Shown: positions 1 through 63,285 of the stretch, in pieces | How positions within the stretch are numbered: position 1 is the stretch's first letter | Layout: every line of letters begins with the position of its first letter | Virus record (IMG/VR): IMGVR_UViG_3300021594_000952 | Coordinates: 1 to 63,285 of that record | DNA length: 63,285 nt | Reading direction: 5' to 3' (one strand) | Source: a virus | Translations under genes and position numbers: made by a program | Notes under the pieces: model-generated | Database searches by the model: none | What the model was told of the DNA's origin: nothing | Seen by the model: the letters and a program-made list of their open reading frames with translations, nothing else

Positions 1-34
1 ATACGAACTTTCTCCTGTGAATCCAATTCCTCTT

Positions 35-607
35 TTAATCCCACCAACGATTTATTTGTTGGTTCAATATTTTGAATAGTAGTTTAAGGGAACGATCTTG
101 GTTTTCAAGTGCCACTTCCATTGCTATCTCTTGTTTGTCTTTTTGCTCTATTGGTCTGTTAAAACGGTTTATCTCTCCTGTCATAACCCGCTTATGTTGT
201 CTAGGATATTTGGCTAGATATTCATCGTAGTTTTCCCATATCAAAGTATCCTCCATTGAAAACCATTGTTGTGTCTCGTCTGTTGGAACAAATTCATATT
301 CTTTTTTAAAGTAATCCATATACTCAGAATGGTATAGATCTTCCTGTTGTATTCTACATAGGCGAGCACACAATAACATCAATTCAGCATCTCGGTTTGC
401 ACTAACATGTATGCCTTTTTCCAAAATATATTTGGCTTGTTTTTCTAGTTTAACTCGTAGCACCTCGTAGATGTAGTGATGGTCATAGTCTCTATCTTTC
501 CATATGGTTGGTAGCCAATGGATTATGTTTTTGATACCTCTGTAGATATCTTTGTGGTAATATTTACCTTCAAATTTCCACCATCGTTGAATTCGCCCTA
601 TGAACAT
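35..607 (-). CDS. Conserved phage protein of unknown function
   Basis: 190 aa. The region around residues 25-45 (WLPTIWKDRDYDHHYIYE) followed by a Leu/Lys-rich helix resembles a small family common in large tailed phages (family recall, not searched). It is rich in Trp and charged residues, with no signal peptide or membrane segment, so it is probably cytoplasmic. The start codon lies 38 nt inside the 3' end of the upstream 53-aa gene. No function can be assigned. Confidence 0.75.
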   Translation of the reverse strand: MFIGRIQRWWKFEGKYYHKDIYRGIKNIIHWLPTIWKDRDYDHHYIYEVLRVKLEKQAKYILEKGIHVSANRDAELMLLCARLCRIQQEDLYHSEYMDYFKKEYEFVPTDETQQWFSMEDTLIWENYDEYLAKYPRQHKRVMTGEINRFNRPIEQKDKQEIAMEVALENQDRSLKLLFKILNQQINRWWD

Positions 608-731
608 CTCTTAACTCATCTATTGCAGTTTGTGTCCCAACTCTTAATCCTGCTGAGTAGTTTGAATCTCTTATTGATTTTATATAATCATCAACTACAT
701 TTGGCTTTGGCTTTCTATACTTTCCAAACAT
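570..731 (-). CDS. Small hypothetical protein
   Basis: 53 aa when started at the Met at 731, which sits one base after the stop of the preceding gene. A longer reading from 833 would overlap that gene by 100 nt and is less likely. The core (DDYIKSIRDSNYSAGLRVG) looks like the short helical repeats common in phage small proteins. Function unknown. Confidence 0.55.
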   Translation of the reverse strand: MFGKYRKPKPNVVDDYIKSIRDSNYSAGLRVGTQTAIDELRDVHRANSTMVEI

Positions 732-732
732 C

Positions 733-1038
733 TTATTCTGATTTAAAGGTTTCGTTGTAGTATTGTTCTGCATTTCCAACTGGATTTGATATTTTTTCAA
801 TTCTATCTCTTGTTCCTTTATCATATCCATCATCCCAAGCGTTATGCACTTCGTCTTTCTCCATTTCTAGGGCTTTCTCAAATAGTTCTTTATGAGTTAT
901 ATCAATGTTTTTTAACTCTTGCATCAACCACTCTAGTGCTGTCTGTTTCATATTTGCTCTTTTAATTTGTGGTATAACCACGTTTTCAAATATCTCTTTT
1001 AATTTAGGTTTGAATTCTTCTGGGTCTAGAAAAGGCAT
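733..1038 (-). CDS. Small hypothetical acidic protein
   Basis: 101 aa from the Met at 1038, directly after the stop of the upstream gene; an upstream in-frame Met would overlap that gene. The C-terminal part (WDDGYDKGTRDRIEK, then EQYYNETF) is the kind of tail seen in many phage small acidic proteins. It lies in a tight co-directional run of five small genes. Confidence 0.65.
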   Translation of the reverse strand: MPFLDPEEFKPKLKEIFENVVIPQIKRANMKQTALEWLMQELKNIDITHKELFEKALEMEKDEVHNAWDDGYDKGTRDRIEKISNPVGNAEQYYNETFKSE

Positions 1039-1039
1039 G

Positions 1040-1321
1040 TTATTTTTTCTTTTTACTACAGTTTCCTCTTGCAAAATCATCTATTGATTTAACTCCACAC
1101 TCACATTTTTGAGCATCAACATCAAACATACAACCTTTAATACCTGCTTTCTTGTTCTCTACCCAAACAGCTCGCTCTGCCTCTATTGGTGATACGTTTC
1201 CTTCAGGATAAACGGTGTGAGATATTCTGATGCGTCGTTTTATCTCTACTGGTTTTTTACATAACATTCCTATATGTCTGAGCCAAAGTAGGAATTTTGT
1301 TTTGATGTTTCGTTTTCTCAT
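1040..1321 (-). CDS. Small basic protein with Cys-rich C terminus
   Basis: 93 aa. The N terminus is strongly basic (RKRNIKTKF). The last 35 residues hold four Cys (GCMF, KCECG, GNCSKKKK) that could bind a metal, although the spacing matches no zinc finger I recognise. It ends in a poly-Lys tail. Directly abuts both neighbours. Confidence 0.6.
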   Translation of the reverse strand: MRKRNIKTKFLLWLRHIGMLCKKPVEIKRRIRISHTVYPEGNVSPIEAERAVWVENKKAGIKGCMFDVDAQKCECGVKSIDDFARGNCSKKKK

Positions 1322-1322
1322 G

Positions 1323-1550
1323 TTAGTCGTTAAATGTTAAACCTTGTTCATTCATATTTCCACGTAAAAACTCTCTAACTTTCTCTAGAGCTTCATATAC
1401 TTCTCCTGTTACCTTGTCGTTGTATTTTAGCTCTGAGCGGAGATGTTGATCCACATCCCATGCTAACATTTGCCATTTCCAACCGTTGAGAGCAGACTCC
1501 ATGTCTATTCTATCTTCGTTTGGGTCAAATTCTAAAATTACTTTTGCCAT
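1323..1550 (-). CDS. Conserved small phage protein
   Basis: 75 aa, acidic, no Cys or membrane segment. The pattern ILEFDPNEDRIDMESALNGWKW, then WDVDQHLRSELKY, resembles a small protein found in many phages of diverse hosts whose function is unknown (recall, not searched). Its start overlaps the stop of the upstream gene by one base, so the two are translationally coupled. Confidence 0.7.
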   Translation of the reverse strand: MAKVILEFDPNEDRIDMESALNGWKWQMLAWDVDQHLRSELKYNDKVTGEVYEALEKVREFLRGNMNEQGLTFND

Positions 1551-1783
1551 TACTTTATCATTTTAATATTTCCTGTTGGTATTTGTATTTTCTTTCCCTC
1601 GCATGTAACAACGTATGTCATCCCATTCCGGTAAGATGTTGTCTCGTGAGCTTGAATGGATGTTTCATCGTGTAAAATCACTATTTTATCGCATTCTTTT
1701 TTACGTTTAATGGAATATATTCCTATCATTGTAAACACTCCCACTACAAGTGAAAATGCCATAATTGAAATTGCATCTTTCAT
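1550..1783 (-). CDS. Small membrane-anchored protein
   Basis: 77 aa. One N-terminal hydrophobic segment (residues 5-25) followed by a basic stop-transfer (KRKK) predicts a single-pass protein with a small beta-rich C-terminal domain in the cytoplasm. A class A promoter motif lies 16 nt upstream of the start with the A-rich leader AAAAGTTATG. Function unknown. Confidence 0.7.
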   Translation of the reverse strand: MKDAISIMAFSLVVGVFTMIGIYSIKRKKECDKIVILHDETSIQAHETTSYRNGMTYVVTCEGKKIQIPTGNIKMIK

Positions 1784-1799
1784 AACTTTTATTTTAATT

Positions 1800-1810
1800 T
1801 AATATACGAA
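1800..1810 (-). promoter_or_regulatory. Class A promoter motif
   Basis: The - strand reads TTCGTATATTA, one of about a dozen near-identical copies in intergenic gaps of this window. It is followed by an A-rich leader ending AAAAGTTATG at the gene starting at 1783. Promoter function is inferred from recurrence and position. Confidence 0.6.
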
Positions 1811-1817
1811 AACTATT

Positions 1818-1997
1818 TTATTTCTCCAATTCCTCCCAATCAGAGTATTTACCATTTACTTTTACTCTATATTTGTATTTACTTAATCTAGAGCACATAG
1901 CTAAAAATTCCCCTTCAAACCAAATGTGGGTATATCTCTTTTCAAAATCAGAGAAACAATTTCTAACTTTCACTTTATCTCCTCGTTTCAAATCCAT
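1818..1997 (-). CDS. Small hypothetical protein
   Basis: 59 aa. The start overlaps the end of the metallophosphoesterase gene by 10 nt. The opening MDLKRGDKVKVRN looks like a small beta-barrel start (compare KOW or SH3-like modules), and two Cys follow. Function unknown; supported by coding continuity and tight packing. Confidence 0.6.
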   Translation of the reverse strand: MDLKRGDKVKVRNCFSDFEKRYTHIWFEGEFLAMCSRLSKYKYRVKVNGKYSDWEELEK

Positions 1998-2737
1998 TCT
2001 ATCTCGTTTGTAATGTTATCCCACTCAAAATTAAATGGTGAATGTGCATATGAATATCTTTCATCCAACACAGATGCGTTTATAAAATGTGTGTGACCAT
2101 CAAAATAGTGTCCCCAACTTCCATGAATATGTCCAAACACATGTATTTTTGGTTTGATTTGATCCACTCGATATCGAAGCATTTCACAACCAACTCGAAT
2201 TGTGCTTCCACCTGGTATATCTAGGTGTCCGTAAGGTGGTCCGTGTGTAATTAGTATGTCTGTATTTTCGGGTATAGCATCCCATTTTGTTTTCATTTCT
2301 TCTCCGTTTCGAGGTAAATTGAAAGCCCAATTGAAGAATTCGGGTTGCCAAGGCGAGCCATAGATGCGAATATTTTCTTCTGGTATGTCTCCGTTTGGGC
2401 CATCATAGTATAGGGCTAGTTCCTCGTCTTGTAGATACTCTATTGTTTTATATCCTGTTAGTATACCTTTTGCCTCTTCTGGTTTGTCTTGCATCCAACG
2501 GTCGTGGTTTCCAGCGATAAATATTTTAGTGTTGTAGTTGTCTATTTCATCAAACCATTTGAAAAACATCATTGCCTCCATTGGATTATATCCACTGTTC
2601 ATAAAATCACCTGCGTGGATAAGAATATCTCCACCGGGTAGATCCAACGGTTGATTACTTTTACGTAACGATTTTGACGTTGTAAGTTGATTGTGTTTAG
2701 TGTGTGTGTCTGAAATTAATGTGATTTTTGTTTTCAT
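1988..2737 (-). CDS. Calcineurin-like metallophosphoesterase
   Basis: 249 aa, full length for a compact metallophosphoesterase. All dimetal-binding blocks are visible in order: SDTH near residue 9, HAGDF near 42, GNHD near 77, THGPP near 165 and FGHIHG near 201. The domain resembles the MPPED/UPF0046 branch, which hydrolyses phosphomonoesters or phosphodiesters. In a phage it could act on cyclic or linear nucleotides or RNA ends, but the substrate cannot be read from sequence. Cytoplasmic; co-transcribed with small genes of unknown function. High confidence for the fold, low for the substrate. Confidence 0.9.
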   Translation of the reverse strand: MKTKITLISDTHTKHNQLTTSKSLRKSNQPLDLPGGDILIHAGDFMNSGYNPMEAMMFFKWFDEIDNYNTKIFIAGNHDRWMQDKPEEAKGILTGYKTIEYLQDEELALYYDGPNGDIPEENIRIYGSPWQPEFFNWAFNLPRNGEEMKTKWDAIPENTDILITHGPPYGHLDIPGGSTIRVGCEMLRYRVDQIKPKIHVFGHIHGSWGHYFDGHTHFINASVLDERYSYAHSPFNFEWDNITNEIEWI

Positions 2738-2760
2738 AACCTAAATATATGAAATTTTAT

Positions 2761-3111
2761 TTAAATATCCTCTTCCTCCTCTAAGCCATCCATTAAAGTT
2801 ACATCCCAAATGGATATATCATCATCATCTTCATCCCAATACCCATTTACATAAATTCTATATAACTCGAGTGTTGTATAGTATGTTCCTGTACCATCAG
2901 GTACAACCCAACATGCAGATCTTTCTTCATCATACCCAGGTATAACATTTTTTTTCAAAATCCAATCTCCAAATTGTATAGCGGATTCTTGTCTAGCTCT
3001 AAACGTGTCTACTGTTTTGAATGCTTGTTTTGCTTCTGCTCTACGTTTGAGTTCATTCCATTCTTGCTCTGATAAAGCATCTATGAGTATGTCTAGAGTT
3101 TGTTTATCCAT
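2761..3111 (-). CDS. Hypothetical acidic protein
   Basis: 116 aa, no recognised domain. The N-terminal helix contains LSEQEWNELKRRAEAK and the C terminus is very acidic (a run of six Asp/Glu near residue 97, then EEEEDI). A soluble single-domain protein is likely. Function unknown. Confidence 0.6.
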   Translation of the reverse strand: MDKQTLDILIDALSEQEWNELKRRAEAKQAFKTVDTFRARQESAIQFGDWILKKNVIPGYDEERSACWVVPDGTGTYYTTLELYRIYVNGYWDEDDDDISIWDVTLMDGLEEEEDI

Positions 3112-3138
3112 TTTACCTACATTTGTATGAAGTTAATC

Positions 3139-3534
3139 TCATTTTCTTTTTGTGGTGTTGATGCAAATATATAGTTTATACTCTGAATTTTTTGTTTTGA
3201 ATGCAATACAACGGAAATCCCCCTCTGTAATATCACTTTCAATTTCCGTAATTGGGGTTGTTAGCCAAGTGTATTGGTAACCGTATTGTGGGTCAATTAT
3301 AACACTATAGCCAATTTGGGGTTCTTCGTGTAGTTCTTTTGCTCGGCTGCCTAGCTCTTCTGCTCCCCACTCTACAAATTTGAATTGTATTCCAAAGTGT
3401 TTTTCACCATTGCTTTTAATTAGTGTGATAGGCATATTTGTTGTATTACAAATATCGCAAATGTTTACAGATGTACGTAAACCTTTCTCGTGGTGTTTAG
3501 TGATACTATCACAATATCTACAATATATTTTCAT
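3139..3534 (-). CDS. Zinc-ribbon protein of unknown function
   Basis: 131 aa. The N terminus carries two CxxC knuckles (CRYC at 4-7 and CDIC at 26-29), typical of a zinc ribbon, followed by a beta-rich domain. The start overlaps nothing but lies 2 nt from the stop of the 40-aa membrane gene upstream. May bind nucleic acid or protein; no function assigned. Confidence 0.65.
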   Translation of the reverse strand: MKIYCRYCDSITKHHEKGLRTSVNICDICNTTNMPITLIKSNGEKHFGIQFKFVEWGAEELGSRAKELHEEPQIGYSVIIDPQYGYQYTWLTTPITEIESDITEGDFRCIAFKTKNSEYKLYICINTTKRK

Positions 3535-3535
3535 T

Positions 3536-3658
3536 TTAAATAAATAATAACATTAATAACATAACTGTTGCCCAACCATCAAATCCGGTAAGAGCGAATA
3601 TAACCATTCCAATAAACGAAAGCAATTGAAATATAAATTTTTGATTTCCTTTTTCCAT
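3536..3658 (-). CDS. 40-aa membrane peptide
   Basis: The coding frame from 3658 gives a 40-residue peptide with two hydrophobic stretches (residues 8-23 and 30-40) separated by GFDGW. A class A promoter motif lies just upstream at 3664-3674 and the stop abuts the next start. Small inner-membrane peptides of this sort in phages can be holin-like or host-modulating; no evidence decides. Confidence 0.6.
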   Translation of the reverse strand: MEKGNQKFIFQLLSFIGMVIFALTGFDGWATVMLLMLLFI

Positions 3659-3663
3659 ACTTT

Positions 3664-3674
3664 GAATATACGAA
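3664..3674 (-). promoter_or_regulatory. Class A promoter motif
   Basis: The - strand reads TTCGTATATTC just upstream of the 40-aa membrane peptide gene and immediately after the end of the T9SS-type gene. Confidence 0.55.
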
Positions 3675-3695
3675 AGAAATCTTTGAAAGCCAAAT

Positions 3696-6150
3696 TTACT
3701 TGTAGACTTTTTTCATGGTACCATCGCTATACACTTCAATGTATATTCCGGTTGCTGTAAATTGGGATGGATCTACTTCTTGTCCTCTCAAGTTGATATA
3801 TTTTACAATGGTTTTTTCTGAGTCTAGATTTGTATTGTTAATAGAGATAGGTCCAAATGTTTCATACACACCATTCAAGTCATATTGCTGTAGTCTGTAG
3901 TAGTTGATGATTGGCTCAACTTTGTAATCTGTTACGTTATAGTCAATTTGGTTTGTTGAGTTACCTGCTGCATTTAATGTTGTGATAGTTGTCCAAGTTT
4001 CTCCATCTCTACTTTTCTGTAAATTAAAGTGGCTTGTGTTTTGCTCTGTTGCAGTTACCCAAAATAAATGGTTGTTGTTTCCTTTATTTACTCCATCAAA
4101 TGTAGATAGTTCAACTGGAAGGCCAAATGTGATGTTTATTCTATATTCCTCTATTTCACCCCAATCATACCCTAGTGAATAATAGGCATCGTTTGATGGT
4201 GTTTCTGCCCATGAAGATAATATTCTTAAAGTAACAGTTCCTATATTTGTTGTTGATGGTACTGTAAAAGATTGTGAACGAGTTGCCCCGGGTGATTGCT
4301 GCATTATGGTTTCAGTTGTTTCGAATAAACCATCATTGTCAAAATCAATCCATGCAACATACCCAGAATAATTTAAATATGTCATGGGGCTAGATGCGGA
4401 AATTGTATATGTTGTTCCTCTATTTAATGTGGTTAAAATTGAGGTGAAATTTTGGTATGAATCGTATCCTTGTGGAGCGTCATATGTTGAATTGTTATTT
4501 ATTGTGTTTAAAGTTACATTTGAGATATAATCTCCACTACTTGTTCCATAAATATATTCTGGTGCTAGATTTAATGTCACACTTACTGGGGTGTTGAAAC
4601 TTGCAGGGCAAGTACCGTTAACTGAACGAGTTCTAACCCAAATTGTAGATAATTGAACGTTCAAAAATAGGGAGAAGGGATTGGCTGGGTTGTTTTGGAA
4701 TCCATCCACCGTTGTAAAATTATCGGATGACCATTCAATTCTGTTGATGGTTCCTTCATTTCCTGTTGTGGTAAATACAATACCATCATTCACTGTTGTT
4801 GTGGTTACGTTTGCTGATATTGTGCCTGGGTTTGTTGGGGTTGAACAAGGTGTTGTAGCACAAATAGAGAAGGTACCTTGACCAGTCCCATTACCATAAC
4901 TATGTACCCTAACATAATATGTTACTCCATTAGAGTGAGGTTAACCCAGCGCAAGTCCCACTATAAACTTGTAAAACAGCATCTGATAAAGTACCAGGTG
5001 TAACTGTAAGGGTTTGGCTTGTACCATTTGCCACAAAACTATACCATACATCATCATCCGCAGTTCCAACACATGCTGCTACAGATTGATTTGCTCCTAC
5101 CGTTGTACCATTTGTTGAAGAACTACAGCTACTTCCTGAGTTTATTGTCAATGCAGGGGCACTTGAGCAGTTATTGTTTGATGGAGGGGTAACACATGTT
5201 CTAGATATAGTAAATGTACCTGTAGTTGTTGAATTGTAATGGCCTATATAAACAAAATAAACAGTTCCACTTGTGGCTGTAAATGTTGCAACTTCGTTTG
5301 AGCTTGTTATATTATCTACATTTGCAACTGTTGTATATGTTCCCCCACAAGCACCTGTATTACTTGTTAAAACTAATAATCTAGTATCAAATCCTTGCAC
5401 TACAGTAAGTGTTGTTGTACTACCATCTCCTGTAAATTTATACCACACACCCATTGTCCCTGTGGTGGATGAATTTGGTGCTGTTTCTGATACAGCATTT
5501 ACTGTTGTTCCCGCTAAAGCAGATGTAGCACAAGGTAAACTTGTAGCACCGGAGCATTCATCGTTTGAGGGTGGTGAAGCTATTGTATATGTAACTGTAA
5601 TGTTATCTATTAGAGCAGGTGGGTTCACACCACTACTACCATCATTTCTCCAACTAAAAATAATTCTTCTGGTTGTCCCAGCAATTGTGTTTGGTAAGGT
5701 ATAAGTAGTTGTAGCACAAGTGGTTTGGCCTTGAATTGTCCCTAAAAGTACTCTATTTGTTCCACTAGCTGTTACTGCAGTACCTGCTGTTGGGGTTACA
5801 GTGTTAACACATGACCATACTCTTAAATCATCAAAACTAGACTCCCCAGCAACTTTTCTATTAAAATTTAATGTAATGTTAGTTACAGAGGCAGGCACAA
5901 CAATACTAAAATAAGCATGAACTATTGATACTGCTGTGTTTGTATATGAGTAGGCACTTGAATTGTTTGAAATATAAAGTGCTCCTGTTCCATCACATTG
6001 GTTAGCTGTTCCACGGAACCATTTGTTTGTTTGAGTTCCATTCACTAAAGTAAGTGAATTTCCAGTTTCAAATGTTTCTGAAAATAGGGTGGTTTGTGTG
6101 AAAGACACAAATGAGATCAACATGAACCATATTAATAGTAGTCTTTTCAT
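3696..6150 (-). pseudogene. T9SS-type secreted/surface protein, reading frame broken
   Basis: Two collinear frames that belong together. Frame 1 (6150 to 4930, 406 codons) starts with a clear signal peptide (residues 1-19, ending FTQ). It continues with Thr/Ser-rich beta domains, including two PPSN-x2-C type repeats typical of Bacteroidota cell-surface proteins. It stops at 4930. Frame 2 is open from just before that stop and reads on as SNGVTYYVRVHSYGNG, continuing to 3696. It contains a GEVED domain (WIDFDNDGLFE ... GYDWGEIEEYRI), then a fibronectin-like segment beginning LPVELSTFDG, then a C-terminal module resembling a T9SS sorting domain (LRGQEV ... GIYIEVYSDG). The junction at about 4933-4938 loses frame, apparently by an out-of-frame deletion near a short CTCACT repeat. 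A class B motif precedes the gene. Intact, it would be about 820 aa and exported by the host T9SS; a host-derived adhesin is the simplest idea. Confidence 0.75.
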
Positions 6151-6164
6151 GGTGTGTAAGTTTA

Positions 6165-6176
6165 CTTATAAATATT
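6165..6176 (-). promoter_or_regulatory. Class B promoter motif
   Basis: The - strand reads AATATTTATAAG, 15-20 nt upstream of the T9SS-type gene. It matches the recurrent AATATKTATAAT class that I interpret as probable late promoters. Confidence 0.5.
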
Positions 6177-6221
6177 CTAAATTATATTTTAGTATACAAA
6201 AAACAACTTGGAAAGACAAAG

Positions 6222-6250
6222 AAAACCTCACTATCTGTGAGGTTCTTTTT
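6222..6250 (-). terminator. Rho-independent terminator after the tRNA-Ser/tRNA-Ala pair
   Basis: A hairpin with stem ACCTCAC/GTGAGGT and a 5-nt loop is flanked by A- and T-runs on both strands, so it could stop transcription from either side. In the direction of all genes it separates the tRNA transcript from the T9SS-type gene. Confidence 0.7.
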
Positions 6251-6251
6251 G

Positions 6252-6325
6252 TGGAGGATAACGGAGTCGAACCGTTGACCCCTTGCGTGCAAGGCAAGTG
6301 CTCTAGCCAGCTGAGCTAATCCCCC
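6252..6325 (-). tRNA. tRNA-Ala (anticodon UGC)
   Basis: 74 nt cloverleaf on the - strand. The acceptor GGGGGAT pairs with ATCCTCC, the D-arm contains TTAGCTCAGCTGG, the anticodon stem-loop is CTTGC-CTTGCAC-GCAAG with TGC, and the T-arm has GGTTCGACTCC. CCA is not encoded. It lies 13 nt from tRNA-Ser and shares its transcript. Confidence 0.95.
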
Positions 6326-6338
6326 TTTTATGGTCTTG

Positions 6339-6423
6339 CAGAGGATGAGAGATTCGAACTCCCGGTACCTTTCGGTACAACAGTTTTCAAGACTGCCGCA
6401 ATCGACCACTCTGCCAATCCTCT
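6339..6423 (-). tRNA. tRNA-Ser (anticodon UGA)
   Basis: 85 nt cloverleaf with the long variable arm expected of tRNA-Ser (GTACC-GAAA-GGTAC). The acceptor AGAGGAT pairs with ATCCTCT, the anticodon loop is CTTGAAA with TGA, and the T-arm has GAGTTCGAATCTC. CCA is not encoded. Confidence 0.95.
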
Positions 6424-6427
6424 AAAA

Positions 6428-6577
6428 TCAAACTTTGTTTATAGCGTAAACAGCAGCTTGTAGATGTGTGATAGCATCACTGAGATTTTTAGTTGGTGTT
6501 TCTTCATACTTCTGAGTGAGTTTCACTAGAGTAGTCTCTAGTGTTTTGATTTCAGATTGTATTTTTAACTTTTTCAT
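6428..6577 (-). CDS. Small helical hypothetical protein
   Basis: 49 aa beginning MKKLKIQSEIKTLETTL, predicted to be two amphipathic helices. It starts 5 nt after a class B motif and ends just before tRNA-Ser. Function unknown. Confidence 0.6.
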   Translation of the reverse strand: MKKLKIQSEIKTLETTLVKLTQKYEETPTKNLSDAITHLQAAVYAINKV

Positions 6578-6581
6578 CTCG

Positions 6582-6593
6582 TTTATACATATT
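6582..6593 (-). promoter_or_regulatory. Class B promoter motif
   Basis: The - strand reads AATATGTATAAA, immediately upstream of the 49-aa gene and the tRNA-Ser/Ala pair. Confidence 0.5.
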
Positions 6594-6598
6594 AAAAA

Positions 6599-6981
6599 AA
6601 TGTAAGAGTTCTTAACGGGTTAATATTATCCTTTAAGTACTTGTTTTGACGCTAATTTATCTAATCTAGAGTCAACGTAGCGTCTAGTTTCCTCTATTTG
6701 GTTCATTATGGTTTTTTCTACCATTGTGACATCTCGTCCACATTTTTCGAACTCCCTCCAAATATTTTGGTGCATTTCATCAATATGACGATGTATATCT
6801 TCTACATCACGCATGTAGTTGTTTTTAAATGTATGTAAATCTGAGTTTAACTTACTGATCTTAACCATACCCACAACAATAACAGATATAATAATTACTG
6901 CTACAATCGTAAGCATACCTAAAACGAATGATGTTATTTCCATGTTTTCTAGTTTTTAAAATGTCAAAGAACTCTTACATT
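6599..6981. repeat. 15-bp perfect inverted repeat flanking a gene
   Basis: AATGTAAGAGTTCTT at 6599-6613 and its exact reverse complement at 6967-6981 bracket the membrane/coiled-coil gene at 6626-6943. The arms are too far apart for a terminator hairpin. They could be protein-binding sites, remnants of a mobile cassette, or arms that pair in RNA. Confidence 0.7.
6626..6943 (-). CDS. Single-pass membrane protein with coiled coil
   Basis: 105 aa. A strong hydrophobic N-terminal segment (residues 5-28) is followed by a charged helical region (residues 30-95) with heptad-like spacing, ending DSRLDKLASKQ. Predicted to be membrane-anchored with a cytoplasmic coiled coil. The whole gene is bracketed by a 15-bp inverted repeat. 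Function unknown. Confidence 0.7.
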   Translation of the reverse strand: MEITSFVLGMLTIVAVIIISVIVVGMVKISKLNSDLHTFKNNYMRDVEDIHRHIDEMHQNIWREFEKCGRDVTMVEKTIMNQIEETRRYVDSRLDKLASKQVLKG

Positions 6982-6993
6982 ATTTTATTTATG

Positions 6994-7065
6994 TATTCGG
7001 TACGGGGTTCGAACCCGTGCCTCCGCCGTGAAAGGGCGGCGTGTTAACCACTTCACTAACCGAAC
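6994..7065 (-). tRNA. tRNA-Glu (anticodon UUC)
   Basis: 72 nt cloverleaf. The acceptor GTTCGGT pairs with ACCGAAT (one G-U), the anticodon stem is CCGCC-CTTTCAC-GGCGG with TTC, and the T-arm is CGGGTTCGAACCCCG. It directly follows the structured RNA on the same strand, with only 2 nt between the tRNA and the first RNA helix. Confidence 0.95.
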
Positions 7066-7408
7066 ATAACCCCTAGCAGTTTCTATTGATCAAGTAGACC
7101 ATCTAGGGGTTGGTATTGGTTATATGAGTGTCTATAGAGGCAACGCGTTTGCACCTATAAAGCACCTCAACTTCCCAACACTCAAAAAGACCATCTGAGT
7201 GGGCAGATCTAACGGTATGCCCGATGGTACTTGACCTGTAGATTCTATCTACAGGGGGGTTCAAACTCTAGAACCGGAGAACTAGAGGGTTCCAACATTT
7301 TCATGTTGGTGAGGCAAAAGACCTACCCTGGTACGCTCGATCGCGGTCACCACAGTCCAGAAGCGTGGTAGGTACTGTTTTGGTATACGTATTGTACTCG
7401 GAGATGGT
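7066..7408 (-). ncRNA. Probable large structured RNA, no family recognised
   Basis: About 340 nt with no credible coding frame but at least seven strong helices. They are 7068-7076/7103-7111 (9 bp), 7125-7131/7178-7184, 7190-7195/7223-7228 with inner 7201-7205/7218-7222, and 7235-7243/7247-7255 (9 bp). Further helices are 7266-7271/7282-7287, 7292-7298/7303-7309 and 7321-7327/7367-7373. Within the last domain 7328-7331/7357-7360 and 7333-7337/7362-7366 would form a pseudoknot. The 7292-7309 hairpin is capped by GAAA, a GNRA tetraloop, only when read on the - strand, matching the direction of the adjacent tRNA-Glu. It does not match RNase P, tmRNA, SRP or group I cores that I know. Large ornate RNAs beside phage tRNAs (GOLLD, ROOL) are a setting precedent only. 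Confidence 0.7.
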
Positions 7409-7522
7409 TTAGTATTCTTCTTTTTTCTTTGTTTTAGCTTTTGGATATCCTTTTTGTTTAGATGCCCACGAAACCCAACTTTGGAGTGTTTCGATTCTTG
7501 CTTTAGCTGATGTTTTACTCAT
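7409..7522 (-). CDS. 37-aa basic peptide
   Basis: Opens MSKTSAKARIETLQSWVSWA and ends in a Lys-rich tail (KAKTKKKEEY). It lies immediately upstream of the structured RNA. Coding is suggested by the clean frame and strongly charged composition; a nucleic-acid-binding peptide is possible. Function unknown. Confidence 0.5.
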   Translation of the reverse strand: MSKTSAKARIETLQSWVSWASKQKGYPKAKTKKKEEY

Positions 7523-7574
7523 TTGTTTCTGTTTTAATATACTTTAATATAAGAAAAATTTATTGTTTATCCAA

Positions 7575-7988
7575 CTATTTTTTAAAAACTTGAATGGTAT
7601 GTTCTTTTTCTATCAAGTCTGTAAATTGCCCCTCATATCGTGTTGCTCGAACAATATGGTTGTCTATCCAATGGTAGTTTCCACCACGTGGTTTACCCAT
7701 CAATAAACCATGGTATTTGAAGCCATGTTTGGCTAACCACTGTTCTGTTACCGCTCTATGTTCCTCTACTCGAGAGGTAAAGAAGGTGATGATATGTCCT
7801 TCATCAAACCACTTGTTTAAAATTTCAAGTGCATCTGGGTATAGTTTAGCGTCTATCATGCGTTCAGGTTCCTCGTTTGGAATGTCATCGCATATGGTTC
7901 CATCTATGTCTATCAGATAATTTTTAACGTTGTTAGAGAGGATAGGGGATATTCGTTTACCGTCTTTTTCTAAATTGTGTAATTCCAT
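7575..7988 (-). CDS. HAD-superfamily hydrolase
   Basis: 137 aa. The motif DIDGT at residues 27-31 supplies the nucleophile and acid Asp of HAD phosphatases. Motif II is FFTSR near residue 70, and the C-terminal part has DNH as a weak motif III. The size matches small phage HADs related to deoxynucleotidases or the phosphatase half of polynucleotide kinase. It probably removes phosphate from a nucleotide or small metabolite; substrate unknown. A class B motif lies directly upstream. Confidence 0.8.
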   Translation of the reverse strand: MELHNLEKDGKRISPILSNNVKNYLIDIDGTICDDIPNEEPERMIDAKLYPDALEILNKWFDEGHIITFFTSRVEEHRAVTEQWLAKHGFKYHGLLMGKPRGGNYHWIDNHIVRATRYEGQFTDLIEKEHTIQVFKK

Positions 7989-7989
7989 A

Positions 7990-8001
7990 TCTATAAATAT
8001 G
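7990..8001 (-). promoter_or_regulatory. Class B promoter motif
   Basis: The - strand reads CATATTTATAGA, only 1-4 nt upstream of the HAD gene start. The very short distance is unusual for a promoter, so the site may instead serve a nearly leaderless transcript or be a processing or translation element. Confidence 0.4.
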
Positions 8002-8017
8002 GGTTTTCAATTACCAT

Positions 8018-8380
8018 TTACTCTTCTTCTGCTAATATAGTTACGGTGTATAATTGATATTCATCATCTCTATGTAAATAGACTGTGCAATAGTATCCGT
8101 TTCCAAGATATGCTCCCCAATACGGATCTCCCAATTCATCTAATCCAATTACATCATCCATTAAAATACCCATATCATCCAATACTCCCCTCAATACCTC
8201 ACCTGCAATTTCAGCATCGTATGTAGTGTAGTACATTTGGTTTTCTCTACCTTTTTCTTGGATAGTGTACCACATTTCTGCGGGGATATTTTCTGTTTTC
8301 TTTTTTGTAACTATGCCTATTTGGGCATTTGTGGTAAGGCTACTTGCTAGTAGCGCTATTGTCAAAACTATTTTCTTCAT
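8018..8380 (-). CDS. Small secreted protein with signal peptide
   Basis: 120 aa. Residues 1-19 form a signal peptide (basic start, Leu/Ala-rich core, cleavage after TNA before Q), the pattern typical of Bacteroidota exported proteins. The mature part is acidic with many Tyr and ends AEEE. It overlaps the upstream gene by 41 nt. Likely periplasmic; function unknown. A phage-encoded exported protein might act at the envelope. Confidence 0.65.
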   Translation of the reverse strand: MKKIVLTIALLASSLTTNAQIGIVTKKKTENIPAEMWYTIQEKGRENQMYYTTYDAEIAGEVLRGVLDDMGILMDDVIGLDELGDPYWGAYLGNGYYCTVYLHRDDEYQLYTVTILAEEE

Positions 8381-8612
8381 CTTCTATTTTTTTTAGAACT
8401 ATATCTTGTATTGCTTGCAGATCAGCTTCTGTTGCATTAGCTGCGTTGTAGCATTCAAATTTTGTGTTGTCTAGGTCAGTATCACTGGTTATCAAAACAT
8501 GATAGTCTGTTAATGTTGCTCGCAGATCATCTAGTGCTTGCATATACGTTTTGGGTTCGCTTTGAAAGTATCTGCGAGGTAATCTTACTACAAAAATTGG
8601 TTTTGCTGTCAT
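8340..8612 (-). CDS. Small hypothetical protein
   Basis: 90 aa, starting with an ATGA overlap on the stop of the upstream gene. It begins MTAKPIFVVRLPR and has an alpha/beta look. No family recognised. Confidence 0.6.
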   Translation of the reverse strand: MTAKPIFVVRLPRRYFQSEPKTYMQALDDLRATLTDYHVLITSDTDLDNTKFECYNAANATEADLQAIQDIVLKKIEDEENSFDNSATSK

Positions 8613-8995
8613 TGTTTTCTCCTTTCTAAAACTTTTTGATATTCTTCATCACATAATGTTGTAATCCAACCAATATCGTTTCTTACTTTACCGGGTTTGC
8701 CTGTTCGCTCACATATTGTATAGCTATCATTTTCTGCTTTTGAGATACGATCATATATCTCATCTGAGCCAGAGGTAATATAGAAACGTAATCCACCAAA
8801 TTTTTCTTTAACTTGGCATGTTTTCCTGTCCCATCCTAGCTCTATTAGATCCTCTATTAGCTCTTTGATCAGCGGAAACCAACCGTTACTACATTCAAAT
8901 ATCCAACAATCTTTGATTGGTTCTCTATCTGTGAAGTATCCATTTTCTAATCCACCAATGGATTCCAAAAATGCGTTCATTTCTTCATCTGTCAT
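8609..8995 (-). CDS. Conserved phage protein with GGLRFY motif
   Basis: 128 aa. The segments WFPLIKELIEDL, KEKFGGLRFY and ICERTGKPG...GWITTLCDEE occur in a phage protein family I recognise but cannot name functionally. The Cys pair (C near 92, C near 113) in the family often frames a zinc site; here only two Cys remain (CER and LCD), so metal binding is doubtful. Confidence 0.65.
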   Translation of the reverse strand: MTDEEMNAFLESIGGLENGYFTDREPIKDCWIFECSNGWFPLIKELIEDLIELGWDRKTCQVKEKFGGLRFYITSGSDEIYDRISKAENDSYTICERTGKPGKVRNDIGWITTLCDEEYQKVLERRKQ

Positions 8996-9335
8996 AACTT
9001 TCTATTATAGTGTCTTTATATGTTAGTGTGATTAGTTTGGTTGGTATTTTGAAAGGAGTGTTGTCCACATTTGTTGGCACCATCATATCAGCAAGTGGGC
9101 CATACTTTTCTTTCCATATAGGTAACGCTAATTGATGTCTCTCTTCCAAACTCAACTCTCGTTCTTCAATCTTTAGTCCCCATGTTTCAGAGAACTCAGA
9201 ATCTATTTTACAATTATTGATGAATTCTTCTTTTTTTAATGTCCATAAATCGCATCTACCTACAGTGTCATCATTTTGTTTAACATAATTTTCATACACC
9301 TCATTAATAATCTGATTGTATCTTTCTTTATTCAT
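8985..9335 (-). CDS. Hypothetical protein, full-length member of a duplicated family
   Basis: 116 aa. The central block WGLKIEERELSLEERH is shared almost exactly with the damaged copy at 9770-10082, as are the N terminus (KERYNQII) and C terminus (TKLITLTY). This appears to be the intact paralog. Predicted helical N-terminal half and beta C-terminal end. Function unknown. Confidence 0.65.
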   Translation of the reverse strand: MNKERYNQIINEVYENYVKQNDDTVGRCDLWTLKKEEFINNCKIDSEFSETWGLKIEERELSLEERHQLALPIWKEKYGPLADMMVPTNVDNTPFKIPTKLITLTYKDTIIESYDR

Positions 9336-9337
9336 AA

Positions 9338-9592
9338 TTAATCTAGTCTAGTTAATTTATCGTGTATCTTAGAAATCATCTCAATTTTCTTACCCTGAAT
9401 GAATTTAATATCACCCGTCTCATCATTTCTTACAAAAATACCAGCCTCAAGTCCTCGTTTCTTAAAACGTTCCTCTGAGTGAAGAAAATAAGTTTCTGTA
9501 TTCAAAAAAGCGTCAATAATGACTTGACCGACTGATTCCAATTCAATTTCCCCCAAAAAAGGGTCTTTGTGTTTTATTTTTTCGTTATTCAT
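9338..9592 (-). CDS. Small hypothetical protein
   Basis: 84 aa, started at the Met at 9592 because it forms an ATGA overlap with the upstream stop; a longer in-frame extension would run 36 nt into that gene. It contains EIELESVGQVIIDAF and a charged C terminus. No family recognised. Confidence 0.6.
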   Translation of the reverse strand: MNNEKIKHKDPFLGEIELESVGQVIIDAFLNTETYFLHSEERFKKRGLEAGIFVRNDETGDIKFIQGKKIEMISKIHDKLTRLD

Positions 9593-9777
9593 AATCTTTC
9601 TGTAAGGTCTTTTTTGTTTACTAACCAAGTATTAGGTTCTATTTCCCCATCAGTTGTTACAACTAAGTATCCATTACCTTTATCCTCAATACATCTCACA
9701 ATCTTTCCATTTGGATGTAAATCAGTCCTATGACTTTCCGATAATCTCGTATAGTATTTTTTACCTATATCACTCAT
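9589..9777 (-). CDS. Small hypothetical protein
   Basis: 62 aa, beta-rich (KGNGYLVVTTDGE), possibly a small barrel. It overlaps both neighbours by a few bases. Function unknown. Confidence 0.55.
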   Translation of the reverse strand: MSDIGKKYYTRLSESHRTDLHPNGKIVRCIEDKGNGYLVVTTDGEIEPNTWLVNKKDLTERL

Positions 9778-10082
9778 AACTTTCTATTGTTTCGTTGTTA
9801 TATGTTAGTGTGATTAGTTTGGTTGATATGTTTTGTTCATCTAAAGATTCTTTTACCCTATCAGTACCTAAACTTTGCCAATTTACAAACTGAGTATGTT
9901 TATCATCCTCAATCAAATTGTATCTTTCTTCCAAACTCAACTCTCGTTCTTCAATCTTCAGTCCCCACTTTTCAGAGAACTCAGTATCTTTTTTGATACA
10001 ATGAATAAACATATCCTTAGGTAACGGTCTGATAATTCTCATAAGCCTCATCAATAATCTGATTGTATCTTTCTTTACTCAT
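9770..10082 (-). pseudogene. Broken paralog of the gene at 8985-9335
   Basis: The ATG at 10082 opens MSKERYNQIIDEAYENYQ, matching the paralog's N terminus, but stops after 21 codons at 10017. The rest of the family (FSEKWGLKIEERELSLEERY onward) continues in another frame to 9770. About 10-15 residues present in the paralog are missing at the junction, which points to an out-of-frame deletion near 10020-10030. A shorter protein could still start internally at 10054. Confidence 0.6.
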
Positions 10083-10085
10083 AAC

Positions 10086-10310
10086 CTATATTTTTACAAA
10101 ACGTGTGGTTGGAAAAATCCATTTATCTGTTCCTATAGTATCGTGCCACTCACTATACGGACGAGCATGAAATCCTCCAAATGAAAGTGAACGATAAATT
10201 ACAAGTACTTCATTTGTGTCTGTATGATTACACATACAAACAATTTCGTATTGGCCACCTTTATAGTGTTTCCATTTTTCTCCGGGTTGGGGGTAGTGTA
10301 TATTTACCAT
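10086..10310 (-). CDS. DUF1653-like protein
   Basis: 74 aa. The pattern GEKWKHYKGGQYEIVCMC, then VIYRSLSFGGFHARPYSEW, matches the short DUF1653 domain (HyKGxxYxV ... VYR ... RP ... F/W). That domain is common in phages and bacteria with unknown biochemistry. One domain, full length for the family. Confidence 0.8.
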   Translation of the reverse strand: MVNIHYPQPGEKWKHYKGGQYEIVCMCNHTDTNEVLVIYRSLSFGGFHARPYSEWHDTIGTDKWIFPTTRFVKI

Positions 10311-10407
10311 ATTTTTTTCTTAAGTATGCTGCGTAACGATTTCGTTTGTTTGGGTTGGTAAACAACCATCCCCAATTCATTTCAAACCATTTTACTATCC
10401 TTTTCAT
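10261..10407 (-). CDS. 48-aa basic protein
   Basis: Starts with an ATGA overlap on the preceding stop (10404-10407) and overlaps the DUF1653 gene by 50 nt. It contains WGWLFTNPNKRNRYAAYLRK. The overlap start is good evidence for translation; the composition suggests a small nucleic-acid or membrane-surface binder. Function unknown. Confidence 0.5.
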   Translation of the reverse strand: MKRIVKWFEMNWGWLFTNPNKRNRYAAYLRKKYGKYTLPPTRRKMETL

Positions 10408-10634
10408 AACACAATTCCATTTGCCATTTGATATGCTGATAGGTCTGCTGGGCTTTTAGTGGTTTGGGATATTTCTTCGTGTTTACCATAGTACCACTCA
10501 CTGTTGTAGTTTTTGCAAACGGTAACGTGCTCATATTTTACAACATCATCTAACCCACCTTCATACCCTCTTATGTATACTTCTAGGTTTGGGTCTAGCT
10601 CGCTTAATTGCTCTATCAGTTCTGCTACTGTCAT
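10404..10634 (-). CDS. Conserved small phage protein
   Basis: 76 aa. The opening MTVAELIEQLSELDPNLEVY, then GYEGG-DD, is a frequent signature of a small phage/prophage protein family of unknown function. It overlaps both neighbours by 4 nt. Confidence 0.7.
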   Translation of the reverse strand: MTVAELIEQLSELDPNLEVYIRGYEGGLDDVVKYEHVTVCKNYNSEWYYGKHEEISQTTKSPADLSAYQMANGIVL

Positions 10635-10876
10635 TTTATAACTCGTTTTTCTATTAAATTGATTAGTGCTTGTACTTCCTCAAATGAGGTAAAACGGATG
10701 TTTGGCCATGAATCAAAGAAATCCACATACCATTCCCCATCTTCTACTTCATCAGATGAACTTGAGATAAATCCAAACCCATCTGCTATCTGATATGAAT
10801 AGTAGTGGTGGTCTCCTTCATAGTCACCATATTCTTCTCTTTCAAAACCAAGTAATTGTATTTGTTTTTCTGTCAT
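10631..10876 (-). CDS. Small acidic hypothetical protein
   Basis: 81 aa. Strongly acidic and aromatic (EEYGDYEGDHHYYSYQ), ending in a helix LINLIEKRVIK. A class A promoter and A-rich leader lie upstream. Acidic, DNA-mimic-like composition is notable but no function can be assigned. Confidence 0.6.
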   Translation of the reverse strand: MTEKQIQLLGFEREEYGDYEGDHHYYSYQIADGFGFISSSSDEVEDGEWYVDFFDSWPNIRFTSFEEVQALINLIEKRVIK

Positions 10877-10892
10877 AACTTTTATTTTCCGA

Positions 10893-10903
10893 TAATATAC
10901 AAA
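10893..10903 (-). promoter_or_regulatory. Class A promoter motif
   Basis: The - strand reads TTTGTATATTA with the leader AAAAGTTATG before the gene starting at 10876, which heads the run of overlapping small genes down to 8018. Confidence 0.6.
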
Positions 10904-10919
10904 ACCTTTTTTATAGAGC

Positions 10920-11498
10920 CTATTCCCCTAAGAATTTTTTAGCATTTTCTTTTCCAATGGTTTGGATTACTTGACGTAGGAATTCTTTTCTATCTGTGAT
11001 TTTTCCATCCATGTATTGCTGAACTAGTGTTACAACTTCTTGTTCTTTGTCTCTGCCTAGCTTAACTTTATAGTCTATAACATCAACTAAACTCATATAG
11101 TAGTACCCTTCAACTTTATTACTGCTTCGCATGATTTCTGGTGTAGAACGCACTTTAGTATCTGCATATTCTCCCCCAGCTTTTGAAGGATCCCAATCAG
11201 TAAATACTTCAATAGAGCCGTCTGTGGTTGGTCTGTATATTCCTCCCTTTGCTAGTTCATCTTTCAAACCTGCTTTTATCCAAAGATTTTTGTCTGGGAT
11301 TACTATATCTAGATCCCCTAATGTTCCTTTTAAGTTAAATACTTCTCTAAGTTCAGGGAACAAATATAGGCGAGCGGAACCAGCTAACAGTTTAGATAGA
11401 CCGGCATCAAGTACTTCATCTAGTTGAAGTTCTCCCTCCAACTCTTTCCATATTTCTTTCAAGATAACCTCTTTTACGTAAATTTCTGTTAAGTTCAT
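10920..11498 (-). CDS. Putative nucleotidyltransferase-fold protein
   Basis: 192 aa from the Met at 11498, which makes an ATGA overlap with the upstream stop. Residues about 38-72 (LLAGSARLYLFPELR, then GDLDIVIP) resemble the GS...R...(G/S)DxD signature of the nucleotidyltransferase fold, with the last Asp pair as possible metal ligands. The rest is helical. If real, it could transfer a nucleotide to RNA or protein. The match is motif-level only, and a hypothetical protein is the fallback. Confidence 0.5.
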   Translation of the reverse strand: MNLTEIYVKEVILKEIWKELEGELQLDEVLDAGLSKLLAGSARLYLFPELREVFNLKGTLGDLDIVIPDKNLWIKAGLKDELAKGGIYRPTTDGSIEVFTDWDPSKAGGEYADTKVRSTPEIMRSSNKVEGYYYMSLVDVIDYKVKLGRDKEQEVVTLVQQYMDGKITDRKEFLRQVIQTIGKENAKKFLGE

Positions 11499-11854
11499 TT
11501 GTTTTGTTTTTCCCATTCAAAATCCTCAAATACATGATATTCTGCTAGCTTATCCACTGCTTTTTTTCCATATTGTCCTTCAATATCAAGGATCTCAAAT
11601 GAAAAAAACATTGAATATGGGCTAGGCCCTTTGAAAAACATCCACTTGTAAGCAGACCATTCTGCTGTTAAATGATAGTTTTCTTTTATGTATTCTAGAA
11701 CTATTGAAATATTAGTATCACCATGTTCATTTATATAGTTCCTATCATAAATATTACAAAGTTTGCTTACTAATTTAAGAAATTTGTAAACTTGAAATAT
11801 TCTTGTAGCTATTGTTACTACTACTAAAATTGATAATATTATTAATGTTGTCAT
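11495..11854 (-). CDS. Membrane-anchored hypothetical protein
   Basis: 119 aa. One hydrophobic N-terminal helix (residues 3-18), then a soluble helical domain with several aromatic residues. Class A promoter and A-rich leader upstream. Likely inner-membrane with a cytoplasmic domain; function unknown. Confidence 0.6.
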   Translation of the reverse strand: MTTLIILSILVVVTIATRIFQVYKFLKLVSKLCNIYDRNYINEHGDTNISIVLEYIKENYHLTAEWSAYKWMFFKGPSPYSMFFSFEILDIEGQYGKKAVDKLAEYHVFEDFEWEKQNK

Positions 11855-11870
11855 AACTTTTATTTTCTTT

Positions 11871-11881
11871 TAATATACGAA
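11871..11881 (-). promoter_or_regulatory. Class A promoter motif
   Basis: The - strand reads TTCGTATATTA with an AAAAGTTATG leader before the gene starting at 11854. Confidence 0.6.
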
Positions 11882-11882
11882 A

Positions 11883-12098
11883 TTAACTTTCGGAAACCAC
11901 TTCCTCTGCCTCTTGGATAGTTTCACAAAACAGATAGTGTGTTTGGTCTCTCAAAACATGATCTGCTCCAATCCAATCACGATACATTTTAATATATTCT
12001 ATGTCTGGGGCTTGATCTAGTTTGGGGGTGAAATGTCCTTCCCATACTCGTTTTAAGATAAGATAAGCATTTCCCCCATGCATGTACAACTGTTTCAT
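11883..12098 (-). CDS. Small hypothetical protein
   Basis: 71 aa, no recognised domain. It contains EYIKMYRDWIGADHVL and an acidic C terminus. Starts 2 nt from the upstream stop. Confidence 0.55.
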   Translation of the reverse strand: MKQLYMHGGNAYLILKRVWEGHFTPKLDQAPDIEYIKMYRDWIGADHVLRDQTHYLFCETIQEAEEVVSES

Positions 12099-12099
12099 G

Positions 12100-12360
12100 T
12101 TAGAATCTAGCTAGAGGGTCGGTTTGTTGGATACCTCCATCACGCTCACCTCGAGAGGTTAAAATTTGATCCGGTGGGACAACTCTAATTACTACTCCAT
12201 TTGCTCTAAATGTTCCACCTTGTTTAAGGAGTTTTTTAAACATTGTTTCGTGTTTGGGTTCCCAAGATTTACTTGCCTCAAGTACAACTTGTTTTTCCAC
12301 TATTGTACCATCAAATAGTATAATGGTTCCTTTTCTGATTGATTGTGGTGCTAGTGCCAT
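12100..12360 (-). CDS. Small hypothetical protein
   Basis: 86 aa, beta-rich N-terminal half (KGTIILFDGTIVEKQVVLEA) and a Gly-rich middle. The N-terminal MALAPQSIRKG suggests a soluble structural or regulatory protein. No family recognised. Confidence 0.55.
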   Translation of the reverse strand: MALAPQSIRKGTIILFDGTIVEKQVVLEASKSWEPKHETMFKKLLKQGGTFRANGVVIRVVPPDQILTSRGERDGGIQQTDPLARF

Positions 12361-12362
12361 AG

Positions 12363-12449
12363 TTAAAATATATCATTTAAATGTTCAGGGCAGTCATCTA
12401 CTATATTTCGTTTCCACCAAAGTTTAATCTTTTCTAGTAATTTTTTCAT
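12363..12449 (-). CDS. 28-aa peptide
   Basis: Opens MKKLLEKIKLWWKRN and ends at 12363, 2 nt before the next start. The amphipathic basic-aromatic helix suggests membrane-surface binding. Very short, so moderate support only. Confidence 0.4.
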   Translation of the reverse strand: MKKLLEKIKLWWKRNIVDDCPEHLNDIF

Positions 12450-12525
12450 ATATATACATTATTAGTGCTCCAATTATTGCAATTATGGAAAAACTCCATC
12501 CTATAGTGTTTAACATTTCAAACAT
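12424..12525 (-). CDS. 33-aa membrane peptide
   Basis: Contains one hydrophobic helix (residues 8-26, SFSIIAIIGALIMYIY) and a basic C terminus. It overlaps the upstream gene by 8 nt and the 28-aa peptide by 26 nt. Small membrane peptide of unknown role. Confidence 0.45.
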   Translation of the reverse strand: MFEMLNTIGWSFSIIAIIGALIMYIYEKITRKD

Positions 12526-12727
12526 AGTGTATCTCTAGTTTATGGCTAGTTCCATATTGTATGCTTCTAACTTGATTTGTATTGTATAGTGGTTTGGCTT
12601 CATCCCAATTGTCGCTAAAAACTGGGTAGCCACCTTTCAAACCAGAAAATACTTGAGCGTATTCGTTTAGTACGATAAATTCTGGTTCTTTAGGGTCGCG
12701 TAATTTTTTGTTTAAGATAGCCTTCAT
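12518..12727 (-). CDS. Small hypothetical protein
   Basis: 69 aa with a beta-rich profile (EYAQVFSGLKGGYPVFS). Its start directly abuts the upstream stop. No family recognised. Confidence 0.55.
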   Translation of the reverse strand: MKAILNKKLRDPKEPEFIVLNEYAQVFSGLKGGYPVFSDNWDEAKPLYNTNQVRSIQYGTSHKLEIHYV

Positions 12728-13033
12728 TTAGTCCTCGTCTGTGTACCATGTATCTACAATCTCTACAAACTTTGTATCATCTTCTTCATCTCTATATTCA
12801 GGGAGCAAACCAGCATTTTCAATTAGATTCCAAACACGATCTTTCCATTTGTCAATGTGTAGCCCTTCAACCTCTACTACTCCAGCCATTGTACACTCAC
12901 CTAACAGGTTGATCAAATCCATTGATAGAGCATCAAACGCTTCAATGTCAAAACCATCTTTTTTACGGTTTTTGTACATTTGCTTAATTGTTTCAAAACG
13001 GTTTGAAATCGGAAATTTTGTTTTACTTTTCAT
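12728..13033 (-). CDS. Hypothetical acidic protein
   Basis: 101 aa, helical, acidic C terminus (REEDDTKFVEIVDTW). First gene after a class A promoter with the AAAAGTTATG leader, so it heads the operon that continues to 11883. Function unknown. Confidence 0.6.
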   Translation of the reverse strand: MKSKTKFPISNRFETIKQMYKNRKKDGFDIEAFDALSMDLINLLGECTMAGVVEVEGLHIDKWKDRVWNLIENAGLLPEYRDEEDDTKFVEIVDTWYTDED

Positions 13034-13060
13034 AACTTTTATTTTTTTAAATTTATACTA

Positions 13061-13071
13061 TAATATACGAA
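13061..13071 (-). promoter_or_regulatory. Class A promoter motif
   Basis: The - strand reads TTCGTATATTA upstream of the gene starting at 13033. Confidence 0.6.
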
Positions 13072-13098
13072 TTCTTTTACCAAATTCAAATTCCTCTT

Positions 13099-13518
13099 TT
13101 AAATAGGCTTATAGTTGTAGATAGAAATTACTTTTCTATTAAAATTGTCTGGGTGGAGTTTCAAAAGTGTGTTTAATGATTCATCTTTGTTATCCTCTGT
13201 AACGTCAACTATGGTAGTATCTTGGGCAATCTCACCATACTCATCTTTTACTTTATAGAAAACTTCATATTGTCCAATAGCAAGGCCACCATCGCTTCTG
13301 AAATTGTCTTCTTTTACAACTCGGGTTAGTTGAGTGCGGTTTAACAATTTGATTTTACCTGTATCTGTTTTAACTTGTACTCCAACGTTTCCATTGTCAT
13401 TTACTACTGTAAATCTTTGTCCTGCATGTAAAACTATTTCTCCGTTGTGGAATGTTTCCTCATTTAGCGCTTTTGATATTTCTTCTTTGATGAGTTTGCG
13501 TAATCCGTCTAATTTCAT
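13099..13518 (-). CDS. Protein with type I N-terminal tag, possibly capsid-targeted
   Basis: 139 aa. The N terminus MKLDGLRKLIKEEISKALNEE is an amphipathic helix nearly identical in plan to those at 32636 and 53975, although the bodies of the three proteins differ. The body (from about residue 22) is beta-rich and includes GEIVLHAGQRFTVVNDNG. By analogy with T4 internal head proteins, the tag may direct it into the prohead and be cleaved at a LxE-type site. A class B motif precedes the gene. Function of the body unknown. Confidence 0.65.
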   Translation of the reverse strand: MKLDGLRKLIKEEISKALNEETFHNGEIVLHAGQRFTVVNDNGNVGVQVKTDTGKIKLLNRTQLTRVVKEDNFRSDGGLAIGQYEVFYKVKDEYGEIAQDTTIVDVTEDNKDESLNTLLKLHPDNFNRKVISIYNYKPI

Positions 13519-13525
13519 GTTTTTG

Positions 13526-13537
13526 TTTATAAATATT
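13526..13537 (-). promoter_or_regulatory. Class B promoter motif
   Basis: The - strand reads AATATTTATAAA, overlapping the stop codon of the upstream gene and lying about 8 nt before the tagged gene. Confidence 0.5.
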
Positions 13538-13991
13538 ATTTACTTTCTACTTCTTTGATATGTTTACATTTTCTATCCTTGGCTCTCCATACTCCAGGGC
13601 AATTACACTTTAGGGTACCATTTTTGTTTTCTGTAACAATATATGTTCCTCCTCCACTTGAGCTTTCAAATTTCCACTCTCGTTTTTCAACAGGTGTAAC
13701 TATTTCTACTTTAGATTCTTTTTGAATTTGTTGTTCTGTTTGTATTTCCACTATATCCTCCAATGTGGTTTGTGGATGGCATTCTATACCTACTGGGTAT
13801 ATCATTGTTTTGTCGATGAATCGAATGATTGTTTTGGGGAGGATATTGTGTTTGGCTACTTTGTATTTAAAGCGCTTACAGCCCGAGTGCACAATACCAT
13901 CGCGTTGTGGATATATTTTAGCTTCTTCTGCGGTAACAATCGTTGTTTCTACGCGCCCGTCTTCAAATTCTAAATGTAGTTCAAATAACAT
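13536..13991 (-). CDS. SWIM-type zinc finger protein
   Basis: 151 aa. The C terminus has C-N-C ... C-K-H (CNCPGVWRAKDRKCKHIKEV), the CxCxnCxH spacing of SWIM zinc fingers, used for DNA or protein contacts. The N-terminal half is a beta-rich domain of unknown type with a central Glu/Gln linker (TEQQIQKESKVE). Class A promoter upstream. May be a DNA-binding accessory factor. Confidence 0.7.
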   Translation of the reverse strand: MLFELHLEFEDGRVETTIVTAEEAKIYPQRDGIVHSGCKRFKYKVAKHNILPKTIIRFIDKTMIYPVGIECHPQTTLEDIVEIQTEQQIQKESKVEIVTPVEKREWKFESSSGGGTYIVTENKNGTLKCNCPGVWRAKDRKCKHIKEVESK

Positions 13992-14008
13992 AACCTTTTT
14001 ATTTGCTT

Positions 14009-14019
14009 GAATATACGAA
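14009..14019 (-). promoter_or_regulatory. Class A promoter motif
   Basis: The - strand reads TTCGTATATTC upstream of the SWIM gene. Confidence 0.55.
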
Positions 14020-14046
14020 AGAAGAATATAGAAGCCTATTCCCTTT

Positions 14047-14385
14047 TTAAGAGATTACTAGAGAGTACATTCCTGTTCCTCTTAAACGATAAGTAGTTCC
14101 TGTTACAGCTGGTGTTGGAGCAAAGGTAAAAGTAGAAGATCCAGGTTGCACTACAACAGAGGCAATATATGATGAGGTTATCAAGTTCATAGATTCGGAT
14201 ACACTATATGTTCCTTTAAAGTTTGTTGGAGCAGTCGCGTCATAGAAACCTTGATCATTTCTTACAGTCTCCATTGTGAAATAAGAGGAAGCGGATGGGT
14301 TTGTAAAGGTAAATGTTTTTGTACCTGCTAGATTTTCTCCTATTGAGCCGGTTCCATATAACTGTTGGTAAGTGTAAGTTGCCAT
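14047..14385 (-). CDS. Small beta-rich protein, possibly structural
   Basis: 112 aa, rich in Thr, Ser, Gly and aromatic residues with alternating beta pattern (TKTFTFTNPSASSYFTMETV) and no charged helices, the composition of virion decoration or fibre-associated domains. It is coupled by a 1-nt overlap to the membrane protein upstream. Virion location is a guess from composition. Confidence 0.55.
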   Translation of the reverse strand: MATYTYQQLYGTGSIGENLAGTKTFTFTNPSASSYFTMETVRNDQGFYDATAPTNFKGTYSVSESMNLITSSYIASVVVQPGSSTFTFAPTPAVTGTTYRLRGTGMYSLVIS

Positions 14386-14750
14386 TAATCTCTAAAATTG
14401 TTATAAAATATTGTGAATGATCCTTTAAATACCATCATACATATTAAAGCTATAATCCATCCACAAATAAGAGCAATAGCTCCAAATAGAAATAGGGTAC
14501 GAATCATTTTAAATAAATGCCATCCTTCTGTAAAGCCAACTAGTAAAGTAGAGGATAAAAAGAAACGTTCACCTTGGTTTCTGTCTCCATTTTTCCATTT
14601 GTTCCCTCCGGAAACAACAGGGTTCCAAAAGTTTGGGTTTGTATTTTTAAATATACTTTCCTCAAAACTGTGAGCTAAAGCATCCATTCCGGCTTCAGCT
14701 AAACCAGCTATAGTTAAAAACAATATAATCAAAAATACTCCAAGAAACAT
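14385..14750 (-). CDS. Phage membrane protein
   Basis: 121 aa. Hydrophobic segments at about 2-20 and 85-112 flank a hydrophilic loop that contains IFKNTNPNFWNPVVSGGN-KWKNGD. This Asn/Trp-rich loop, followed by a segment with WHLFK, recurs in membrane proteins of Bacteroidota phages (recall). Two-pass inner-membrane topology likely. Function unknown. Confidence 0.65.
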   Translation of the reverse strand: MFLGVFLIILFLTIAGLAEAGMDALAHSFEESIFKNTNPNFWNPVVSGGNKWKNGDRNQGERFFLSSTLLVGFTEGWHLFKMIRTLFLFGAIALICGWIIALICMMVFKGSFTIFYNNFRD

Positions 14751-14751
14751 A

Positions 14752-14949
14752 TCAAAAATATTTTTTGTTTAAAATATACCAAACCAAAGAACCAATAAAC
14801 CCTCCATAAGTAGCAACACCAGCTCCAATTCTAGGATACCAATCATCCAAATACCCACTGTCAAGCCATTCAGGGTAAAGAAAAATTCCAACATATCCTA
14901 ATCCAACTACGGGAATTAAATGAAATATATGTTTGAGGATTTTTGTCAT
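14752..14949 (-). CDS. Small two-pass membrane protein
   Basis: 65 aa with hydrophobic segments at about 8-25 and 43-60 separated by an acidic loop (DSGYLDDWYPRIG). It is one of three consecutive genes that probably share a membrane role. Could be holin-like, but it is far from the lysozyme gene. Confidence 0.6.
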   Translation of the reverse strand: MTKILKHIFHLIPVVGLGYVGIFLYPEWLDSGYLDDWYPRIGAGVATYGGFIGSLVWYILNKKYF

Positions 14950-15272
14950 TTTTTCTTCTTTTTTTCTTCTAGTTCATTTAAATATTTTATTGCCTTTACA
15001 ATTTCAGCACATTTTTCATATAGTTCATGTGCTTCATATTTAGGTAAATTCGTTTCCAACACGTATACAAAATCTTGTCTATCCACGGTCACATCCAATA
15101 TCATCTCTTCTTCCTCTAAAAAGACAGATAGAGCGGGGATATGGCGTTTTCTCCCTTTAAGGTTTTTCAAGATGGTTTCTACAAGAGCTTGGGCAATTCG
15201 AATATCACCTTTCTCGACCATATTCTCAAATTCCTCACTGTTGTTAACTGAAAATTCTTCCATTTTTGTCAT
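14946..15272 (-). CDS. Hypothetical soluble protein
   Basis: 108 aa, alpha/beta, acidic, ending in a run of six Lys. It overlaps the downstream membrane gene by 4 nt, suggesting coordinated expression. No family recognised. Confidence 0.55.
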   Translation of the reverse strand: MTKMEEFSVNNSEEFENMVEKGDIRIAQALVETILKNLKGRKRHIPALSVFLEEEEMILDVTVDRQDFVYVLETNLPKYEAHELYEKCAEIVKAIKYLNELEEKKKKK

Positions 15273-15273
15273 A

Positions 15274-15429
15274 CTAAAATAATTTTAAAAACCCCGGGTC
15301 TATATCTTTTCCCTTTAGTTGTTGTAACTTCTCATCATTTTTCAAGATCTTGTCTGCTAAACGTTCCAAATGTTTGGATTTTTGTTTTTCATAGTCTTTA
15401 ACGATCTTGTTATGTTTTTTGTTTTTCAT
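15274..15429 (-). CDS. 51-aa basic helical protein
   Basis: Opens MKNKKHNKIVKDYEKQKSKH and is almost entirely charged helix. It ends one base before the next gene. A class B motif lies just upstream. Composition suits an RNA or DNA binder; function unknown. Confidence 0.55.
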   Translation of the reverse strand: MKNKKHNKIVKDYEKQKSKHLERLADKILKNDEKLQQLKGKDIDPGFLKLF

Positions 15430-15433
15430 TTCA

Positions 15434-15445
15434 ATGATAAATATT
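15434..15445 (-). promoter_or_regulatory. Class B promoter motif
   Basis: The - strand reads AATATTTATCAT, just after the stop of the upstream gene and 5 nt before the 51-aa gene. Confidence 0.45.
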
Positions 15446-15451
15446 GAAAAT

Positions 15452-16102
15452 CTACTTATAAGATACTAGTGAATATGGATCGTCACTATCATCTTTATCT
15501 TGCAATCCAAGCTCGCGTAACATTTTCATTTGATAGTCATCTAGTTTCATTTTTTCCTCCTCTAATTTCATTGTAACTGAACCATGACCTTCAAGTTTTT
15601 TAATTTCATTTTCAGTAAATACTTGACCATAGAATAGGAAATAGCAATTATAGCAAAGGAGTTGAACATTGTTTAATCCGTAGTGTTTTGTGTTTCCATC
15701 TTTAAAATGCATTATGAGAGGCATCTTATAGTCAGTTACTCGCCTTTCTCTAAAATCACAGTTACTACAGCATTCCTCTATCAAACCAGCTTCAACCATC
15801 CTATATTTTAGTTTTTCAGAGCTCCAATGCGAGGCATCTACTCTACCTTCAACAATATCTAGAATGGCTGGTTCTTTTTTATGGAAATTGGATTGTGTAA
15901 TAAATTTTGGGATGCCTTTACCACTTTGGTTTTTGTGTATCTCAAACAAACTTAAACCCGTTTCCTCATCTGTGTAAAATTTCATCCAAGGTTTCAAATG
16001 CTGGTAGGAACAGTTCAGGTAGCGAGCTGCAGCCTTAACAGATTTTGTTTTTTCCATTGCACTCAAAATCTCAGGTTTGCTTAAGTCTCTTCTTTTAGGC
16101 AT
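15452..16102 (-). CDS. HTH plus HNH-like endonuclease
   Basis: 216 aa. Residues about 20-43 (SVKAAARYLNCSYQHLKPWM) form a helix-turn-helix of the kind found in homing endonucleases. The middle has a zinc pair C-S-N-C near 115 and LCYNC near 150 flanking a MHFKDGN-KHYGLNNVQLL segment that matches a degenerate HNH core (His ... Asn ... second Cys pair). It is probably a free-standing HNH homing-type nuclease or an HNH-derived DNA-binding protein. Its start overlaps the DksA-like gene by one base. The expected second catalytic His appears substituted, so activity is uncertain. Confidence 0.65.
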   Translation of the reverse strand: MPKRRDLSKPEILSAMEKTKSVKAAARYLNCSYQHLKPWMKFYTDEETGLSLFEIHKNQSGKGIPKFITQSNFHKKEPAILDIVEGRVDASHWSSEKLKYRMVEAGLIEECCSNCDFRERRVTDYKMPLIMHFKDGNTKHYGLNNVQLLCYNCYFLFYGQVFTENEIKKLEGHGSVTMKLEEEKMKLDDYQMKMLRELGLQDKDDSDDPYSLVSYK

Positions 16103-16380
16103 TATTCTTCGTCGGGGATATCGTTAATGTTGAGTTTGGATGGTTCTTCATCGTGTTCCTCTATTTTATCAAATCTTGCTTTTTGTTGAGATTTCAAATA
16201 TTTTTCATATTGGTCATCCTCTAAAAACATCACTTCATTACATGTATGGTCTTTTTCTCCTAATGTAACAATAATTCCCTTTTTAGCTCCTGTTGTAGAA
16301 CAATCAACACATGTTCTAGTTCCAGGTAGTGCTTTTAGGCGTAGTGGATTAATCTCATCTTGACAGTGGATACATTTCAT
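16102..16380 (-). CDS. DksA/TraR-type zinc finger protein
   Basis: 92 aa. The N terminus carries C-x2-C ... C-x2-C (CIHC at 3-6 and CVDC at 24-27) with the intervening RLKALPGTRT block, the C-terminal zinc-finger signature of DksA/TraR proteins. The coiled-coil that DksA inserts into RNA polymerase is missing; an acidic tail follows instead. It might bind host RNA polymerase or another protein. A leader like AAAAGTTATG precedes the start. Confidence 0.75.
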   Translation of the reverse strand: MKCIHCQDEINPLRLKALPGTRTCVDCSTTGAKKGIIVTLGEKDHTCNEVMFLEDDQYEKYLKSQQKARFDKIEEHDEEPSKLNINDIPDEE

Positions 16381-16385
16381 AACTT

Positions 16386-16763
16386 TTATTTTAATTTATT
16401 TAGGTAAGTGTATAATTGGTTTGTATTTGTTATAATGGTACCTTTTCCATTTTCATCTATCATATTGTATGCTTTCCCTTCCAATAATTTTCTTTCCCCA
16501 CACCACCATAAAATGATTCCTCCTTTTAAAGGGCCATATGCTTTTACAATTAGGTTTTCTATTAGCTGGAAGTATGGGTCTTCATATCTTATCATATCAA
16601 CTCCCAAATCCAATAGGGCCTGTGAGCGATCATCCAATGTTGTAAGTGTATCAACCATAACCATAAAGAATTTTTTATCGCGTTTGGTAACGGATTTTTT
16701 ATTTTCACTTACACTTACACCTTTCCCAGCAAATTCTTCTAGATTTTTGATATATATGTCCAT
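16386..16763 (-). CDS. Conserved phage protein of unknown function
   Basis: 125 aa from the Met at 16763 (a Met two codons upstream is also possible). The block YEDPYFQLIENLIVKAYGPL followed by a WWCGER-type motif recurs in large phages (recall). Soluble alpha/beta protein. Function unknown. Confidence 0.6.
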   Translation of the reverse strand: MDIYIKNLEEFAGKGVSVSENKKSVTKRDKKFFMVMVDTLTTLDDRSQALLDLGVDMIRYEDPYFQLIENLIVKAYGPLKGGIILWWCGERKLLEGKAYNMIDENGKGTIITNTNQLYTYLNKLK

Positions 16764-16772
16764 AATCATGTT

Positions 16773-16931
16773 TTAGATTTCTTTGATTTCAAATATTTGA
16801 AGGAATTCTTTTTGATCCAATTGTTTAATTTGAGATATTAAATGGATAGCTTCTTGGAGATTGCTTGCTTTTATTTTTCCTTGTGGTTCTCTTTTAGAAT
16901 CAAATTTGCTATAATAAATATAAACTTTCAT
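16773..16931 (-). CDS. 52-aa hypothetical protein
   Basis: Opens MKVYIYYSKFDSKREPQG and continues as a helix (LQEAIHLISQIKQLD). Class A promoter motif and A-rich leader upstream. Function unknown. Confidence 0.55.
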   Translation of the reverse strand: MKVYIYYSKFDSKREPQGKIKASNLQEAIHLISQIKQLDQKEFLQIFEIKEI

Positions 16932-16947
16932 AACTTTTAATTTTCTT

Positions 16948-16958
16948 CAATATACAAA
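16948..16958 (-). promoter_or_regulatory. Class A promoter motif
   Basis: The - strand reads TTTGTATATTG upstream of the 52-aa gene. It marks the boundary with the glycosyltransferase island, whose last gene ends at 16983. Confidence 0.55.
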
Positions 16959-16982
16959 AAATATTTTTAAAAGACAAGTCTT

Positions 16983-17738
16983 TTATATAAATTTTAAATT
17001 TGTTAAAGGATCATGTTTGATATGAGTTCCCCACTTATATTTAGCATACATATGACCGTTTTGCTCTGCTTGTTGTCTTTTTTCCCCATTTGTGGAGGCA
17101 GAGGCAAAATGATAGAAGTGGCAATTCCATGTTCGAATCATTTTAAGTCCACTCAATTGACATTTCAAAAAGAAATCCCAGTCAGCAACCATACCCATCT
17201 GGTAGTTCTCATCCCATCCTCCTACTTTCAAGTAATCTATTTTAGACATAAAGATAGGTAAAGTAGAGCCACATTCCTCCACTTTACCACCAGAGGCGTA
17301 GTGGTATTCAAATAATCTAAATTTTTCCAAGTCAAATGTTTGTGGTTCTGTTCCAAGATCCTCTATGATGAATTGCTTGAACATTGAAGGGTAAGGCTCT
17401 ATTTGATTAGGTGATATTACTGCTCCTTCTTGCCAATCATCCTCTAATGTTGTATCCCAAAAGCGAGGAAACACATTATCGTCATTCACTATTAATATTT
17501 TCTCGTGTTGAGCGTTGTATACACCCAAATTTGTTCCCCTACATAAGCCAACATTTTCCTCTAAATTTAGAATGTCTATATGTTCAGAATATTTTTCAAG
17601 TACTTCTTTGTTTATGTCATAAAAACCATCCACAACAACAATAATTTGGTTTTTGTTCTGTTGACCCTCAATTGCTGAACGTAAACACAAATCTAGCATT
17701 TCTGGTGATTTGTAAGTTGGTATAATTACAGATATCAT
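16983..17738 (-). CDS. Family 2 glycosyltransferase
   Basis: 251 aa. The N terminus MISVIIPTYKSPEMLDLCLRS is the canonical GT2 start, VNDDN near residue 92 is the metal-binding DxD-like motif, and GWDENYQMG near 178 fits the acceptor region. It transfers a sugar from a nucleotide-sugar donor; donor and acceptor unknown. Cytoplasmic, no membrane segment. Last gene of an island (26461 to 16983) with 1-5 nt overlaps, so it is probably made together with the other sugar enzymes. Confidence 0.9.
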   Translation of the reverse strand: MISVIIPTYKSPEMLDLCLRSAIEGQQNKNQIIVVVDGFYDINKEVLEKYSEHIDILNLEENVGLCRGTNLGVYNAQHEKILIVNDDNVFPRFWDTTLEDDWQEGAVISPNQIEPYPSMFKQFIIEDLGTEPQTFDLEKFRLFEYHYASGGKVEECGSTLPIFMSKIDYLKVGGWDENYQMGMVADWDFFLKCQLSGLKMIRTWNCHFYHFASASTNGEKRQQAEQNGHMYAKYKWGTHIKHDPLTNLKFI

Positions 17739-18427
17739 ATTTTACCCCAGTTTATGGTTGGTGAAAGCATATTCCCTTCTACGTGTGTTGAATATCCAGG
17801 AACACAAGATATTAAGTTGGATCCAATGCTCCAAAGGTGAGTAAATTTATCGTGGTCTTTTGTCCATTTTTCAACTAAATCGCAATATTGAACATGGATA
17901 TCAAAATGTTGTTTTAACGTTTTAAATTTACAAGCATATGTGTTTGTGGTTGAGGGTGTTGTACGCCAATGAATTGTAGGGGTTGCTATGATTTTGGATT
18001 GTAGAGATTCATACATTGGGAGATAGTATTTGTCTGGGTGGTCATATAGGGTGTAGTAATCTGCTCCTATATATTCAAATCCTTCAAGTAAAATATCTAC
18101 CCATCCGGGTTTATGTAGGTAATCGTCTTCTAGAAAATATATAATATCTTCATCACTATTGTTTTGCTCTATAACATAGTTTAAAAGGTTTAAGAATGAT
18201 TGAGCATCGTTTCCTCCTTTTACAGATACTTTATTTACGTTTTTACCATTTAGAAAATGTTCTTCAATACTACCATTCCCCGAGTCATGGAATGCTGTAT
18301 ATTCTACTCTGTTATCTAGAGTTGAGATAAGCGAGTCAAATATTTTTTCCCTGTCAAACCAATCGGGGCGTGGTTTGTTGTGTGAGTTTGAGGAGAAATT
18401 ACAGTGACGTTGAAATACTCGTATCAT
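17735..18427 (-). CDS. GT-A type glycosyltransferase-like protein
   Basis: 230 aa. The central FLEDDY-LHKPGW segment (near residue 98) looks like the DxD/EDD metal site of GT-A enzymes, with a following DYYTLYDHPDKYY acceptor-side motif. The family is found in phages and in host polysaccharide clusters. It overlaps both neighbours by 4 nt. Substrate unknown. Confidence 0.7.
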   Translation of the reverse strand: MIRVFQRHCNFSSNSHNKPRPDWFDREKIFDSLISTLDNRVEYTAFHDSGNGSIEEHFLNGKNVNKVSVKGGNDAQSFLNLLNYVIEQNNSDEDIIYFLEDDYLHKPGWVDILLEGFEYIGADYYTLYDHPDKYYLPMYESLQSKIIATPTIHWRTTPSTTNTYACKFKTLKQHFDIHVQYCDLVEKWTKDHDKFTHLWSIGSNLISCVPGYSTHVEGNMLSPTINWGKI

Positions 18428-19278
18428 AAATTAAAATATTTAAAAATTTTTTCAAAGGTTAATTTTACATCAGTTTGTTGTTGAGTTTCTAGATTTTGTA
18501 GGTGATCAATTAATAGATGCCTAGTTGAATTAGCATATTCTAAATCATCCATCCCATAAGCTATCCCATATTTAAAAGCAGGTTGTGTTTGAACGATTGT
18601 TTCCTTTGAAACATCTTTATAAGGTACAATTATACTTTCACACCCACACTGAGCTGCTAAAACATTTAAATAAGTTTCAGTATCATAACTATAAAATCTT
18701 TTACAAGTATTAAATAAATTTATTAAATTTTCATCAGAAGTGTTATATTGGATTTCTATTGAATTTGGGGGGTGAATTGGTTGGAGGGAATTTTTTTCGT
18801 TTGATTTTTTTCTGTAGGTAAAGCAAGCATCTATTTTTCGTTCTAGTCCGTAATCTTTAAAAGTATCTAGTTTAGGATCTATTATATGTAAGTAATTTGG
18901 TTCCCTTAACCCATCATAAAAATGTTCATGGAAATACAACCAATAATCATTTTCACTCCAAGTAACAATATTGTTATCGTATTGTGGAAGGTGGTGGTGG
19001 TTTAAAATATATCTAACTATGTTTTCCCCCCCAAAAGGATTACCAGGTTCAATTTCGGGATATATTACTATATCAGTTTCTGGGTTTATAGAGTCTGCTA
19101 TTTTAGTTGAGTAATTTTCATTTAAAATGAAGTAATCTATAGGACCGTTTAATTTTAAAGTAGGGTATAAACTAGCATCATATCCTAAATTATTCAACAT
19201 ATGACACAGTTTATGAAGTACTATAACCCCACCAATGGAAGGGGAATATGAAGGTGCGGCTATTATTATTTTATTCAT
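18424..19278 (-). CDS. GT-B-like glycosyltransferase
   Basis: 284 aa from the Met at 19278, which follows the upstream stop. N-terminal IIIAAPSYSPSIGGVIVLHKL is a GT-B Rossmann opening with the Gly-Gly donor loop. FYSYDTETYLNVLAAQCG near the C terminus matches the E-x7-type donor-binding region in which a Glu contacts the nucleotide sugar. It is shorter than GT4 enzymes. Probably a sugar transferase; donor unknown. Confidence 0.7.
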   Translation of the reverse strand: MNKIIIAAPSYSPSIGGVIVLHKLCHMLNNLGYDASLYPTLKLNGPIDYFILNENYSTKIADSINPETDIVIYPEIEPGNPFGGENIVRYILNHHHLPQYDNNIVTWSENDYWLYFHEHFYDGLREPNYLHIIDPKLDTFKDYGLERKIDACFTYRKKSNEKNSLQPIHPPNSIEIQYNTSDENLINLFNTCKRFYSYDTETYLNVLAAQCGCESIIVPYKDVSKETIVQTQPAFKYGIAYGMDDLEYANSTRHLLIDHLQNLETQQQTDVKLTFEKIFKYFNL

Positions 19279-19279
19279 T

Positions 19280-19864
19280 TTATTTTTTAGCGGGAGTACC
19301 AACATAAACCCCAGATTCTACAATATCTTTTACTACTCCAGCATTTAAGCCAATAGTAGATAAATTATGTATAGATATTTTTTGTTTAATGGATGCATTA
19401 GTTCCTATATAAACGCAATCATGTATTCTACAGTTACCTGATATTTTAGCTCCAGGAGCTGTAGTGAAATAGTCTCCTATTTCACAATCATGGCCTATAG
19501 TGGTTTGAAGGTTCAGATGTGCATGATCTCCAACAACAATATTTGTTGTTAAAATACACCCAACACATACAATACTACCTTTTCCAATTTGTACATCATT
19601 TCCCAAAATTTGAGCGGATTGATGTATAAAAGTAAAGTATTGAGTTTCTTTAGGTAAACGTTGAACCATATTAAACCTATCTTTAGGGTCACCAATTGCA
19701 ACTAAAGCTTCATGTCTTGTTGGATCAAATTCAGATAGAGGGAATATATGCTCACTATTTTCTTTCCAATACTGGTCATCTATAAAGCATTTCATGATGG
19801 GATTTCCCATATGAGCCTTTATTTCTCTAGCAAACCCACCTGCTCCTATTAATACTTTTTCCAT
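19280..19864 (-). CDS. NeuD/PglD-like sugar O/N-acetyltransferase
   Basis: 194 aa, the usual length for the family. The N-terminal domain starts VLIGAGGFAREI (sugar-nucleotide-binding Rossmann half). The C-terminal part is a left-handed beta helix of hexapeptide repeats (IGKGSIVCVGCILT, then VGDHAHLNLQTTIGHDC). The catalytic His sits in the GHDCEIGD segment. It acetylates an amino or hydroxyl group of a nucleotide sugar from acetyl-CoA. It neighbours a DegT-type aminotransferase, the usual partner in bacillosamine or sialic-type sugar pathways. Confidence 0.85.
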   Translation of the reverse strand: MEKVLIGAGGFAREIKAHMGNPIMKCFIDDQYWKENSEHIFPLSEFDPTRHEALVAIGDPKDRFNMVQRLPKETQYFTFIHQSAQILGNDVQIGKGSIVCVGCILTTNIVVGDHAHLNLQTTIGHDCEIGDYFTTAPGAKISGNCRIHDCVYIGTNASIKQKISIHNLSTIGLNAGVVKDIVESGVYVGTPAKK

Positions 19865-20499
19865 TATCTGTTTGATTTAGTGTAAATTTCAAATTTAGAT
19901 AAGTCTGGGTAGGGAAGCTCAAGGTCTTCATTGTGTTTTGGTTTCCCATTCATATCATAGAATTGGTTCATAAGCAACAATCCACGAGCAGCTAATTCAG
20001 GCATCATGTAAAAATTCCACCCTAACATGTCTAAATTGTCATCGTGGTAAGAACATTCACGTCTACCACTATACCTTGCTCGTTTAAACCAAAGATATGC
20101 TTCGTGACTATCGGTTAAAATAGCTCCACCTTTAGATAGCTTAAAATGTTTGTATGGACCCGTAAATGAAACACACATATGAGTTCCTGGTTTGTACATA
20201 TTTGAAGTGAAAGATAAAGCAGAGTCCCAAACGTTAGTTGGTTCTAATTGGTAGGCACCCTTAATTGTTTTACCTTTAACTTCTCTAAATTTTACTTTAG
20301 CTCCGGCGTGTATGATTTCGCATGGTACTGAAGGATATGTACGGGATGGTATAGTGATTTCTGTCCCATTAACTTTCTCATACATTAATGCTAGAAACAG
20401 AGCATTTGATTGGTTATCCACTGTTACAACATATGGTGCTCCTGTATAGTCAGATAAACGTTTTTCAAATTCATTTGTTATATCATATACATTTTTCAT
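19864..20499 (-). CDS. Short DegT/DnrJ/EryC1/StrS-type aminotransferase
   Basis: 211 aa from the Met at 20499 (ATGA overlap with the upstream stop). The family is normally 350-400 aa. Visible landmarks are DNQSNALFLAL (cofactor-phosphate loop), TIPSRTYPSVPCEI, WDSALSF (the Asp that contacts the PLP ring) and CVSFTGPYKHFKLSKGGAIL (region of the PLP-binding Lys and the Gly-Gly turn). The C-terminal half of the fold is mostly missing, so it is a minimal or truncated enzyme. It may aminate a keto sugar for the adjacent acetyltransferase, or be inactive. Confidence 0.75.
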   Translation of the reverse strand: MKNVYDITNEFEKRLSDYTGAPYVVTVDNQSNALFLALMYEKVNGTEITIPSRTYPSVPCEIIHAGAKVKFREVKGKTIKGAYQLEPTNVWDSALSFTSNMYKPGTHMCVSFTGPYKHFKLSKGGAILTDSHEAYLWFKRARYSGRRECSYHDDNLDMLGWNFYMMPELAARGLLLMNQFYDMNGKPKHNEDLELPYPDLSKFEIYTKSNR

Positions 20500-21287
20500 A
20501 TTTCTATTACTTGTTGGTTTGGGTATTGGAAATGGCATATTCCCTCTACCATTATATTTTTATGACTACAATCTTGTATATTGTATTTTTTTACTATTTG
20601 AAGTAAAGATACATATTTTTCTTGAGGGATCAAATGATATTTTGAAAGATTGTTTCTTTCTACACATTGTTTTAAAAAAGATTCACATGACCATCCTTCA
20701 ATATATTCCCAAATTTTCCCACTATAATTTGAAATATTTTGAATATATTCATATGTTTCATCCATATATGTTTTATCACTAATATAATCGCATTTGGGGA
20801 TGTTTAGAAAATAAAAGTTTCCTTGAGGGTAAAAATCTTCATCAATTATCCTTTTAAAATCAAAATCATATTGTACCATCCCACCATAACCAATCCCATT
20901 CAAATAATAAAAATCAGCTTCCTCTACTTGCTTATCTAAAATAGATTTTTGAATGATTACATCATTTGATACTTTACAAAGCCATTCTTCATTATTCTCT
21001 TTACACCAATCAAAAATTAAATTTTCTAAATCAATATACCCATGGTTATGTCCTCTATTTACTTTAGAATCTAAAATAACACAATTTGGGAAATATTTTT
21101 TCCACATTTGAGTATTTTCTTTTTGAAGGGGAGAACTATAGTTAGTAGATACTATAACTTGCTTAAATTCTTTTAAAACTGGGAGGTTATAAAGGATATA
21201 TTGTTCTAAGAGATCTATATCATCTTGGGATGAAATATATCCCATACCCCCATAAATTGATTTGTTTATTAGTTCTTTTAAAACCAT
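20496..21287 (-). CDS. GT-A-like glycosyltransferase
   Basis: 263 aa. VIVSTNYSSP near the N terminus, NRGHNHGYIDLENLI in the middle and CKVSNDVII near 105 (in place of DxD) suggest a GT-A fold with a degenerate metal site. It lies between a methyltransferase and the aminotransferase and overlaps the latter by 4 nt. Enzyme class is inferred; it may be a divergent or inactive transferase. Confidence 0.55.
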   Translation of the reverse strand: MVLKELINKSIYGGMGYISSQDDIDLLEQYILYNLPVLKEFKQVIVSTNYSSPLQKENTQMWKKYFPNCVILDSKVNRGHNHGYIDLENLIFDWCKENNEEWLCKVSNDVIIQKSILDKQVEEADFYYLNGIGYGGMVQYDFDFKRIIDEDFYPQGNFYFLNIPKCDYISDKTYMDETYEYIQNISNYSGKIWEYIEGWSCESFLKQCVERNNLSKYHLIPQEKYVSLLQIVKKYNIQDCSHKNIMVEGICHFQYPNQQVIEI

Positions 21288-21288
21288 T

Positions 21289-21882
21289 TTATTTCTTTTT
21301 ACCCCAAAACATTAAGTCACAGTGGTTGGTTTCTATTGAAAATTCATATGAATCGAAGATTCCATCAATATCACAAAATTCTCTAATATCTTCTTCTGTT
21401 ACATTTTTATAGTATTCATTATCCCAATCTTCCCTTTCAACGTTTGGCATTGTTTTCCAATTATCTATTAGGTTTCCTTGAGATGTTTTCCCTTTTGCTT
21501 TATCGATAGCATCTTGTGTTGCAGTCCCATGCACAGGTCTTCCAGTTGTAGCGCAAGTCCATATAAAATAACCACCAGATTTTAACATACGAATAGCATT
21601 CATAATACTTTCTTTATAGAATGGATTATGTTCCCAACATTCACATGATATAATAGTGTCAAACGTTCCATCAGGAGCATCATATTCATTTGCGGGACAA
21701 GCAACATCTACCCCAGGTCCTGGGAGCAAATCTAGTCCTATAAAGTCACAGTTATCAAACCATGGTTTTTCATTTCCATTAACATCGAATGAACCAATAT
21801 CCAATACTTTACAATTTTGAAATGAATTTGGAAATTGATTTTTCATCCTATCTAAATAATCTCGTTGTTCTTTATGTGCCAT
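21289..21882 (-). CDS. SAM-dependent methyltransferase
   Basis: 197 aa. Motif I is VLDIGSFDVNG near residue 26, the acidic residue after beta-2 is in FIGLDLLPG, motif IV is FDTIISCECWEH, and motif VI lies in MLKSGGYFIWTC. It is a class I methyltransferase of the methyltransf_11 type. In a sugar island it may methylate a sugar or a small molecule; DNA methylation is less likely without a target-recognition domain. Confidence 0.85.
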   Translation of the reverse strand: MAHKEQRDYLDRMKNQFPNSFQNCKVLDIGSFDVNGNEKPWFDNCDFIGLDLLPGPGVDVACPANEYDAPDGTFDTIISCECWEHNPFYKESIMNAIRMLKSGGYFIWTCATTGRPVHGTATQDAIDKAKGKTSQGNLIDNWKTMPNVEREDWDNEYYKNVTEEDIREFCDIDGIFDSYEFSIETNHCDLMFWGKKK

Positions 21883-21888
21883 AGTTGT

Positions 21889-22466
21889 TTAAATTTCGTT
21901 ATATAACTGGTTTTGTTTTTCTTGTTTCTCTATGGTTTTAGGGTGGTATAGGGCTAGTTCCTCCATTTCTGGCAGGTCTGTTATAGTTTTAAAACCAATT
22001 AAAGTTTCATGTACTTTATTTTCCCACTTGATTTCGGGGGTGTTTTTGTAGATGCGCATTTGCCTATCAGGCCAATTAATCCAACCATTTCCATTTACTC
22101 TCCAACCCCATACTCGAATATGTTCTTCTGTAATACCTTTTACAGTATTAACTCTAGGAACTCTATAAACGTCAATATCTGGGTTTAGCTCTAGTATGCT
22201 AGGTAGATTTTCAACTAGGTATTGGTTGGGGATTTCATCGGCATCAATGTTTACTATATAATCTCCACTACACAGCCTTTATGCCAGGCAAATTCTCCAT
22301 TAATTGAATGGGTCCTTAAAAAGGTTTCCACTTCCGAATCACCATTTGCTTCATCATATAGTATTACAATATTGTCTTGTGAACGTTTGTGTTGAAGCAA
22401 AAAGTGCACTAAACGTTGAATTTCTACAAATTCTCGACATACTGTAATTGCGTATGTTATTTTCAT
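21889..22466 (-). pseudogene. Family 2 glycosyltransferase, broken
   Basis: Frame 1 from 22466 opens MKITYAITVCREFVEIQRLV (GT2 start) and runs through INGEFAWHKG, then stops at 22254. Continuing in another frame to 21889 is the expected remainder, CSGDYIVNIDADEIPNQYL (the DxD site), then VWGWRVNGNGW and a tail ending LYNEI. The residues normally found between HKG and CSGD are absent, so an out-of-frame deletion near 22270-22280 has joined the two parts. A class B-like motif touches the start codon. Either real decay or an assembly error. Confidence 0.75.
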
Positions 22467-22478
22467 ATAAATATTGGG

Positions 22479-22931
22479 TTACTCAGGTAATACTCCAATA
22501 TACGAAAGAGCTTCTATATAATCACGCTCTTCAAAAACTTTCATATTTACCATATCCATCTTGTGAGTTTGGGTTTTACCCATTACTTCTTTTCTTTCTC
22601 CCTCAGGTACCTCAATTGCTTTTACAGCACCCCATCCCCAACTTGAAGCATTTGGACCATATGCAAACACCATACCTTGTTCAGGGATGTTGATTGTGTT
22701 TGGGAGCCATACAAGATTTGTTTCTGAATCTTTCCAAGCTAGTTCCTTGTATAGTTCTGGGATGTCTTGCATTTGGGTTTCATAAAATTCTTCTCCTTCT
22801 TTCATAAAGGTATTTGTCCAAAACCCACAAGACAAGCTCAAATATGTTGCTATTTCAGGGTTAATTTGAGTTTTGTAGCAGAGGTCTCCTCCACTTTTAG
22901 GGCAATTGATTATTTCTTCTGTTGATATCAT
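22479..22931 (-). CDS. Conserved phage protein with degenerate zinc ribbon
   Basis: 150 aa. The N terminus has CPKSGGDLCY and SLSCGFWTNT, a zinc-ribbon pattern in which one Cys of the first knuckle is Ser, then GMVFAYGPNASSWGWGAVKA. The family is common in T4-like marine phages (recall), function unknown. Upstream of the start is a class B-like TTATAATAAG element. Confidence 0.65.
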   Translation of the reverse strand: MISTEEIINCPKSGGDLCYKTQINPEIATYLSLSCGFWTNTFMKEGEEFYETQMQDIPELYKELAWKDSETNLVWLPNTINIPEQGMVFAYGPNASSWGWGAVKAIEVPEGERKEVMGKTQTHKMDMVNMKVFEERDYIEALSYIGVLPE

Positions 22932-22936
22932 GGTGT

Positions 22937-23479
22937 TTATTTTTTTCTTATTATAAATTCATTTGATCTTTTTTCTATATCAAATTGTTCTTTACTTACA
23001 AATTTATCAACTATTTTAGAAAATACTTTCATTCTTAAATTCCCATAACTGTCTTTGGAATATGCTTTAAAATACAATATAGGATATTGATTTTTTTCTA
23101 TAAAAGGTAATATTTCATCTTTGCATATTTTGGAAACAGTATCTAAATAGTTTTTCCCTTTTAATTCTTTCTGCTTAGCAAACCCATCATCCTTTTCAGG
23201 AAAGTAAAAATCTAAGATCCAATAGTGGTTTTCATCGTATCCACCCTCTTTTAAAGTTACAACAAAATAAGGATCATCTTCATGTTTTATTTTAAACATC
23301 ATCTCACCACTATCTCTTACAATTTTTTCATAATCGTAACTTAATTCAGGGTTTAGAAATTCTGTAAGTATAGTATTGGCAAAAAAATAATATTCTTGTA
23401 ATCCTTTATTTTTTAATAGTTTTACATCTTCATGGAATAAGATCTCAATAAGTTTCCATTCGTTAAACTGTTTATCCAT
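22937..23479 (-). CDS. Hypothetical protein
   Basis: 180 aa, alpha/beta, rich in Lys and aromatic residues, no recognised domain. It overlaps the glycosyltransferase gene by 8 nt and so belongs to the island transcript. It contains DPYFVVTLKEGGYDEN and YPILYFKAYSKDSYGNL. Function unknown. Confidence 0.6.
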   Translation of the reverse strand: MDKQFNEWKLIEILFHEDVKLLKNKGLQEYYFFANTILTEFLNPELSYDYEKIVRDSGEMMFKIKHEDDPYFVVTLKEGGYDENHYWILDFYFPEKDDGFAKQKELKGKNYLDTVSKICKDEILPFIEKNQYPILYFKAYSKDSYGNLRMKVFSKIVDKFVSKEQFDIEKRSNEFIIRKK

Positions 23480-24773
23480 TTACCTCTACTTTTTTAAGTT
23501 TTGGGAGCTCTATACGATTAAGTTGAGGTAATTTTAACTCTACACGTTTTGGAAAATCAGGTAACTTTTGTGTTAAAATAGTATCTAATTTTTCTTTCAT
23601 TGTATCAAATGAGAATTTTGTTCTGCTGTGAAATCCTTGCCGTTTAGCATTATCTGTATAGTTTTTATAGTTTTCAAACATATCTTTTAGATAGTGTCCA
23701 ACATGACCATGATCCACTGAGAACCATTGTGCCTCTTTTAACAGCATACCATTTGCTGCCGCAGGATGAATATTTGTTAGTTGACCGGGAAGAAGGGTAG
23801 TAAATTCAGGGTTAAGGTAATCTATATGTCCACTCCAATTTGTTGTGATGATTGGTTTGTTGGTTAAAGAAAATTCAAGTAATGGACGTCCGAACCCTTC
23901 TCCCTTAGTCAAGCTAACCATAGCTTTTACTTTTGAATGATTATACAACTCATTCATTTCTGAATCTGTAAATTCACCATGAAGTAAATATATGTTAGGT
24001 AGGTTTTTAGAGTTTACGGTTGAGGCAATTGCTTTAATTCGTTTTACAAGCTCATTTCTATCCATATAAGAGGCTCCAACTTGTGTTGTTTTCAAAATCA
24101 ACGCTGGTTTCTTTGTTTTGTTTTTAAATGTCTCGTAAAATGCTTTGATTAGCAACGTAATATTTTTTCTGTCTTCTCCAATTGGAGTATTTCCAATCCA
24201 ATGTCCTACAAACAGATAAGCGAAGTCCTCTTTCATATCCTGTAGTTTAAAGTTAGATTTTACAGGTTTGTATACCTCTGTATTTGCTCCCTCAAACAAT
24301 ATCTCACCATCTCGAGTCCATTCAATATTTCCCATTGATTGGTTTGTTTGTTGGTCACGTTTTTCAAACTTTGAATTACGTAAAATATCAATTGTATGAT
24401 TTGAAGAACCCAAAATCAGATCCATTCGTTGACATCCTTCAACCCACTCAGCAGGGGCAATCGTTGATTCTATACCTGCTGTAATTCCAATGTTGTATTT
24501 TCCGATTGGTTGAAATTCATTTGGTACAGTAATTTGACACCAAATTTCTGGTTGGGAAGATAATTGTGGGTTAGGTAAAATGTGGTTCTCCAAGAATTTC
24601 CATTCTGGGTTTGTTTCAATGAACCCAAATGGGGTATTTCCCCATCGTTGAGGCAATACTTTTACCTCGTATTTATCTAGCTCAATTATAGCTTTAACTA
24701 CATCTCGCGAACGTGCTCCGTAACCACTAAAAGTATCTATTGGACACGAAATTACAAATGTTGGTTTACTCAT
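23472..24773 (-). CDS. Family 4 glycosyltransferase
   Basis: 433 aa, full length for GT4. It has an N-terminal GYGARSRDVV donor-side loop and C-terminal SLTKGEGFGRPLLEFSLTNK, the E-x7-E donor-binding motif of GT4 enzymes, then PIITTNWSGHIDYLN. Retaining transferase using a nucleotide sugar; acceptor unknown. Co-transcribed with another GT4 at 25028-26461. Confidence 0.9.
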   Translation of the reverse strand: MSKPTFVISCPIDTFSGYGARSRDVVKAIIELDKYEVKVLPQRWGNTPFGFIETNPEWKFLENHILPNPQLSSQPEIWCQITVPNEFQPIGKYNIGITAGIESTIAPAEWVEGCQRMDLILGSSNHTIDILRNSKFEKRDQQTNQSMGNIEWTRDGEILFEGANTEVYKPVKSNFKLQDMKEDFAYLFVGHWIGNTPIGEDRKNITLLIKAFYETFKNKTKKPALILKTTQVGASYMDRNELVKRIKAIASTVNSKNLPNIYLLHGEFTDSEMNELYNHSKVKAMVSLTKGEGFGRPLLEFSLTNKPIITTNWSGHIDYLNPEFTTLLPGQLTNIHPAAANGMLLKEAQWFSVDHGHVGHYLKDMFENYKNYTDNAKRQGFHSRTKFSFDTMKEKLDTILTQKLPDFPKRVELKLPQLNRIELPKLKKVEVNG

Positions 24774-25024
24774 ATAACTTGTTTTAATTTTATTTCAGGT
24801 ATAAATTCGGTTGGTGATTGAACATATTCATATTGCTCGAGTTCTTCCTCATGCAAACATATAAGTTCTGTAGTGTTTTTATTATCTTTTGTAAATGCAA
24901 ACAATATGATTTCCCCAGGTTTAATTTCTCTTCCCGAAGTATACGCTTTAAGGGTTACTTTCTCAAGTGCCTCTTGTGTAACTATTTTATTTTCTGTAAA
25001 TTGGTGTAAAAAATGCTCTCTCAT
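24770..25024 (-). CDS. Small hypothetical protein
   Basis: 84 aa between two GT4 genes, with an ATGA-type overlap. Predicted beta-rich (GREIKPGEIILFAFTKD). Possibly a small partner of the transferases. Function unknown. Confidence 0.55.
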   Translation of the reverse strand: MREHFLHQFTENKIVTQEALEKVTLKAYTSGREIKPGEIILFAFTKDNKNTTELICLHEEELEQYEYVQSPTEFIPEIKLKQVI

Positions 25025-25027
25025 ATT

Positions 25028-26461
25028 CTAGTACAATAACTCGTGACACAATTCATCTTCTTCAACTTCATTAACGTTGATGAATTCATATTTTTCTCGT
25101 GGAGTCCACGTGTTAAATAATTGATCTATCGCGTTAATTGCTCTTTCTCCCATTCTTCCTCCAGTAAAACCTCCTTCATTTAAGGCAAATTCTCTACCTT
25201 TTAAACCAAGTACAGAACGTTCTTCTTTACTCATGTTGTACAATTGTTTGATACAATCTGCTGCATCCTCTGGGTTGCATCTGTCATCCCAAATGTAAGG
25301 TGTGGTTGGTGAGCCTTGAATTGAGCGATTTGAAGGGTAAACTGGTAAAGCCCACGCACCGTGTTTTTTATAGTGACCTGTATGGTTTGAAGGTATTTGT
25401 GGAGATGGTACAAACCAATTTCCATTTTCATCTCTAAAGCCCATTTGGTCTTGCATTCCACCTGTAACGTTTGCTATGATTGGAGTTCCTGCAAGTATTG
25501 CCTCTGTTAGAGATAGGCCCCATCCTTCGTTAGAAGTTAACAAAATTTGAGCATCCGCTATATTGTATAACATGTTTAGTTGAGACGAATCAAGTTTATT
25601 TGTTGAAAAATATATTGCGTTTGGATAGTCTTTAAAGAATAGTTTACGTACTGCCTCCAAATCCGTTCCATGCTCCGAAATAACTTCTGTGTGAAGTACA
25701 AAAGCACATTTATCTGCTTTTTCTTTCGGTAGTTTATCCAAAAAGTAACGAAACGCAAGCATAGTGTCCGGAATTTGTTTTCTACGAATGTTTCTTGAAT
25801 TAAAGAACAATACAAAATCTTTTTGTTCTCCCTTAAACAATTGCTTTTTAAAGTCAACTAGCGTTGGATCTGCCTCGTTAAGCGGTTTAAAAATGTTCTC
25901 GTTTAGCCCGTGCGGAACATACTCAATCACTTTGTTTTTCGCTTTTTCCCCCAACACTAACTCGTTTATGAGTTTTGTTTGCTTTGAAATCGCTAACAAC
26001 GCATCACACGACTCGTAAAATCCTTTGTTGTACAATGGTGTTGGTAAATCATCCCAGATGTTCAAATAAATGATAGGGCATGTTTTTCTAATCTCGTTTT
26101 CAATGGCAAACAACCAATCAAAATACCTAGGATCCGTAATCAACATGATTGCATCTGGTTTTTCTACTTGCATCATTTGACGAATCAAATCTGCATCTCC
26201 ATATCCATTAACAGGATATAGTGTAACGGAAGAATCTGTTAAGCCCGAGTTTGTGTTTGTGTCTTGGGACAGGTCAAAGCGTTTTCCTTGATCGGGATGT
26301 TGAATTGCTCCCCCTAAATTTACCCAATTGAAATGTTGAGCTGTGTTTATAACTAGCTCACGTGCAACTGTTGCTACTCCCGAATGTACACGAATATCGT
26401 CACATATTAGGAGGATTTTTTTACGTTCGTTTTTTGGTAGATAACCGAATTTTTCTTTCAT
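25028..26461 (-). CDS. Family 4 glycosyltransferase
   Basis: 477 aa. The N-terminal domain has DDIRVHSGVATVARELV. The C-terminal GT-B domain has LLTSNEGWGLSLTEAILAG, the E-x7-E donor site, followed by TPIIANVTGGMQDQ. It uses a nucleotide-sugar donor; acceptor unknown. First gene of the sugar island. Phage sugar islands can serve to modify DNA, virion proteins or host surface glycan; which applies here is not visible. Confidence 0.9.
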   Translation of the reverse strand: MKEKFGYLPKNERKKILLICDDIRVHSGVATVARELVINTAQHFNWVNLGGAIQHPDQGKRFDLSQDTNTNSGLTDSSVTLYPVNGYGDADLIRQMMQVEKPDAIMLITDPRYFDWLFAIENEIRKTCPIIYLNIWDDLPTPLYNKGFYESCDALLAISKQTKLINELVLGEKAKNKVIEYVPHGLNENIFKPLNEADPTLVDFKKQLFKGEQKDFVLFFNSRNIRRKQIPDTMLAFRYFLDKLPKEKADKCAFVLHTEVISEHGTDLEAVRKLFFKDYPNAIYFSTNKLDSSQLNMLYNIADAQILLTSNEGWGLSLTEAILAGTPIIANVTGGMQDQMGFRDENGNWFVPSPQIPSNHTGHYKKHGAWALPVYPSNRSIQGSPTTPYIWDDRCNPEDAADCIKQLYNMSKEERSVLGLKGREFALNEGGFTGGRMGERAINAIDQLFNTWTPREKYEFINVNEVEEDELCHELLY

Positions 26462-26518
26462 AACTAAAAAATGATTTTTTTAGGGTTTATTTATAACTTA
26501 TTTTTGTAATATAACTAT

Positions 26519-26716
26519 TTAATCTTCATTTTCCAAGGATAGATCACTATGGTTGTGAACTTTTTTTCTAAAATCCTCATCCGTTAAATACAAATGGATT
26601 GCTCGCTCGCTTAATTTTTGGAAACTGAATTTGCGTTTAATGCACTCTACTCTAAAATTTTCAAACAAGTCTTTATCAATTTTGACGCTTGTTAATGTTT
26701 GGTTTTTTTCACTCAT
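26519..26716 (-). CDS. Ribbon-helix-helix-like DNA-binding protein
   Basis: 65 aa from the Met at 26716; upstream in-frame Mets overlap the next gene. SVKIDKDLFENFRVECIKR followed by SFQKLSERAIHLYL fits the beta strand plus two helices of Arc/MetJ-type repressors. It ends with an acidic tail. It sits between the sugar island and the nuclease gene and could regulate either. Confidence 0.65.
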   Translation of the reverse strand: MSEKNQTLTSVKIDKDLFENFRVECIKRKFSFQKLSERAIHLYLTDEDFRKKVHNHSDLSLENED

Positions 26717-26756
26717 ATACGTTTGGTTTATATTATCGTATATAAATATATTAGTA

Positions 26757-27602
26757 TTAGTGGTAAGTCGCTGAGCAAAGATGAGTTTTGTGAAAAACAC
26801 ACCACTTGCAATTATCGTTTAGTTGTGGTTTGTGCTCTACTTTTTTGTATCCGTTTGTATCAAACACTTCGTTTATAAACTTGTTTATTGATTCTGTTGC
26901 TTTTTTTATTTTGATTTTACCTGTTGCCGGTTTGAAAATTTGTATTCGTTTGATAACATAGTCTTCACTTTCGTATAACTTTCGTTTTACAATAAAGAAT
27001 TCTACATCAATGTTTTCTTCGGGGAAATTGTATAGTTCGGAAAAATATTTTTTGTATAAAATAAGTTGAAACTGCTTGTTTTCGTCTTTTTTCTGCTTAT
27101 CGTTCCATCCACTAGTGGATGTCTTCAAATCTATTATTTTGATTCTATTGGTTGGCTCATGATACATTACCACATCTAGATAACCTTGATAAACTATGTT
27201 GGGGTAGTTTGAGTTTGGAGATAGTACAATTGGAACTTCACACCCCACTAAATGCCATCCACGTTTGGAGAAATGTTTGCCTTTGTTTTTTGCAAAGTCA
27301 CGGATGATAGCTTCCCCATCCTCATAGAATTCTCTAAGTTCCTCTGGGGAGGAAAAATGTTGTTTGTTGTTTGATTTGTATTGTTTGGTATATTCTTCAC
27401 GTAATATGTCTTCGAACATTTCGGATGTGTTGATTTTGTCTTTATGTCCTTCAATGTATTGTAGAGAATATTTTTTGGGACATTCATTGTACATTGAGAG
27501 TTGAGAGTATGAAATTGATTTTTCACTTGCCCAATCTATGTCTCGTTTAATTGCATTACGGATGTCTTTTACAATTTGAGGGATAACTTTCTTTTTAGCC
27601 AT
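26757..27602 (-). CDS. PD-(D/E)XK nuclease, RecB/Cas4-like
   Basis: 281 aa from the Met at 27602. Landmarks are SYSQLSMYNECPKKYSL near residue 40 (a Cys and the usual SxSxL...C start of Cas4/AddB nuclease domains), GYLDVVMYHEPT (the Asp), and KIIDLKTSTSG (the E/DxK with K after strand 3). Near the C terminus is CKWCVFHKTHLC, three Cys that with the first Cys can hold an iron-sulfur cluster. Likely a DNA end-processing exonuclease. In T4-type phages it could play the role of a recombination nuclease beside UvsX. Confidence 0.85.
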   Translation of the reverse strand: MAKKKVIPQIVKDIRNAIKRDIDWASEKSISYSQLSMYNECPKKYSLQYIEGHKDKINTSEMFEDILREEYTKQYKSNNKQHFSSPEELREFYEDGEAIIRDFAKNKGKHFSKRGWHLVGCEVPIVLSPNSNYPNIVYQGYLDVVMYHEPTNRIKIIDLKTSTSGWNDKQKKDENKQFQLILYKKYFSELYNFPEENIDVEFFIVKRKLYESEDYVIKRIQIFKPATGKIKIKKATESINKFINEVFDTNGYKKVEHKPQLNDNCKWCVFHKTHLCSATYH

Positions 27603-27607
27603 AACTT

Positions 27608-27618
27608 CAAGATACAAA
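27608..27618 (-). promoter_or_regulatory. Class A-like promoter motif
   Basis: The - strand reads TTTGTATCTTG, a weaker copy, between the terminator at 27636-27698 and the nuclease start. Confidence 0.45.
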
Positions 27619-27635
27619 AACTTTATTGCTTATCC

Positions 27636-27698
27636 AAGGAAAAAGAAACCCCCATGATAGCGAACGTTGGGGGTTTCGCCGTTACTGTTTGGTAACGG
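27636..27698 (-). terminator. Double hairpin terminator
   Basis: The first hairpin has stem CCGTTAC/GTAACGG (27679-27685 with 27692-27698). The second, 27646-27654 with 27668-27676, has a 9-bp stem AAACCCCCA/TGGGGGTTT followed on the - strand by CTTTTT. It terminates the transcript that ends with the 77-aa gene, before the nuclease promoter. Confidence 0.85.
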
Positions 27699-27708
27699 TC
27701 CTAAAATA

Positions 27709-27942
27709 TTATTTGATGATGCCAGCTAAACGCTGCATTTTTTTAATTTCCTCTATTTCTGTTCCATCACCCACTACAGCTTCATAGTCCATCATTCCCA
27801 ATGTTCCTCCAAAGCGAGATAAATCGATTGCGTTTTCTGCTACGCGGTGTAGGTCCATATCATCGTTTGCATCCTCTCTAGCGTATTCTAGGAGACGGAT
27901 GAATAGAGGAACGTCTAGTTTTATAGTGTCTTTTGGGTTCAT
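27709..27942 (-). CDS. Conserved phage protein with C-terminal LAGIIK tag
   Basis: 77 aa. MNPKDTIKLDVPLFIRLLEY followed by AREDANDDMDLH is a conserved small protein of marine T4-like phages (recall). It ends EIEEIKKMQRLAGIIK, the C-terminal form of the type II tag seen N-terminally in three other proteins. Capsid location is inferred only from the tag. It overlaps the tagged 241-aa gene by 4 nt. Confidence 0.7.
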   Translation of the reverse strand: MNPKDTIKLDVPLFIRLLEYAREDANDDMDLHRVAENAIDLSRFGGTLGMMDYEAVVGDGTEIEEIKKMQRLAGIIK

Positions 27943-28664
27943 AGGTCTTCTCCTGTTTCTTCTCTATATTTAGCTTTAGTAGCTTCAAGAGCTGTTTTAA
28001 GATTGGAAAGTGCTTCTTCATAGTTTTTCAAATTACTTTCTGAAAAATTTGATGTGTCTTCGCTTTCAAGATCAGAGATAAGTCGAGCAAGAACCCCAGC
28101 ATGGTTTTTAGTCATATAGCCTGGTCCTCCTTCTAGTGGGTTTGCTTCTTCTAGTTCTTCTTCTACTTCATTTAATGAAGTACCTTTGGTAAAATGCTCA
28201 AATGCAAGTTCGTAATCTGTTTTTTCACGATCGAAAATATTTCCAACCATTCCCATACCAACGAAGTTTTCGTTTAGAGAGGAAAATTTTCTTCTTTTTA
28301 AAGAATTTAACCACATTTTTACCCCAACAATAGGTTGATCTTCAGTATGAGTATCAAACCACCCTAATTTTTCATATTCATCAGGATTTTTTGATTTTTT
28401 AGAAGTTTTCATTGTTACCTTATCTAAATCTGTGGAGGGAGATATAGTTATAGTAACAGTTGAAATATTTTCACCTGTTTGGGATGAGTTATTATCATAT
28501 TGGAATGAAAAACTATCTCCCATATCTTTAAAAGTATCAAATGATGAGGCTAAAGTTTTTAAATCCTCAAAAGATGTTCCTTTATCTTCTTCTAATTTTG
28601 CTTTATATTCACTTTCTGTGATTACTCCTGAAAGCATTTGCATGCGTAGTGTTTCTTTATTCAT
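27939..28664 (-). CDS. Type II tagged protein, possibly capsid-targeted
   Basis: 241 aa from the Met at 28664, which follows a class B motif; an earlier in-frame Met lies inside that motif region. The N terminus MNKETLRMQMLSGVITESEY is the tag, about 25 residues, shared with proteins at 30027 and 37836. The body is unrelated: a Ser/Thr-rich beta segment (TGENISTVTITISPS), then WFDTHTEDQPIVGVKMWLNSL and a long helical tail with a coiled-coil profile. Function unknown. Confidence 0.65.
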   Translation of the reverse strand: MNKETLRMQMLSGVITESEYKAKLEEDKGTSFEDLKTLASSFDTFKDMGDSFSFQYDNNSSQTGENISTVTITISPSTDLDKVTMKTSKKSKNPDEYEKLGWFDTHTEDQPIVGVKMWLNSLKRRKFSSLNENFVGMGMVGNIFDREKTDYELAFEHFTKGTSLNEVEEELEEANPLEGGPGYMTKNHAGVLARLISDLESEDTSNFSESNLKNYEEALSNLKTALEATKAKYREETGEDL

Positions 28665-28677
28665 TTTAAGTATTTTA

Positions 28678-28689
28678 TTATAAATATTA
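28678..28689 (-). promoter_or_regulatory. Class B promoter motif
   Basis: The - strand reads AATATTTATAAT, overlapping the stop codon of the upstream gene and preceding the tagged gene by 14 nt. Best match to the consensus. Confidence 0.55.
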
Positions 28690-28905
28690 TATATTTTTTG
28701 CTTCACGCAACACTTTTAGAGCTTTTTGCATGTACAAAATATCATCAAGTTTTTCCTGGATGGAGTGTTCTAACCATTCCTCTAAAGATAAATCGCCGCG
28801 ATCCAAATCTGTTCCGTATTTTTGTTTTCCTATAGTGGCTCTATCAACGAATTTGTCTATAATGGAATCTACAATTGAATCTGTAACCTTAATTTCTCTT
28901 GTCAT
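28687..28905 (-). CDS. Phage small helical protein, MazG-like or related
   Basis: 72 aa. VVDKFVDRATIGKQKYGTDL-type residues and LSLEEWLEHSIQEKLDDILYM match a phage family often annotated as a nucleotide pyrophosphohydrolase-like helical domain (alpha-helical EExxD pattern: here EEWLEH and EKLDD). If active it would hydrolyse a dNTP to dNMP. It is very short for an active enzyme. Starts with a 1-nt overlap on gp62. Confidence 0.6.
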   Translation of the reverse strand: MTREIKVTDSIVDSIIDKFVDRATIGKQKYGTDLDRGDLSLEEWLEHSIQEKLDDILYMQKALKVLREAKNI

Positions 28906-29336
28906 TACTTTAATAGTTTATCTGCTTCTTTATCGGTTATTCCCATTTTGTATAGGACTCCTCTCACACCATGTTCACGTAAAAGGTCCATATATTCTTC
29001 TGCTTCACCCAAACTACATTCAAAATGTTTAGCTACATAATCTATTGCTTGAAGGTTTTTCTTGCGCTTGCTTACCTTTAAATACTTGAAGAACGTTTTT
29101 TGTTTTGGGATCATCTCTCTATAAATTAAATATATTTGCTGTTTGTTATCGTATGGTATAGTTTGGATATAGTTTACAAGTTCAATGTAGCGTATATCCA
29201 TCGATACGTATCTGTTGATCATGTAAGAGTTCCAACTATCCCACGATTCTTGCGAAATATTTTCAATTGGTGATTTATAGAGGGTGATTTCATTTAACCA
29301 CCCCCATAAATCTTTTATTTCTTTCTGTTTACTCAC
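28905..29336 (-). CDS. 62: Clamp loader small subunit, T4 gp62-like
   Basis: 143 aa. GWLNEITLYKSP, then SWNSYMINRYVSMDIRYIELVNYIQ, then PKQKTFFKYLKVSK, match the T4 gp62 family, which joins four gp44 ATPases to load the clamp. The C-terminal domain (LGEAEEYMDLLREHG) is the usual helical end. It is near the gp44-like gene (30266-31192), separated by a tagged gene cassette. Confidence is from motif recall, not alignment. Confidence 0.75.
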   Translation of the reverse strand: MSKQKEIKDLWGWLNEITLYKSPIENISQESWDSWNSYMINRYVSMDIRYIELVNYIQTIPYDNKQQIYLIYREMIPKQKTFFKYLKVSKRKKNLQAIDYVAKHFECSLGEAEEYMDLLREHGVRGVLYKMGITDKEADKLLK

Positions 29337-29569
29337 AGTGAAATATCTTTGTATTCCTCTCTAATTTCAGGTGGAAGAGAATCTGTTAGAATTTTCTTTG
29401 ACTCTAGATCGTAAAATACAGGGATTGGAATAAGAGCATCCTCGTCTGCTCCAATTAGAAACTTAGAGATTTTACGAATGATAACTGCTTGTCCAAATAA
29501 TTTTTCTCCGTTGAATCCTTCAACAGAGGTTGTTTGTTTGAAATCAATGTTTGGTGCTTGTGCTTGCAT
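29333..29569 (-). CDS. Small hypothetical protein linked to the clamp loader
   Basis: 78 aa with a 4-nt overlap with the gp62-like gene. A small beta-rich protein (FGQAVIIRKISKFLIGADED). It has no recognised domain. Conserved position beside gp62 in related phages is plausible but not checked. Confidence 0.6.
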   Translation of the reverse strand: MQAQAPNIDFKQTTSVEGFNGEKLFGQAVIIRKISKFLIGADEDALIPIPVFYDLESKKILTDSLPPEIREEYKDISL

Positions 29570-29600
29570 TTTTAAAAGTTTTACATATCAATAAAGATAA

Positions 29601-29630
29601 GAAAAAGCCTGCTGGTAGGCAAGCTTTTCT
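29601..29630 (-). terminator. Terminator of a tagged-gene cassette
   Basis: A hairpin with stem AAAAGC/GCTTTT and inner TTGC/GCAG, loop CTACCA, then TTTTTCTTATC on the - strand. It is almost the same as the hairpin at 37459-37488, including a compensatory base-pair change, and both sit directly after a type II tagged gene. Confidence 0.8.
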
Positions 29631-30027
29631 ATGAAGGTTTATATGTTCTATCATCAATAACGTTCCTTCCATAGTTAATAGCTTCTTCTTTACTCTTATG
29701 ATTAACAGATGTAAATAAATGGTCACCCTCAGTAAAATAAGCGGCTACTGACCAAGTACCAAATGGGTCTTGTCTTACTATTATTATAACACCGTCTTTA
29801 TATTCTTTGTAAATTTCCCCAACACCATCTGTTACCACTATATCGTCCATCCCTATATCTTTAAATCTACCATGGTATAGATCAGCTACATCTTCTTTTT
29901 TCTTGGCTGCTTCACGAGCAACTCTTTCATCAAAATCTGGGTCAAAGGCCTCATTTAATTTAGCAGCATATTCACTTTCAGTGATAATACCAGCTAGTTT
30001 TTGCATGTAAAGAAATTCTTTGTTCAT
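29629..30027 (-). CDS. Type II tagged protein, possibly capsid-targeted
   Basis: 132 aa. MNKEFLYMQKLAGIITESEY opens the protein, then a charged linker (AFDPDFDERVAREAAKKKED). The body has DIVVTDGVGEIYKEYKDGV and a Tyr/Phe-rich end. The gene has its own class B motif upstream and its own terminator downstream, so it is a self-contained unit inserted in the clamp-loader operon. Function unknown. Confidence 0.65.
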   Translation of the reverse strand: MNKEFLYMQKLAGIITESEYAAKLNEAFDPDFDERVAREAAKKKEDVADLYHGRFKDIGMDDIVVTDGVGEIYKEYKDGVIIIVRQDPFGTWSVAAYFTEGDHLFTSVNHKSKEEAINYGRNVIDDRTYKPS

Positions 30028-30045
30028 ATCGTTTTATTTTGTTTT

Positions 30046-30057
30046 ATTATAAATATT
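30046..30057 (-). promoter_or_regulatory. Class B promoter motif
   Basis: The - strand reads AATATTTATAAT followed by an A-rich leader before the tagged gene at 30027. Confidence 0.55.
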
Positions 30058-30062
30058 ATGGT

Positions 30063-30269
30063 TTATTTTTTAGTTACTTTTTCTTTTTTATATTCTATAA
30101 AATCATGTATAAAACCTGCTGCCACTATTAAGTTCATTCCAATAGAGGCTAATATTTCATATATATCTTCATACACATTTGTGCTTAAGTGGATATGTCC
30201 TACCATCCAGAAAGGTACGGCTAAGTTTCCAGATACCCACGAAAGAGTATATTTTAGGAAATATTTCAC
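30063..30269 (-). CDS. Small membrane protein
   Basis: 68 aa with two hydrophobic segments (about 8-25 and 36-56) and a basic C terminus (KKEKVTKK). It overlaps the clamp-loader large subunit by 4 nt. Could be a membrane peptide with unknown function; not obviously linked to replication. Confidence 0.6.
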   Translation of the reverse strand: MKYFLKYTLSWVSGNLAVPFWMVGHIHLSTNVYEDIYEILASIGMNLIVAAGFIHDFIEYKKEKVTKK

Positions 30270-31192
30270 AGTACTTGAGGTTTTTTAGCCTCTATGATTT
30301 TAGCTATACAAGAAGCTATATTAATTTCTTTATCGATTCTGAAGTTTGCTTGGTATAGGTGCTCGTTCAATATAATTGCTATCATACCTTCCTTTCCGGG
30401 TGCATATTTGGAGCTATATTCAAACAAAGAGCGGTATAGTTCTTCAAAGTCTTTTACTCCACTATCTGCTATAGTTTGTCTAATGGCTTTCCAATCTGGT
30501 TTTGATTGGGCTAGCTCTTTCAAAACGGATTTAATGTAGTTGTTTGCTACTAGAACTGTTTTATCCAATTGAATACAATCATCTTTTACAGACATTTGTA
30601 AAACGTTTAACATTTTACGCATGTCAGGATAATATTGTACAATTAGTGTTTTAAGATCTTCTGGCTCATATGAAATGTTCAATTGATCAGCTAGTATCCA
30701 AGTTAAATGGTTGTAAACGTCTTGTTTAGTTGGTGGTACAATTTTAAGTACCTGACATCTGGATTGTAGTGGGTCAATTATTCGCTCTACAAAGTTACAG
30801 GTTAAGATAAAGCGTGTTGAGCGAGAGAATGTCTCTATTACGTTTCGAAGAGCGGCTTGTCCTTGAATGGTGATAAAATCTGCCTCGTCTAGAATTACTA
30901 CTTTGATGCTTTTCCAAGATGCAGCGCTTGCAAACCCCTTTACTTTCTCTCTAATAGTGTCAATTCCGTTTTCATCGGATGCGTTTAACATGAGATAATC
31001 GCAATCTAGGTTTTTAACTATAATTTTGGCTAGAGTTGTTTTTCCCGTTCCTGCCGGAGCATAGAAAAGCATATTTGGTATATCGTTTTGATCAAGAAAA
31101 CGCTGGATTGTATCTTTAACATGTTGGCTACCAACAAAATGTTCTAGGGTTGTGGGGCGAAATTTTTCATTAAATAAGGTGTTTTCCTTCAT
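30266..31192 (-). CDS. 44: Clamp loader large subunit, T4 gp44-like AAA+ ATPase
   Basis: 308 aa. Walker A is APAGTGKTT at 45-53, Walker B DEAD at 102-105, and the arginine-finger SRC motif of RFC-type loaders is at 145-147. It forms the motor that opens the sliding clamp at primer ends. Partners are the gp62-like protein at 28905-29336 and the clamp at 36711-37445. The gene begins with a 4-nt overlap on the EDxHD homing endonuclease gene. Full length for the family. Confidence 0.93.
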   Translation of the reverse strand: MKENTLFNEKFRPTTLEHFVGSQHVKDTIQRFLDQNDIPNMLFYAPAGTGKTTLAKIIVKNLDCDYLMLNASDENGIDTIREKVKGFASAASWKSIKVVILDEADFITIQGQAALRNVIETFSRSTRFILTCNFVERIIDPLQSRCQVLKIVPPTKQDVYNHLTWILADQLNISYEPEDLKTLIVQYYPDMRKMLNVLQMSVKDDCIQLDKTVLVANNYIKSVLKELAQSKPDWKAIRQTIADSGVKDFEELYRSLFEYSSKYAPGKEGMIAIILNEHLYQANFRIDKEINIASCIAKIIEAKKPQVL

Positions 31193-31929
31193 AGTTGCAA
31201 CTTGTTTTTTATAACCTTTTCGTTTAATTCATCTTCCCATAATCTAATAAGAAGTTGATTATTTTCCAAACAGATTTTGTTTTTCTTTAAATCGTTTTTT
31301 CTGCTTTTAATTTGAGAAAGGTTTAATTCATGTTCCTCTAAATTTTTTCCATGCCAATAATTTCCATCTATTTCTACTAAAACATCCATATCTGTAAGAT
31401 AAAAATCAAAGTGATGGTGTTTGAATTTGTAATTTTGGATATAAGGTATTCCCCATTCTTCCAAGTATTGTTTAAATATTCTTTCAGGTTTTGTATTCGT
31501 CTTAATTTCAGATAACGTATAATATAATGAATTGGCACAACTTCTACATAAATGTTTATTTGTGGTTTTTTGAATACTATTTAATTGGGTATCACTTAAA
31601 TTTTTCCGTTTGTGTTTTTTAATATTTCCACAGTTTGAGCAGGTTGAGGTAAATATTCTATCTTGTTTTTCCCCGTATTTGCTAATATGCCATTTTTTTA
31701 CAGCACAACTATTACATTCTCTATTATTTTTAACTGCTATCCTATATGGGTCTCTTTGTAGGAGAGAAATTTTATTACATGTTGGGCAAGTATATTCAAA
31801 TGTTTGTTTATTTGAAGATAACATACATGGTTTACATGTATTTCCTTTTCCGAATTTTCCTTTTTTGTTGTTGTAATATTGATCTAAATGTTTTGATTGT
31901 TTACAAACATTACATGTTTTGGTTTCCAT
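31189..31929 (-). CDS. EDxHD/Vsr-like homing endonuclease with zinc ribbons
   Basis: 246 aa. Two or more zinc-ribbon pairs (CNVC, CTCP-type knuckle, CNSC, CSNC, CRSC) occupy residues 5-130. The C-terminal part has KPERIFKQYLEEWG, then HHHFDFYLTDMDVLVEIDGNYWHG, then KNDLKKNKICLENN with RLWEDEL. These are the Glu, Asp, His and basic residues of the Vsr-like PD-(D/E)XK domain found in EDxHD homing endonucleases such as I-Bth0305I. It probably nicks or cuts a DNA target in the replication genes. It abuts gp44 with a 4-nt overlap and has its own class B motif. Confidence 0.8.
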   Translation of the reverse strand: METKTCNVCKQSKHLDQYYNNKKGKFGKGNTCKPCMLSSNKQTFEYTCPTCNKISLLQRDPYRIAVKNNRECNSCAVKKWHISKYGEKQDRIFTSTCSNCGNIKKHKRKNLSDTQLNSIQKTTNKHLCRSCANSLYYTLSEIKTNTKPERIFKQYLEEWGIPYIQNYKFKHHHFDFYLTDMDVLVEIDGNYWHGKNLEEHELNLSQIKSRKNDLKKNKICLENNQLLIRLWEDELNEKVIKNKLQL

Positions 31930-31940
31930 AGTATAGTTTT

Positions 31941-31952
31941 ATTATACATATT
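31941..31952 (-). promoter_or_regulatory. Class B promoter motif
   Basis: The - strand reads AATATGTATAAT ahead of the EDxHD homing endonuclease gene, overlapping the stop of the 27-aa gene. Confidence 0.55.
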
Positions 31953-32025
31953 GAAGGTAATCCCTTTTTCGCCAAAGGCATTGACCATTTTGAAAACGCT
32001 CTACATATAACGTATTTTCTTTCAT
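31942..32025 (-). CDS. 27-aa peptide
   Basis: Opens MKENTLYVERFQNGQCLWRK; preceded by a class A promoter. The frame is short and support is limited to promoter placement and a clean frame. It ends at the class B motif of the homing endonuclease gene. Confidence 0.4.
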   Translation of the reverse strand: MKENTLYVERFQNGQCLWRKRDYLQYV

Positions 32026-32030
32026 AACCG

Positions 32031-32041
32031 TAATATACAAA
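32031..32041 (-). promoter_or_regulatory. Class A promoter motif directly after a terminator
   Basis: The - strand reads TTTGTATATTA and begins within the T-run of the preceding terminator. Confidence 0.6.
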
Positions 32042-32068
32042 AAAAGCTTGCAATTTGCAAGCCTTTTA
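32042..32068 (-). terminator. Perfect 7-bp hairpin terminator
   Basis: The - strand has GCTTGCA-AAT-TGCAAGC followed by seven T. It terminates the tagged-gene unit 33623-32079 and is directly followed by a class A promoter. Confidence 0.9.
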
Positions 32069-32078
32069 AGTTAAAATT

Positions 32079-32636
32079 TTATTCTCCTTGTTTAAACCAC
32101 CCAATATACCTTAACCTATTTTCAGGCCAATATCTATCCAATGTTGCTTTATCTACTGGGGTGTCAAGCCATTTGTCTCTTAGTTGATAGTCAGTGTATC
32201 CACTTTTTGGGTCGCTATGGGAAACATGTACATTCCCATCCCTATCAGTGTTATAATAAGTGTTAGCTAGTTCATAGTATGTTGGGTCTGGTCTTCCACT
32301 TCCATTATCTGTTGTTAATGGGAGAAGATTTTTACTGTAGCGTTCTCTTGCTGTTCTATCTTCTGCATCTGATTCTTCTCGGTATGTTCTTACCCAATAT
32401 TCACTACGAAGTTTGTTGAAGATTTTTGTAACTTTACTTTTTTCTTGTGGGGTCAAAGGACGACCCATTTTATCTTCAATAAAGCTTTTAACTTCGTATT
32501 CTCCATGGTATTTGTTTTCTTCAGTAAAAGGATTATCTTTTACATATTGAGCTACTTCAGCGGAAATATCAATTTCTTCTTTTAAGATTTTTTGAATTTC
32601 CTCTTTAATGATTTGTTTTAGTTGTTCCTTTTTCAT
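32079..32636 (-). CDS. Type I tagged protein, possibly capsid-targeted
   Basis: 185 aa. N terminus MKKEQLKQIIKEEIQKILKEE is the type I tag, close to those at 13518 and 53975. The body has EDKMGRPLTPQEKSKVTKIF and ends WPENRLRYIGWFKQGE. Helical, charged, no membrane segment. Lies 6 nt from the second tagged gene and ends at a strong terminator. Function unknown; prohead delivery is inferred. Confidence 0.65.
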   Translation of the reverse strand: MKKEQLKQIIKEEIQKILKEEIDISAEVAQYVKDNPFTEENKYHGEYEVKSFIEDKMGRPLTPQEKSKVTKIFNKLRSEYWVRTYREESDAEDRTARERYSKNLLPLTTDNGSGRPDPTYYELANTYYNTDRDGNVHVSHSDPKSGYTDYQLRDKWLDTPVDKATLDRYWPENRLRYIGWFKQGE

Positions 32637-32642
32637 TTCATT

Positions 32643-33623
32643 TTATTTTATAATTCCTGCTCGTCTTAGCATTTGATATCTTTCAAAATCAAAATCTAAA
32701 GATTCTTTCAGTTTTGTTTTAAAGTCAAAAGCTATTGGTTGTAGAGCTGCTCTTTGAGATGCTGTTATACCTGTTACAACTAGTTTGTATTTTCTTTCCT
32801 CACCTTCATCAACAGGGGAAATTTCAAATTTTGCATTTGGAACGTCTCCAAGTTTTGCTTGCAATTGTTTACGAAGTTTATCTGCTTGATCAGCTGTGTT
32901 TACAGTGGTAGAAAGTGGTGGAACTTCCTCTGCTTTTGGTTTTTCTATAGTTTGTGGTGTTTCTGTATCACCTGCTTCTATGCTGATTACTGTATAGCCT
33001 ACTCCAGCGTTATCAAATACAGTTTTTAATACTTTTTCAAGGTATGCTTTTGTATTGAATGGATTTTCCATAGAGGAAGGAAATATGATTTTCCCATCTT
33101 CTACTTTGTAGTTTACATCCTTTTCCAATTTACCAGCATATTTTTTCAAGTTTGCTGGGGTTTTCATTGGAAAGTAATTTGCTCCGTAACGGCCAACTAG
33201 CTCTTTTGGTAAACTTTTTCCAGGGAGAGAAAACAAGTAATCATTTAAACTACCATCGTTTCCTTCTGCTTGCCATTTTTCATAGCCTGCTTCTGCTTCT
33301 TTTTCAGTAGCTGTCCATGCTTGGGGTACTCTATTTTTGATGTCTATAAGTTTGAATGCTTTTTCATCTTCCGAGCGAGAATCCCAGTCTTTCCAAGCAG
33401 CGCCTGCTTTTTGTGCAGGGATAGAAGGACCAAATGCTTTTGCAATAGCTTTAGGGTCGCGCATATTTTGCGCATATATACCGTAATTTTCAATGTTGTC
33501 TAGTGCTTTTAGAGCATCATCTAGTGATTCTGGGTCAATGGCTAGATCATATTTGACACGAAGTTGTTTTTGGTCTCCACCTTCTTCATCTTCTATTTCA
33601 CGTAGTATATCTGTTAATTTCAT
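32643..33623 (-). CDS. Doubly tagged protein, possibly capsid-targeted
   Basis: 326 aa. N terminus MKLTDILREIEDEE is a type I-like tag and the last residues (DFERYQMLRRAGIIK) are the C-terminal type II tag, so it carries both modules. The central region has KDWDSRSEDEKAF and a Pro/Glu linker (EKPKAEEVPPLSTTV). Function of the body unknown. A class B motif precedes the gene. Confidence 0.65.
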   Translation of the reverse strand: MKLTDILREIEDEEGGDQKQLRVKYDLAIDPESLDDALKALDNIENYGIYAQNMRDPKAIAKAFGPSIPAQKAGAAWKDWDSRSEDEKAFKLIDIKNRVPQAWTATEKEAEAGYEKWQAEGNDGSLNDYLFSLPGKSLPKELVGRYGANYFPMKTPANLKKYAGKLEKDVNYKVEDGKIIFPSSMENPFNTKAYLEKVLKTVFDNAGVGYTVISIEAGDTETPQTIEKPKAEEVPPLSTTVNTADQADKLRKQLQAKLGDVPNAKFEISPVDEGEERKYKLVVTGITASQRAALQPIAFDFKTKLKESLDFDFERYQMLRRAGIIK

Positions 33624-33624
33624 A

Positions 33625-33636
33625 CCTATAAATATT
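33625..33636 (-). promoter_or_regulatory. Class B promoter motif
   Basis: The - strand reads AATATTTATAGG, beginning in the stop codon of the upstream 88-aa gene and only a few nt from the tagged gene start. Confidence 0.5.
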
Positions 33637-33901
33637 AATAGTCTCCGTAAATGTTAAAACGTTTGGGTGGTTCAGGTGGAGCTACTGGGATTTCTTCTGT
33701 TTCGATTCGGATAACAAATAGTTCACTGTTTAAAGGTTCCAACCTAAAATGAGCATTTTCACCTGTTTTCTGGAACCATGCCTCTAGGGTTTCAGTTAGG
33801 GAGCCATGTTCTTCTGTCTCCCCAACCAAACACCACGTATCACCTTTTCCTTTTACGCGTGTGGCGATCAATTCGTTGTATTCTACTTCTTGTGTTTCCA
33901 T
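33635..33901 (-). CDS. Small hypothetical protein downstream of groEL
   Basis: 88 aa, acidic, with a Pro-rich tail (EEIPVAPPEPPKRF). It begins one base after groEL stops, so it is part of the chaperonin operon. It may be regulated with groEL. Function unknown. Confidence 0.6.
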   Translation of the reverse strand: METQEVEYNELIATRVKGKGDTWCLVGETEEHGSLTETLEAWFQKTGENAHFRLEPLNSELFVIRIETEEIPVAPPEPPKRFNIYGDY

Positions 33902-33902
33902 A

Positions 33903-35843
<1,941 letters not shown>

Positions 35844-35847
<4 letters not shown>

Positions 35848-36206
35848 ATTTCGATTGATTTTAATAGATTGTCTAATCCGGTTTTAACTTCTTTCCAAGT
35901 TGCAATATATCCTTTGATAGAGGAATATTCACCTTGGTTTTGATAGAATTTTTGTTTTGCAATACTGTTGAGGGCATTTGAAAAGCTACTGTAGTATCCA
36001 ACAACTTTTTCTTGTTCTTTACCTGTTGCTTCTTTTCCTCCAAATCCACGAGTAGAAACAACTGTTTCCATTACGGTAAAGTTTGTAGCGTCTTTGACAA
36101 TATAGAAAGGCTCCATTGAAGGATCCTTGATTGTGCAAAGTGTAGATTGTGGATCAACATTTTCGCCTCTAGCGGGACGACCGCGTCGTGTTTTTGTTTC
36201 TTGCAT
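35844..36206 (-). CDS. Hypothetical protein with AT-hook-like N terminus
   Basis: 120 aa. RRGRPARGE (residues 7-15) matches the core of an AT-hook, GRP flanked by basic residues. The rest has KDATNFTVMETVVSTRGFGG and a helical end. It overlaps groES by 4 nt. May bind AT-rich DNA; the body is unknown. Class A promoter upstream. Confidence 0.55.
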
Positions 36207-36230
36207 AACTATACTTTAAATTTATAACTG

Positions 36231-36241
36231 TAATATACGAA
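36231..36241 (-). promoter_or_regulatory. Class A promoter motif
   Basis: The - strand reads TTCGTATATTA ahead of the operon holding the AT-hook-like gene, groES and groEL, suggesting chaperonin expression with the metabolic genes. Confidence 0.6.
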
Positions 36242-36267
36242 AACTATTTTAAATAGACAAGCTATTT

Positions 36268-36531
36268 TTATAAAGAATTTAAATATGATATAACTTCAAA
36301 TAAAGTATCTCGTATTTCATTTTCCCATCTAGAATCAGGTTCAATATCAGGGAGATAATTAGATGCCATCCATAAATCTACAACACTAGTATATAATCTT
36401 TGTAAATCATTTATGGCTTTTGTGGATAATTTATTATTATTTTTAAATTCAACAATTTTAGAATCAACATATTGAATTAAATCTAAAATAGATTTATTAT
36501 CTTCTTGAAGATTAAACATCATACCCTTCAT
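36268..36531 (-). CDS. Small helical protein
   Basis: 87 aa, mostly helical (LQEDNKSILDLIQYVDSKI). It overlaps the tagged gene by 20 nt; shorter starts at the Mets of codons 4 or 5 would reduce the overlap. No family recognised. Confidence 0.5.
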   Translation of the reverse strand: MKGMMFNLQEDNKSILDLIQYVDSKIVEFKNNNKLSTKAINDLQRLYTSVVDLWMASNYLPDIEPDSRWENEIRDTLFEVISYLNSL

Positions 36532-36697
36532 CTTTCATTGTATTTTTTAAATTATTTAGGGCTTTTCGTACACCTTCAACATAATTTTTATACCATAGTT
36601 GGGATTTTTGATATGTATATTCTTCTTCAGTAATTACACCTGCCAATTTTTGCATTTGAAGATATTCTTCGTTTAATTGCTCTTCTTGGTTTTCCAT
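36512..36697 (-). CDS. Small type II tagged protein
   Basis: 61 aa from the Met at 36697. Residues 8-25 (LNEEYLQMQKLAGVITEEEY) are the type II tag, here preceded by a short acidic segment. What follows is a helical KSQLWYKNYVEGVRK region. A class B motif lies just upstream. So short that the tag is a third of the protein. Function unknown. Confidence 0.6.
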   Translation of the reverse strand: MENQEEQLNEEYLQMQKLAGVITEEEYTYQKSQLWYKNYVEGVRKALNNLKNTMKDEGYDV

Positions 36698-36701
36698 TTT
36701 A

Positions 36702-36713
36702 TTATACATATTA
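36702..36713 (-). promoter_or_regulatory. Class B promoter motif
   Basis: The - strand reads AATATGTATAAT, overlapping the end of the clamp gene and just before the tagged gene at 36697. Confidence 0.5.
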
Positions 36714-37445
36714 AAAAGCTCTGTCTTCTTTTCTTACCATATAATATTCACTGCGAGAATCTCCACTAGTGAATTCTAGTTTCATCAAACCACTAGCGTT
36801 CAAATATAATTTACCTTCTTTCAAATCCTTGTTTATATTCAATATGTTTTTAAACTGGTTAGAGTTGAATGGTAGTTTAATGTTGTCTTTTTCTATTTTA
36901 CCATATAGCTGGTATGTAATTTTGTTGTTGTGGCCATTTTCATCTCCAAATGTAAATAAGCACATTTTGTCTCCGTTCAAATCTATTTCGGTAGAAACTA
37001 CCATATTGTCGATGTCTCCAAGTGCTGTTTTTGCTTTAACAAGGTTAAGCAAATCTTCCGAGTCAAGGGGAAATGTAGCATCCCATTCCATCTCTGTTAC
37101 AGTTCCTACTTTGGATATTAAAAGCGGGTCTGCTAAAGCATATGTTAGGTTAAATTTGCTGTCTTGAAAATGTAGTTTGGTTGGTATGCTTTTGTGTTTT
37201 TCCAATTCAACAAGTAATTCACCTTGTGTGATGTTGAGCAAGCTCAAGAATTTTTTAGTGTCAAAGATGGCTAGCTCACAATCCTCAATGTCAATGTTTT
37301 GACAGGTGATTTTACCTATAACTTCTTTGTTTATAGACATAAAGTCTATTGTGAGTGTTTTGTCTTTGATTATCCACTTGACGGATTCGTTTTCGCCCAA
37401 GTAGTATTTGTTGATTGCTGCTTGTAAAACTAATTTATTAACCAT
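36711..37445 (-). CDS. 45: Sliding clamp, T4 gp45-like
   Basis: 244 aa, close to T4 gp45 length. Beta-rich two-domain profile with KWIIKDKTLTIDFMSINKEV, a central hydrophobic segment and C-terminal YYMVRKEDRAF. Motifs are weak by eye; the assignment also relies on context between the clamp loader and polymerase and on homologous layout in T4-like phages. It tethers the polymerase to DNA as a trimeric ring. A tagged-gene cassette lies between it and the polymerase-side genes. Confidence 0.75.
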   Translation of the reverse strand: MVNKLVLQAAINKYYLGENESVKWIIKDKTLTIDFMSINKEVIGKITCQNIDIEDCELAIFDTKKFLSLLNITQGELLVELEKHKSIPTKLHFQDSKFNLTYALADPLLISKVGTVTEMEWDATFPLDSEDLLNLVKAKTALGDIDNMVVSTEIDLNGDKMCLFTFGDENGHNNKITYQLYGKIEKDNIKLPFNSNQFKNILNINKDLKEGKLYLNASGLMKLEFTSGDSRSEYYMVRKEDRAF

Positions 37446-37458
37446 GTGTTAAAGATAA

Positions 37459-37488
37459 GAAAAAGCCTGTCGGTAGACAAGCTTTTCT
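37459..37488 (-). terminator. Terminator of a second tagged-gene cassette
   Basis: Stem AAAAGC/GCTTTT with inner TTGTC/GACAG and TACC loop, then TTTTTCTTATC on the - strand. Sequence and structure nearly identical to 29601-29630; the inner C-G pair there is T-A here. Confidence 0.8.
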
Positions 37489-37506
37489 ATAAGATTTATT
37501 TATTGA

Positions 37507-37836
37507 TTAACGATAATCATTATAATAAACAGTTTTACCTGCTATATCCATTGATTCTACTTTATTATATGGGTCCCCTTCAGGGAAAAGTTCTAACATA
37601 TGTTCTTTATCAAAAGAAATATCTATACCTTCTTCTCCATCACCAGCAGTTGCTACTTTTGGATCACCCATAGTTTCAAAGTTAGAAAAAACATCACCTA
37701 ATTTAGATGTAATTTCATCCATATTCTGATTTAGAAAATCAGCTATATTTCCTTCAGTTTCATTTAATTTTGCTTTGTATTCACTTTCAGTGATTAAACC
37801 AGCTAGTTTTTGCATGTGTAAAAATTCTTTGTTCAT
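37507..37836 (-). CDS. Type II tagged protein, possibly capsid-targeted
   Basis: 109 aa from the Met at 37836. MNKEFLHMQKLAGLITESEY opens it; the body has LNQNMDEITSKLGDVFSNFE and an acidic Gly/Glu segment (GDGEEGIDISFDKEHM). The unit has its own class B motif and terminator. Distinct body from the other tagged proteins. Function unknown. Confidence 0.65.
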   Translation of the reverse strand: MNKEFLHMQKLAGLITESEYKAKLNETEGNIADFLNQNMDEITSKLGDVFSNFETMGDPKVATAGDGEEGIDISFDKEHMLELFPEGDPYNKVESMDIAGKTVYYNDYR

Positions 37837-37854
37837 ATCGTTTTGTTTTATTTT

Positions 37855-37866
37855 ATTATATATATT
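37855..37866 (-). promoter_or_regulatory. Class B promoter motif
   Basis: The - strand reads AATATATATAAT before the cassette gene at 37836. Confidence 0.45.
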
Positions 37867-37883
37867 ATGAAATATAAGAAAAG

Positions 37884-38591
37884 TCACTTATACTTCCAAA
37901 TAAAACCCCCAGCTTGTTTTTGTTTCCCCGAAAGGCACCCTGCTATGTCTCCAGATCCTAGCCATTTTTTTGCTTCTGCCCGGCTGGTCCATTCTTTTAT
38001 AAAATTACCTTCTAGGTCATGTTGAGTTATAGGTTTATTGTTGCGGGTTTTTCCTCTACTTGAATTGCTTATGTTTTGTTTATGTTGTTCTGTTTTAGGG
38101 ATACCTTGGAGTTTTATTCCAACTTGAGGTTTCTTTTTGCCTTTATTTCCCTCCCCTATTTTTTTATTTCTAGTGAGATGTGAAGATATTTTAGCTCCAA
38201 ATTCTTTGGGTCGTTTTATCCCTTTAGGGTAACCATTTGTTCCCATTTTCTTTTGGGATATTTTCCTTGCCCATTCGGGTTTATATTCTCTTTCTAAGGT
38301 ATATTTTCGAATTTTTCTTTTAGCTTCTTCGGTTTGAAATTCAGGCCCACCCCCACCTTTTTTTCTTAGGTTTACTACTTCGAACCCCCATTGTCTAAAT
38401 TGTTCTATCCAATATGATTCAATAGGGCCCCAATCTTTACGATCTAAACTATTTATTTCATCTATGTAAATATAAATAATTTGAGAACCGTAAGTTTTGA
38501 TATGGTCATTCTTCCTTGAATTTTTTGTTTTTCCGATATAAACTTTGTTGGGGTCGCCGTAACAGTTTGTTACAAGGTATATTTTTGTCAT
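37884..38591 (-). CDS. GIY-YIG homing endonuclease with NUMOD repeats
   Basis: 235 aa. The N-terminal catalytic module has IYLVTNCYGDPNKVYIGKT (GIY and YIG as IYL and YIG) and RKNDHIKTYG. The middle has repeated KRPKEFG, KPQVGIK and KTRNNK motifs of nuclease-associated DNA-binding repeats. The C terminus has FIKEWTSRAEAKKWLGSGDI and FIWKYK (NUMOD1-like). It sits directly downstream of the polymerase gene, the common position for free-standing homing endonucleases that target polymerase genes. It has its own class B motif. Confidence 0.88.
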   Translation of the reverse strand: MTKIYLVTNCYGDPNKVYIGKTKNSRKNDHIKTYGSQIIYIYIDEINSLDRKDWGPIESYWIEQFRQWGFEVVNLRKKGGGGPEFQTEEAKRKIRKYTLEREYKPEWARKISQKKMGTNGYPKGIKRPKEFGAKISSHLTRNKKIGEGNKGKKKPQVGIKLQGIPKTEQHKQNISNSSRGKTRNNKPITQHDLEGNFIKEWTSRAEAKKWLGSGDIAGCLSGKQKQAGGFIWKYK

Positions 38592-38614
38592 ATGTATTAT
38601 CGTATTATTGTCCG

Positions 38615-38626
38615 ATTATACATATT
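38615..38626 (-). promoter_or_regulatory. Class B promoter motif
   Basis: The - strand reads AATATGTATAAT ahead of the GIY-YIG gene. Confidence 0.5.
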
Positions 38627-38636
38627 GAAAAATTAC

Positions 38637-38664
38637 AGAAGAGCGCAAGAAATTGCGCTCTTTT
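38637..38664. terminator. Hairpin between polymerase and GIY-YIG genes
   Basis: Stem GAGCGCAA/TTGCGCTC with TTTC loop on the - strand. The T-run is stronger on the + side (TTTTTT) than on the - side (TTCTGT), so it may be weak or bidirectional. It follows the stop of the polymerase gene. Confidence 0.6.
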
Positions 38665-41394
38665 TTATGAAAATGCAAAGAATTGTGATCTATAAGGGTT
38701 TAAAGAGAGTTCCCATCCAATATCATCATACACAGTTTGAAGTTTGTTACGGATTACACTATCAAATAGTCCATCCCTATCTATATAGGTGTCTATTAAC
38801 TGAGTGATTTCTGGTGGATCGTTATATCCGTTATAGCCTATAACATCTATTTTGTATGGGTTTGGTTTTAAATATGCTATATACATCTTATCTCCAATTG
38901 TAAATTCAGGGTATTTACGTTGGAGGTTTTTAAATTTAAGTAGATCATTATATATAATACTTGCTTTCGTATTGATTGGACATTTCAATTTGAGTTTAGA
39001 GAATAATTCACCAGCCATAGGCTTACGCTCAATATACTCGTCTAGTTTTTTCAATCCAGTTGGTTTAAGCAACTTTATCCACTCTATAGTGTGCATTGAA
39101 TTTTTAAAGTCCATTACAAACTTGTCAATTTCGGTTTTGGATTTACCAAACAGTATACTTTTGATTAGCTCTTCTCCAAAGTTTCTAAAGTATGGAGGGA
39201 AATTGGATTTCATGATGTCCAACCCTTTCATCTCTAGTTCCTCGATTTCTACACCTTCTTTGTTTACAATGTAAATAGCGTAACGGCGTTTACCAGCCCA
39301 ATATGCTTTTTCAGCAATTACTTCCTGCTTTAACACAAAGTGGTGTTTACCAGTCATATTGAACAGATCATGCGTTATACTGTTTAAGTTTGCATTTGCA
39401 ACATCCTGTAGTTCCTCTGTTAATATCAACAATCGTTTAATTTTTTCTTCACGATCATTGTAGTTTAGATCAGGGTTACGGTGTTTGAGCAGATCTGTAA
39501 GTTCCATGTAGAGCGAATCTGTATCTGATGCGATAACAAATTCCTTTGGTTCAATGTTTAATTGGTTGGATATATAGTTGTTTACAAATATGATTGACTC
39601 TTTCGTAAGTCTTTGTCCGCTGTTTGTAATAGCGGCAGAACATATTTTAAATCCATCTGTAAAACGCCATGAATTAATAGCGTATGTACCGTACAATGCA
39701 TTTTGTAAGATTTTAAATGCCATTTGGTACAAATCATATAGTTTGTAGTTTGCCCAATCTTCTGCTTTACCTGCTGTTTTCTTAAGTGCTCTATAGTGCT
39801 CTCTTTGATCGAACCAATCCTCTAATACCTCACATGCTATACTTTTTTTATCTGTTCTGAATAAGGCTCCACTAGCTGATATGGTCCAATTGTTTTGTTC
39901 AATTAGTTCTATAAGGTTAGAGGTAGCAATGGTAGCATCCTTTAAAACATATCGTTTTTTGTCTAGTTTTTGGATGTGTATTTTTTCTTCCGGATCACGT
40001 TTACGTAACTGCTCAAGTGAATTGTATTGTTCATAGTTGTTTTTTGTAACAATTCTACCCATTAAAGTTTCAACACCCAAATTCAATGATTTGATAATTG
40101 AAGGATATAGCGAGGTAAAGTCAAGGTCAGATACATCCGAATATAGTCCTGGTTTAGGGTCAAGTAAATATCCTCCAGCGTACGAATCGTATTTACGGAC
40201 TGTTTTGATGTTGCGCTGTAGATATTTGTTTGATAGGGTTTTAACAACTACTGTTTTATCCTCTATACTGTAGATATGGCCTTCAATTGTTGGGGTTCCT
40301 CGTTGTTGTACAACATGATCTCCCACTTCCAATTCTCTAATGGTAGGGTTTGTGGTGGTTGGTTTGTTTGGCGCTACTATACCTTTACGTTTCAAGTATG
40401 TTAATATTGCACCTTCATTTAATGCAGTATTATAGTAGATAGATTCGTATGGTGTATGACATAGGTGGGAGATCAAGATAGTCAATTCAATGAATTTTTG
40501 TTTTTCCTCTAGCGCCTCTATAATTTCAACATCTCGAATGTTGTATTCAACATATTTGAGTGGGTCTTCTTTAAACAATGTATCTAAATTACCATTGTAT
40601 TCTATTTTACCTAGTTTAGCATATTTTAAACCAACATCACCCAACTTGTATGATGATTCTTCTTTCATGATATACTTTTTTAACAAAAGCATATAATCTA
40701 GGCTGTTAACTAGTCCAATTGAAATTGGAGAGTTCGGGTTATAGATATTTTCATTGATTTTACCCACAGGAGATAAACGAAATACTTCATCCCCCAAACG
40801 CTTTTTAATACGGTAGTATAGGTATGGAATATCAAAGAAATCACTGTTGTATCCTACAACAATGGTTGGATCAATTTGTTCCCATTTGTTTAAAAACTTG
40901 CGGATAAGATCATCCTCGCTTTTACAAGATACAATTTGCTTACCTTCAACTGTTGTGGTTTGAATGTTTTGCTGTTTATCTAAGATAAAACATATTTTTT
41001 CCTTTGCTCTAACATCAATTAAAGCAATAGCGGTTATTTCAGCATTTGCTTCCCTGATGGTGGTTGGTGTAAGAGCACCTAAAATTTCAATCTCAATATC
41101 CAGATACACTGTGTTGTGGTATTCTGGCATATCATCTGTTTTGTAGTATAGATCGCGTAGTAAAACTAGTTCACGGTCAATATCTTTCTCTAAGATGTTT
41201 GGATTTGTTTTATCATATTTGCCTTGGAAAGGGGAGCATCTTTCTCCAAAGAGCGTTTCACACTCCCCTTCATTGTCTATTTTGTAGAGTGTAGGCCAAT
41301 ATTGAAAGCAATTGATACCTTTTTTATCATCACGTATATAGTAATGGTATTGATCATCGCCAGGTTGGCGGTTATAGTAAATTGCTTGGTACAT
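38665..41394 (-). CDS. 43: Family B DNA polymerase, T4 gp43-like
   Basis: 909 aa, full length. The proofreading exonuclease motifs are YLDIEIE at 97-103, VVGYNSDFFDIPY at 179-191 and the YxxxD pattern in YNIRDVEIIEALE at 284-296. Polymerase motifs are DLDFTSLYPSI at 423-433 (motif A), KILQNALYGTYA at 561-572 (motif B) and ASDTDSLY at 622-629 (motif C, catalytic DTD). No intein or intron is visible. It replicates the genome with the clamp and helicase. Because the genome likely carries a deazaguanine base, it must accept modified templates. Ends at a hairpin that precedes a homing endonuclease gene. Confidence 0.97.
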   Translation of the reverse strand: MYQAIYYNRQPGDDQYHYYIRDDKKGINCFQYWPTLYKIDNEGECETLFGERCSPFQGKYDKTNPNILEKDIDRELVLLRDLYYKTDDMPEYHNTVYLDIEIEILGALTPTTIREANAEITAIALIDVRAKEKICFILDKQQNIQTTTVEGKQIVSCKSEDDLIRKFLNKWEQIDPTIVVGYNSDFFDIPYLYYRIKKRLGDEVFRLSPVGKINENIYNPNSPISIGLVNSLDYMLLLKKYIMKEESSYKLGDVGLKYAKLGKIEYNGNLDTLFKEDPLKYVEYNIRDVEIIEALEEKQKFIELTILISHLCHTPYESIYYNTALNEGAILTYLKRKGIVAPNKPTTTNPTIRELEVGDHVVQQRGTPTIEGHIYSIEDKTVVVKTLSNKYLQRNIKTVRKYDSYAGGYLLDPKPGLYSDVSDLDFTSLYPSIIKSLNLGVETLMGRIVTKNNYEQYNSLEQLRKRDPEEKIHIQKLDKKRYVLKDATIATSNLIELIEQNNWTISASGALFRTDKKSIACEVLEDWFDQREHYRALKKTAGKAEDWANYKLYDLYQMAFKILQNALYGTYAINSWRFTDGFKICSAAITNSGQRLTKESIIFVNNYISNQLNIEPKEFVIASDTDSLYMELTDLLKHRNPDLNYNDREEKIKRLLILTEELQDVANANLNSITHDLFNMTGKHHFVLKQEVIAEKAYWAGKRRYAIYIVNKEGVEIEELEMKGLDIMKSNFPPYFRNFGEELIKSILFGKSKTEIDKFVMDFKNSMHTIEWIKLLKPTGLKKLDEYIERKPMAGELFSKLKLKCPINTKASIIYNDLLKFKNLQRKYPEFTIGDKMYIAYLKPNPYKIDVIGYNGYNDPPEITQLIDTYIDRDGLFDSVIRNKLQTVYDDIGWELSLNPYRSQFFAFS

Positions 41395-41414
41395 AACTTT
41401 TATTTAAAGTAAAA

Positions 41415-41663
41415 TTACTTTTTGGTTGTCTTTTTAACTACTTTAGTTTCAACTGTTTCTTCCACAGCTGTATCTTCTACAACTACATCTTCTACAATTA
41501 CTGCATCTTCAATAACCGGTGTTGATTTTTTAGCTACTGGTTGTGGGTTTAATGTTGCTTCTAGTTCGTTAATCAAGTTAGACATTTCTGTAAAACGAAT
41601 GTTTGGTTGAGACCAATTCAATTGGTGTTTCAATTCTTGGATGATTTCTTGTGCGTTTCTCAT
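41415..41663 (-). CDS. Small protein with Val/Glu-rich low-complexity tail
   Basis: 82 aa. Helical N-terminal half (IIQELKHQLNWSQPNIRFTE) then a low-complexity stretch of Val, Glu and Asp pairs and a basic end (KVVKKTTKK). Directly upstream of the polymerase on the transcript. Role unknown; a scaffold or tether is possible. Confidence 0.6.
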   Translation of the reverse strand: MRNAQEIIQELKHQLNWSQPNIRFTEMSNLINELEATLNPQPVAKKSTPVIEDAVIVEDVVVEDTAVEETVETKVVKKTTKK

Positions 41664-41666
41664 ATA

Positions 41667-42287
41667 TTATTGGTTTAAAAATTTACTTAAATCTGGTCTA
41701 AAGTAGTTGATGTTTTTCATCACTTTTTTGTCAGAGCTTCTATAGACGATATAATATGACCCAACCTTTTCATAGTGACATGGTTCGCCTTGTTCTTTGG
41801 ATCGTACCTCAACTGTAGTCTGCGCTTCTTCTTCACTTGTACAAGCTTTGCTAAGATTCGAGGCTTGTACTTCTTGATACGCGGGCCATACTTTATCCTT
41901 AAGGCCATGTAGCATAGCCCCATTACCAAGCGAGACATAGGTAATGTCACACAAAGCATCAAGAACTTCAACAATGTCCCCTGTTTCACACGCATGTTTA
42001 TATTCCTCTAATTCTTCCAAAATAAAATTATAGACAAACATCCACTCCTTCTCATCGGGAATGACCGGGTTATAATTATTTGGTTTTCCCATTACTGCAT
42101 TGAATTCTTCAACTTCTGATATGAATGGTACATAGGTTTGTTTTAGGTCATTAATTTCCTTGTTTAATGTATTCCATTTCTCAATCACATCATCTCCAAA
42201 TTCAATTTTGGACATCATGGAAAGATCTATTGCTTGGAATTTTAGCAATTCAATTAATTCTTCTTGTTTTTTTTCTAGTTGTGTCAT
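41667..42287 (-). CDS. MazG-like/PRA-PH nucleotide pyrophosphohydrolase
   Basis: 206 aa. EEFNAVMGKP, then YNFILEELEEYKHACETGDIVEVLDALCDITYV, is the EExxE...D helical signature of the all-alpha NTP-PPase family, with metal-binding Glu and Asp visible. The rest has SYYIVYRSSDKKVMK. Hydrolyses (d)NTP to (d)NMP and pyrophosphate, perhaps clearing canonical or modified nucleotides. Next to the phosphoribosyltransferase and deazaguanine genes. It overlaps the next gene by 38 nt. Confidence 0.8.
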   Translation of the reverse strand: MTQLEKKQEELIELLKFQAIDLSMMSKIEFGDDVIEKWNTLNKEINDLKQTYVPFISEVEEFNAVMGKPNNYNPVIPDEKEWMFVYNFILEELEEYKHACETGDIVEVLDALCDITYVSLGNGAMLHGLKDKVWPAYQEVQASNLSKACTSEEEAQTTVEVRSKEQGEPCHYEKVGSYYIVYRSSDKKVMKNINYFRPDLSKFLNQ

Positions 42288-42450
42288 TTTGGTTTTCTAT
42301 TAAATGGTAATATAATCTTTCGCTTACAAGAGTTTTCCAAACATTTATTCGCTCTTGAGATAAACTGTTTTTCTTTTTAGGGTCTATCAAAATTTGAAGA
42401 TTCCCTTGCAATTCTGCATTTATTAATGCTAGTATTTCTTCTCTATCCAT
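42250..42450 (-). CDS. Small hypothetical protein
   Basis: 66 aa, helical, with a basic end (TTRKKTRRIN). It overlaps both the MazG-like gene (38 nt) and the phosphoribosyltransferase gene (8 nt). Function unknown. Confidence 0.45.
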   Translation of the reverse strand: MDREEILALINAELQGNLQILIDPKKKNSLSQERINVWKTLVSERLYYHLIENQNDTTRKKTRRIN

Positions 42451-42862
42451 GGTTTGAAATTTTCAAATAATCTGCAATAGGCTCAGCATTTTTTTCTTCC
42501 CATGGGTATACTATCCATTCATCTCCAACTTCCTGTGAGTATACTGTTGGGTTAAAGATGGAAGTATGTGGTTTAAAATGTAAACATGCAAATTTTAGGT
42601 TTGGGTGTTTTTTATATATTTCTAAAAATGTGTTTCCACTATCACATATATCATCTACTATTAATGTATTTTGAGATATTTTTTGTACCAATGGTAAATT
42701 CAATTTATGTGATAGTATAACAGCGGGAACCAAACCACCTCTAGGTAAACCCATAATGGAGTCTATTTGGAAGTGTTTCATTTTGATTTTAACTGAAAGT
42801 AGGTTGGTTAGTCTTTCAATTTCATCCCAATTTAAATATATTTTAGATTTGGTGTCCACCAT
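42443..42862 (-). CDS. Type I phosphoribosyltransferase
   Basis: 139 aa. The PRPP-binding loop LIVDDICDSGNT is at 67-78, and IMGLPRGGLVPAVIL precedes it. It resembles the xanthine/guanine phosphoribosyltransferases, using PRPP to make nucleotides from a base. Adjacent to FolE and QueC/D/E genes, it might salvage guanine or a deazapurine, but this is speculation. Starts 20 nt inside the folE gene's end. Confidence 0.85.
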   Translation of the reverse strand: MVDTKSKIYLNWDEIERLTNLLSVKIKMKHFQIDSIMGLPRGGLVPAVILSHKLNLPLVQKISQNTLIVDDICDSGNTFLEIYKKHPNLKFACLHFKPHTSIFNPTVYSQEVGDEWIVYPWEEKNAEPIADYLKISNHG

Positions 42863-43541
42863 TGTTAATTTTTAATGAATCAAAAAATTCTTTACGTGCT
42901 TGGTTAGTGTCATCTAAAAATACACCAGACGCTTTAGTTGTAATCATTGAAGCACCTTGATGTTTAACACCCCTACATGAAACGCAATTGTGGGTTGCTA
43001 CTACAGTTACAATTACTCCTCTATTCAATTCACAAATTTTGTTTACAGCATTGTGGATAGCTGAAGTTAATTGTTCTTGTATAGCTCCTCTACGTCCGAA
43101 TAGCTCTACAATGCGGTTTAGTTTGGATAAGCCAATTACTCTACCTTCTTCTCCAACAACATATCCAATATGAACAACTCCTCCAATTGTTTGGTGGTGG
43201 TGGGAGCACATTGAGGTAATTGGAATATTTCTTTCAATTACAATACCATCGTATCCATCCGATGGGAAAGATGTGATTTCGGACATTGCATCGTATCTAC
43301 CTTTCCATAGATCAAATACATATGCTTTTGCTACACGGCGAGGAGTATCAGATGAGTTTGGGTCATTTCTCCAATCACAACCTAGTGCATCTAAAAATTG
43401 TCCATAAGCTTCTTCTGCTTGATCTACCATTTTCCATTTCTCTTGTTCTGTTAATGGGAAACCAGGTGCAACTCCATTTGCAAAACCTATTTGCACACAC
43501 TCTAAATCGTCGTGCTGTTTTTTACGTTTGTTTTCTGACAT
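42843..43541 (-). CDS. folE: GTP cyclohydrolase I
   Basis: 232 aa. Zinc ligands are visible as CSHHH at 112-116 and HNCVSCRGV at 184-192, with IGLSKLNRIVELFGRRG and AIQEQLT. It turns GTP into 7,8-dihydroneopterin triphosphate, the first step to preQ0. The motif spacing matches FolE rather than QueF. It heads the pathway that continues with QueD (45810-46286), QueE (45044-45820) and QueC (46593-47510), which lie upstream on the same strand. Confidence 0.95.
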   Translation of the reverse strand: MSENKRKKQHDDLECVQIGFANGVAPGFPLTEQEKWKMVDQAEEAYGQFLDALGCDWRNDPNSSDTPRRVAKAYVFDLWKGRYDAMSEITSFPSDGYDGIVIERNIPITSMCSHHHQTIGGVVHIGYVVGEEGRVIGLSKLNRIVELFGRRGAIQEQLTSAIHNAVNKICELNRGVIVTVVATHNCVSCRGVKHQGASMITTKASGVFLDDTNQARKEFFDSLKINNGGHQI

Positions 43542-43550
43542 ATACTTAAA

Positions 43551-43841
43551 TTAATCTTTAATTGTAATTTCTTTTATGTTATATTGGCTCATATATCTTT
43601 TAATATACGATTTTCCTATACCAATATCAACTATTTCAAAACCTTCTGGTATAAGAGGTGTATGTTTTCTAGTGGTAATGATTGTGTCTACATTAAAATT
43701 TACATAAGTGTTAAGGTAATGTTTTTTACCTGTTGGTTTTTTGTAAACAACGCATGTTACAATTTTTTCAGAAGCAGGTCTACCTGTTCGAACAAATGGT
43801 GTTTTAGATGCGATTTTTTTAGAAGGTCTGCCTCTTCCCAT
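43551..43841 (-). CDS. Small protein with two AT-hook-like motifs
   Basis: 96 aa. GRGRPSKK at the N terminus and RTGRPASEK near residue 20 each have the GRP core flanked by basic residues, then a beta-rich domain (YLNTYVNFNVDTIITTRKH). May bind AT-rich DNA. Preceded by a class A promoter and an AAAGTTATG leader. Related in plan to the N terminus of the protein at 35844-36206. Confidence 0.55.
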   Translation of the reverse strand: MGRGRPSKKIASKTPFVRTGRPASEKIVTCVVYKKPTGKKHYLNTYVNFNVDTIITTRKHTPLIPEGFEIVDIGIGKSYIKRYMSQYNIKEITIKD

Positions 43842-43857
43842 AACTTTAATTTTATTG

Positions 43858-43868
43858 TAATATACGAA
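43858..43868 (-). promoter_or_regulatory. Class A promoter motif
   Basis: The - strand reads TTCGTATATTA ahead of the gene at 43841 and of folE downstream. Confidence 0.6.
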
Positions 43869-43884
43869 GGAGCTTTCGCTCCTC
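43866..43884 (-). terminator. GAAA-capped hairpin after the thioredoxin gene
   Basis: AGGAGC-GAAA-GCTCCT on the - strand, directly after the thioredoxin stop and overlapping the class A motif. No good T-run follows, so it may be an RNA stability element more than a terminator. Confidence 0.5.
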
Positions 43885-43892
43885 CAAATATT

Positions 43893-44138
43893 TTAGCGAT
43901 TATACAAAGAACGTATTTCATCTTTAGTTTTAGCGCCCACTGCTCGCCCAATTTCCATTCCATTTTTAATGACTAAAACTGTTGGCACCGAACGTACATT
44001 CCATGTTGTAGCTGTTTGTGGGGAAGCCTCTACATCAATAAATGTGATAGGCATTTCGGATTGTAGCGATTCCATTATAGGTTTAAAGGTTCTGCATGGT
44101 TGGCAGTAACCTGCTGAAAAATATAGTACTTGTTTCAT
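43893..44138 (-). CDS. Thioredoxin-like protein
   Basis: 81 aa. The redox motif CQPC is at 12-15, then IDVEAS and SVPTVLVIKNG with the cis-Pro. Small thioredoxin fold. It may reduce the phage ribonucleotide reductase (55147-58417) or other enzymes. Co-transcribed with the gene at 44135-44623 (4-nt overlap). Confidence 0.9.
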   Translation of the reverse strand: MKQVLYFSAGYCQPCRTFKPIMESLQSEMPITFIDVEASPQTATTWNVRSVPTVLVIKNGMEIGRAVGAKTKDEIRSLYNR

Positions 44139-44623
44139 TTTGTTATTTTTTTATTGTTTTGTATCATAAATCCATTTTTATGATTTCCTATTACATAATC
44201 ATCTGCTTTTAAATTTACTTTAATATATTGCATCCATATATTGTTTTTTTGTCCAAGTTTATCAGGTTTATCTTCACCTTCAATAAATAGTTGGGAGGGT
44301 TGATATTTTTTGATGAATTCATTTATTACTTGAATAACAGTAGAGATAATTTTAAAAAAATGTTTTAAATCGGTTTTAAATGCTTCTACACTTTGGTTAT
44401 TGATTGTAAATTCAACTTCATATCCTGTGGAGCCTTCTTTAAATCTATGAAACATGACATTAACATTATTTTGTTGGTCATCTCTAAAATTGGTGAAAAT
44501 TGTATTTCCTACTCCATTAAATAAAAAATCTTTTTCATATGGTTGAACACGTTGTCCTATTTCTAGAAGTTTTTGTTCACTTTCGTTTAGATTTTGTTTA
44601 TAATTTTGGTAGGATCTTGCCAT
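44135..44623 (-). CDS. Hypothetical protein with an N-terminal peptide like a targeting sequence
   Basis: 162 aa. The first residues (MARSYQNYKQNLNESE) resemble loosely the T4 internal-protein leader (MKTYQEFIAE type), but the match is weak. The body is alpha/beta (VNVMFHRFKEGSTGYEVEF), ending MIQNNKKITK. The 68 nt between it and the next gene hold a TATATCATAG-type AT-rich element and nothing else I can support. Confidence 0.5.
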   Translation of the reverse strand: MARSYQNYKQNLNESEQKLLEIGQRVQPYEKDFLFNGVGNTIFTNFRDDQQNNVNVMFHRFKEGSTGYEVEFTINNQSVEAFKTDLKHFFKIISTVIQVINEFIKKYQPSQLFIEGEDKPDKLGQKNNIWMQYIKVNLKADDYVIGNHKNGFMIQNNKKITK

Positions 44624-44691
44624 TTTATTTTACTATGATATAGTTAATTTTAATATCTCCGAATGTTGTTGTGGTTGTGTAATACATATTT

Positions 44692-45042
44692 TTATCTTTT
44701 ACCTCCATCATATGGAACCGCATGTCCTTCCAATATAAGAGTGTTATTAATACTGGGGGTGTTTAGATCTAAGTATAGTTCTCCTAAACATCTTCCATAT
44801 TTGTCTATTCCAAAGGATATAAGTATAAAATGGTTTTTGTTTATTTCTAATAATTGTTGTAAACGGGTTTTTGCTGCTAAACCTTTTGTTTTTTCTTCTT
44901 GGTTAGTAGTACGTGATTCAGGTGTATTGATTCCGTTTAGGCGGATGGTTATTTTTTTCCAAGTATCGAATCCTAAATCTACTGTGGCTAAAACTGTATC
45001 GCCATCTATTATTTTTTCTACTTTTGCGTTGTATGTGTACAT
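44692..45042 (-). CDS. Staphylococcal nuclease-type endonuclease
   Basis: 116 aa from the Met at 45042, which follows the queE stop; the upstream Met overlaps it. VEKIIDGDTVLATVDLG is the SNase start and IRLNGINTPE supplies the first catalytic Arg and the Glu. Near residue 85 GIDKYGRCLGELY supplies the second Arg. Compact form of the family. Cleaves DNA or RNA; a role in host DNA breakdown or repair is possible. No signal peptide, so cytoplasmic. Confidence 0.85.
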   Translation of the reverse strand: MYTYNAKVEKIIDGDTVLATVDLGFDTWKKITIRLNGINTPESRTTNQEEKTKGLAAKTRLQQLLEINKNHFILISFGIDKYGRCLGELYLDLNTPSINNTLILEGHAVPYDGGKR

Positions 45043-45043
45043 A

Positions 45044-45820
45044 TCAAACTTCTCTTTTAGTGTCATAAGCAATAATGTGGTCCCTACCAGTCATATTATA
45101 TCCCTTTTCAGCACACATTTCAAATACAAGTGGATACATTTTAATTAGTTCCTCTCTACTGTCACCCGCAGGCATAATATATGTTTTATGTTTTGGGATG
45201 TTCATTTTCAAACGAAAATCTTCAATTTCTTTTAAATTTTCTTCTGTGCTGTCCCATACTGGTTTGTAGTGGAAATCTGTGTGGTATTCTATCATTTGAG
45301 CTATGGCTTCATAGTTCAATCGGAGTTTGTTGTGTTGGGATACCATCTTTTCATCTGTGATTGTACCTTGTGGAGTAGGGGTTCCAATAACAGGCACACT
45401 ATTAGAAAACTTAGGACTAAGAGAGATAAGACCAATAGGATAATCAGTTTCCACAAAATGACTACCTTCAGTTTCAATTGTAATGAGAATATCTCTTTCA
45501 TGAGCAAAATGGGTTAACTCGTTAACTAAAGCAGGATGCATAGTTGGAGCACCACCTGTTAACATCATTTCCTTAATGTGTGGGTTTTGGTTATATATTT
45601 CAATGATGTTATTGAATGTGTATTTACCTTTTTCTGGGTGGATTGAAGTGTAAAAAGAATCACACCACCCTCCTTCGCCAAAATAACACCTGTGGGTACA
45701 CCCAGTAGTTCTAACTGCGATTGTAGGTCTTCCAAAACGGCTACCTTCAGATTGTACACATCTATATAGTTCTACTATTGGTAGTACTTTGTTATAGTCT
45801 TCTATTCTTTTATTCTTCAT
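45044..45820 (-). CDS. queE: 7-carboxy-7-deazaguanine synthase, radical SAM
   Basis: 258 aa from the Met at 45820, chosen because an upstream Met overlaps queD further. Motifs are VELYRCVQSEGSRFGRPTIA, then GCTHRCYFGEGGWCDSF near 40. The cluster-binding Cys are C41, C45 and C53, a CX3CX7C spacing, with an insertion between the second and third Cys compared with the usual CX3CX2C. Also MMLTGGAPTMHP and IETEGSHF. It makes 7-carboxy-7-deazaguanine (CDG) from the QueD product. Central step of the phage deazaguanine pathway. Confidence 0.93.
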   Translation of the reverse strand: MKNKRIEDYNKVLPIVELYRCVQSEGSRFGRPTIAVRTTGCTHRCYFGEGGWCDSFYTSIHPEKGKYTFNNIIEIYNQNPHIKEMMLTGGAPTMHPALVNELTHFAHERDILITIETEGSHFVETDYPIGLISLSPKFSNSVPVIGTPTPQGTITDEKMVSQHNKLRLNYEAIAQMIEYHTDFHYKPVWDSTEENLKEIEDFRLKMNIPKHKTYIMPAGDSREELIKMYPLVFEMCAEKGYNMTGRDHIIAYDTKREV

Positions 45821-46286
45821 ATATTGAGCTATTGTTATCGTTTTCAAAACATTCTACTTTGATGCATTTGCATCTTCCACCATCTGTTTTAGATAGTACT
45901 TCATTAAATTTGTCAAATACAAGTTTTGCACATGACTCTGCTCCCATTTTATCCATAACACGAAGTGCACATAGGCCTTCCATTGCTGCAGATTCAAAGA
46001 AATCTAGGTATGGATCATCTTTTTCGATCAACAATGTATGATCCCACATATGGTTCATCCAATCTTTCAAACCATTTCCTTTAGGTGCAGGTTTAAAACC
46101 ACCATAATCTACAATCCAGTTCATATCATCTAGTTGGTTTTCCTCTAGTGGTTCGTTTGAAGCGAACCATACTTTAAATTTTAAAGCATAGCCATGCAAT
46201 AGCTCACAGTGTGAGTGAGATGCTCTCCATTGTCTTAGTGCTACTGAATAATTTTCGAATAGTTTTGTTGAAATGTATCTTCCCAT
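45810..46286 (-). CDS. queD: 6-carboxy-tetrahydropterin synthase
   Basis: 158 aa. The family motif CELLHGYAL (residues 27-35) replaces the usual C-x3-HGH, so the third zinc His is Tyr33; ASHSH at 22-26 gives the others. The partner Asp-His pair is in WDHTLLI (81-87). It converts dihydroneopterin triphosphate to 6-carboxy-tetrahydropterin. The missing zinc His is notable and may be a phage variant or a loss of function. Overlaps queE by 11 nt. Confidence 0.9.
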   Translation of the reverse strand: MGRYISTKLFENYSVALRQWRASHSHCELLHGYALKFKVWFASNEPLEENQLDDMNWIVDYGGFKPAPKGNGLKDWMNHMWDHTLLIEKDDPYLDFFESAAMEGLCALRVMDKMGAESCAKLVFDKFNEVLSKTDGGRCKCIKVECFENDNNSSIYEE

Positions 46287-46289
46287 GGT

Positions 46290-46589
46290 TTATTTTATAA
46301 TTCCTAAATCTTTTAATTGTTCAGGTGTTAATGATTTAATTGGTGCAATACCGCTAATGTCTGGTTTAGGTTCTGCTAAAAACATTTCTTTAGCCGATGT
46401 AGGCGCTTTATGTGATTGTATGCGTGATAATGGTTCTTTCTTAAAGAAATAACCTGAGATATCTACATAACGAAGTAGTTCTTTATCACCTTCAATTGTT
46501 GTTGTTCCATTTGATGCTTTTAACATCACAATTTTATATCCAAATTTATTGGATAACCATTTGATAAATTTTACGTGTAATCTTTTCAT
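46290..46589 (-). CDS. Small protein ending in an LKDLGIIK tag
   Basis: 99 aa. The N terminus is basic (KRLHVKFIKWLSNKFGYK). It ends SLTPEQLKDLGIIK, a possible variant of the C-terminal type II tag. It sits between queD and queC, so it could be part of the pathway or a capsid-delivered passenger. Function unknown. Confidence 0.55.
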   Translation of the reverse strand: MKRLHVKFIKWLSNKFGYKIVMLKASNGTTTIEGDKELLRYVDISGYFFKKEPLSRIQSHKAPTSAKEMFLAEPKPDISGIAPIKSLTPEQLKDLGIIK

Positions 46590-46592
46590 AAT

Positions 46593-47510
46593 TTAATTAT
46601 TGTGTGTTTCTAATACTTTTGTTACTTCATTTACTACATGTTCCCATGTTACTTCACCATTTTCATCAGCATATTCTACAGGATCTTTACGTCCCAATTT
46701 AATAAATGCCTCTACACGTTCAACAGATGAAGCTGATTTATAGTCTGAGTACCATTTTGATGTTTTTTCTGCTTTAGAATAACGTCCTAATATTGATGGG
46801 TCTGTTATAATCGTTTTGGTAAATGAATCCCAATGAATTGGTTTATAAGATGTATTTGTTCTTGAATATACTTCATCAAAATCTAAAAATAACTCTTTAC
46901 ATAATACTTCTCCATCTTGTAAAATGGTAAATTTATCTCCTTCAAGATATGGTGTAAAGTAACCTACTTTATCTGCATCCCAATTTCCCATTCTAAAGGC
47001 ATGGTCATCTGCATCTCTAAATTCTTGTCTGCAATCAGGATAAATTGCATGATCACCTGCATGAATTCCCATTGCAATATCGCATTGCTCACCTGTTTTA
47101 TTTGCTACTGAAAGTGCAACTGCTTGAACAATAGAGGCAAATATTTTGTTCCGGTTTGGAACAACTGTTGCTTTCATGTTTTCTTCAGCATAGTGTCCTT
47201 CAGGAACATCATCTCCACCTGTTACTAAAGCTGAATCTAAAAGATCAACTAATCCATTTAATTGGATTTGACGGTAAGTGATAGGGGAATATTTACCGAA
47301 ATCATCTCCTCTATGGTTGGTTTCATAAGAATTATCGTTTAAATAAACTACCAACGATTGAGCGCGTTCAAGCTCAACTCGATGCTTTTGTCCATAATCA
47401 AATGAAATTGCTGTTACCGTGTCGTATTCTTTAAGACAACGTAACAAAAGTGTGCTGGAATCCATTCCTCCACTCAGGGAAATCACTACATGTTTTTTGT
47501 TTTGTTTCAT
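46593..47510 (-). CDS. queC: 7-cyano-7-deazaguanine (preQ0) synthase
   Basis: 305 aa. The ATP PP-loop SGGMDSS is at 13-19, ISFDYGQKHRVELERAQ near 35, and PNRNKIFASIVQAVA and GIHAGDHAIYPDCRQEF are classic QueC segments. It converts CDG to preQ0 with ATP and ammonia. The C-terminal zinc site of QueC (CxxC...C-type cysteines between the SYK and DPVEYA regions) is absent; Ser and Glu occupy that stretch (YKSASSVERVEAFIKLG). Activity may therefore differ. Overlaps the next gene by 4 nt. Confidence 0.93.
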   Translation of the reverse strand: MKQNKKHVVISLSGGMDSSTLLLRCLKEYDTVTAISFDYGQKHRVELERAQSLVVYLNDNSYETNHRGDDFGKYSPITYRQIQLNGLVDLLDSALVTGGDDVPEGHYAEENMKATVVPNRNKIFASIVQAVALSVANKTGEQCDIAMGIHAGDHAIYPDCRQEFRDADDHAFRMGNWDADKVGYFTPYLEGDKFTILQDGEVLCKELFLDFDEVYSRTNTSYKPIHWDSFTKTIITDPSILGRYSKAEKTSKWYSDYKSASSVERVEAFIKLGRKDPVEYADENGEVTWEHVVNEVTKVLETHNN

Positions 47511-47944
47511 ATATAACTGTTTATGTTTATGTGTTTATTGGATGCGATATCTTTGGATATATCAGTGAATATATTTTTCATTTGGTTGTGTAATGCGGGT
47601 AAATCATTGTAGTTGATATGGTGTGATGGTTTATAGTAATCGGCTTCAACCATACTAATCAAGTCCTCTAATTGGTCTAGATTGCCTAATGGTTCTCCCC
47701 ACAATAATTTAATCAAATCACGTTCTTTTAAAGTACCTTTAGAGTAACGTTTTATACTAGCTACCCAACCATTAAATTTTCCTCTCCAATGTGATTGGTT
47801 TTTTGAATCTTTATACATTAATATTTTTAGCAATTCCATACTTGTGTTGAGACTAATGTCACGTACTTTATTCATAGCGGTTTTACGGTTGTATGCTAGC
47901 TCAAATATACGTGTTTCCATTAATATGTCCAACAGTTTGATCAT
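47507..47944 (-). CDS. Hypothetical protein with weak type I tag
   Basis: 145 aa. MIKLLDILMETRIFELAYNR at the N terminus looks like the other type I tags, with LME as a possible cleavage motif. The rest is helical (KVRDISLNTSMELLKILMY). It sits within the queC operon with 4-nt overlaps. Function unknown. Confidence 0.55.
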   Translation of the reverse strand: MIKLLDILMETRIFELAYNRKTAMNKVRDISLNTSMELLKILMYKDSKNQSHWRGKFNGWVASIKRYSKGTLKERDLIKLLWGEPLGNLDQLEDLISMVEADYYKPSHHINYNDLPALHNQMKNIFTDISKDIASNKHININSYI

Positions 47945-48189
47945 AGTTTATTTTCGAAAATTGTATTAAATGATTCTTCTAAATAATCCAAAGCTTCATC
48001 TATATTTTCAAACAGATAATCTTCTTTTTCTATTGTAAGATCTTCTAAAATTATTCTTTCAAAAGTTTCTTTTACTAAATTTAAAAAATTCTTTGTAAGA
48101 TCGGGTTGGTGTTTTTTAATATAAGGTAAAGCTTTATCTAATCTTCTACCTAACCACACCAATTCACTTATTTCTTTTTCTGATTTCAT
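47941..48189 (-). CDS. Small acidic helical protein
   Basis: 82 aa, helical and acidic, beginning MKSEKEISELVWLGRRLDKA, with overlaps of 4 and 26 nt. No family recognised. Function unknown. Confidence 0.55.
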   Translation of the reverse strand: MKSEKEISELVWLGRRLDKALPYIKKHQPDLTKNFLNLVKETFERIILEDLTIEKEDYLFENIDEALDYLEESFNTIFENKL

Positions 48190-48337
48190 CAGCGATATAT
48201 TTAATGTTTTTAGCTAATTGATCTACTTTTTCTTTAAATTCAGGGTCAATACCTTTTTTTTCTTCTTGTATGCCGGCTAGTTTTTTCATACGTTTTCTTT
48301 CTTCGTAATCTCTTCCGGCTTTTTCACATGGTCCCAT
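48164..48337 (-). CDS. 57-aa protein with a degenerate tag motif
   Basis: Residues 14-24 (RKRMKKLAGIQ) resemble the core of the type II tag (MQKLAGI). The rest is helical and charged (DPEFKEKVDQLAKNIKY). It overlaps the downstream gene by 26 nt. Function unknown. Confidence 0.5.
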   Translation of the reverse strand: MGPCEKAGRDYEERKRMKKLAGIQEEKKGIDPEFKEKVDQLAKNIKYIADEIRKRNK

Positions 48338-48338
48338 A

Positions 48339-48482
48339 TTATAGTTTATTTGCTATTTTTTTAATAGTTTCTTCTTCCTCTGCTGTTAAACGCAAACGTG
48401 ACATTGGCTTTAATAATTTTAAAATCAAATCATGCCATTCTTGGTCTAGTGTATTACTGTTAGGTGGGTATTTCTTTGCCAT
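48339..48482 (-). CDS. 47-aa hypothetical protein
   Basis: Opens MAKKYPPNSNTLDQEW and has a helical end. It starts 2 nt after the stop of the 99-aa gene and ends 2 nt before the 57-aa gene. Function unknown. Confidence 0.5.
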   Translation of the reverse strand: MAKKYPPNSNTLDQEWHDLILKLLKPMSRLRLTAEEEETIKKIANKL

Positions 48483-48484
48483 AA

Positions 48485-48784
48485 TCAAAAAGGTAAATCA
48501 TCATCACCAAGATTTCCCATCCAATCATGACCTTTAGGTAAATCATCATCTATATCGGATTGAATTTGCCCTGGTAGGGTTTCTAGGAAAGAAGTTGTTT
48601 CTTTTAGAAAATACATTTCTAGAAAATCTCTTGGGTATAAAAGAACTTTACCTTTAAATTTTGAATTTGATACTTCACGGGTTTGAGCTTTAATTCCTTG
48701 TTTGCTAGCAGCGTCCCATACTTCTTTACCTAATTTTTCACCTGCTGGTTTTCTTAGGTAATCATATAAACTTAAATATTCCAT
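48485..48784 (-). CDS. Hypothetical protein
   Basis: 99 aa from the Met at 48784, which has a class A leader (AAAGTTATG). MEYLSLYDYLRKPAGEKLGK begins it, then a loop and an acidic tail (DIDDDLPKG, DDDLPF). The acidic C terminus resembles that of ssDNA-binding proteins, perhaps a protein-interaction tail. Function unknown. Confidence 0.6.
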   Translation of the reverse strand: MEYLSLYDYLRKPAGEKLGKEVWDAASKQGIKAQTREVSNSKFKGKVLLYPRDFLEMYFLKETTSFLETLPGQIQSDIDDDLPKGHDWMGNLGDDDLPF

Positions 48785-48801
48785 AACTTTTAATTTTGGT
48801 T

Positions 48802-48812
48802 TAATATACAAA
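48802..48812 (-). promoter_or_regulatory. Class A promoter motif
   Basis: The - strand reads TTTGTATATTA before the gene at 48784, next to the DpdA-like terminator. Confidence 0.55.
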
Positions 48813-48843
48813 AGAAAAATATGGACTCCAAATTAGAGTCCAT
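48813..48843 (-). terminator. Rho-independent terminator at the end of the DpdA-like gene
   Basis: ATGGACTC-TAATTT-GGAGTCCAT on the - strand followed by ATTTTTC. The stop codon of the DpdA-like gene lies inside the stem-loop, so the hairpin overlaps the coding end. Confidence 0.85.
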
Positions 48844-49627
48844 TTATTTTTCTAAACATTTGAACATTATATTCTACAAGATCTTCATTTACAAACTCCA
48901 AACTTATATCTTGATATTTGTTCATGTTAGCTATTGGTTTGGAAGATAAACCCATGTTTGTATATGGCATTTCTCCAATAGCGGCCATTACAGGGTTTGA
49001 TGTATCAATTGATTCTATACATTTCATCCCATTATATAAACCAAATTCAATAGGAGATGCTGTTCCAAGCAAATGTACTCTATCTGTGTCGGTTAGTATT
49101 TTGTCTTTTAGCAATTGTGATATAACTGTAAAACGTCCAATTGCTTTTCCAAGGTCTTTGTTTGGGTGAGGGCACATTTCATTGTAGTATGAAGCACCAT
49201 ATGAATATGCTATCTTTTTATAGCCAAAATCTTTATATGCTTGTGTACATAGAACAGCTTCGTGGTAAGATTTTGCTTGTACTACAGCTACTTTCATTAC
49301 TCCATCAGGTAGTTCAATTTGAGACCATAGTTTTGCATTTCTAACTGAGGCGTCTTTGTCCTCCCAAACATCAGGTACAATAAATTCATTTGGTTCAAGT
49401 TTATTTATCCAATACATTAAACGATCTGTATTATATGCTTGACCTAATTCATGGAGTGAATTATCCATTACAATGTAGCGGGCTACATTTTTTGAGTTAA
49501 GAAAGAATGTACTATATTCTTCGTTTTCATCCATCAAATGGGGTAAGAGGTAATCAAAATCATTGAACTCTCGACTTTTCTCTAAAAGACAAAAAGGAAC
49601 TTCATGTGATATTTTCATTTTTTTCAT
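48833..49627 (-). CDS. dpdA: DpdA-like DNA deazaguanine transglycosylase
   Basis: 264 aa. Motifs of tRNA-guanine-transglycosylase-type enzymes are visible: VMDNSLHELG near 53-62 with an Asp as general base, FIVPDVWEDKDASV, VAVVQAKSYHEAV, and VHLLGTASPIEFGLYNG. It continues into CIESIDTSNP, where Asp208 may be the nucleophile. The C-terminal zinc site of tRNA TGT is absent, as expected for DpdA. It would exchange guanine in DNA for preQ0 or a derivative made by FolE-QueD-QueE-QueC. Preceded by an AAAGTTATG leader and a class A variant. Transferred modification is inferred from family recall. Confidence 0.8.
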   Translation of the reverse strand: MKKMKISHEVPFCLLEKSREFNDFDYLLPHLMDENEEYSTFFLNSKNVARYIVMDNSLHELGQAYNTDRLMYWINKLEPNEFIVPDVWEDKDASVRNAKLWSQIELPDGVMKVAVVQAKSYHEAVLCTQAYKDFGYKKIAYSYGASYYNEMCPHPNKDLGKAIGRFTVISQLLKDKILTDTDRVHLLGTASPIEFGLYNGMKCIESIDTSNPVMAAIGEMPYTNMGLSSKPIANMNKYQDISLEFVNEDLVEYNVQMFRKINGL

Positions 49628-49643
49628 AACTTTAAATTTTATC

Positions 49644-49655
49644 GAATATAATAAC
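49644..49655 (-). promoter_or_regulatory. Class A variant promoter motif
   Basis: The - strand reads GTTATTATATTC ahead of the DpdA-like gene; similar to motifs before the helicase and ssDNA-binding protein genes. Confidence 0.5.
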
Positions 49656-50260
49656 TAAATTTTGTACCTCCAAATATATCCAACAGAAGTAGCATTTTCT
49701 CCTTTTCTTAAAGCATTGTTAATCGCTGTAGGGTTTCCACCAACATTTCGAGCTGCTTCTTCAATGCTGGGGTGTTCTTGGATAAAATTCCCTTGTTTGT
49801 CATATTGGAGGACAGGTTTGTTATTGGATGGGATAGGTTTTCCTTTTTTAGATTGGCTTATTTTAAGTTTATTTTCTTCACTTCGTGTTTTACCTTTCCA
49901 ATGGGAATTTTTTCTTTTACCTACATTCAATTTTCCTTTTTCGCTAATAAGTTTTCTGGTGTTTTCGTTGTGGGCTTCTACCCCACCTCCTCCAGGGTTT
50001 GAATTTAAACCTTCACTATATGAGTTATAGAATTCAATCCAGTATTTTTCTCGTTGAGCTAACAAAATTTCAATATCTTCTATCACTTCAAATGTATGGT
50101 TTTCAAAACCGTATATTTCAAAGGATTGATTTAATTTTGGTTGTTTTTCAGTTTTACTACTATTCTTGTAATTCATCCATCTAACATGGATATTTTGTGA
50201 ACATCCTATATAAACTTCTCCTTTTGGGTTTGTAATTTTATAAATTCCACTTTTTTTCAT
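49655..50260 (-). CDS. GIY-YIG homing endonuclease with NUMOD repeats
   Basis: 201 aa. GIYKITNPKGEVYIGCSQ at 4-21 and IEFYNSYSEGLN (catalytic region with NSxxEGLN) are the GIY-YIG module. The middle has KARKLISEKGK and KTRSEENKLKISQSKKG repeat-type DNA-binding segments. The end has NFIQEHPSIEEAARNVGGNPTAI and GYIWRYKI (NUMOD1-like). It is adjacent to the DpdA-like gene and is the second GIY-YIG in the window. Class B motif upstream. Confidence 0.88.
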   Translation of the reverse strand: MKKSGIYKITNPKGEVYIGCSQNIHVRWMNYKNSSKTEKQPKLNQSFEIYGFENHTFEVIEDIEILLAQREKYWIEFYNSYSEGLNSNPGGGGVEAHNENTRKLISEKGKLNVGKRKNSHWKGKTRSEENKLKISQSKKGKPIPSNNKPVLQYDKQGNFIQEHPSIEEAARNVGGNPTAINNALRKGENATSVGYIWRYKI

Positions 50261-50271
50261 GTTTCCCGTTT

Positions 50272-50283
50272 ATTATACATATG
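50272..50283 (-). promoter_or_regulatory. Class B promoter motif
   Basis: The - strand reads CATATGTATAAT before the GIY-YIG gene at 50260. Confidence 0.5.
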
Positions 50284-50322
50284 TGGAAGACAATAAAAAA
50301 TGCGGGAGACAGTAAAATATTT

Positions 50323-50808
50323 TTACTCTTTTACTACTAGTTCTTCTCCTATCAATGCAAAGTATAGGTTTTGGAGTTCATGAACATGGATTAAATCTTT
50401 TAAAGACCAAGTTGGAGGTGAAATTCCTTCCACTGTAATACCCATATGTTTTCTTTCAGGGTTAACAAAAGATTTCATAATGATGATGTTTTTTAATTTG
50501 TAAATATCACACCCACTCATATTATAATCTTGTTTAACAAACCCAAATTTTAACAACCATTCTTCTGTTAGTGGGATTGGGTCAATGTCTAAATCTCTAC
50601 ATCCACTATGGATGGTTCCACCCATTATTTTACCTGGGATTTCATAGAAGCAGATGATTTTGCATCCTTTCATTGCGGAGCCATCGTTAAATCCAGTTAT
50701 TTGGAATTCATTGGTTTTATAGATATCGTATCCTGTCTCCCATCCATCTTCAAAGATTTCGTCTTTTATTTTAACCCAATTTCCAATCCTTAATTCACTT
50801 GCTCTCAT
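50323..50808 (-). CDS. Conserved phage protein of unknown function
   Basis: 161 aa from the Met at 50808, which sits 4 nt from the upstream stop. SELRIGNWVKIKDEIF begins it, IDPIPLTEEWLLKFGFV follows, and LQNLYFALIGEELV ends it. This combination is common in phages and prophages of Bacteroidota (recall). Function unknown. Confidence 0.7.
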   Translation of the reverse strand: MRASELRIGNWVKIKDEIFEDGWETGYDIYKTNEFQITGFNDGSAMKGCKIICFYEIPGKIMGGTIHSGCRDLDIDPIPLTEEWLLKFGFVKQDYNMSGCDIYKLKNIIIMKSFVNPERKHMGITVEGISPPTWSLKDLIHVHELQNLYFALIGEELVVKE

Positions 50809-50812
50809 GACA

Positions 50813-51079
50813 TCAATTATATGCAAAATTTTTCTCTTGGGCAACTACTCTATATTCCATTTTACCATCTTCTGTTTCTTGAAAACGCGTAGCATCATAT
50901 CCAATCCATTTCATACCCCATTTAGTGGTTCCTGAGTTTGAAATACCTTTAAGGATGTAAACTTGTTGATCTAAAAAATTACAATATTCTTCTTCTACAT
51001 GGTATGTTTGTCCTTCTTTAACACTTGCTCCACGAGGGAGATTTTTGTCATTGATACAAATTACTTTTTTCATTTCCAT
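50813..51079 (-). CDS. Small hypothetical protein
   Basis: 88 aa, beta-rich (GASVKEGQTYHVEEEYC), one Cys pair. It starts 10 nt inside the transglycosylase gene end. May be an SH3-like or similar small barrel. Function unknown. Confidence 0.55.
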   Translation of the reverse strand: MEMKKVICINDKNLPRGASVKEGQTYHVEEEYCNFLDQQVYILKGISNSGTTKWGMKWIGYDATRFQETEDGKMEYRVVAQEKNFAYN

Positions 51080-51513
51080 TTTATTTTGTGATTTAATACT
51101 TTAATAGCATATCCATTTATTTGAGGATATCCTGTGTTATAGTATCCAAACACAATTCCCCAATTTTTATATTTTTTATACAATCTACGAAGCATTTTCA
51201 TAGAAGTACGCACATTGTATTTTGGTCCCAATGCGTTTGCACAGGAGGTTTGTGCAGGGTTGTATCTCCAATGGAATGGTCCATTATATCCTGTTTCTAC
51301 TTTAGCTACTCCATAAGCATATCGTTTAGGGATATTGAATGAATCAGCATAGTATTCTATATAATGATACATTTGAATACAAGGAGGATCTGTTGGTGTA
51401 ACAGGGTGCATATCCCGAAGTGGTTCTTGTGGTGGTGGGGATGGGGGTGGGGTTAAAGATGCTAATAGCAAAAGCCCCACAGATGATCCAAATAAAACTT
51501 TTATCTTATTCAT
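51070..51513 (-). CDS. Lytic transglycosylase-like protein with signal sequence
   Basis: 147 aa from the Met at 51513. It has a hydrophobic N terminus (residues 5-20), a Pro-rich linker (TPPPSPPPQEP), then YAYGVAKVETGYNGPFHWRYNP with the catalytic Glu and SCANALGPKYNV. The SLT fold ends with YNTGYPQINGYAI. It probably cleaves the glycan backbone of peptidoglycan at lysis or at entry. The signal or anchor suggests a periplasmic location. Confidence 0.8.
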   Translation of the reverse strand: MNKIKVLFGSSVGLLLLASLTPPPSPPPQEPLRDMHPVTPTDPPCIQMYHYIEYYADSFNIPKRYAYGVAKVETGYNGPFHWRYNPAQTSCANALGPKYNVRTSMKMLRRLYKKYKNWGIVFGYYNTGYPQINGYAIKVLNHKIKWK

Positions 51514-51823
51514 TAGTGACAGCATTTTGATAAATACGATTAGTATACATTTTAAATATAGTCATTCCGATTTTATCTGAATAAATGACATATTTTCCTG
51601 TTTTTCTATCTAGCATGAGTAATTCGTTGCTTTCGTTTACAGCAATAGAGATTTCATCAGCATCATAAGCATGAGAGTAGGGGTTATCTTGTACATGAGG
51701 ATTAGTATGAGGAAATCTTTTACCAATAAAGAATCCAATTACTAAAGCTCCTACAATGATAGCATATGTAAATGCTTTTTTAGCAAAGGCCATAACCTTT
51801 TCTTTGTTCAAAACTGTTTTCAT
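51506..51823 (-). CDS. Membrane-anchored protein
   Basis: 105 aa from the Met at 51823. Residues 19-36 form a hydrophobic anchor (FTYAIIVGALVIGFFIGK), followed by a soluble domain with SIAVNESNELLMLDRKTGKY. It overlaps the transglycosylase gene by 8 nt, so it may be its partner, for example a spanin-like or holin-assisting protein. The A-rich leader at the start supports it. Confidence 0.65.
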   Translation of the reverse strand: MKTVLNKEKVMAFAKKAFTYAIIVGALVIGFFIGKRFPHTNPHVQDNPYSHAYDADEISIAVNESNELLMLDRKTGKYVIYSDKIGMTIFKMYTNRIYQNAVTNE

Positions 51824-51845
51824 ATAACTTATTTTTAGATTTAAT

Positions 51846-52358
51846 TTAAGATACGGAAGGATTTTTAGGAGGCCTACCTCTCCTTTCAATTTTTTTACCA
51901 GAACGTTCAAATGTTTTTAAACAATACATATAAAATTCCTCAGTTGTACCATCAAAGTTTATAACATGTGTTTCATATTCCTGGCTGGTCAGAATAAATT
52001 CTCGGGTAAAGTTCTTTTTTAGCTCAGCTAACAGATCAACTTCTATTTTGTTAAAGTCTTCCCATAAACGTTTTCTACGAGCTAAATCAACAGCATGTTT
52101 TTCTAGTAAACGTTGAATATCACCTCTATATTCTTCTGCTTTTGCATTGATTTCCATCTCACAAAACAACGCTTGCCAATAATAGTGGGAAAATTCATAT
52201 TCTTTATTTTGAATACGTTGTAAAAACGTTGCTCCTTTTGGGAGTGGTTTTGTTTTTGAATCAAAACGCCTCCACCATCTAAATTGATTGTAGTTTAGCG
52301 GTTGTAATTTTTTGATTTCTTTAAGTACAAGATTGGGATTATTGATTCTATATAACAT
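51846..52358 (-). CDS. Hypothetical protein with C-terminal AT-hook-like motif
   Basis: 170 aa, helical and charged (EYRGDIQRLLEKHAVDLARR). It ends ERRGRPPKNPSVS, an AT-hook core. Third protein in the window with this motif. Function unknown. Confidence 0.6.
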   Translation of the reverse strand: MLYRINNPNLVLKEIKKLQPLNYNQFRWWRRFDSKTKPLPKGATFLQRIQNKEYEFSHYYWQALFCEMEINAKAEEYRGDIQRLLEKHAVDLARRKRLWEDFNKIEVDLLAELKKNFTREFILTSQEYETHVINFDGTTEEFYMYCLKTFERSGKKIERRGRPPKNPSVS

Positions 52359-52374
52359 AACCTTAATTTTAATA

Positions 52375-52385
52375 AAATATACGAA
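52375..52385 (-). promoter_or_regulatory. Class A promoter motif
   Basis: The - strand reads TTCGTATATTT before the gene at 52358. Confidence 0.5.
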
Positions 52386-52404
52386 AAAATTTTTAATGAG
52401 CCAA

Positions 52405-53451
52405 CTAATAGTCTATTTGATCTTCATTTTCTTTTTTAAGTTTATTTAATTTTTCTTGAAGTGGTTTAACTGCAGCCTCTGTTCGTTTTCCTATAGCCCC
52501 TGATTTTTTGATTCTTTGTATTTCTTTTTCAAGATGTTTTATTTCGTCTTCGTTTTTTGAGGAAGGTTTTGATTCGATTTTTTTTTGTTTTGGTGTGGGT
52601 GGTTTTGGAATAATTGGTTCAACTTTTGGTTCCCCATACATACTCATTACTGGTTTTAGGTTAGCGAACGCTTGGTTTGTAGCTATAACAAGTACAATTG
52701 CTAATGGATCAAACACAAATATAATTAACAGGATAAATATATTAGCTATTTGTTTTATAGGTTTACCTGTAATTTCGCTTACATATTTTACCGCCCCGAG
52801 TTCATTACCCAACTCAGCTTTAGATTGCATATCTAGAATTTGTATTTCAATATTGGTTAAACTATCGTTTAATACCTCTATTTTTTTAGATATTGCATTT
52901 TTATTTTCTGTAGCTGTATTTAATTGGGATTCGAATGCTTTTCTATTTCCGTTATTGGCTTTGGTAATGAGTTGGCCTGTTTTTTGATCCACTGTTTGTG
53001 TTGTAGTGTTTGAAGATAAAGCGTTTCGTAAATTGGATATATCTTTGTCTAGAGTTTGTTTTTCAACGGTCAACTCATTTTTAATTTCCTCAAAGCGTTT
53101 CTTTTTAACCTCTATATTGGCTATTCTTTTATCTCCGATTTCCATTTTGGAAATATTTTCTTGAAAGCCTGTGGTTAATAAACCATAGATACCTAACGAG
53201 GTAATAAAGGATAAAACAACAAGCGCAACAGTCAAATATATTTTTAATGTTACGTATGTTTTTTTCCACTGGTCATGTAGGTAGGTTGCAATGGCTATTT
53301 TGGATATTTCCAAAAACGAACCCATTACTATAACAGGTATAGCTACACTAGCAAACAATATGGAAAGACCCATTACACTATAATAGGCTGCGGTGAGAGA
53401 TAAACCAACCGCACAAAACAAGATAAAATATGGTAAAAGTTTTTCTTTCAC
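52405..53451 (-). CDS. Multi-pass membrane protein with coiled coil
   Basis: 348 aa. Hydrophobic helices near 5-45 and 70-95 flank ISKIAIATYLHDQWKKTY, then a long coiled coil (residues about 105-215) rich in Lys/Glu/Asn. Another hydrophobic helix near 235-258 (IANIFILLIIFVFDPLAIV) follows, then a charged tail. The same plan occurs in T4-like marine phages (recall). Possibly a membrane-tethered structure such as a nucleus- or replication-anchoring protein; function unknown. Confidence 0.7.
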   Translation of the reverse strand: MKEKLLPYFILFCAVGLSLTAAYYSVMGLSILFASVAIPVIVMGSFLEISKIAIATYLHDQWKKTYVTLKIYLTVALVVLSFITSLGIYGLLTTGFQENISKMEIGDKRIANIEVKKKRFEEIKNELTVEKQTLDKDISNLRNALSSNTTTQTVDQKTGQLITKANNGNRKAFESQLNTATENKNAISKKIEVLNDSLTNIEIQILDMQSKAELGNELGAVKYVSEITGKPIKQIANIFILLIIFVFDPLAIVLVIATNQAFANLKPVMSMYGEPKVEPIIPKPPTPKQKKIESKPSSKNEDEIKHLEKEIQRIKKSGAIGKRTEAAVKPLQEKLNKLKKENEDQIDY

Positions 53452-53455
53452 TGTA

Positions 53456-53596
53456 TTATCTTCCTTGTCCTCGATTTAACTTTTTGTAGTTTTTAGAGGA
53501 TTTCATTTTTGATGTTTTGGATTTTGCATGAATTCCAGGACGAGAAACCTTAGTTGTTTCCAAAACGTTAGAAGCATTTGCTTTAATTTTTGCCAT
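53456..53596 (-). CDS. 46-aa basic protein
   Basis: VSRPGIHAKSKTSKMKSSKN followed by YKKLNRGQGR is a short basic pattern found in many T4-like marine phages (recall). High pI suggests nucleic-acid binding or packaging. Lies next to a type I tagged gene. Confidence 0.6.
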   Translation of the reverse strand: MAKIKANASNVLETTKVSRPGIHAKSKTSKMKSSKNYKKLNRGQGR

Positions 53597-53597
53597 T

Positions 53598-53975
53598 TTA
53601 CATTACAGTTATGTTTTGGGGATTTACAATAAATGATTTTACCCCATCAACGCGTTTAACACTTTTAATTATATCCATAACTTTTTCACGGCTAAATCCT
53701 CCAGATTTCATAAATGGATAACCGTCTATTTTTAAATTCAATATTACTCTTAAATTATCATTATTTTGAGAATATCCATCATTTTCATCCATATCAACTG
53801 TTGATACAATTGTTACCCCAGTTAATGATCGAATATCTGATAAGATTTCTTGTTGTGGACGAGTAGTGGTATTAGTGATAAGAATACCTTTGACTTTAAA
53901 TTTGTCAACGTATTCCTCGTTTAATACTTTGGATAGTTCCTCTTTAATTATATGTCTTAAGTTTTCTAATTTCAT
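53598..53975 (-). CDS. Type I tagged protein, possibly capsid-targeted
   Basis: 125 aa. N terminus MKLENLRHIIKEELSKVLNEE is the type I tag. The body has VKGILITNTTTRPQQEILSD, an alpha/beta fold with ACT-like alternation ending VKRVDGVKSFIVNPQN. It lies next to lysis and peptidase genes. Function unknown; delivery to the prohead inferred. Confidence 0.65.
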   Translation of the reverse strand: MKLENLRHIIKEELSKVLNEEYVDKFKVKGILITNTTTRPQQEILSDIRSLTGVTIVSTVDMDENDGYSQNNDNLRVILNLKIDGYPFMKSGGFSREKVMDIIKSVKRVDGVKSFIVNPQNITVM

Positions 53976-54436
53976 TATCTATATGATATATATGATGTGG
54001 AACCATTCTTTTTTACAGCACGTAAAATTTGTTTACGTTGTCTTCCATTTGATTCGTATGAGACATGTACCCAATCTGGGTTTGAATCGGTTCCAAATTC
54101 CCAAATTAGTTGATCAAACTCTAAATTATCTTTAATGTAATTAAATATTTGAGCATTTGTTACGTTTGTTCCATCCATATCGATATCTGCTGCTTCACCT
54201 GAGCAGTGTTGGGAAGAAGAAGACCCTCCTACAGCTCTATTAAGGGCTGAAGATCTATAACCTGAGCTTAGGATTATAGAGCGAGAAAAATGTACACGGA
54301 TTGGTTCTAAAATTTTTTCACAAAGTAATTTTATGTTTGCTAAATGAGCATCCGTTGGCATATTACTTATACCCGCACGTTTTGCTGTTGAGCTTCTGGT
54401 AAATTCGGCTAGTTCAAAATGTTCGCTTAATTGCAT
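53975..54436 (-). CDS. M15-family peptidase (endolysin-type)
   Basis: 153 aa. The zinc-binding SxHxxGxAxD pattern is visible as SSQHCSGEAADID, and the last His is in WVHVSY. The N terminus has FTRSSTAKRAGISNMP. It is a Peptidase_M15_3-type D,D- or L,D-peptidase cutting peptidoglycan cross-links. It starts at the base where the tagged gene stops and precedes the lysozyme, so the two form the lysis block with the holin. Confidence 0.88.
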   Translation of the reverse strand: MQLSEHFELAEFTRSSTAKRAGISNMPTDAHLANIKLLCEKILEPIRVHFSRSIILSSGYRSSALNRAVGGSSSSQHCSGEAADIDMDGTNVTNAQIFNYIKDNLEFDQLIWEFGTDSNPDWVHVSYESNGRQRKQILRAVKKNGSTSYISYR

Positions 54437-54441
54437 ATGTT

Positions 54442-54903
54442 CTATTTTGTAAAGTATAAATTTGCTTCTGCTTCTCTACGTCTAACTAAACCTTTTAGAG
54501 TTTTACCTCCAGCTTTTACCCATTTCATAAATTCAGCTCTAATGGTTTCGTCATTCGGATTTGCGTTTACTTTTTTAAGTAAAGTAGAAGACTTAAGGTT
54601 TGCAGGACCTAAATTATATGCAAAAGAAACCAAAGCATCAAATTGGTTTTGATTAACATCGTCTCTACAATATGAGTCTACGTATTTTTCAAATGACTCT
54701 AACATATGACGTAGCAAATCTGTTGCATCCTGCTCAGTAATTGCTTTATCGGCCATAGTTACTTTTTTACCGTTTGGGTAAAATGTAGCACCATATCCAA
54801 TAGTTGGAACACCCGCTGGGCATTTGTAGGGTTTGCTTTTAAAACCTTCAAATGATTTGATTAGTTCAATTCCTTTTGGACCTGTTGAAGTTATTTTAGA
54901 CAT
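54442..54903 (-). CDS. T4-type lysozyme (GH24 endolysin)
   Basis: 153 aa. Catalytic-triad spacing is Glu19-x8-Cys28-x5-Thr34 (SFEGFKSKPYKCPAG-PTIGYG). The usual Asp is Cys here, as in P22-type CPAG lysozymes. LVRRREAEANLYF is the typical C-terminal end. It hydrolyses peptidoglycan N-acetylmuramic-N-acetylglucosamine bonds. No signal sequence, so it needs the holin. Overlaps the holin-like gene by 8 nt. Confidence 0.93.
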   Translation of the reverse strand: MSKITSTGPKGIELIKSFEGFKSKPYKCPAGVPTIGYGATFYPNGKKVTMADKAITEQDATDLLRHMLESFEKYVDSYCRDDVNQNQFDALVSFAYNLGPANLKSSTLLKKVNANPNDETIRAEFMKWVKAGGKTLKGLVRRREAEANLYFTK

Positions 54904-55105
54904 CTTCCTTAAAGAAATTGGTTAAAAATTTTCCAACTACACCAATTGCAAATAATGTAATTCCAACCCATTTATATCCAGCTAAATCAGCAGGGATACC
55001 CATTAAAGCTACACCTAAGAGTGCATCACCTAGTTGTCTCCATTTTTTTGGAGTAGGACTATAGTAATTTTTTTTCATTTTGGTTATGTGTTTTAACATA
55101 CTCAT
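54896..55105 (-). CDS. Probable holin
   Basis: 69 aa with two hydrophobic segments (about 29-40 and 44-62, including VGITLFAIGVVGKFLTNFF) and a basic N terminus. The position beside the lysozyme and the topology fit a small phage holin. Class B motif upstream and an AAAGTTATG leader. Assignment is by context. Confidence 0.65.
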   Translation of the reverse strand: MSMLKHITKMKKNYYSPTPKKWRQLGDALLGVALMGIPADLAGYKWVGITLFAIGVVGKFLTNFFKEDV

Positions 55106-55124
55106 AACTTTAAAATTTTAGGTT

Positions 55125-55136
55125 TGTTATACATAT
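55125..55136 (-). promoter_or_regulatory. Class B promoter motif
   Basis: The - strand reads AATATGTATAAC, directly downstream of nrdA and before the holin, lysozyme and peptidase genes. Fits a late lysis promoter. Confidence 0.5.
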
Positions 55137-55146
55137 TATAGATTGC

Positions 55147-56871
55147 TTAACCTTCACAAGCTACACAACTGTCATCTCGTTGAATAGCATCTCCTCTTAA
55201 AATACTTTCTGAGCGCATGTAGTATAAGGTTTTGATGCCTTCTTTCCAGGCTAGTTTATGCACATCACTTATATATTTGGGTGAATCAGATGGATCAAAC
55301 GTTAAATTTAACGAGATAGCTTGGTCTACATATTTTTGTCGAATACCATTTTGTCTAACGATTTCGTACGGGTTAATTTCTTTGAATGTTAAGAATATTT
55401 CTTTTTCCTCATCTGTTAAGATATAGTCAGGTAATCCCATAACAGAACCTTTATCACGAGCAATTTGTTCCCAAACACTATCAATATTATATCCTTTTGA
55501 ATCAAGTAGTCTTTCAAGGGTTGGGTTACGCTTAATAAATGTACCTTTTGCTGTTTTCAAATTGTATACATTTGCGGGAATAGGTTCAATTGAGGGTGAT
55601 ACACCACCTGAAATATGAGCATTAGATACAGTAGGAGCTATTGCTAAATGGTGTGTGTGACGTAATCCTGTTCCTTTACACCATTCTGGTTCTCCGTATT
55701 CTTTAGCTTGATCACGTGATGCTTTTAGAGTTTCTTTTTCAATGAAATCAAACATCAAACGTGTGTAAGAATTTGCTTGTAAGCCGGCAAATGGGATATT
55801 TTTTTCTTGTAAAAATGTATGCCATCCCAATACTCCAATACCAATTGCTCTACCTTTTGTAGCTGAGCGGTATGTATTTTCCATGAAGCGGATATTTTTG
55901 GAGCGATCTATAAATTCTTGTAATACACCCTCTAAAAACCAACATGCTAACTCAGGCAATGTCATTCCATTTTCAAATGTATATTCTTTCCATTCATCCC
56001 AACGTGCTAAATTCAATGAAGATAAACAGCAAATAAATGAATGTAATTCGTCTGTGTATAGTGCAATTTCAGAACAAATATTTGTCATGGAAACATGTAA
56101 ATTGTTCTTTTTATATGCTTCTGGGTTATTGTCGTTCACGTTATTTTCAAACATGATATAAGGTTCGCCGGTTTCTAAACGTGTTTTCAATATTTCACCC
56201 CATAATTTGATTGATTTTGGATCTTTATTTTCAACTTTGTTCATAAATTCATCATCAACTACAATACATTGATGTAAATTTAAACATTGACGGTTAATAT
56301 CTCCTTTAGGACGTCGAATCATTAAAAATTCTTCAATGTCTGGGTGTGATATATGTAAGTTAACAGAAGAAGCACCACGTCTAACTGAACCTTGGTTTGT
56401 AGCTAAAATAGTTGAATCGTAAATTTTACACCATGGAACTACTCCTTCAGATACTCCATTTCCAGAAATTTCTTTACCTCTACCTCGGATTCGAGATACA
56501 CCAATTCCAACGCCTCCACCTTGTGAGGACAAACGCATTAGCTCAGCGTTTGTTAGAGCAATTCCCTCAATCGAGTCATCTGTGTCAATTCCAAAACATG
56601 AGATAGGCATACCACGTTCTGTTCCCATGTTTGAGAGAACAGGTGAAGCTAAACAGAGCCAATTTTTAACCATCGCCTCGTAAAAGAATGGTTGCAAATC
56701 TTTACGTTTTAAACGTTTAGCTGCTGCGCGAGAGACTCGTTTAAATGCTCCATAAACGTCTTCATCAGGTAATAAATAACCTTTAGAGATCATTGATAGA
56801 GAAATCTCGTTCATAAATTCTGGGTAGTGTTTGCCTTTAACCCATTTGCTTGTATCTACTTGTATGCTCAT
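55147..56871 (-). CDS. nrdA: Ribonucleotide reductase large subunit, class I
   Basis: 574 aa, about 180 shorter than T4 or E. coli NrdA, with no N-terminal ATP-cone. The active-site Cys92 is in MPISCFG. Asn264, Cys266 and Glu268 are in MTNICSEI, with a second Cys in CCLSSLN. The Tyr-Tyr pair is in TLYYMRS near 550 and the redox pair Cys569/Cys572 is in CVACEG at the C terminus. It reduces NDPs to dNDPs with NrdB (57467-58417). The missing cone suggests loss of dATP overall inhibition. It overlaps a 48-aa gene by 4 nt. Confidence 0.96.
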   Translation of the reverse strand: MSIQVDTSKWVKGKHYPEFMNEISLSMISKGYLLPDEDVYGAFKRVSRAAAKRLKRKDLQPFFYEAMVKNWLCLASPVLSNMGTERGMPISCFGIDTDDSIEGIALTNAELMRLSSQGGGVGIGVSRIRGRGKEISGNGVSEGVVPWCKIYDSTILATNQGSVRRGASSVNLHISHPDIEEFLMIRRPKGDINRQCLNLHQCIVVDDEFMNKVENKDPKSIKLWGEILKTRLETGEPYIMFENNVNDNNPEAYKKNNLHVSMTNICSEIALYTDELHSFICCLSSLNLARWDEWKEYTFENGMTLPELACWFLEGVLQEFIDRSKNIRFMENTYRSATKGRAIGIGVLGWHTFLQEKNIPFAGLQANSYTRLMFDFIEKETLKASRDQAKEYGEPEWCKGTGLRHTHHLAIAPTVSNAHISGGVSPSIEPIPANVYNLKTAKGTFIKRNPTLERLLDSKGYNIDSVWEQIARDKGSVMGLPDYILTDEEKEIFLTFKEINPYEIVRQNGIRQKYVDQAISLNLTFDPSDSPKYISDVHKLAWKEGIKTLYYMRSESILRGDAIQRDDSCVACEG

Positions 56872-57014
56872 TTATTTTGTTTTGCTTTTATTAGTTCAAT
56901 TAGATTTTCTAAAGTTAATATATTTTCAACTTCTTCATCCTTTATTTCAATATTATATTTAGATTCAATAAGTTGGAGAATCTCAATTTTATATATTATA
57001 TTTTCTTCTCCCAT
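56868..57014 (-). CDS. 48-aa acidic helical protein between nrdA and tag gene
   Basis: Its stop overlaps the nrdA start codon (ATGA). Residues about 21-42 (NIEIKDEEVENILTLENLIE) recall the second half of an acyl carrier protein, without the DSL phosphopantetheine site, so the likeness is probably superficial. Function unknown; may modulate nrdA translation. Confidence 0.5.
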   Translation of the reverse strand: MGEENIIYKIEILQLIESKYNIEIKDEEVENILTLENLIELIKAKQNK

Positions 57015-57457
57015 ATGAATATATCTGAGTCTATTAATTCTGCTTTGTTTGTATTTTTAAAGTCAGGGAAATGTTTAGTTAAATAATAATCATAAAGTTT
57101 AATCCTAGTATTACCATCAGCCCCATATTCAAATTGTTGGATGTTATGTTTATCTACCCAATATCTAATTAACCCAAAAATAGCAGCTAAAATTCTAGAT
57201 GAATATGGAGAGTTTAATAATTGAGTTAAATTTAAATTTTCATATTTTTCATCAGAACTACCAAAATTTATAGATGGTCTTTTAGGATTAAATAAAGGAA
57301 GAATTGATAAAATATAATATTGATCTTTATATTTTAATTCAACTCTAAAACGTGTAGGAGAATCTCTATCAATTCTGTATTCAATATCTTTAGAACCTAA
57401 TTCTTCGGGAGAATATATATCAATTATTTCGTTTAATAAGTCTGTTAATTTTATCAT
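56996..57457 (-). CDS. Hypothetical protein with weak type I tag, within the nrd operon
   Basis: 153 aa. MIKLTDLLNEIIDIYSPEEL resembles a shortened type I tag, with LNE as a possible cleavage motif. The body has FRVELKYKDQYYILSILPL and LNLTQLLNSPYSSRIL and a Tyr/Trp-rich end. Unusually it lies between nrdB and nrdA. Function unknown. Confidence 0.6.
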   Translation of the reverse strand: MIKLTDLLNEIIDIYSPEELGSKDIEYRIDRDSPTRFRVELKYKDQYYILSILPLFNPKRPSINFGSSDEKYENLNLTQLLNSPYSSRILAAIFGLIRYWVDKHNIQQFEYGADGNTRIKLYDYYLTKHFPDFKNTNKAELIDSDIFIWEKKI

Positions 57458-57466
57458 AATGATGTT

Positions 57467-58417
57467 CTATAAATCGCTCCAATCAGCGGTGGATTTTGAA
57501 TAATCGGTTACTCTATTTGCAAAAAAATCTTGATGTGTTTTACCACTTGTTAAATGTCCGAACCATTCTATTTGTTTTAAGAGGTTTGGATCAATATCAT
57601 TATAGATAGCTGAATATCCAAGTTCTATTAGTTTTTGGTTTGCTCGTTCTTTGATGAAATTTTTGAGTTGGTCTTTGTTTAGTCCTTCAATATCACCCAT
57701 TTCAAATGCTCTATCTATAAAGTCAAACTCTAATTTTACAGACAAATCACATGCCTCAAAAATTGCTTGAGTTAGTTCTTTTGTATCTAGTTCTGGGTTT
57801 TCCTCTAGTAGTGTCCTATATAACCAACATCCTGCTTTTGAATGTAAAGATTCGTCACGTACAGACCACTCTACAATCTGGCCGGTTCCTTTCATTAAGT
57901 TACGCAATTGGAAAGACATTAAGATAGCGAATGATGAGAATAAATTTACACCTTCTGTAAACGCTGAGAATATAGCTAGTGAAAGTGCTTTCTCATGTAG
58001 TGTTTCTCCAGGTAGTTCAACTAGGCGATCGATTTTGGCTTTTGCTTCTTCATCTTCCATGAATGCCTCAAAATCATCTAATCCAAGTTCCTCGTTTAAG
58101 CGAGCATAAGCCTCAGCATGTATCGATTCAAAATCAGCGAATGCACACGCCATAGCTTTAATTTCGTGTTTAGGAAACCATACTGCCACTTTTGTTGCCC
58201 AATAATCGTTTACATACGTTTCTGTTTGAGCGAATGACTTTAAAATGTTTCCAATTAGATTTTTTTCACTTTCGGTTAATTTAAGTTTCCAATCATTCAA
58301 ATCAGATGATAAAGGTACCTCGTCTGCTAGCCAATGAGCTCTGTGTTGGTCTTTGTAAAATTCAAATGCAATTTGGTATTCAAATGGTTTGTAATGTGGG
58401 CGTAGTTCTGTAATCAT
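57467..58417 (-). CDS. nrdB: Ribonucleotide reductase small subunit, class I
   Basis: 316 aa. Metal ligands are Glu66 (AQTETY), Glu97 and His100, with the radical Tyr104 at E-x2-H-x3-Y (FESIHAEAY). Glu155 is in FTEGVNLF and Glu189 and His192 in VRDESLHS. The C terminus WSDL resembles the tail that docks into NrdA. It generates the tyrosyl radical for NrdA. Ends 4 nt inside the helicase gene start region. Co-operonic with a tagged protein and nrdA. Confidence 0.96.
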   Translation of the reverse strand: MITELRPHYKPFEYQIAFEFYKDQHRAHWLADEVPLSSDLNDWKLKLTESEKNLIGNILKSFAQTETYVNDYWATKVAVWFPKHEIKAMACAFADFESIHAEAYARLNEELGLDDFEAFMEDEEAKAKIDRLVELPGETLHEKALSLAIFSAFTEGVNLFSSFAILMSFQLRNLMKGTGQIVEWSVRDESLHSKAGCWLYRTLLEENPELDTKELTQAIFEACDLSVKLEFDFIDRAFEMGDIEGLNKDQLKNFIKERANQKLIELGYSAIYNDIDPNLLKQIEWFGHLTSGKTHQDFFANRVTDYSKSTADWSDL

Positions 58418-59769
58418 GTGTTTAATTCAAAAAATTTATGAGACAACATTCTTCTATCTAGGTCATCAAAATTGGTATTTTTAGATGGTGATTGCCTAGG
58501 TTCATCATCTGGGTCTGGGGTATCTGTAATTTCAAAATGCCCAGTGGAAGTATCAGCATTTAAATAAAAGGTAACTCCATCCATTCCATATCTGTTTTTC
58601 ATAACGTGAAATCTACCTGTGTTATTTACTTTATCTTCTTTTTTTCTTGAAAGTGATAGGGCAAAGTCTGTAATCATCATTTTGTCGTAACTACCGGCTG
58701 CTTTATCACCTTCAATAACATCATCTTTTGATCCTGCACGGTTAACTTGTGATACACTCCATATTGGGAGATTTAATTCACGAGCTAGACCCTTTGTGCT
58801 AGTATAAATATCATCTATTTCAAATTTACGATCTGTAGATTTGCGTTTTGATGAAAGAAGATCTACATAATCTATAATGATCAAATCTGGTTGGATTCCT
58901 AGCGAGATGATTTTTTTAATATGAGACTCTATTGTATTAATTGTTGCTTTTCCTGTTGGGAATTCTTTAATAATCAATTCACCTTGTAGTTGTGGCATTA
59001 CTTCTTCTACTTTATCTCGGTTTTCCAATATTTTGTTAACTGGGATGTGGGTAAAGAAAGCATCGTACCGTCTGCCAACATAATCTTCACCTAGTTCAAG
59101 AGTGTAATGTAAAACGTTATACCCCATTTGAACAGCATATCCGCCTAAAGCAACAAGTGACCAAGATTTACCACCTCCTGGGTTACCAAATATAAGGCCA
59201 AAATCTCCATTTCCAAGTCCACCTTGTAGCATTTCACTAATTTCAGGCCAAGGGGTTGGAACCGTATTTCGATTATCTTCTCTATACCTTGATTCAACAT
59301 CTTTATTATATTCATGTCCTATATTTTTATCTTGTCCCGCTTTCATTGCATTTTCAATCATCATTTTGATTGAATCATAATCGCCAGCTTTTAATAGATC
59401 TACACTACTTAATAGTGCTTTTTTTAGTTGTTGGTTTTTACAGAATGTAGAGAATTCTTCTTGTACATATTCTGTATCTTCTTCACTAGATTTATAAGCT
59501 TCTCTAAGTTGTTCTTTAACAGCAACTTGTAAAACCTCATTTGAGATTTTTTTCATCTCTGTTTTTAACACATCCATAGATGGATTGGTGTGATATTTTT
59601 CGTAATATCTAAGTATTTCTTTGATTATCCACTTATGAGCATCTTTCCCAAACACATCTGGGTCAAGTATATCGTTAATGTTTACAAGGAATTCCTTGTG
59701 GGTTAATAATGAAGAGATTACTTTGGTTTGGAACTGTGGTCCATATTCCTCGATTGAATGTAACGTCAT
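58414..59769 (-). CDS. 41: Replicative DNA helicase, DnaB/T4 gp41-like
   Basis: 451 aa. N-terminal helical domain (residues 1-140), then the RecA fold with Walker A GNPGGGKS at 195-202 and Walker B DLIIIDYVDLL at 295-305. Then WSVSQVNRAG and an arginine-rich RQSPSKNTNFDDLDRRML end. Hexameric 5'-to-3' helicase that couples to the polymerase. A primase gene (gp61-like) is not found in the window. Overlaps nrdB by 4 nt. Class A variant promoter upstream. Confidence 0.95.
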   Translation of the reverse strand: MTLHSIEEYGPQFQTKVISSLLTHKEFLVNINDILDPDVFGKDAHKWIIKEILRYYEKYHTNPSMDVLKTEMKKISNEVLQVAVKEQLREAYKSSEEDTEYVQEEFSTFCKNQQLKKALLSSVDLLKAGDYDSIKMMIENAMKAGQDKNIGHEYNKDVESRYREDNRNTVPTPWPEISEMLQGGLGNGDFGLIFGNPGGGKSWSLVALGGYAVQMGYNVLHYTLELGEDYVGRRYDAFFTHIPVNKILENRDKVEEVMPQLQGELIIKEFPTGKATINTIESHIKKIISLGIQPDLIIIDYVDLLSSKRKSTDRKFEIDDIYTSTKGLARELNLPIWSVSQVNRAGSKDDVIEGDKAAGSYDKMMITDFALSLSRKKEDKVNNTGRFHVMKNRYGMDGVTFYLNADTSTGHFEITDTPDPDDEPRQSPSKNTNFDDLDRRMLSHKFFELNT

Positions 59770-59790
59770 TTGCTTATAACTTTTATTTGT

Positions 59791-59804
59791 AAATATAATA
59801 ATCC
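59791..59804 (-). promoter_or_regulatory. Class A variant promoter motif
   Basis: The - strand reads GGATTATTATATTT, followed by AAAAGTTATAAG before the helicase gene. Same type as at 62748-62760. Confidence 0.5.
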
Positions 59805-59805
59805 T

Positions 59806-60834
59806 TTATTTGGATGTCACTAGATTTTGAAAAATATCTTTAATCCAAAATTCTACATTTCGAATTAAACCACCTAGCTGGTCTTCATTATACATATTAA
59901 TGAATTCTTTGGCATGGAGTTCAAGTGGGAATGGTTTGATAAATTCAGCAATATATTCTTTATCATCATCAGTCATCATGGGATTGGATAAATCCATGAT
60001 CTTGTATTTGTTTTCAAGCATTTCTATATCATGTAGTATTCTAGCATAAACTACATGCTCTTCCATTCTTTGTTCACTTAATTCTATTATATCATCAAAT
60101 GATAGATGTTCAGTAGTTAATTCAGGGAATTTTTTGAAGAGTGTTTTCGCGCCTAACCCTTTAATTCCCGGTAGAGCATCGGAAGCATCCCCAAGAAGTG
60201 TTTTCATTAAAATAAAATTGTGAGGATCTAAACCGAATTTTTCTTTGACAACAGACTCCGTGAAAAATTCCTTTTCAATTGGTCTATACACAATTACTTG
60301 CTTGCTTACCAACTGTAGGTAGTCTTTATCGCTCGAAACTATAAATACCTTTTCATCTTCTTTTTGAGGTAATACTGAGCTTAAATGGGCTATGATATCG
60401 TCTGCCTCTACTCTATCTAGCGAGATAACTTTAACAGGTAGTGTTTGAAGGTATTCTATAATTCGAACAATTTGGGAAACTTTTGCATCATCTTCCTCAT
60501 CAATATTGTCAAACAATTCATGTTTGGTTACTCGAGTTAAATTACGGTTTGATTTATATTCGGGTATAATATTTTTACGATTGTTTGAGGAACCAACTCC
60601 ATCAAATACAACTATAATTTGTGTGGGTTGTATCTGACGGGTTAGTGCTCCTAAAGATCTAAAAAAACCACCTAAACCACCAACGTGGGCTCCGTTTGAA
60701 TTTACTGCGTTGATGATGGAAAAGTTTCGAAAGAATAAATTCAATCCATCAATCAGCATATATCTTTCAGGTTGAGGAGCCTCAACATTGTTCTCTTGGA
60801 CATTGTCCAAAAGTTTTAATAGATCTTTTTTCAT
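59806..60834 (-). CDS. 5'-3' exonuclease / RNase H-like flap nuclease
   Basis: 342 aa from the Met at 60834, chosen for the ATAAAAGTTATATG leader; a longer reading overlaps uvsX. YMLIDGLNLFFRNFS gives the first Asp, IVVFDGVGSSNNRKNI the second, VEADDIIAHL, SSDKDYLQLV and LGDASDALPGIKGLGAK complete the FEN-type acidic site and helix-hairpin-helix. It removes RNA primers and flaps (as T4 RNase H). Full length for the family. Confidence 0.93.
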   Translation of the reverse strand: MKKDLLKLLDNVQENNVEAPQPERYMLIDGLNLFFRNFSIINAVNSNGAHVGGLGGFFRSLGALTRQIQPTQIIVVFDGVGSSNNRKNIIPEYKSNRNLTRVTKHELFDNIDEEDDAKVSQIVRIIEYLQTLPVKVISLDRVEADDIIAHLSSVLPQKEDEKVFIVSSDKDYLQLVSKQVIVYRPIEKEFFTESVVKEKFGLDPHNFILMKTLLGDASDALPGIKGLGAKTLFKKFPELTTEHLSFDDIIELSEQRMEEHVVYARILHDIEMLENKYKIMDLSNPMMTDDDKEYIAEFIKPFPLELHAKEFINMYNEDQLGGLIRNVEFWIKDIFQNLVTSK

Positions 60835-60845
60835 ATAACTTTTAT

Positions 60846-61934
60846 TTATTGTAAATCTTCTGGTTCGAACATATCGGAGATATCTCCTTTTTCGTCCCAT
60901 TCGGAGTTGTCTTCAATGACTTTGTATTCTCCTTTACCTAAAATGTCTGCCCACTCACTAGCGTGTGATTTTTTATACTTGTCTATAGCAGTTGGTGAAT
61001 CTGGGATAAATCCATGGGCTGTGCTTACAATTGTTCCAGTGGTGGCAACTCCATTGATGTGGTTTTTATCACAAGCAATTTTGGTTCGCAATGCAAATTC
61101 TACCTTCTTTTTATCTTTTGTAGCAGATAATTTTGAAGTACCAGCGTTTGTAACATTTCCAAAAGTCAAACACAATGAAGCATCATAGTAAAATGTATCT
61201 CCACCTTTGTTTGTCATTTTGGGTTGTGACATTGGAGTTAGAGCAGGAGCAACACCTACTTTATTCACAATAAACAAGGTATTCGTGTATTTTGAGCTTT
61301 CCTTACGAGACATTACAATCTGTTGATTAATAAAGTTTCCGAATTGAGTTGCAATGGCTCCTGCGTTCCACATTGGGTTATTTGAGCCCTTTTCAATACT
61401 CATATCACATGCAATTGAACCCACTGAATCCCATACAAATAGTAAATCGTATGGTAGATTGCCTTTCTTTTGTTCTGTTAATAGATCAATGATAAAAGTA
61501 GCAATATCTTCAATTGAATTTAGAGTACTTCTATCCCTATAGATAAAGAATCCATTTTGATCAATTATTTCACCCGTTGATTCATCTACTACATCTTCGA
61601 TATCGAATCCCATCATTTTCCAATGGTTCCAATCGTGTTTCATTTCTGTGATTATCAAAACAGGTAATACACCCATTTTTTGAGCATTTACTGCTGTTTC
61701 AATAGTCATTGTGGATTTCCCAGTATTACTTTTCCCACGAACCATAGCAATATGGCCCATTGGAATTCCTGGGATAGACAATGCTTCTTGTAATGCTGCT
61801 GAGAAGGGGATCCATCTTTGTTCTTTGAATTTAACATTAGAGGATAAACCCTTATTTTCTTTAAATTTGTCTAAACTGAAGGCGGACTGGATTGCTTTTC
61901 CAGCCGCCATAGTTAGTGATTTTCTTCCGGCCAT
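60846..61934 (-). CDS. uvsX: Recombinase, UvsX/RecA-like
   Basis: 362 aa. Walker A GKSNTGKST at 67-75 and Walker B LLFVWDSVGS at 164-173, then loop-like segments SRKESSKYTN and KMTNKGGDTFYYDASL. Strand-exchange ATPase that works with the gp32-like protein for recombination-dependent replication. The C terminus is acidic (DISDMFEPEDL). It starts 15 nt upstream of the gp32-like gene stop in the same operon. Confidence 0.94.
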   Translation of the reverse strand: MAGRKSLTMAAGKAIQSAFSLDKFKENKGLSSNVKFKEQRWIPFSAALQEALSIPGIPMGHIAMVRGKSNTGKSTMTIETAVNAQKMGVLPVLIITEMKHDWNHWKMMGFDIEDVVDESTGEIIDQNGFFIYRDRSTLNSIEDIATFIIDLLTEQKKGNLPYDLLFVWDSVGSIACDMSIEKGSNNPMWNAGAIATQFGNFINQQIVMSRKESSKYTNTLFIVNKVGVAPALTPMSQPKMTNKGGDTFYYDASLCLTFGNVTNAGTSKLSATKDKKKVEFALRTKIACDKNHINGVATTGTIVSTAHGFIPDSPTAIDKYKKSHASEWADILGKGEYKVIEDNSEWDEKGDISDMFEPEDLQ

Positions 61935-61949
61935 AACTTATTTTTAATA

Positions 61950-62720
61950 TTAAAACGGCATATCATCATCTTCATCATCAAACAAAGCATCAAATTTGTC
62001 TACTGGTTTTGCTGCTTGTTTTTTGGTAGATAAGCTGTAGTTTGATTTTGGTTCTTCTTGAAGTTCTGCTTCAACATTTAGATCTTCAAATGATTTTTTG
62101 AATTTCTCTTGCATATCCAAAATATTAGGTTGATTGTCAAGCCAATATTCAATTTGCGAAGCATCATCTGATAGGGTAGAAGTTTTACGTTTTGGGCGAA
62201 TAGATGATTTTAAAGCTTGGCGTCCACCAACATCACCCATTACAGCCTCTAGTGTAAAGTCAAATCCTTCATTGATGTCTGTAAAGTCACCATAATCCTC
62301 ATCTTCAGCTAGTGCTAAAAGTTGCATATATGTTTCTTTACCAAATTCCCATAAACGAACACCTTTGTCTTCTTCACCGCGAACGATAACAGGAGCAAAA
62401 ATACGCATTTTAGGGTCTAATTTTTTGGCTAATTGCCAATTGGTACGATCATTTGTACCACGTAGTTGCTTTGCAAATTCAACAATTGGATCTTTTTCAC
62501 CCCAATTCGTTAATGCATAGATTGGAAATTTAGATAAACCATAGTGAAGGTGTACTTCTTTAAATGGGTTATTCTTGTCGAATTTTGATGGAACAATTCG
62601 AATTTGATACTTGCCTTCTGCTCTGGGCTTCCACTGTGTTAAGGAATAATCAACCTTTTCTTTCTTTTGCCCGCTTGTTTGTAAGGCGTTGAGTTTGTTT
62701 TTAATCAGACTTAAATCCAT
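61950..62720 (-). CDS. 32: Single-stranded DNA-binding protein, T4 gp32-like
   Basis: 256 aa. N-terminal basic region (KNKLNALQTSGQKKEK), core KPRAEGKYQIRIVPSKFDKN and EVHLHYGL with aromatic residues, and a very acidic C-terminal tail (FDDEDDDMPF) that recruits replication proteins. The Cys zinc-site residues of T4 gp32 are absent, as in many marine relatives. It coats ssDNA and organises UvsX, helicase and polymerase. Heads the recombination operon. Confidence 0.85.
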   Translation of the reverse strand: MDLSLIKNKLNALQTSGQKKEKVDYSLTQWKPRAEGKYQIRIVPSKFDKNNPFKEVHLHYGLSKFPIYALTNWGEKDPIVEFAKQLRGTNDRTNWQLAKKLDPKMRIFAPVIVRGEEDKGVRLWEFGKETYMQLLALAEDEDYGDFTDINEGFDFTLEAVMGDVGGRQALKSSIRPKRKTSTLSDDASQIEYWLDNQPNILDMQEKFKKSFEDLNVEAELQEEPKSNYSLSTKKQAAKPVDKFDALFDDEDDDMPF

Positions 62721-62747
62721 ATAACTTGTTTTTATTAATTACAACTT

Positions 62748-62760
62748 AAATATAATAACC
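62748..62760 (-). promoter_or_regulatory. Class A variant promoter motif
   Basis: The - strand reads GGTTATTATATTT with a 27-nt leader ending AAGTTATATG before the ssDNA-binding protein gene. Confidence 0.5.
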
Positions 62761-62778
62761 TTTATTTAATACTCCAAA

Positions 62779-63240
62779 TTAGAGTTCAACTATCCTGAAG
62801 ATTTTTGTGTTTAATTGCTTGATCTCATTATGTTGAGTTAGCAATATACAATTTTTGTAATGTTGCCAATTTATGGCAAATCTTGTGTCAACTACTCCAC
62901 CGTTTAAACTTTTGATAAGTTCGTTTAGAGCGTTAATTGTATAAAGGGAGTTTGTTTCTTTTTTTCTATGTACTAGAATAGTATTTTCTGGGATTCCATC
63001 AACATTTCCTTGATCAACATTGTAAGTGATAGCATATTCATTATTGCTTTTGACATGCAATACAAACATTTTATTATATAATATATCGTACTTCTTGGTT
63101 AACTCAGAAACTAAGGTATCTAACCCCTCAAGTGGTGTAAAAGTACAGAACAGTCTATTATTCATTGAAAAGAGATCAATTGTATCAAAATCATACTGGT
63201 GATACATATCGGTAGGGGGTTCCAAAATTGAGTTGTACAT
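62779..63240 (-). CDS. Hypothetical protein upstream of the ssDNA-binding gene
   Basis: 153 aa, alpha/beta (MYHQYDFDTIDLFSMNNRLF), ends WQHYKNCILLTQHNEIKQLN. No domain recognised. The end overlaps a small ACTC/GAGT hairpin at about 62771-62787. The ATAAAC-type leader at 63241-63285 is AT-rich but has no clear promoter match. Function unknown. Confidence 0.55.
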   Translation of the reverse strand: MYNSILEPPTDMYHQYDFDTIDLFSMNNRLFCTFTPLEGLDTLVSELTKKYDILYNKMFVLHVKSNNEYAITYNVDQGNVDGIPENTILVHRKKETNSLYTINALNELIKSLNGGVVDTRFAINWQHYKNCILLTQHNEIKQLNTKIFRIVEL

Positions 63241-63285
63241 AACTGTTTAATTAATATTGTAAGTGTTTCCTTTTTTAAATTTGAC

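What the first reader, a model, noticed from the sequence alone, without database searches (positions are those of the whole stretch)
7066..7408. Undescribed structured RNA of about 340 nt beside tRNA-Glu
No coding frame explains this stretch, but at least seven strong helices, one possible pseudoknot and a GNRA (GAAA) tetraloop on the - strand do. It lies directly against a tRNA, as GOLLD and ROOL RNAs do in other phages, but I recognise neither here. It is the only gene-free stretch over 300 nt in the window.
Basis: partly seen in the sequence, partly recalled or inferred. Interest (0 to 1): 0.85.

Follow-up and report, generated by a model that had tools for sequence, protein, structure and literature searches.

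The report
Phage RNA resembling an AbiF antitoxin
A phage carries, among its tRNA genes, a folded RNA built from the same module that bacteria use to keep the AbiF suicide toxin (ancestor of Cas13) in check, but without the toxin gene, so it probably disarms that defence during infection.

Summary
The stretch is a real structured RNA, read from the minus strand. It is not in Rfam. Relatives occur in dozens of uncultivated phages, usually within tRNA arrays. The fold is proven by compensatory changes: 27 of 29 pairs change on both sides, and sliding the partners by one to three columns destroys the signal.

A covariance model built only from the phage copies then hit bacterial chromosomes, upstream of abi_2 (AbiF, HEPN RNase) genes. 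A model of the shared hairpin module, built without any window sequence, finds two copies in the window (52 and 37.5 bits). In Bacteroidota, 22 of 29 informative loci carry abi_2 just downstream; in viral contigs 1 of 59. None of 34 phage records with the RNA has Abi_2. AbiF's partner RNA is a proven antitoxin that also works in trans (C. difficile RCd22). A phage RNA mimic of a type III antitoxin is already known (pseudo-ToxI).

Best reading: a toxin-less, tandem AbiF-antitoxin-like RNA for counter-defence, released from tRNA transcripts by tRNA processing or ending at its own terminator. The homology is strong; the antitoxin activity is inferred. New variant of a known kind.

The parts
7316..7378 (-). 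Module A: AbiF-antitoxin-type two-helix module (P1 CUACC/GGUAG, P2 ACGCU/AGCGU, J2/1 UACCAG, tail GUCUUUU); its loop is enlarged compared with other copies
   Evidence: R2 model (no window sequence in it): 52.1 bits, E 6e-11; compensatory P1 changes between phage and bacterial copies
7292..7309 (-). Hairpin CCAACAU-GAAA-AUGUUGG (GNRA loop), optional element
   Evidence: Folding; the same or varied hairpin in L292, L202 and L289
7266..7287 (-). Hairpin CUCUAG...CUAGAG, optional element
   Evidence: Folding; present in L190, L292, L297 and L490
7235..7255 (-). Hairpin CCUGUAG...CUACAGG, optional element
   Evidence: Folding; varied copies in L203, L205, L289, L290, L293
7185..7233 (-). Core module: second AbiF-antitoxin-type module (P1 ACCAUC/GAUGGU, P2 GGGCA/UGCCC, loop UACCGUUAGAUC)
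   Evidence: R2: 37.5 bits, E 3.5e-7; covariation in 56 phage sequences
7113..7181 (-). Hairpin P3 with the conserved internal loop GAA../..AUAA; long variant capped by GCAA-ACGCG-UUGC
   Evidence: Alignments A1/A2, covariation
7070..7109 (-). Hairpin P4 (CCCCUAG...CUAGGGG) with conserved internal loop and GAUC loop; carries a U-run terminator in relatives; takes the place of an abiF-motif hairpin in L430 and L541
   Evidence: Covariation incl. an extra pair inside the internal loop; sub-threshold RF03085 matches at the same place in L430 and L541
6993..7065 (-). tRNA-Glu, starts directly after the RNA (probable RNase P cut gives the RNA's 3' end)
   Evidence: ARAGORN and Rfam

Best explanation
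The window encodes on the minus strand a stable non-coding RNA of about 310 nt (7378-7069). It contains two copies of the AbiF-antitoxin-type module plus three hairpins and the P3 and P4 hairpins, transcribed with the phage's tRNA genes. Its 3' end is set by tRNA processing; in relatives without a following tRNA, P4 plus a U-run acts as terminator. The phage has no detectable AbiF gene. Most likely the RNA is made early and in quantity, binds the host's AbiF HEPN RNase as the cognate antitoxin RNA would, and keeps it inactive after host transcription of the unstable antitoxin stops, so abortive infection fails. Shown here: a conserved folded RNA, homology of its modules to RNAs upstream of abi_2 genes, no detectable toxin gene in phage records, linkage to tRNAs. 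Inferred: expression, binding to AbiF, neutralisation.
For: Structure: (86% of cells paired against 68% in shuffles; slid controls 29-40%; 27 of 29 pairs with double changes). Link to AbiF: the phage-only model R1 hit a Bacteroidota chromosome; copies in the same genus precede an Abi_2 protein (PF07751, 186 bits). In 8 Abi_2 genes drawn without regard to RNA, R1 finds the RNA upstream of 4 and R2 of 5. R2 finds both window modules. In Bacteroidota 47 of 396 genomes hold the module, and 22 of 29 informative loci have abi_2 downstream (19 by strict rule). Viral copies: 1 of 59 (Fisher p 1e-13). No Abi_2 in 34 phage records. The bacterial protein matches PDB 8VZ6 over its length, described as the AbiF-ncRNA complex (PMC12737573). 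AbiF RNA neutralises its toxin in cis and in trans (PMC12373285). Phage RNA antitoxin mimic precedent: PMC3475682.
Against: No expression or binding data. The core module's J2/1 differs from the bacterial one, and the window's module A has an enlarged loop; either could impair binding. P3 and its strongly conserved GAAUAGCCCAAGGCAUAA have no counterpart in the bacterial loci seen and point to a further function. RF03085 itself does not match the window. Phage records are fragments, so an AbiF gene elsewhere in some genomes is not excluded. Some bacterial copies also lack abi_2 (7 of 29).
Confidence: 0.64

Rival explanations
1. An exapted RNA: the module came from an AbiF locus, but in phages the whole RNA (with P3 and P4) serves another trans-acting role, for example binding a ribosomal or tRNA-processing partner.
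For: P3 and P4 and the invariant 18-mer are specific to the phage form and highly conserved; strong linkage to tRNA arrays.
Against: The module's loop and P1/P2 features stay the same as in bacterial AbiF loci although stems drift, which suggests the same binding partner. Stand-alone modules without P3/P4 also exist in phages next to tRNAs.
Confidence: 0.2
2. A cis-acting element of the tRNA operon: leader, terminator or processing signal for the downstream tRNA.
For: P4 ends 3-16 nt before a tRNA or tRNA-like gene in many loci; in others it is followed by a U-run.
Against: The downstream gene varies widely (Glu, Gln, Gly, Thr, Arg, Met, Ser, Trp, odd tRNA-likes or unrelated ORFs). A two-module upstream fold is not needed for a terminator. 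Homologous modules sit upstream of abi_2 in bacteria.
Confidence: 0.08
3. A remnant of an AbiF toxin-antitoxin locus once carried by the phage (superinfection exclusion), now without function.
For: One viral contig (L500) still has Abi_2 downstream; C. difficile prophages carry intact systems (PMC12373285).
Against: Covariation across 56 distinct sequences shows continued selection; placement in tRNA arrays recurs in unrelated contexts.
Confidence: 0.05
4. A member or analogue of the large ornate phage RNAs (GOLLD, ROOL) acting as an RNA-only assembly.
For: Phage origin and location near tRNA islands as reported for GOLLD and ROOL (PMC12286853).
Against: No Rfam match, a third to a half of the size, and homology to AbiF-linked RNAs.
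Confidence: 0.02

Closest known systems
AbiF antitoxin RNA (AbiFr / RCd22; abiF RNA motif RF03085)
   Same: Two-helix hairpin of the same topology (P1, one A, P2, 11-12 nt loop, 6 nt on the 3' side); homologous modules directly upstream of abi_2 in Bacteroidota; RCd22 likewise has two motifs.
   Different: No toxin gene in the phages; tandem modules joined to P3 and P4; embedded in tRNA arrays; below the Rfam threshold.
Pseudo-ToxI of phage PhiTE
   Same: Phage-encoded mimic of a type III RNA antitoxin without its toxin (PMC3475682).
   Different: Other toxin family and RNA fold; PhiTE had to expand its repeats to escape, whereas this RNA looks long established and widely conserved.
abiF RNA in the T4-like cyanophage S-CREM1
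   Same: A T4-like phage with a single abiF sRNA predicted by Rfam (PMC9964418).
   Different: A short RF03085 hairpin near manA/wcaG elements and not this composite RNA; no function tested.
T4 species 1 and 2 RNAs (rnaC, rnaD)
   Same: Stable RNAs of 120-140 nt inside a T4-like tRNA cluster, a few nt from tRNAs.
   Different: R1 does not match them even with filters off.
GOLLD and ROOL
   Same: Phage RNAs near tRNA islands.
   Different: Larger, different folds, no Rfam match.

Membership tests
AbiF antitoxin RNA (abiF RNA) | Match to Rfam RF03085 at or above its gathering score | tested here: not met
   No match in the window even at E 10; bacterial and phage relatives L430 and L541 reach only 30.4 and 20.3 bits against 37
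AbiF antitoxin RNA (abiF RNA) | Hairpin topology P1-(A)-P2-11/12 nt loop-P2'-6 nt-P1' | tested here: met
   R2 alignment and covariation over phage and bacterial copies; window copies at 7316-7378 (loop enlarged) and 7185-7233
AbiF antitoxin RNA (abiF RNA) | Sequence family found directly upstream of abi_2 genes | tested here: met
   Phage-only model finds it upstream of 4 of 8 independently drawn abi_2 genes; 22 of 29 module loci have abi_2 downstream
AbiF antitoxin RNA (abiF RNA) | The RNA itself lies next to its own toxin gene | tested here: not met
   tRNA-Glu follows; no PF07751 in the window or in 33 other phage records
AbiF antitoxin RNA (abiF RNA) | Binds and neutralises AbiF | not testable with these tools
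   Needs co-expression and binding experiments
AbiF antitoxin RNA (abiF RNA) | Same RNA as the chain bound to AbiF in PDB 8VZ6 | not tested
   Only protein chains could be searched; the protein matches
GOLLD / ROOL | Rfam covariance match | tested here: not met
T4 rnaD / rnaC | Covariance match to the phage model | tested here: not met
   filters off
Theta (HDV-like) ribozyme | HDV-like double pseudoknot at a tRNA 3' end | tested here: inconclusive
   Helices are nested hairpins and Rfam gives no ribozyme match; cleavage was not assayed

The most novel reading that the evidence does not exclude
Large tRNA arrays of phages are composite counter-defence islands: intact tRNAs that replace cleaved ones, antitoxin RNA mimics against HEPN RNases such as AbiF, and families of tRNA-like RNAs with the anticodon arm replaced, which act as decoys for tRNA-cleaving or tRNA-sensing defences.
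Probability: 0.25. Interest if true: 0.92.

Novelty: new variant of a known kind. Interest (0 to 1): 0.83.

Why it matters
AbiF is regarded as the ancestor of Cas13 and is a widespread HEPN abortive-infection toxin held by an RNA antitoxin. If phages commonly carry that RNA without the toxin, this is a broad, pre-existing RNA counter-defence hidden in tRNA arrays that annotation pipelines read as empty space. It would also give a reason why tRNA clusters hold unexplained stable RNAs, an open matter since T4 species 1 and 2 RNAs. The claim can be tested in a laboratory E. coli strain with two plasmids.

Tried and rejected
BLAST of the region and four relatives against 50,697 isolate phages gave only tRNA or chance matches. 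Relatives of the neighbouring HAD protein (L002-L081) do not carry the RNA near it, so that synteny is not informative. The genome contigs pattern scan on P4 gave chance matches in coding genes. A kissing-loop dimer through the palindrome UGAUCA in P4 was dropped, because many relatives have a GACG loop instead. Homology to T4 rnaD was suspected from a short similarity and position, but R1 gave no match. A pseudoknot between the module A loop and J2/1 is not shared by relatives; a mutual-information scan brought out extra pairs within P3 and P4 but no pseudoknot. must be ignored: its query was partly not a real sequence; one search repeats the search with the real protein. Alignment A4 contained one row with a base left out and was replaced by A5. 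The Abi_2 model held two wrong seeds; one search uses a cleaned one.

Full report
WHAT IS THERE. The window is a 63,285-base IMG/VR virus record whose proteins point to a T4-like phage with a Bacteroidota host (inference). On the minus strand a 37-aa ORF is followed by the gene-free stretch 7408-7066 and then directly by tRNA-Glu. Rfam finds only tRNAs. The minus strand folds with z -5.1, the plus strand with z -2.5.

RELATIVES. BLAST of whole records behind relatives of the phage's UvsX-like protein gave three clear homologs: G042 (82% over the 3' half, between tRNA-Met and tRNA-Gln) and G034/G037 (between tRNA-Ala and tRNA-Gln). Patterns from conserved loops then found many more in IMG/VR, while isolate phages gave none. 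A covariance model R1 from 42 of these phage sequences, the window included, found 68 matches in 73 loci, none in 0.92 Mb of other phage loci, and four in 50 whole records, one of them weak.

THE FOLD IS REAL. In 56 distinct sequences 86.2% of cells form standard pairs (shuffled 67.9%, slid controls 29-40%), 27 of 29 pairs show a change on both sides, and no shuffle reaches the covariation score. A mutual-information scan recovers most of the pairs and adds further ones inside P3 and P4. Order from the 5' end: a two-helix module (P1/P2), hairpin P3 with a GAA../..AUAA internal loop, and hairpin P4. The window has a second P1/P2 module and three hairpins in front; similar tandem modules or hairpins occur in L203, L205, L245, L264, L292 and L524.

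CONTEXT. In 55 distinct loci the RNA ends 60 nt or less before a tRNA or tRNA-like gene in 29. Of the 18 with a U-run after P4, 13 have no such gene (Fisher p 0.02). In 12 loci an upstream tRNA ends within 20 nt. Downstream genes vary in identity. This fits a separate RNA whose ends come from tRNA processing or from its own terminator (inference).

THE LINK TO AbiF. R1 was run over 297 Bacteroidota genomes and hit one (L430): the P1/P2 module, followed by a hairpin that Rfam scores as abiF RNA just below threshold (30.4 bits against 37, E 9e-4), between an HTH gene and hsdR. In the same genus the module recurs, and in L443, L444 and L447 it stands directly before a protein with PF07751 Abi_2 (186 bits; L443 protein tested) and the HEPN motif RNFCAHH. 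That protein matches PDB 8VZ6, 'Abi family protein', over its length; a review names 8VZ6 as the PbAbiF-ncRNA complex and says that the RNA AbiFr inhibits the RNase (PMC12737573).

An independent draw: PF07751 in 118 Bacteroidota genomes gave eight genes. The phage-only model R1 finds its RNA upstream of four of them (L448, L450, L451, L453; E 0.07 or better in 118 kb). A module model R2 (13 sequences, bacterial and phage, none from the window; 95.5% of cells paired, 8 of 12 pairs with double changes) finds it upstream of five, three of which were among its own sequences. R2 finds both modules in the window: 7316-7378 with 52.1 bits (E 6e-11) and 7185-7233 with 37.5 bits (E 3.5e-7).

Across 396 Bacteroidota genomes R2 hits 47. 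In the 30 best loci Abi_2 follows in 19 by a strict rule and in three more by eye (L479, L482, L485); one contig ends too early, so 22 of 29. Four of the 30 loci hold sequences used to build R2. The remaining loci include other defence or toxin-antitoxin neighbours by the look of the sequence (hsdR in L462, HigB-like in L481). In viral contigs the bacterial-type module has 62 distinct occurrences: 59 have enough flank, one (L500) has Abi_2 downstream, 28 lie within 450 nt of a tRNA. The contrast gives Fisher p 1e-13, and 4e-11 by the strict rule. No Abi_2 was found in 34 phage records that hold the RNA; these records are partly fragments.

HOW IT PROBABLY WORKS. In C. difficile the RNA RCd22, with two abiF motifs, neutralises AbiF in cis and in trans by direct binding (PMC12373285). 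PhiTE escapes ToxIN through phage-encoded pseudo-ToxI RNA (PMC3475682). By analogy the phage RNA with two AbiF-type modules, made with the tRNAs, should occupy host AbiF and stop abortive infection. The linkage to tRNA arrays would fit joint protection of translation against RNases; this is speculation. P3 and P4 are special to the phage form. P4 stands where L430 and L541 have an abiF-motif hairpin, so it may be a further, diverged motif.

MEMBERSHIP AND NOVELTY. The RNA shares topology and sequence family with AbiF-linked RNAs, but fails the Rfam RF03085 threshold and lacks its own toxin. I therefore call it AbiF-antitoxin-like and not a member of the abiF Rfam family. A single abiF sRNA has been annotated in one T4-like cyanophage (PMC9964418). 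The composite RNA, its spread in tRNA arrays and its link to Bacteroidota AbiF were not found in the papers searched.

LIMITS. No expression data; IMG/VR contigs are incomplete; E-values of R1 and R2 are rough; relatedness inflates covariation counts, although the slid controls keep relatedness and collapse.

Noticed in passing
L242:7183-12206, L197, L191, L269, L202, L188 and others; 26-mer scan loci L304-L380: Families of tRNA-like genes with nearly constant acceptor, D and T arms (AGTCAGGTGGCGGAATTGGTAGACGC ... CAGGTTCGAATCCTGTCCTGACT) but a variable 30-110 nt insert in place of a normal anticodon arm; ten or more in one locus. ARAGORN misses most. The 26-mer occurs in at least 120 viral stretches.
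   Followed up: partly
L303:1409-1547 (T4 rnaC): T4 species 1 RNA ends in a tRNA-like T arm and acceptor (CCGGGTTCGAATCCCGG, then CGTTTCGTA), so it may be of the same tRNA-like kind; related phages show a compensatory acceptor change.
   Followed up: partly
Isolate phage records: The T4 rnaC-rnaD region has matches in 774 phage records; in many of those listed it is unannotated or called a hypothetical protein.
   Followed up: no
L445, L446, L441/L462, L469, L480, L481: Bacterial copies of the module without abi_2 beside a Fic protein (L445, L446), hsdR, an ATPase-like ORF or putative toxin-antitoxin genes: possible orphan antitoxins in defence islands.
   Followed up: partly
L272:5088-5466, L278:10313-10690, L286:2684-3038: Several of these phages also encode tmRNA in the same tRNA region.
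   Followed up: no
window 6626-6943 and 7409-7522; L162, L163: A small membrane-type protein (105 aa) and a 37-aa ORF flank the tRNA/RNA region, and related ORFs lie beside the RNA in related phages.
   Followed up: no
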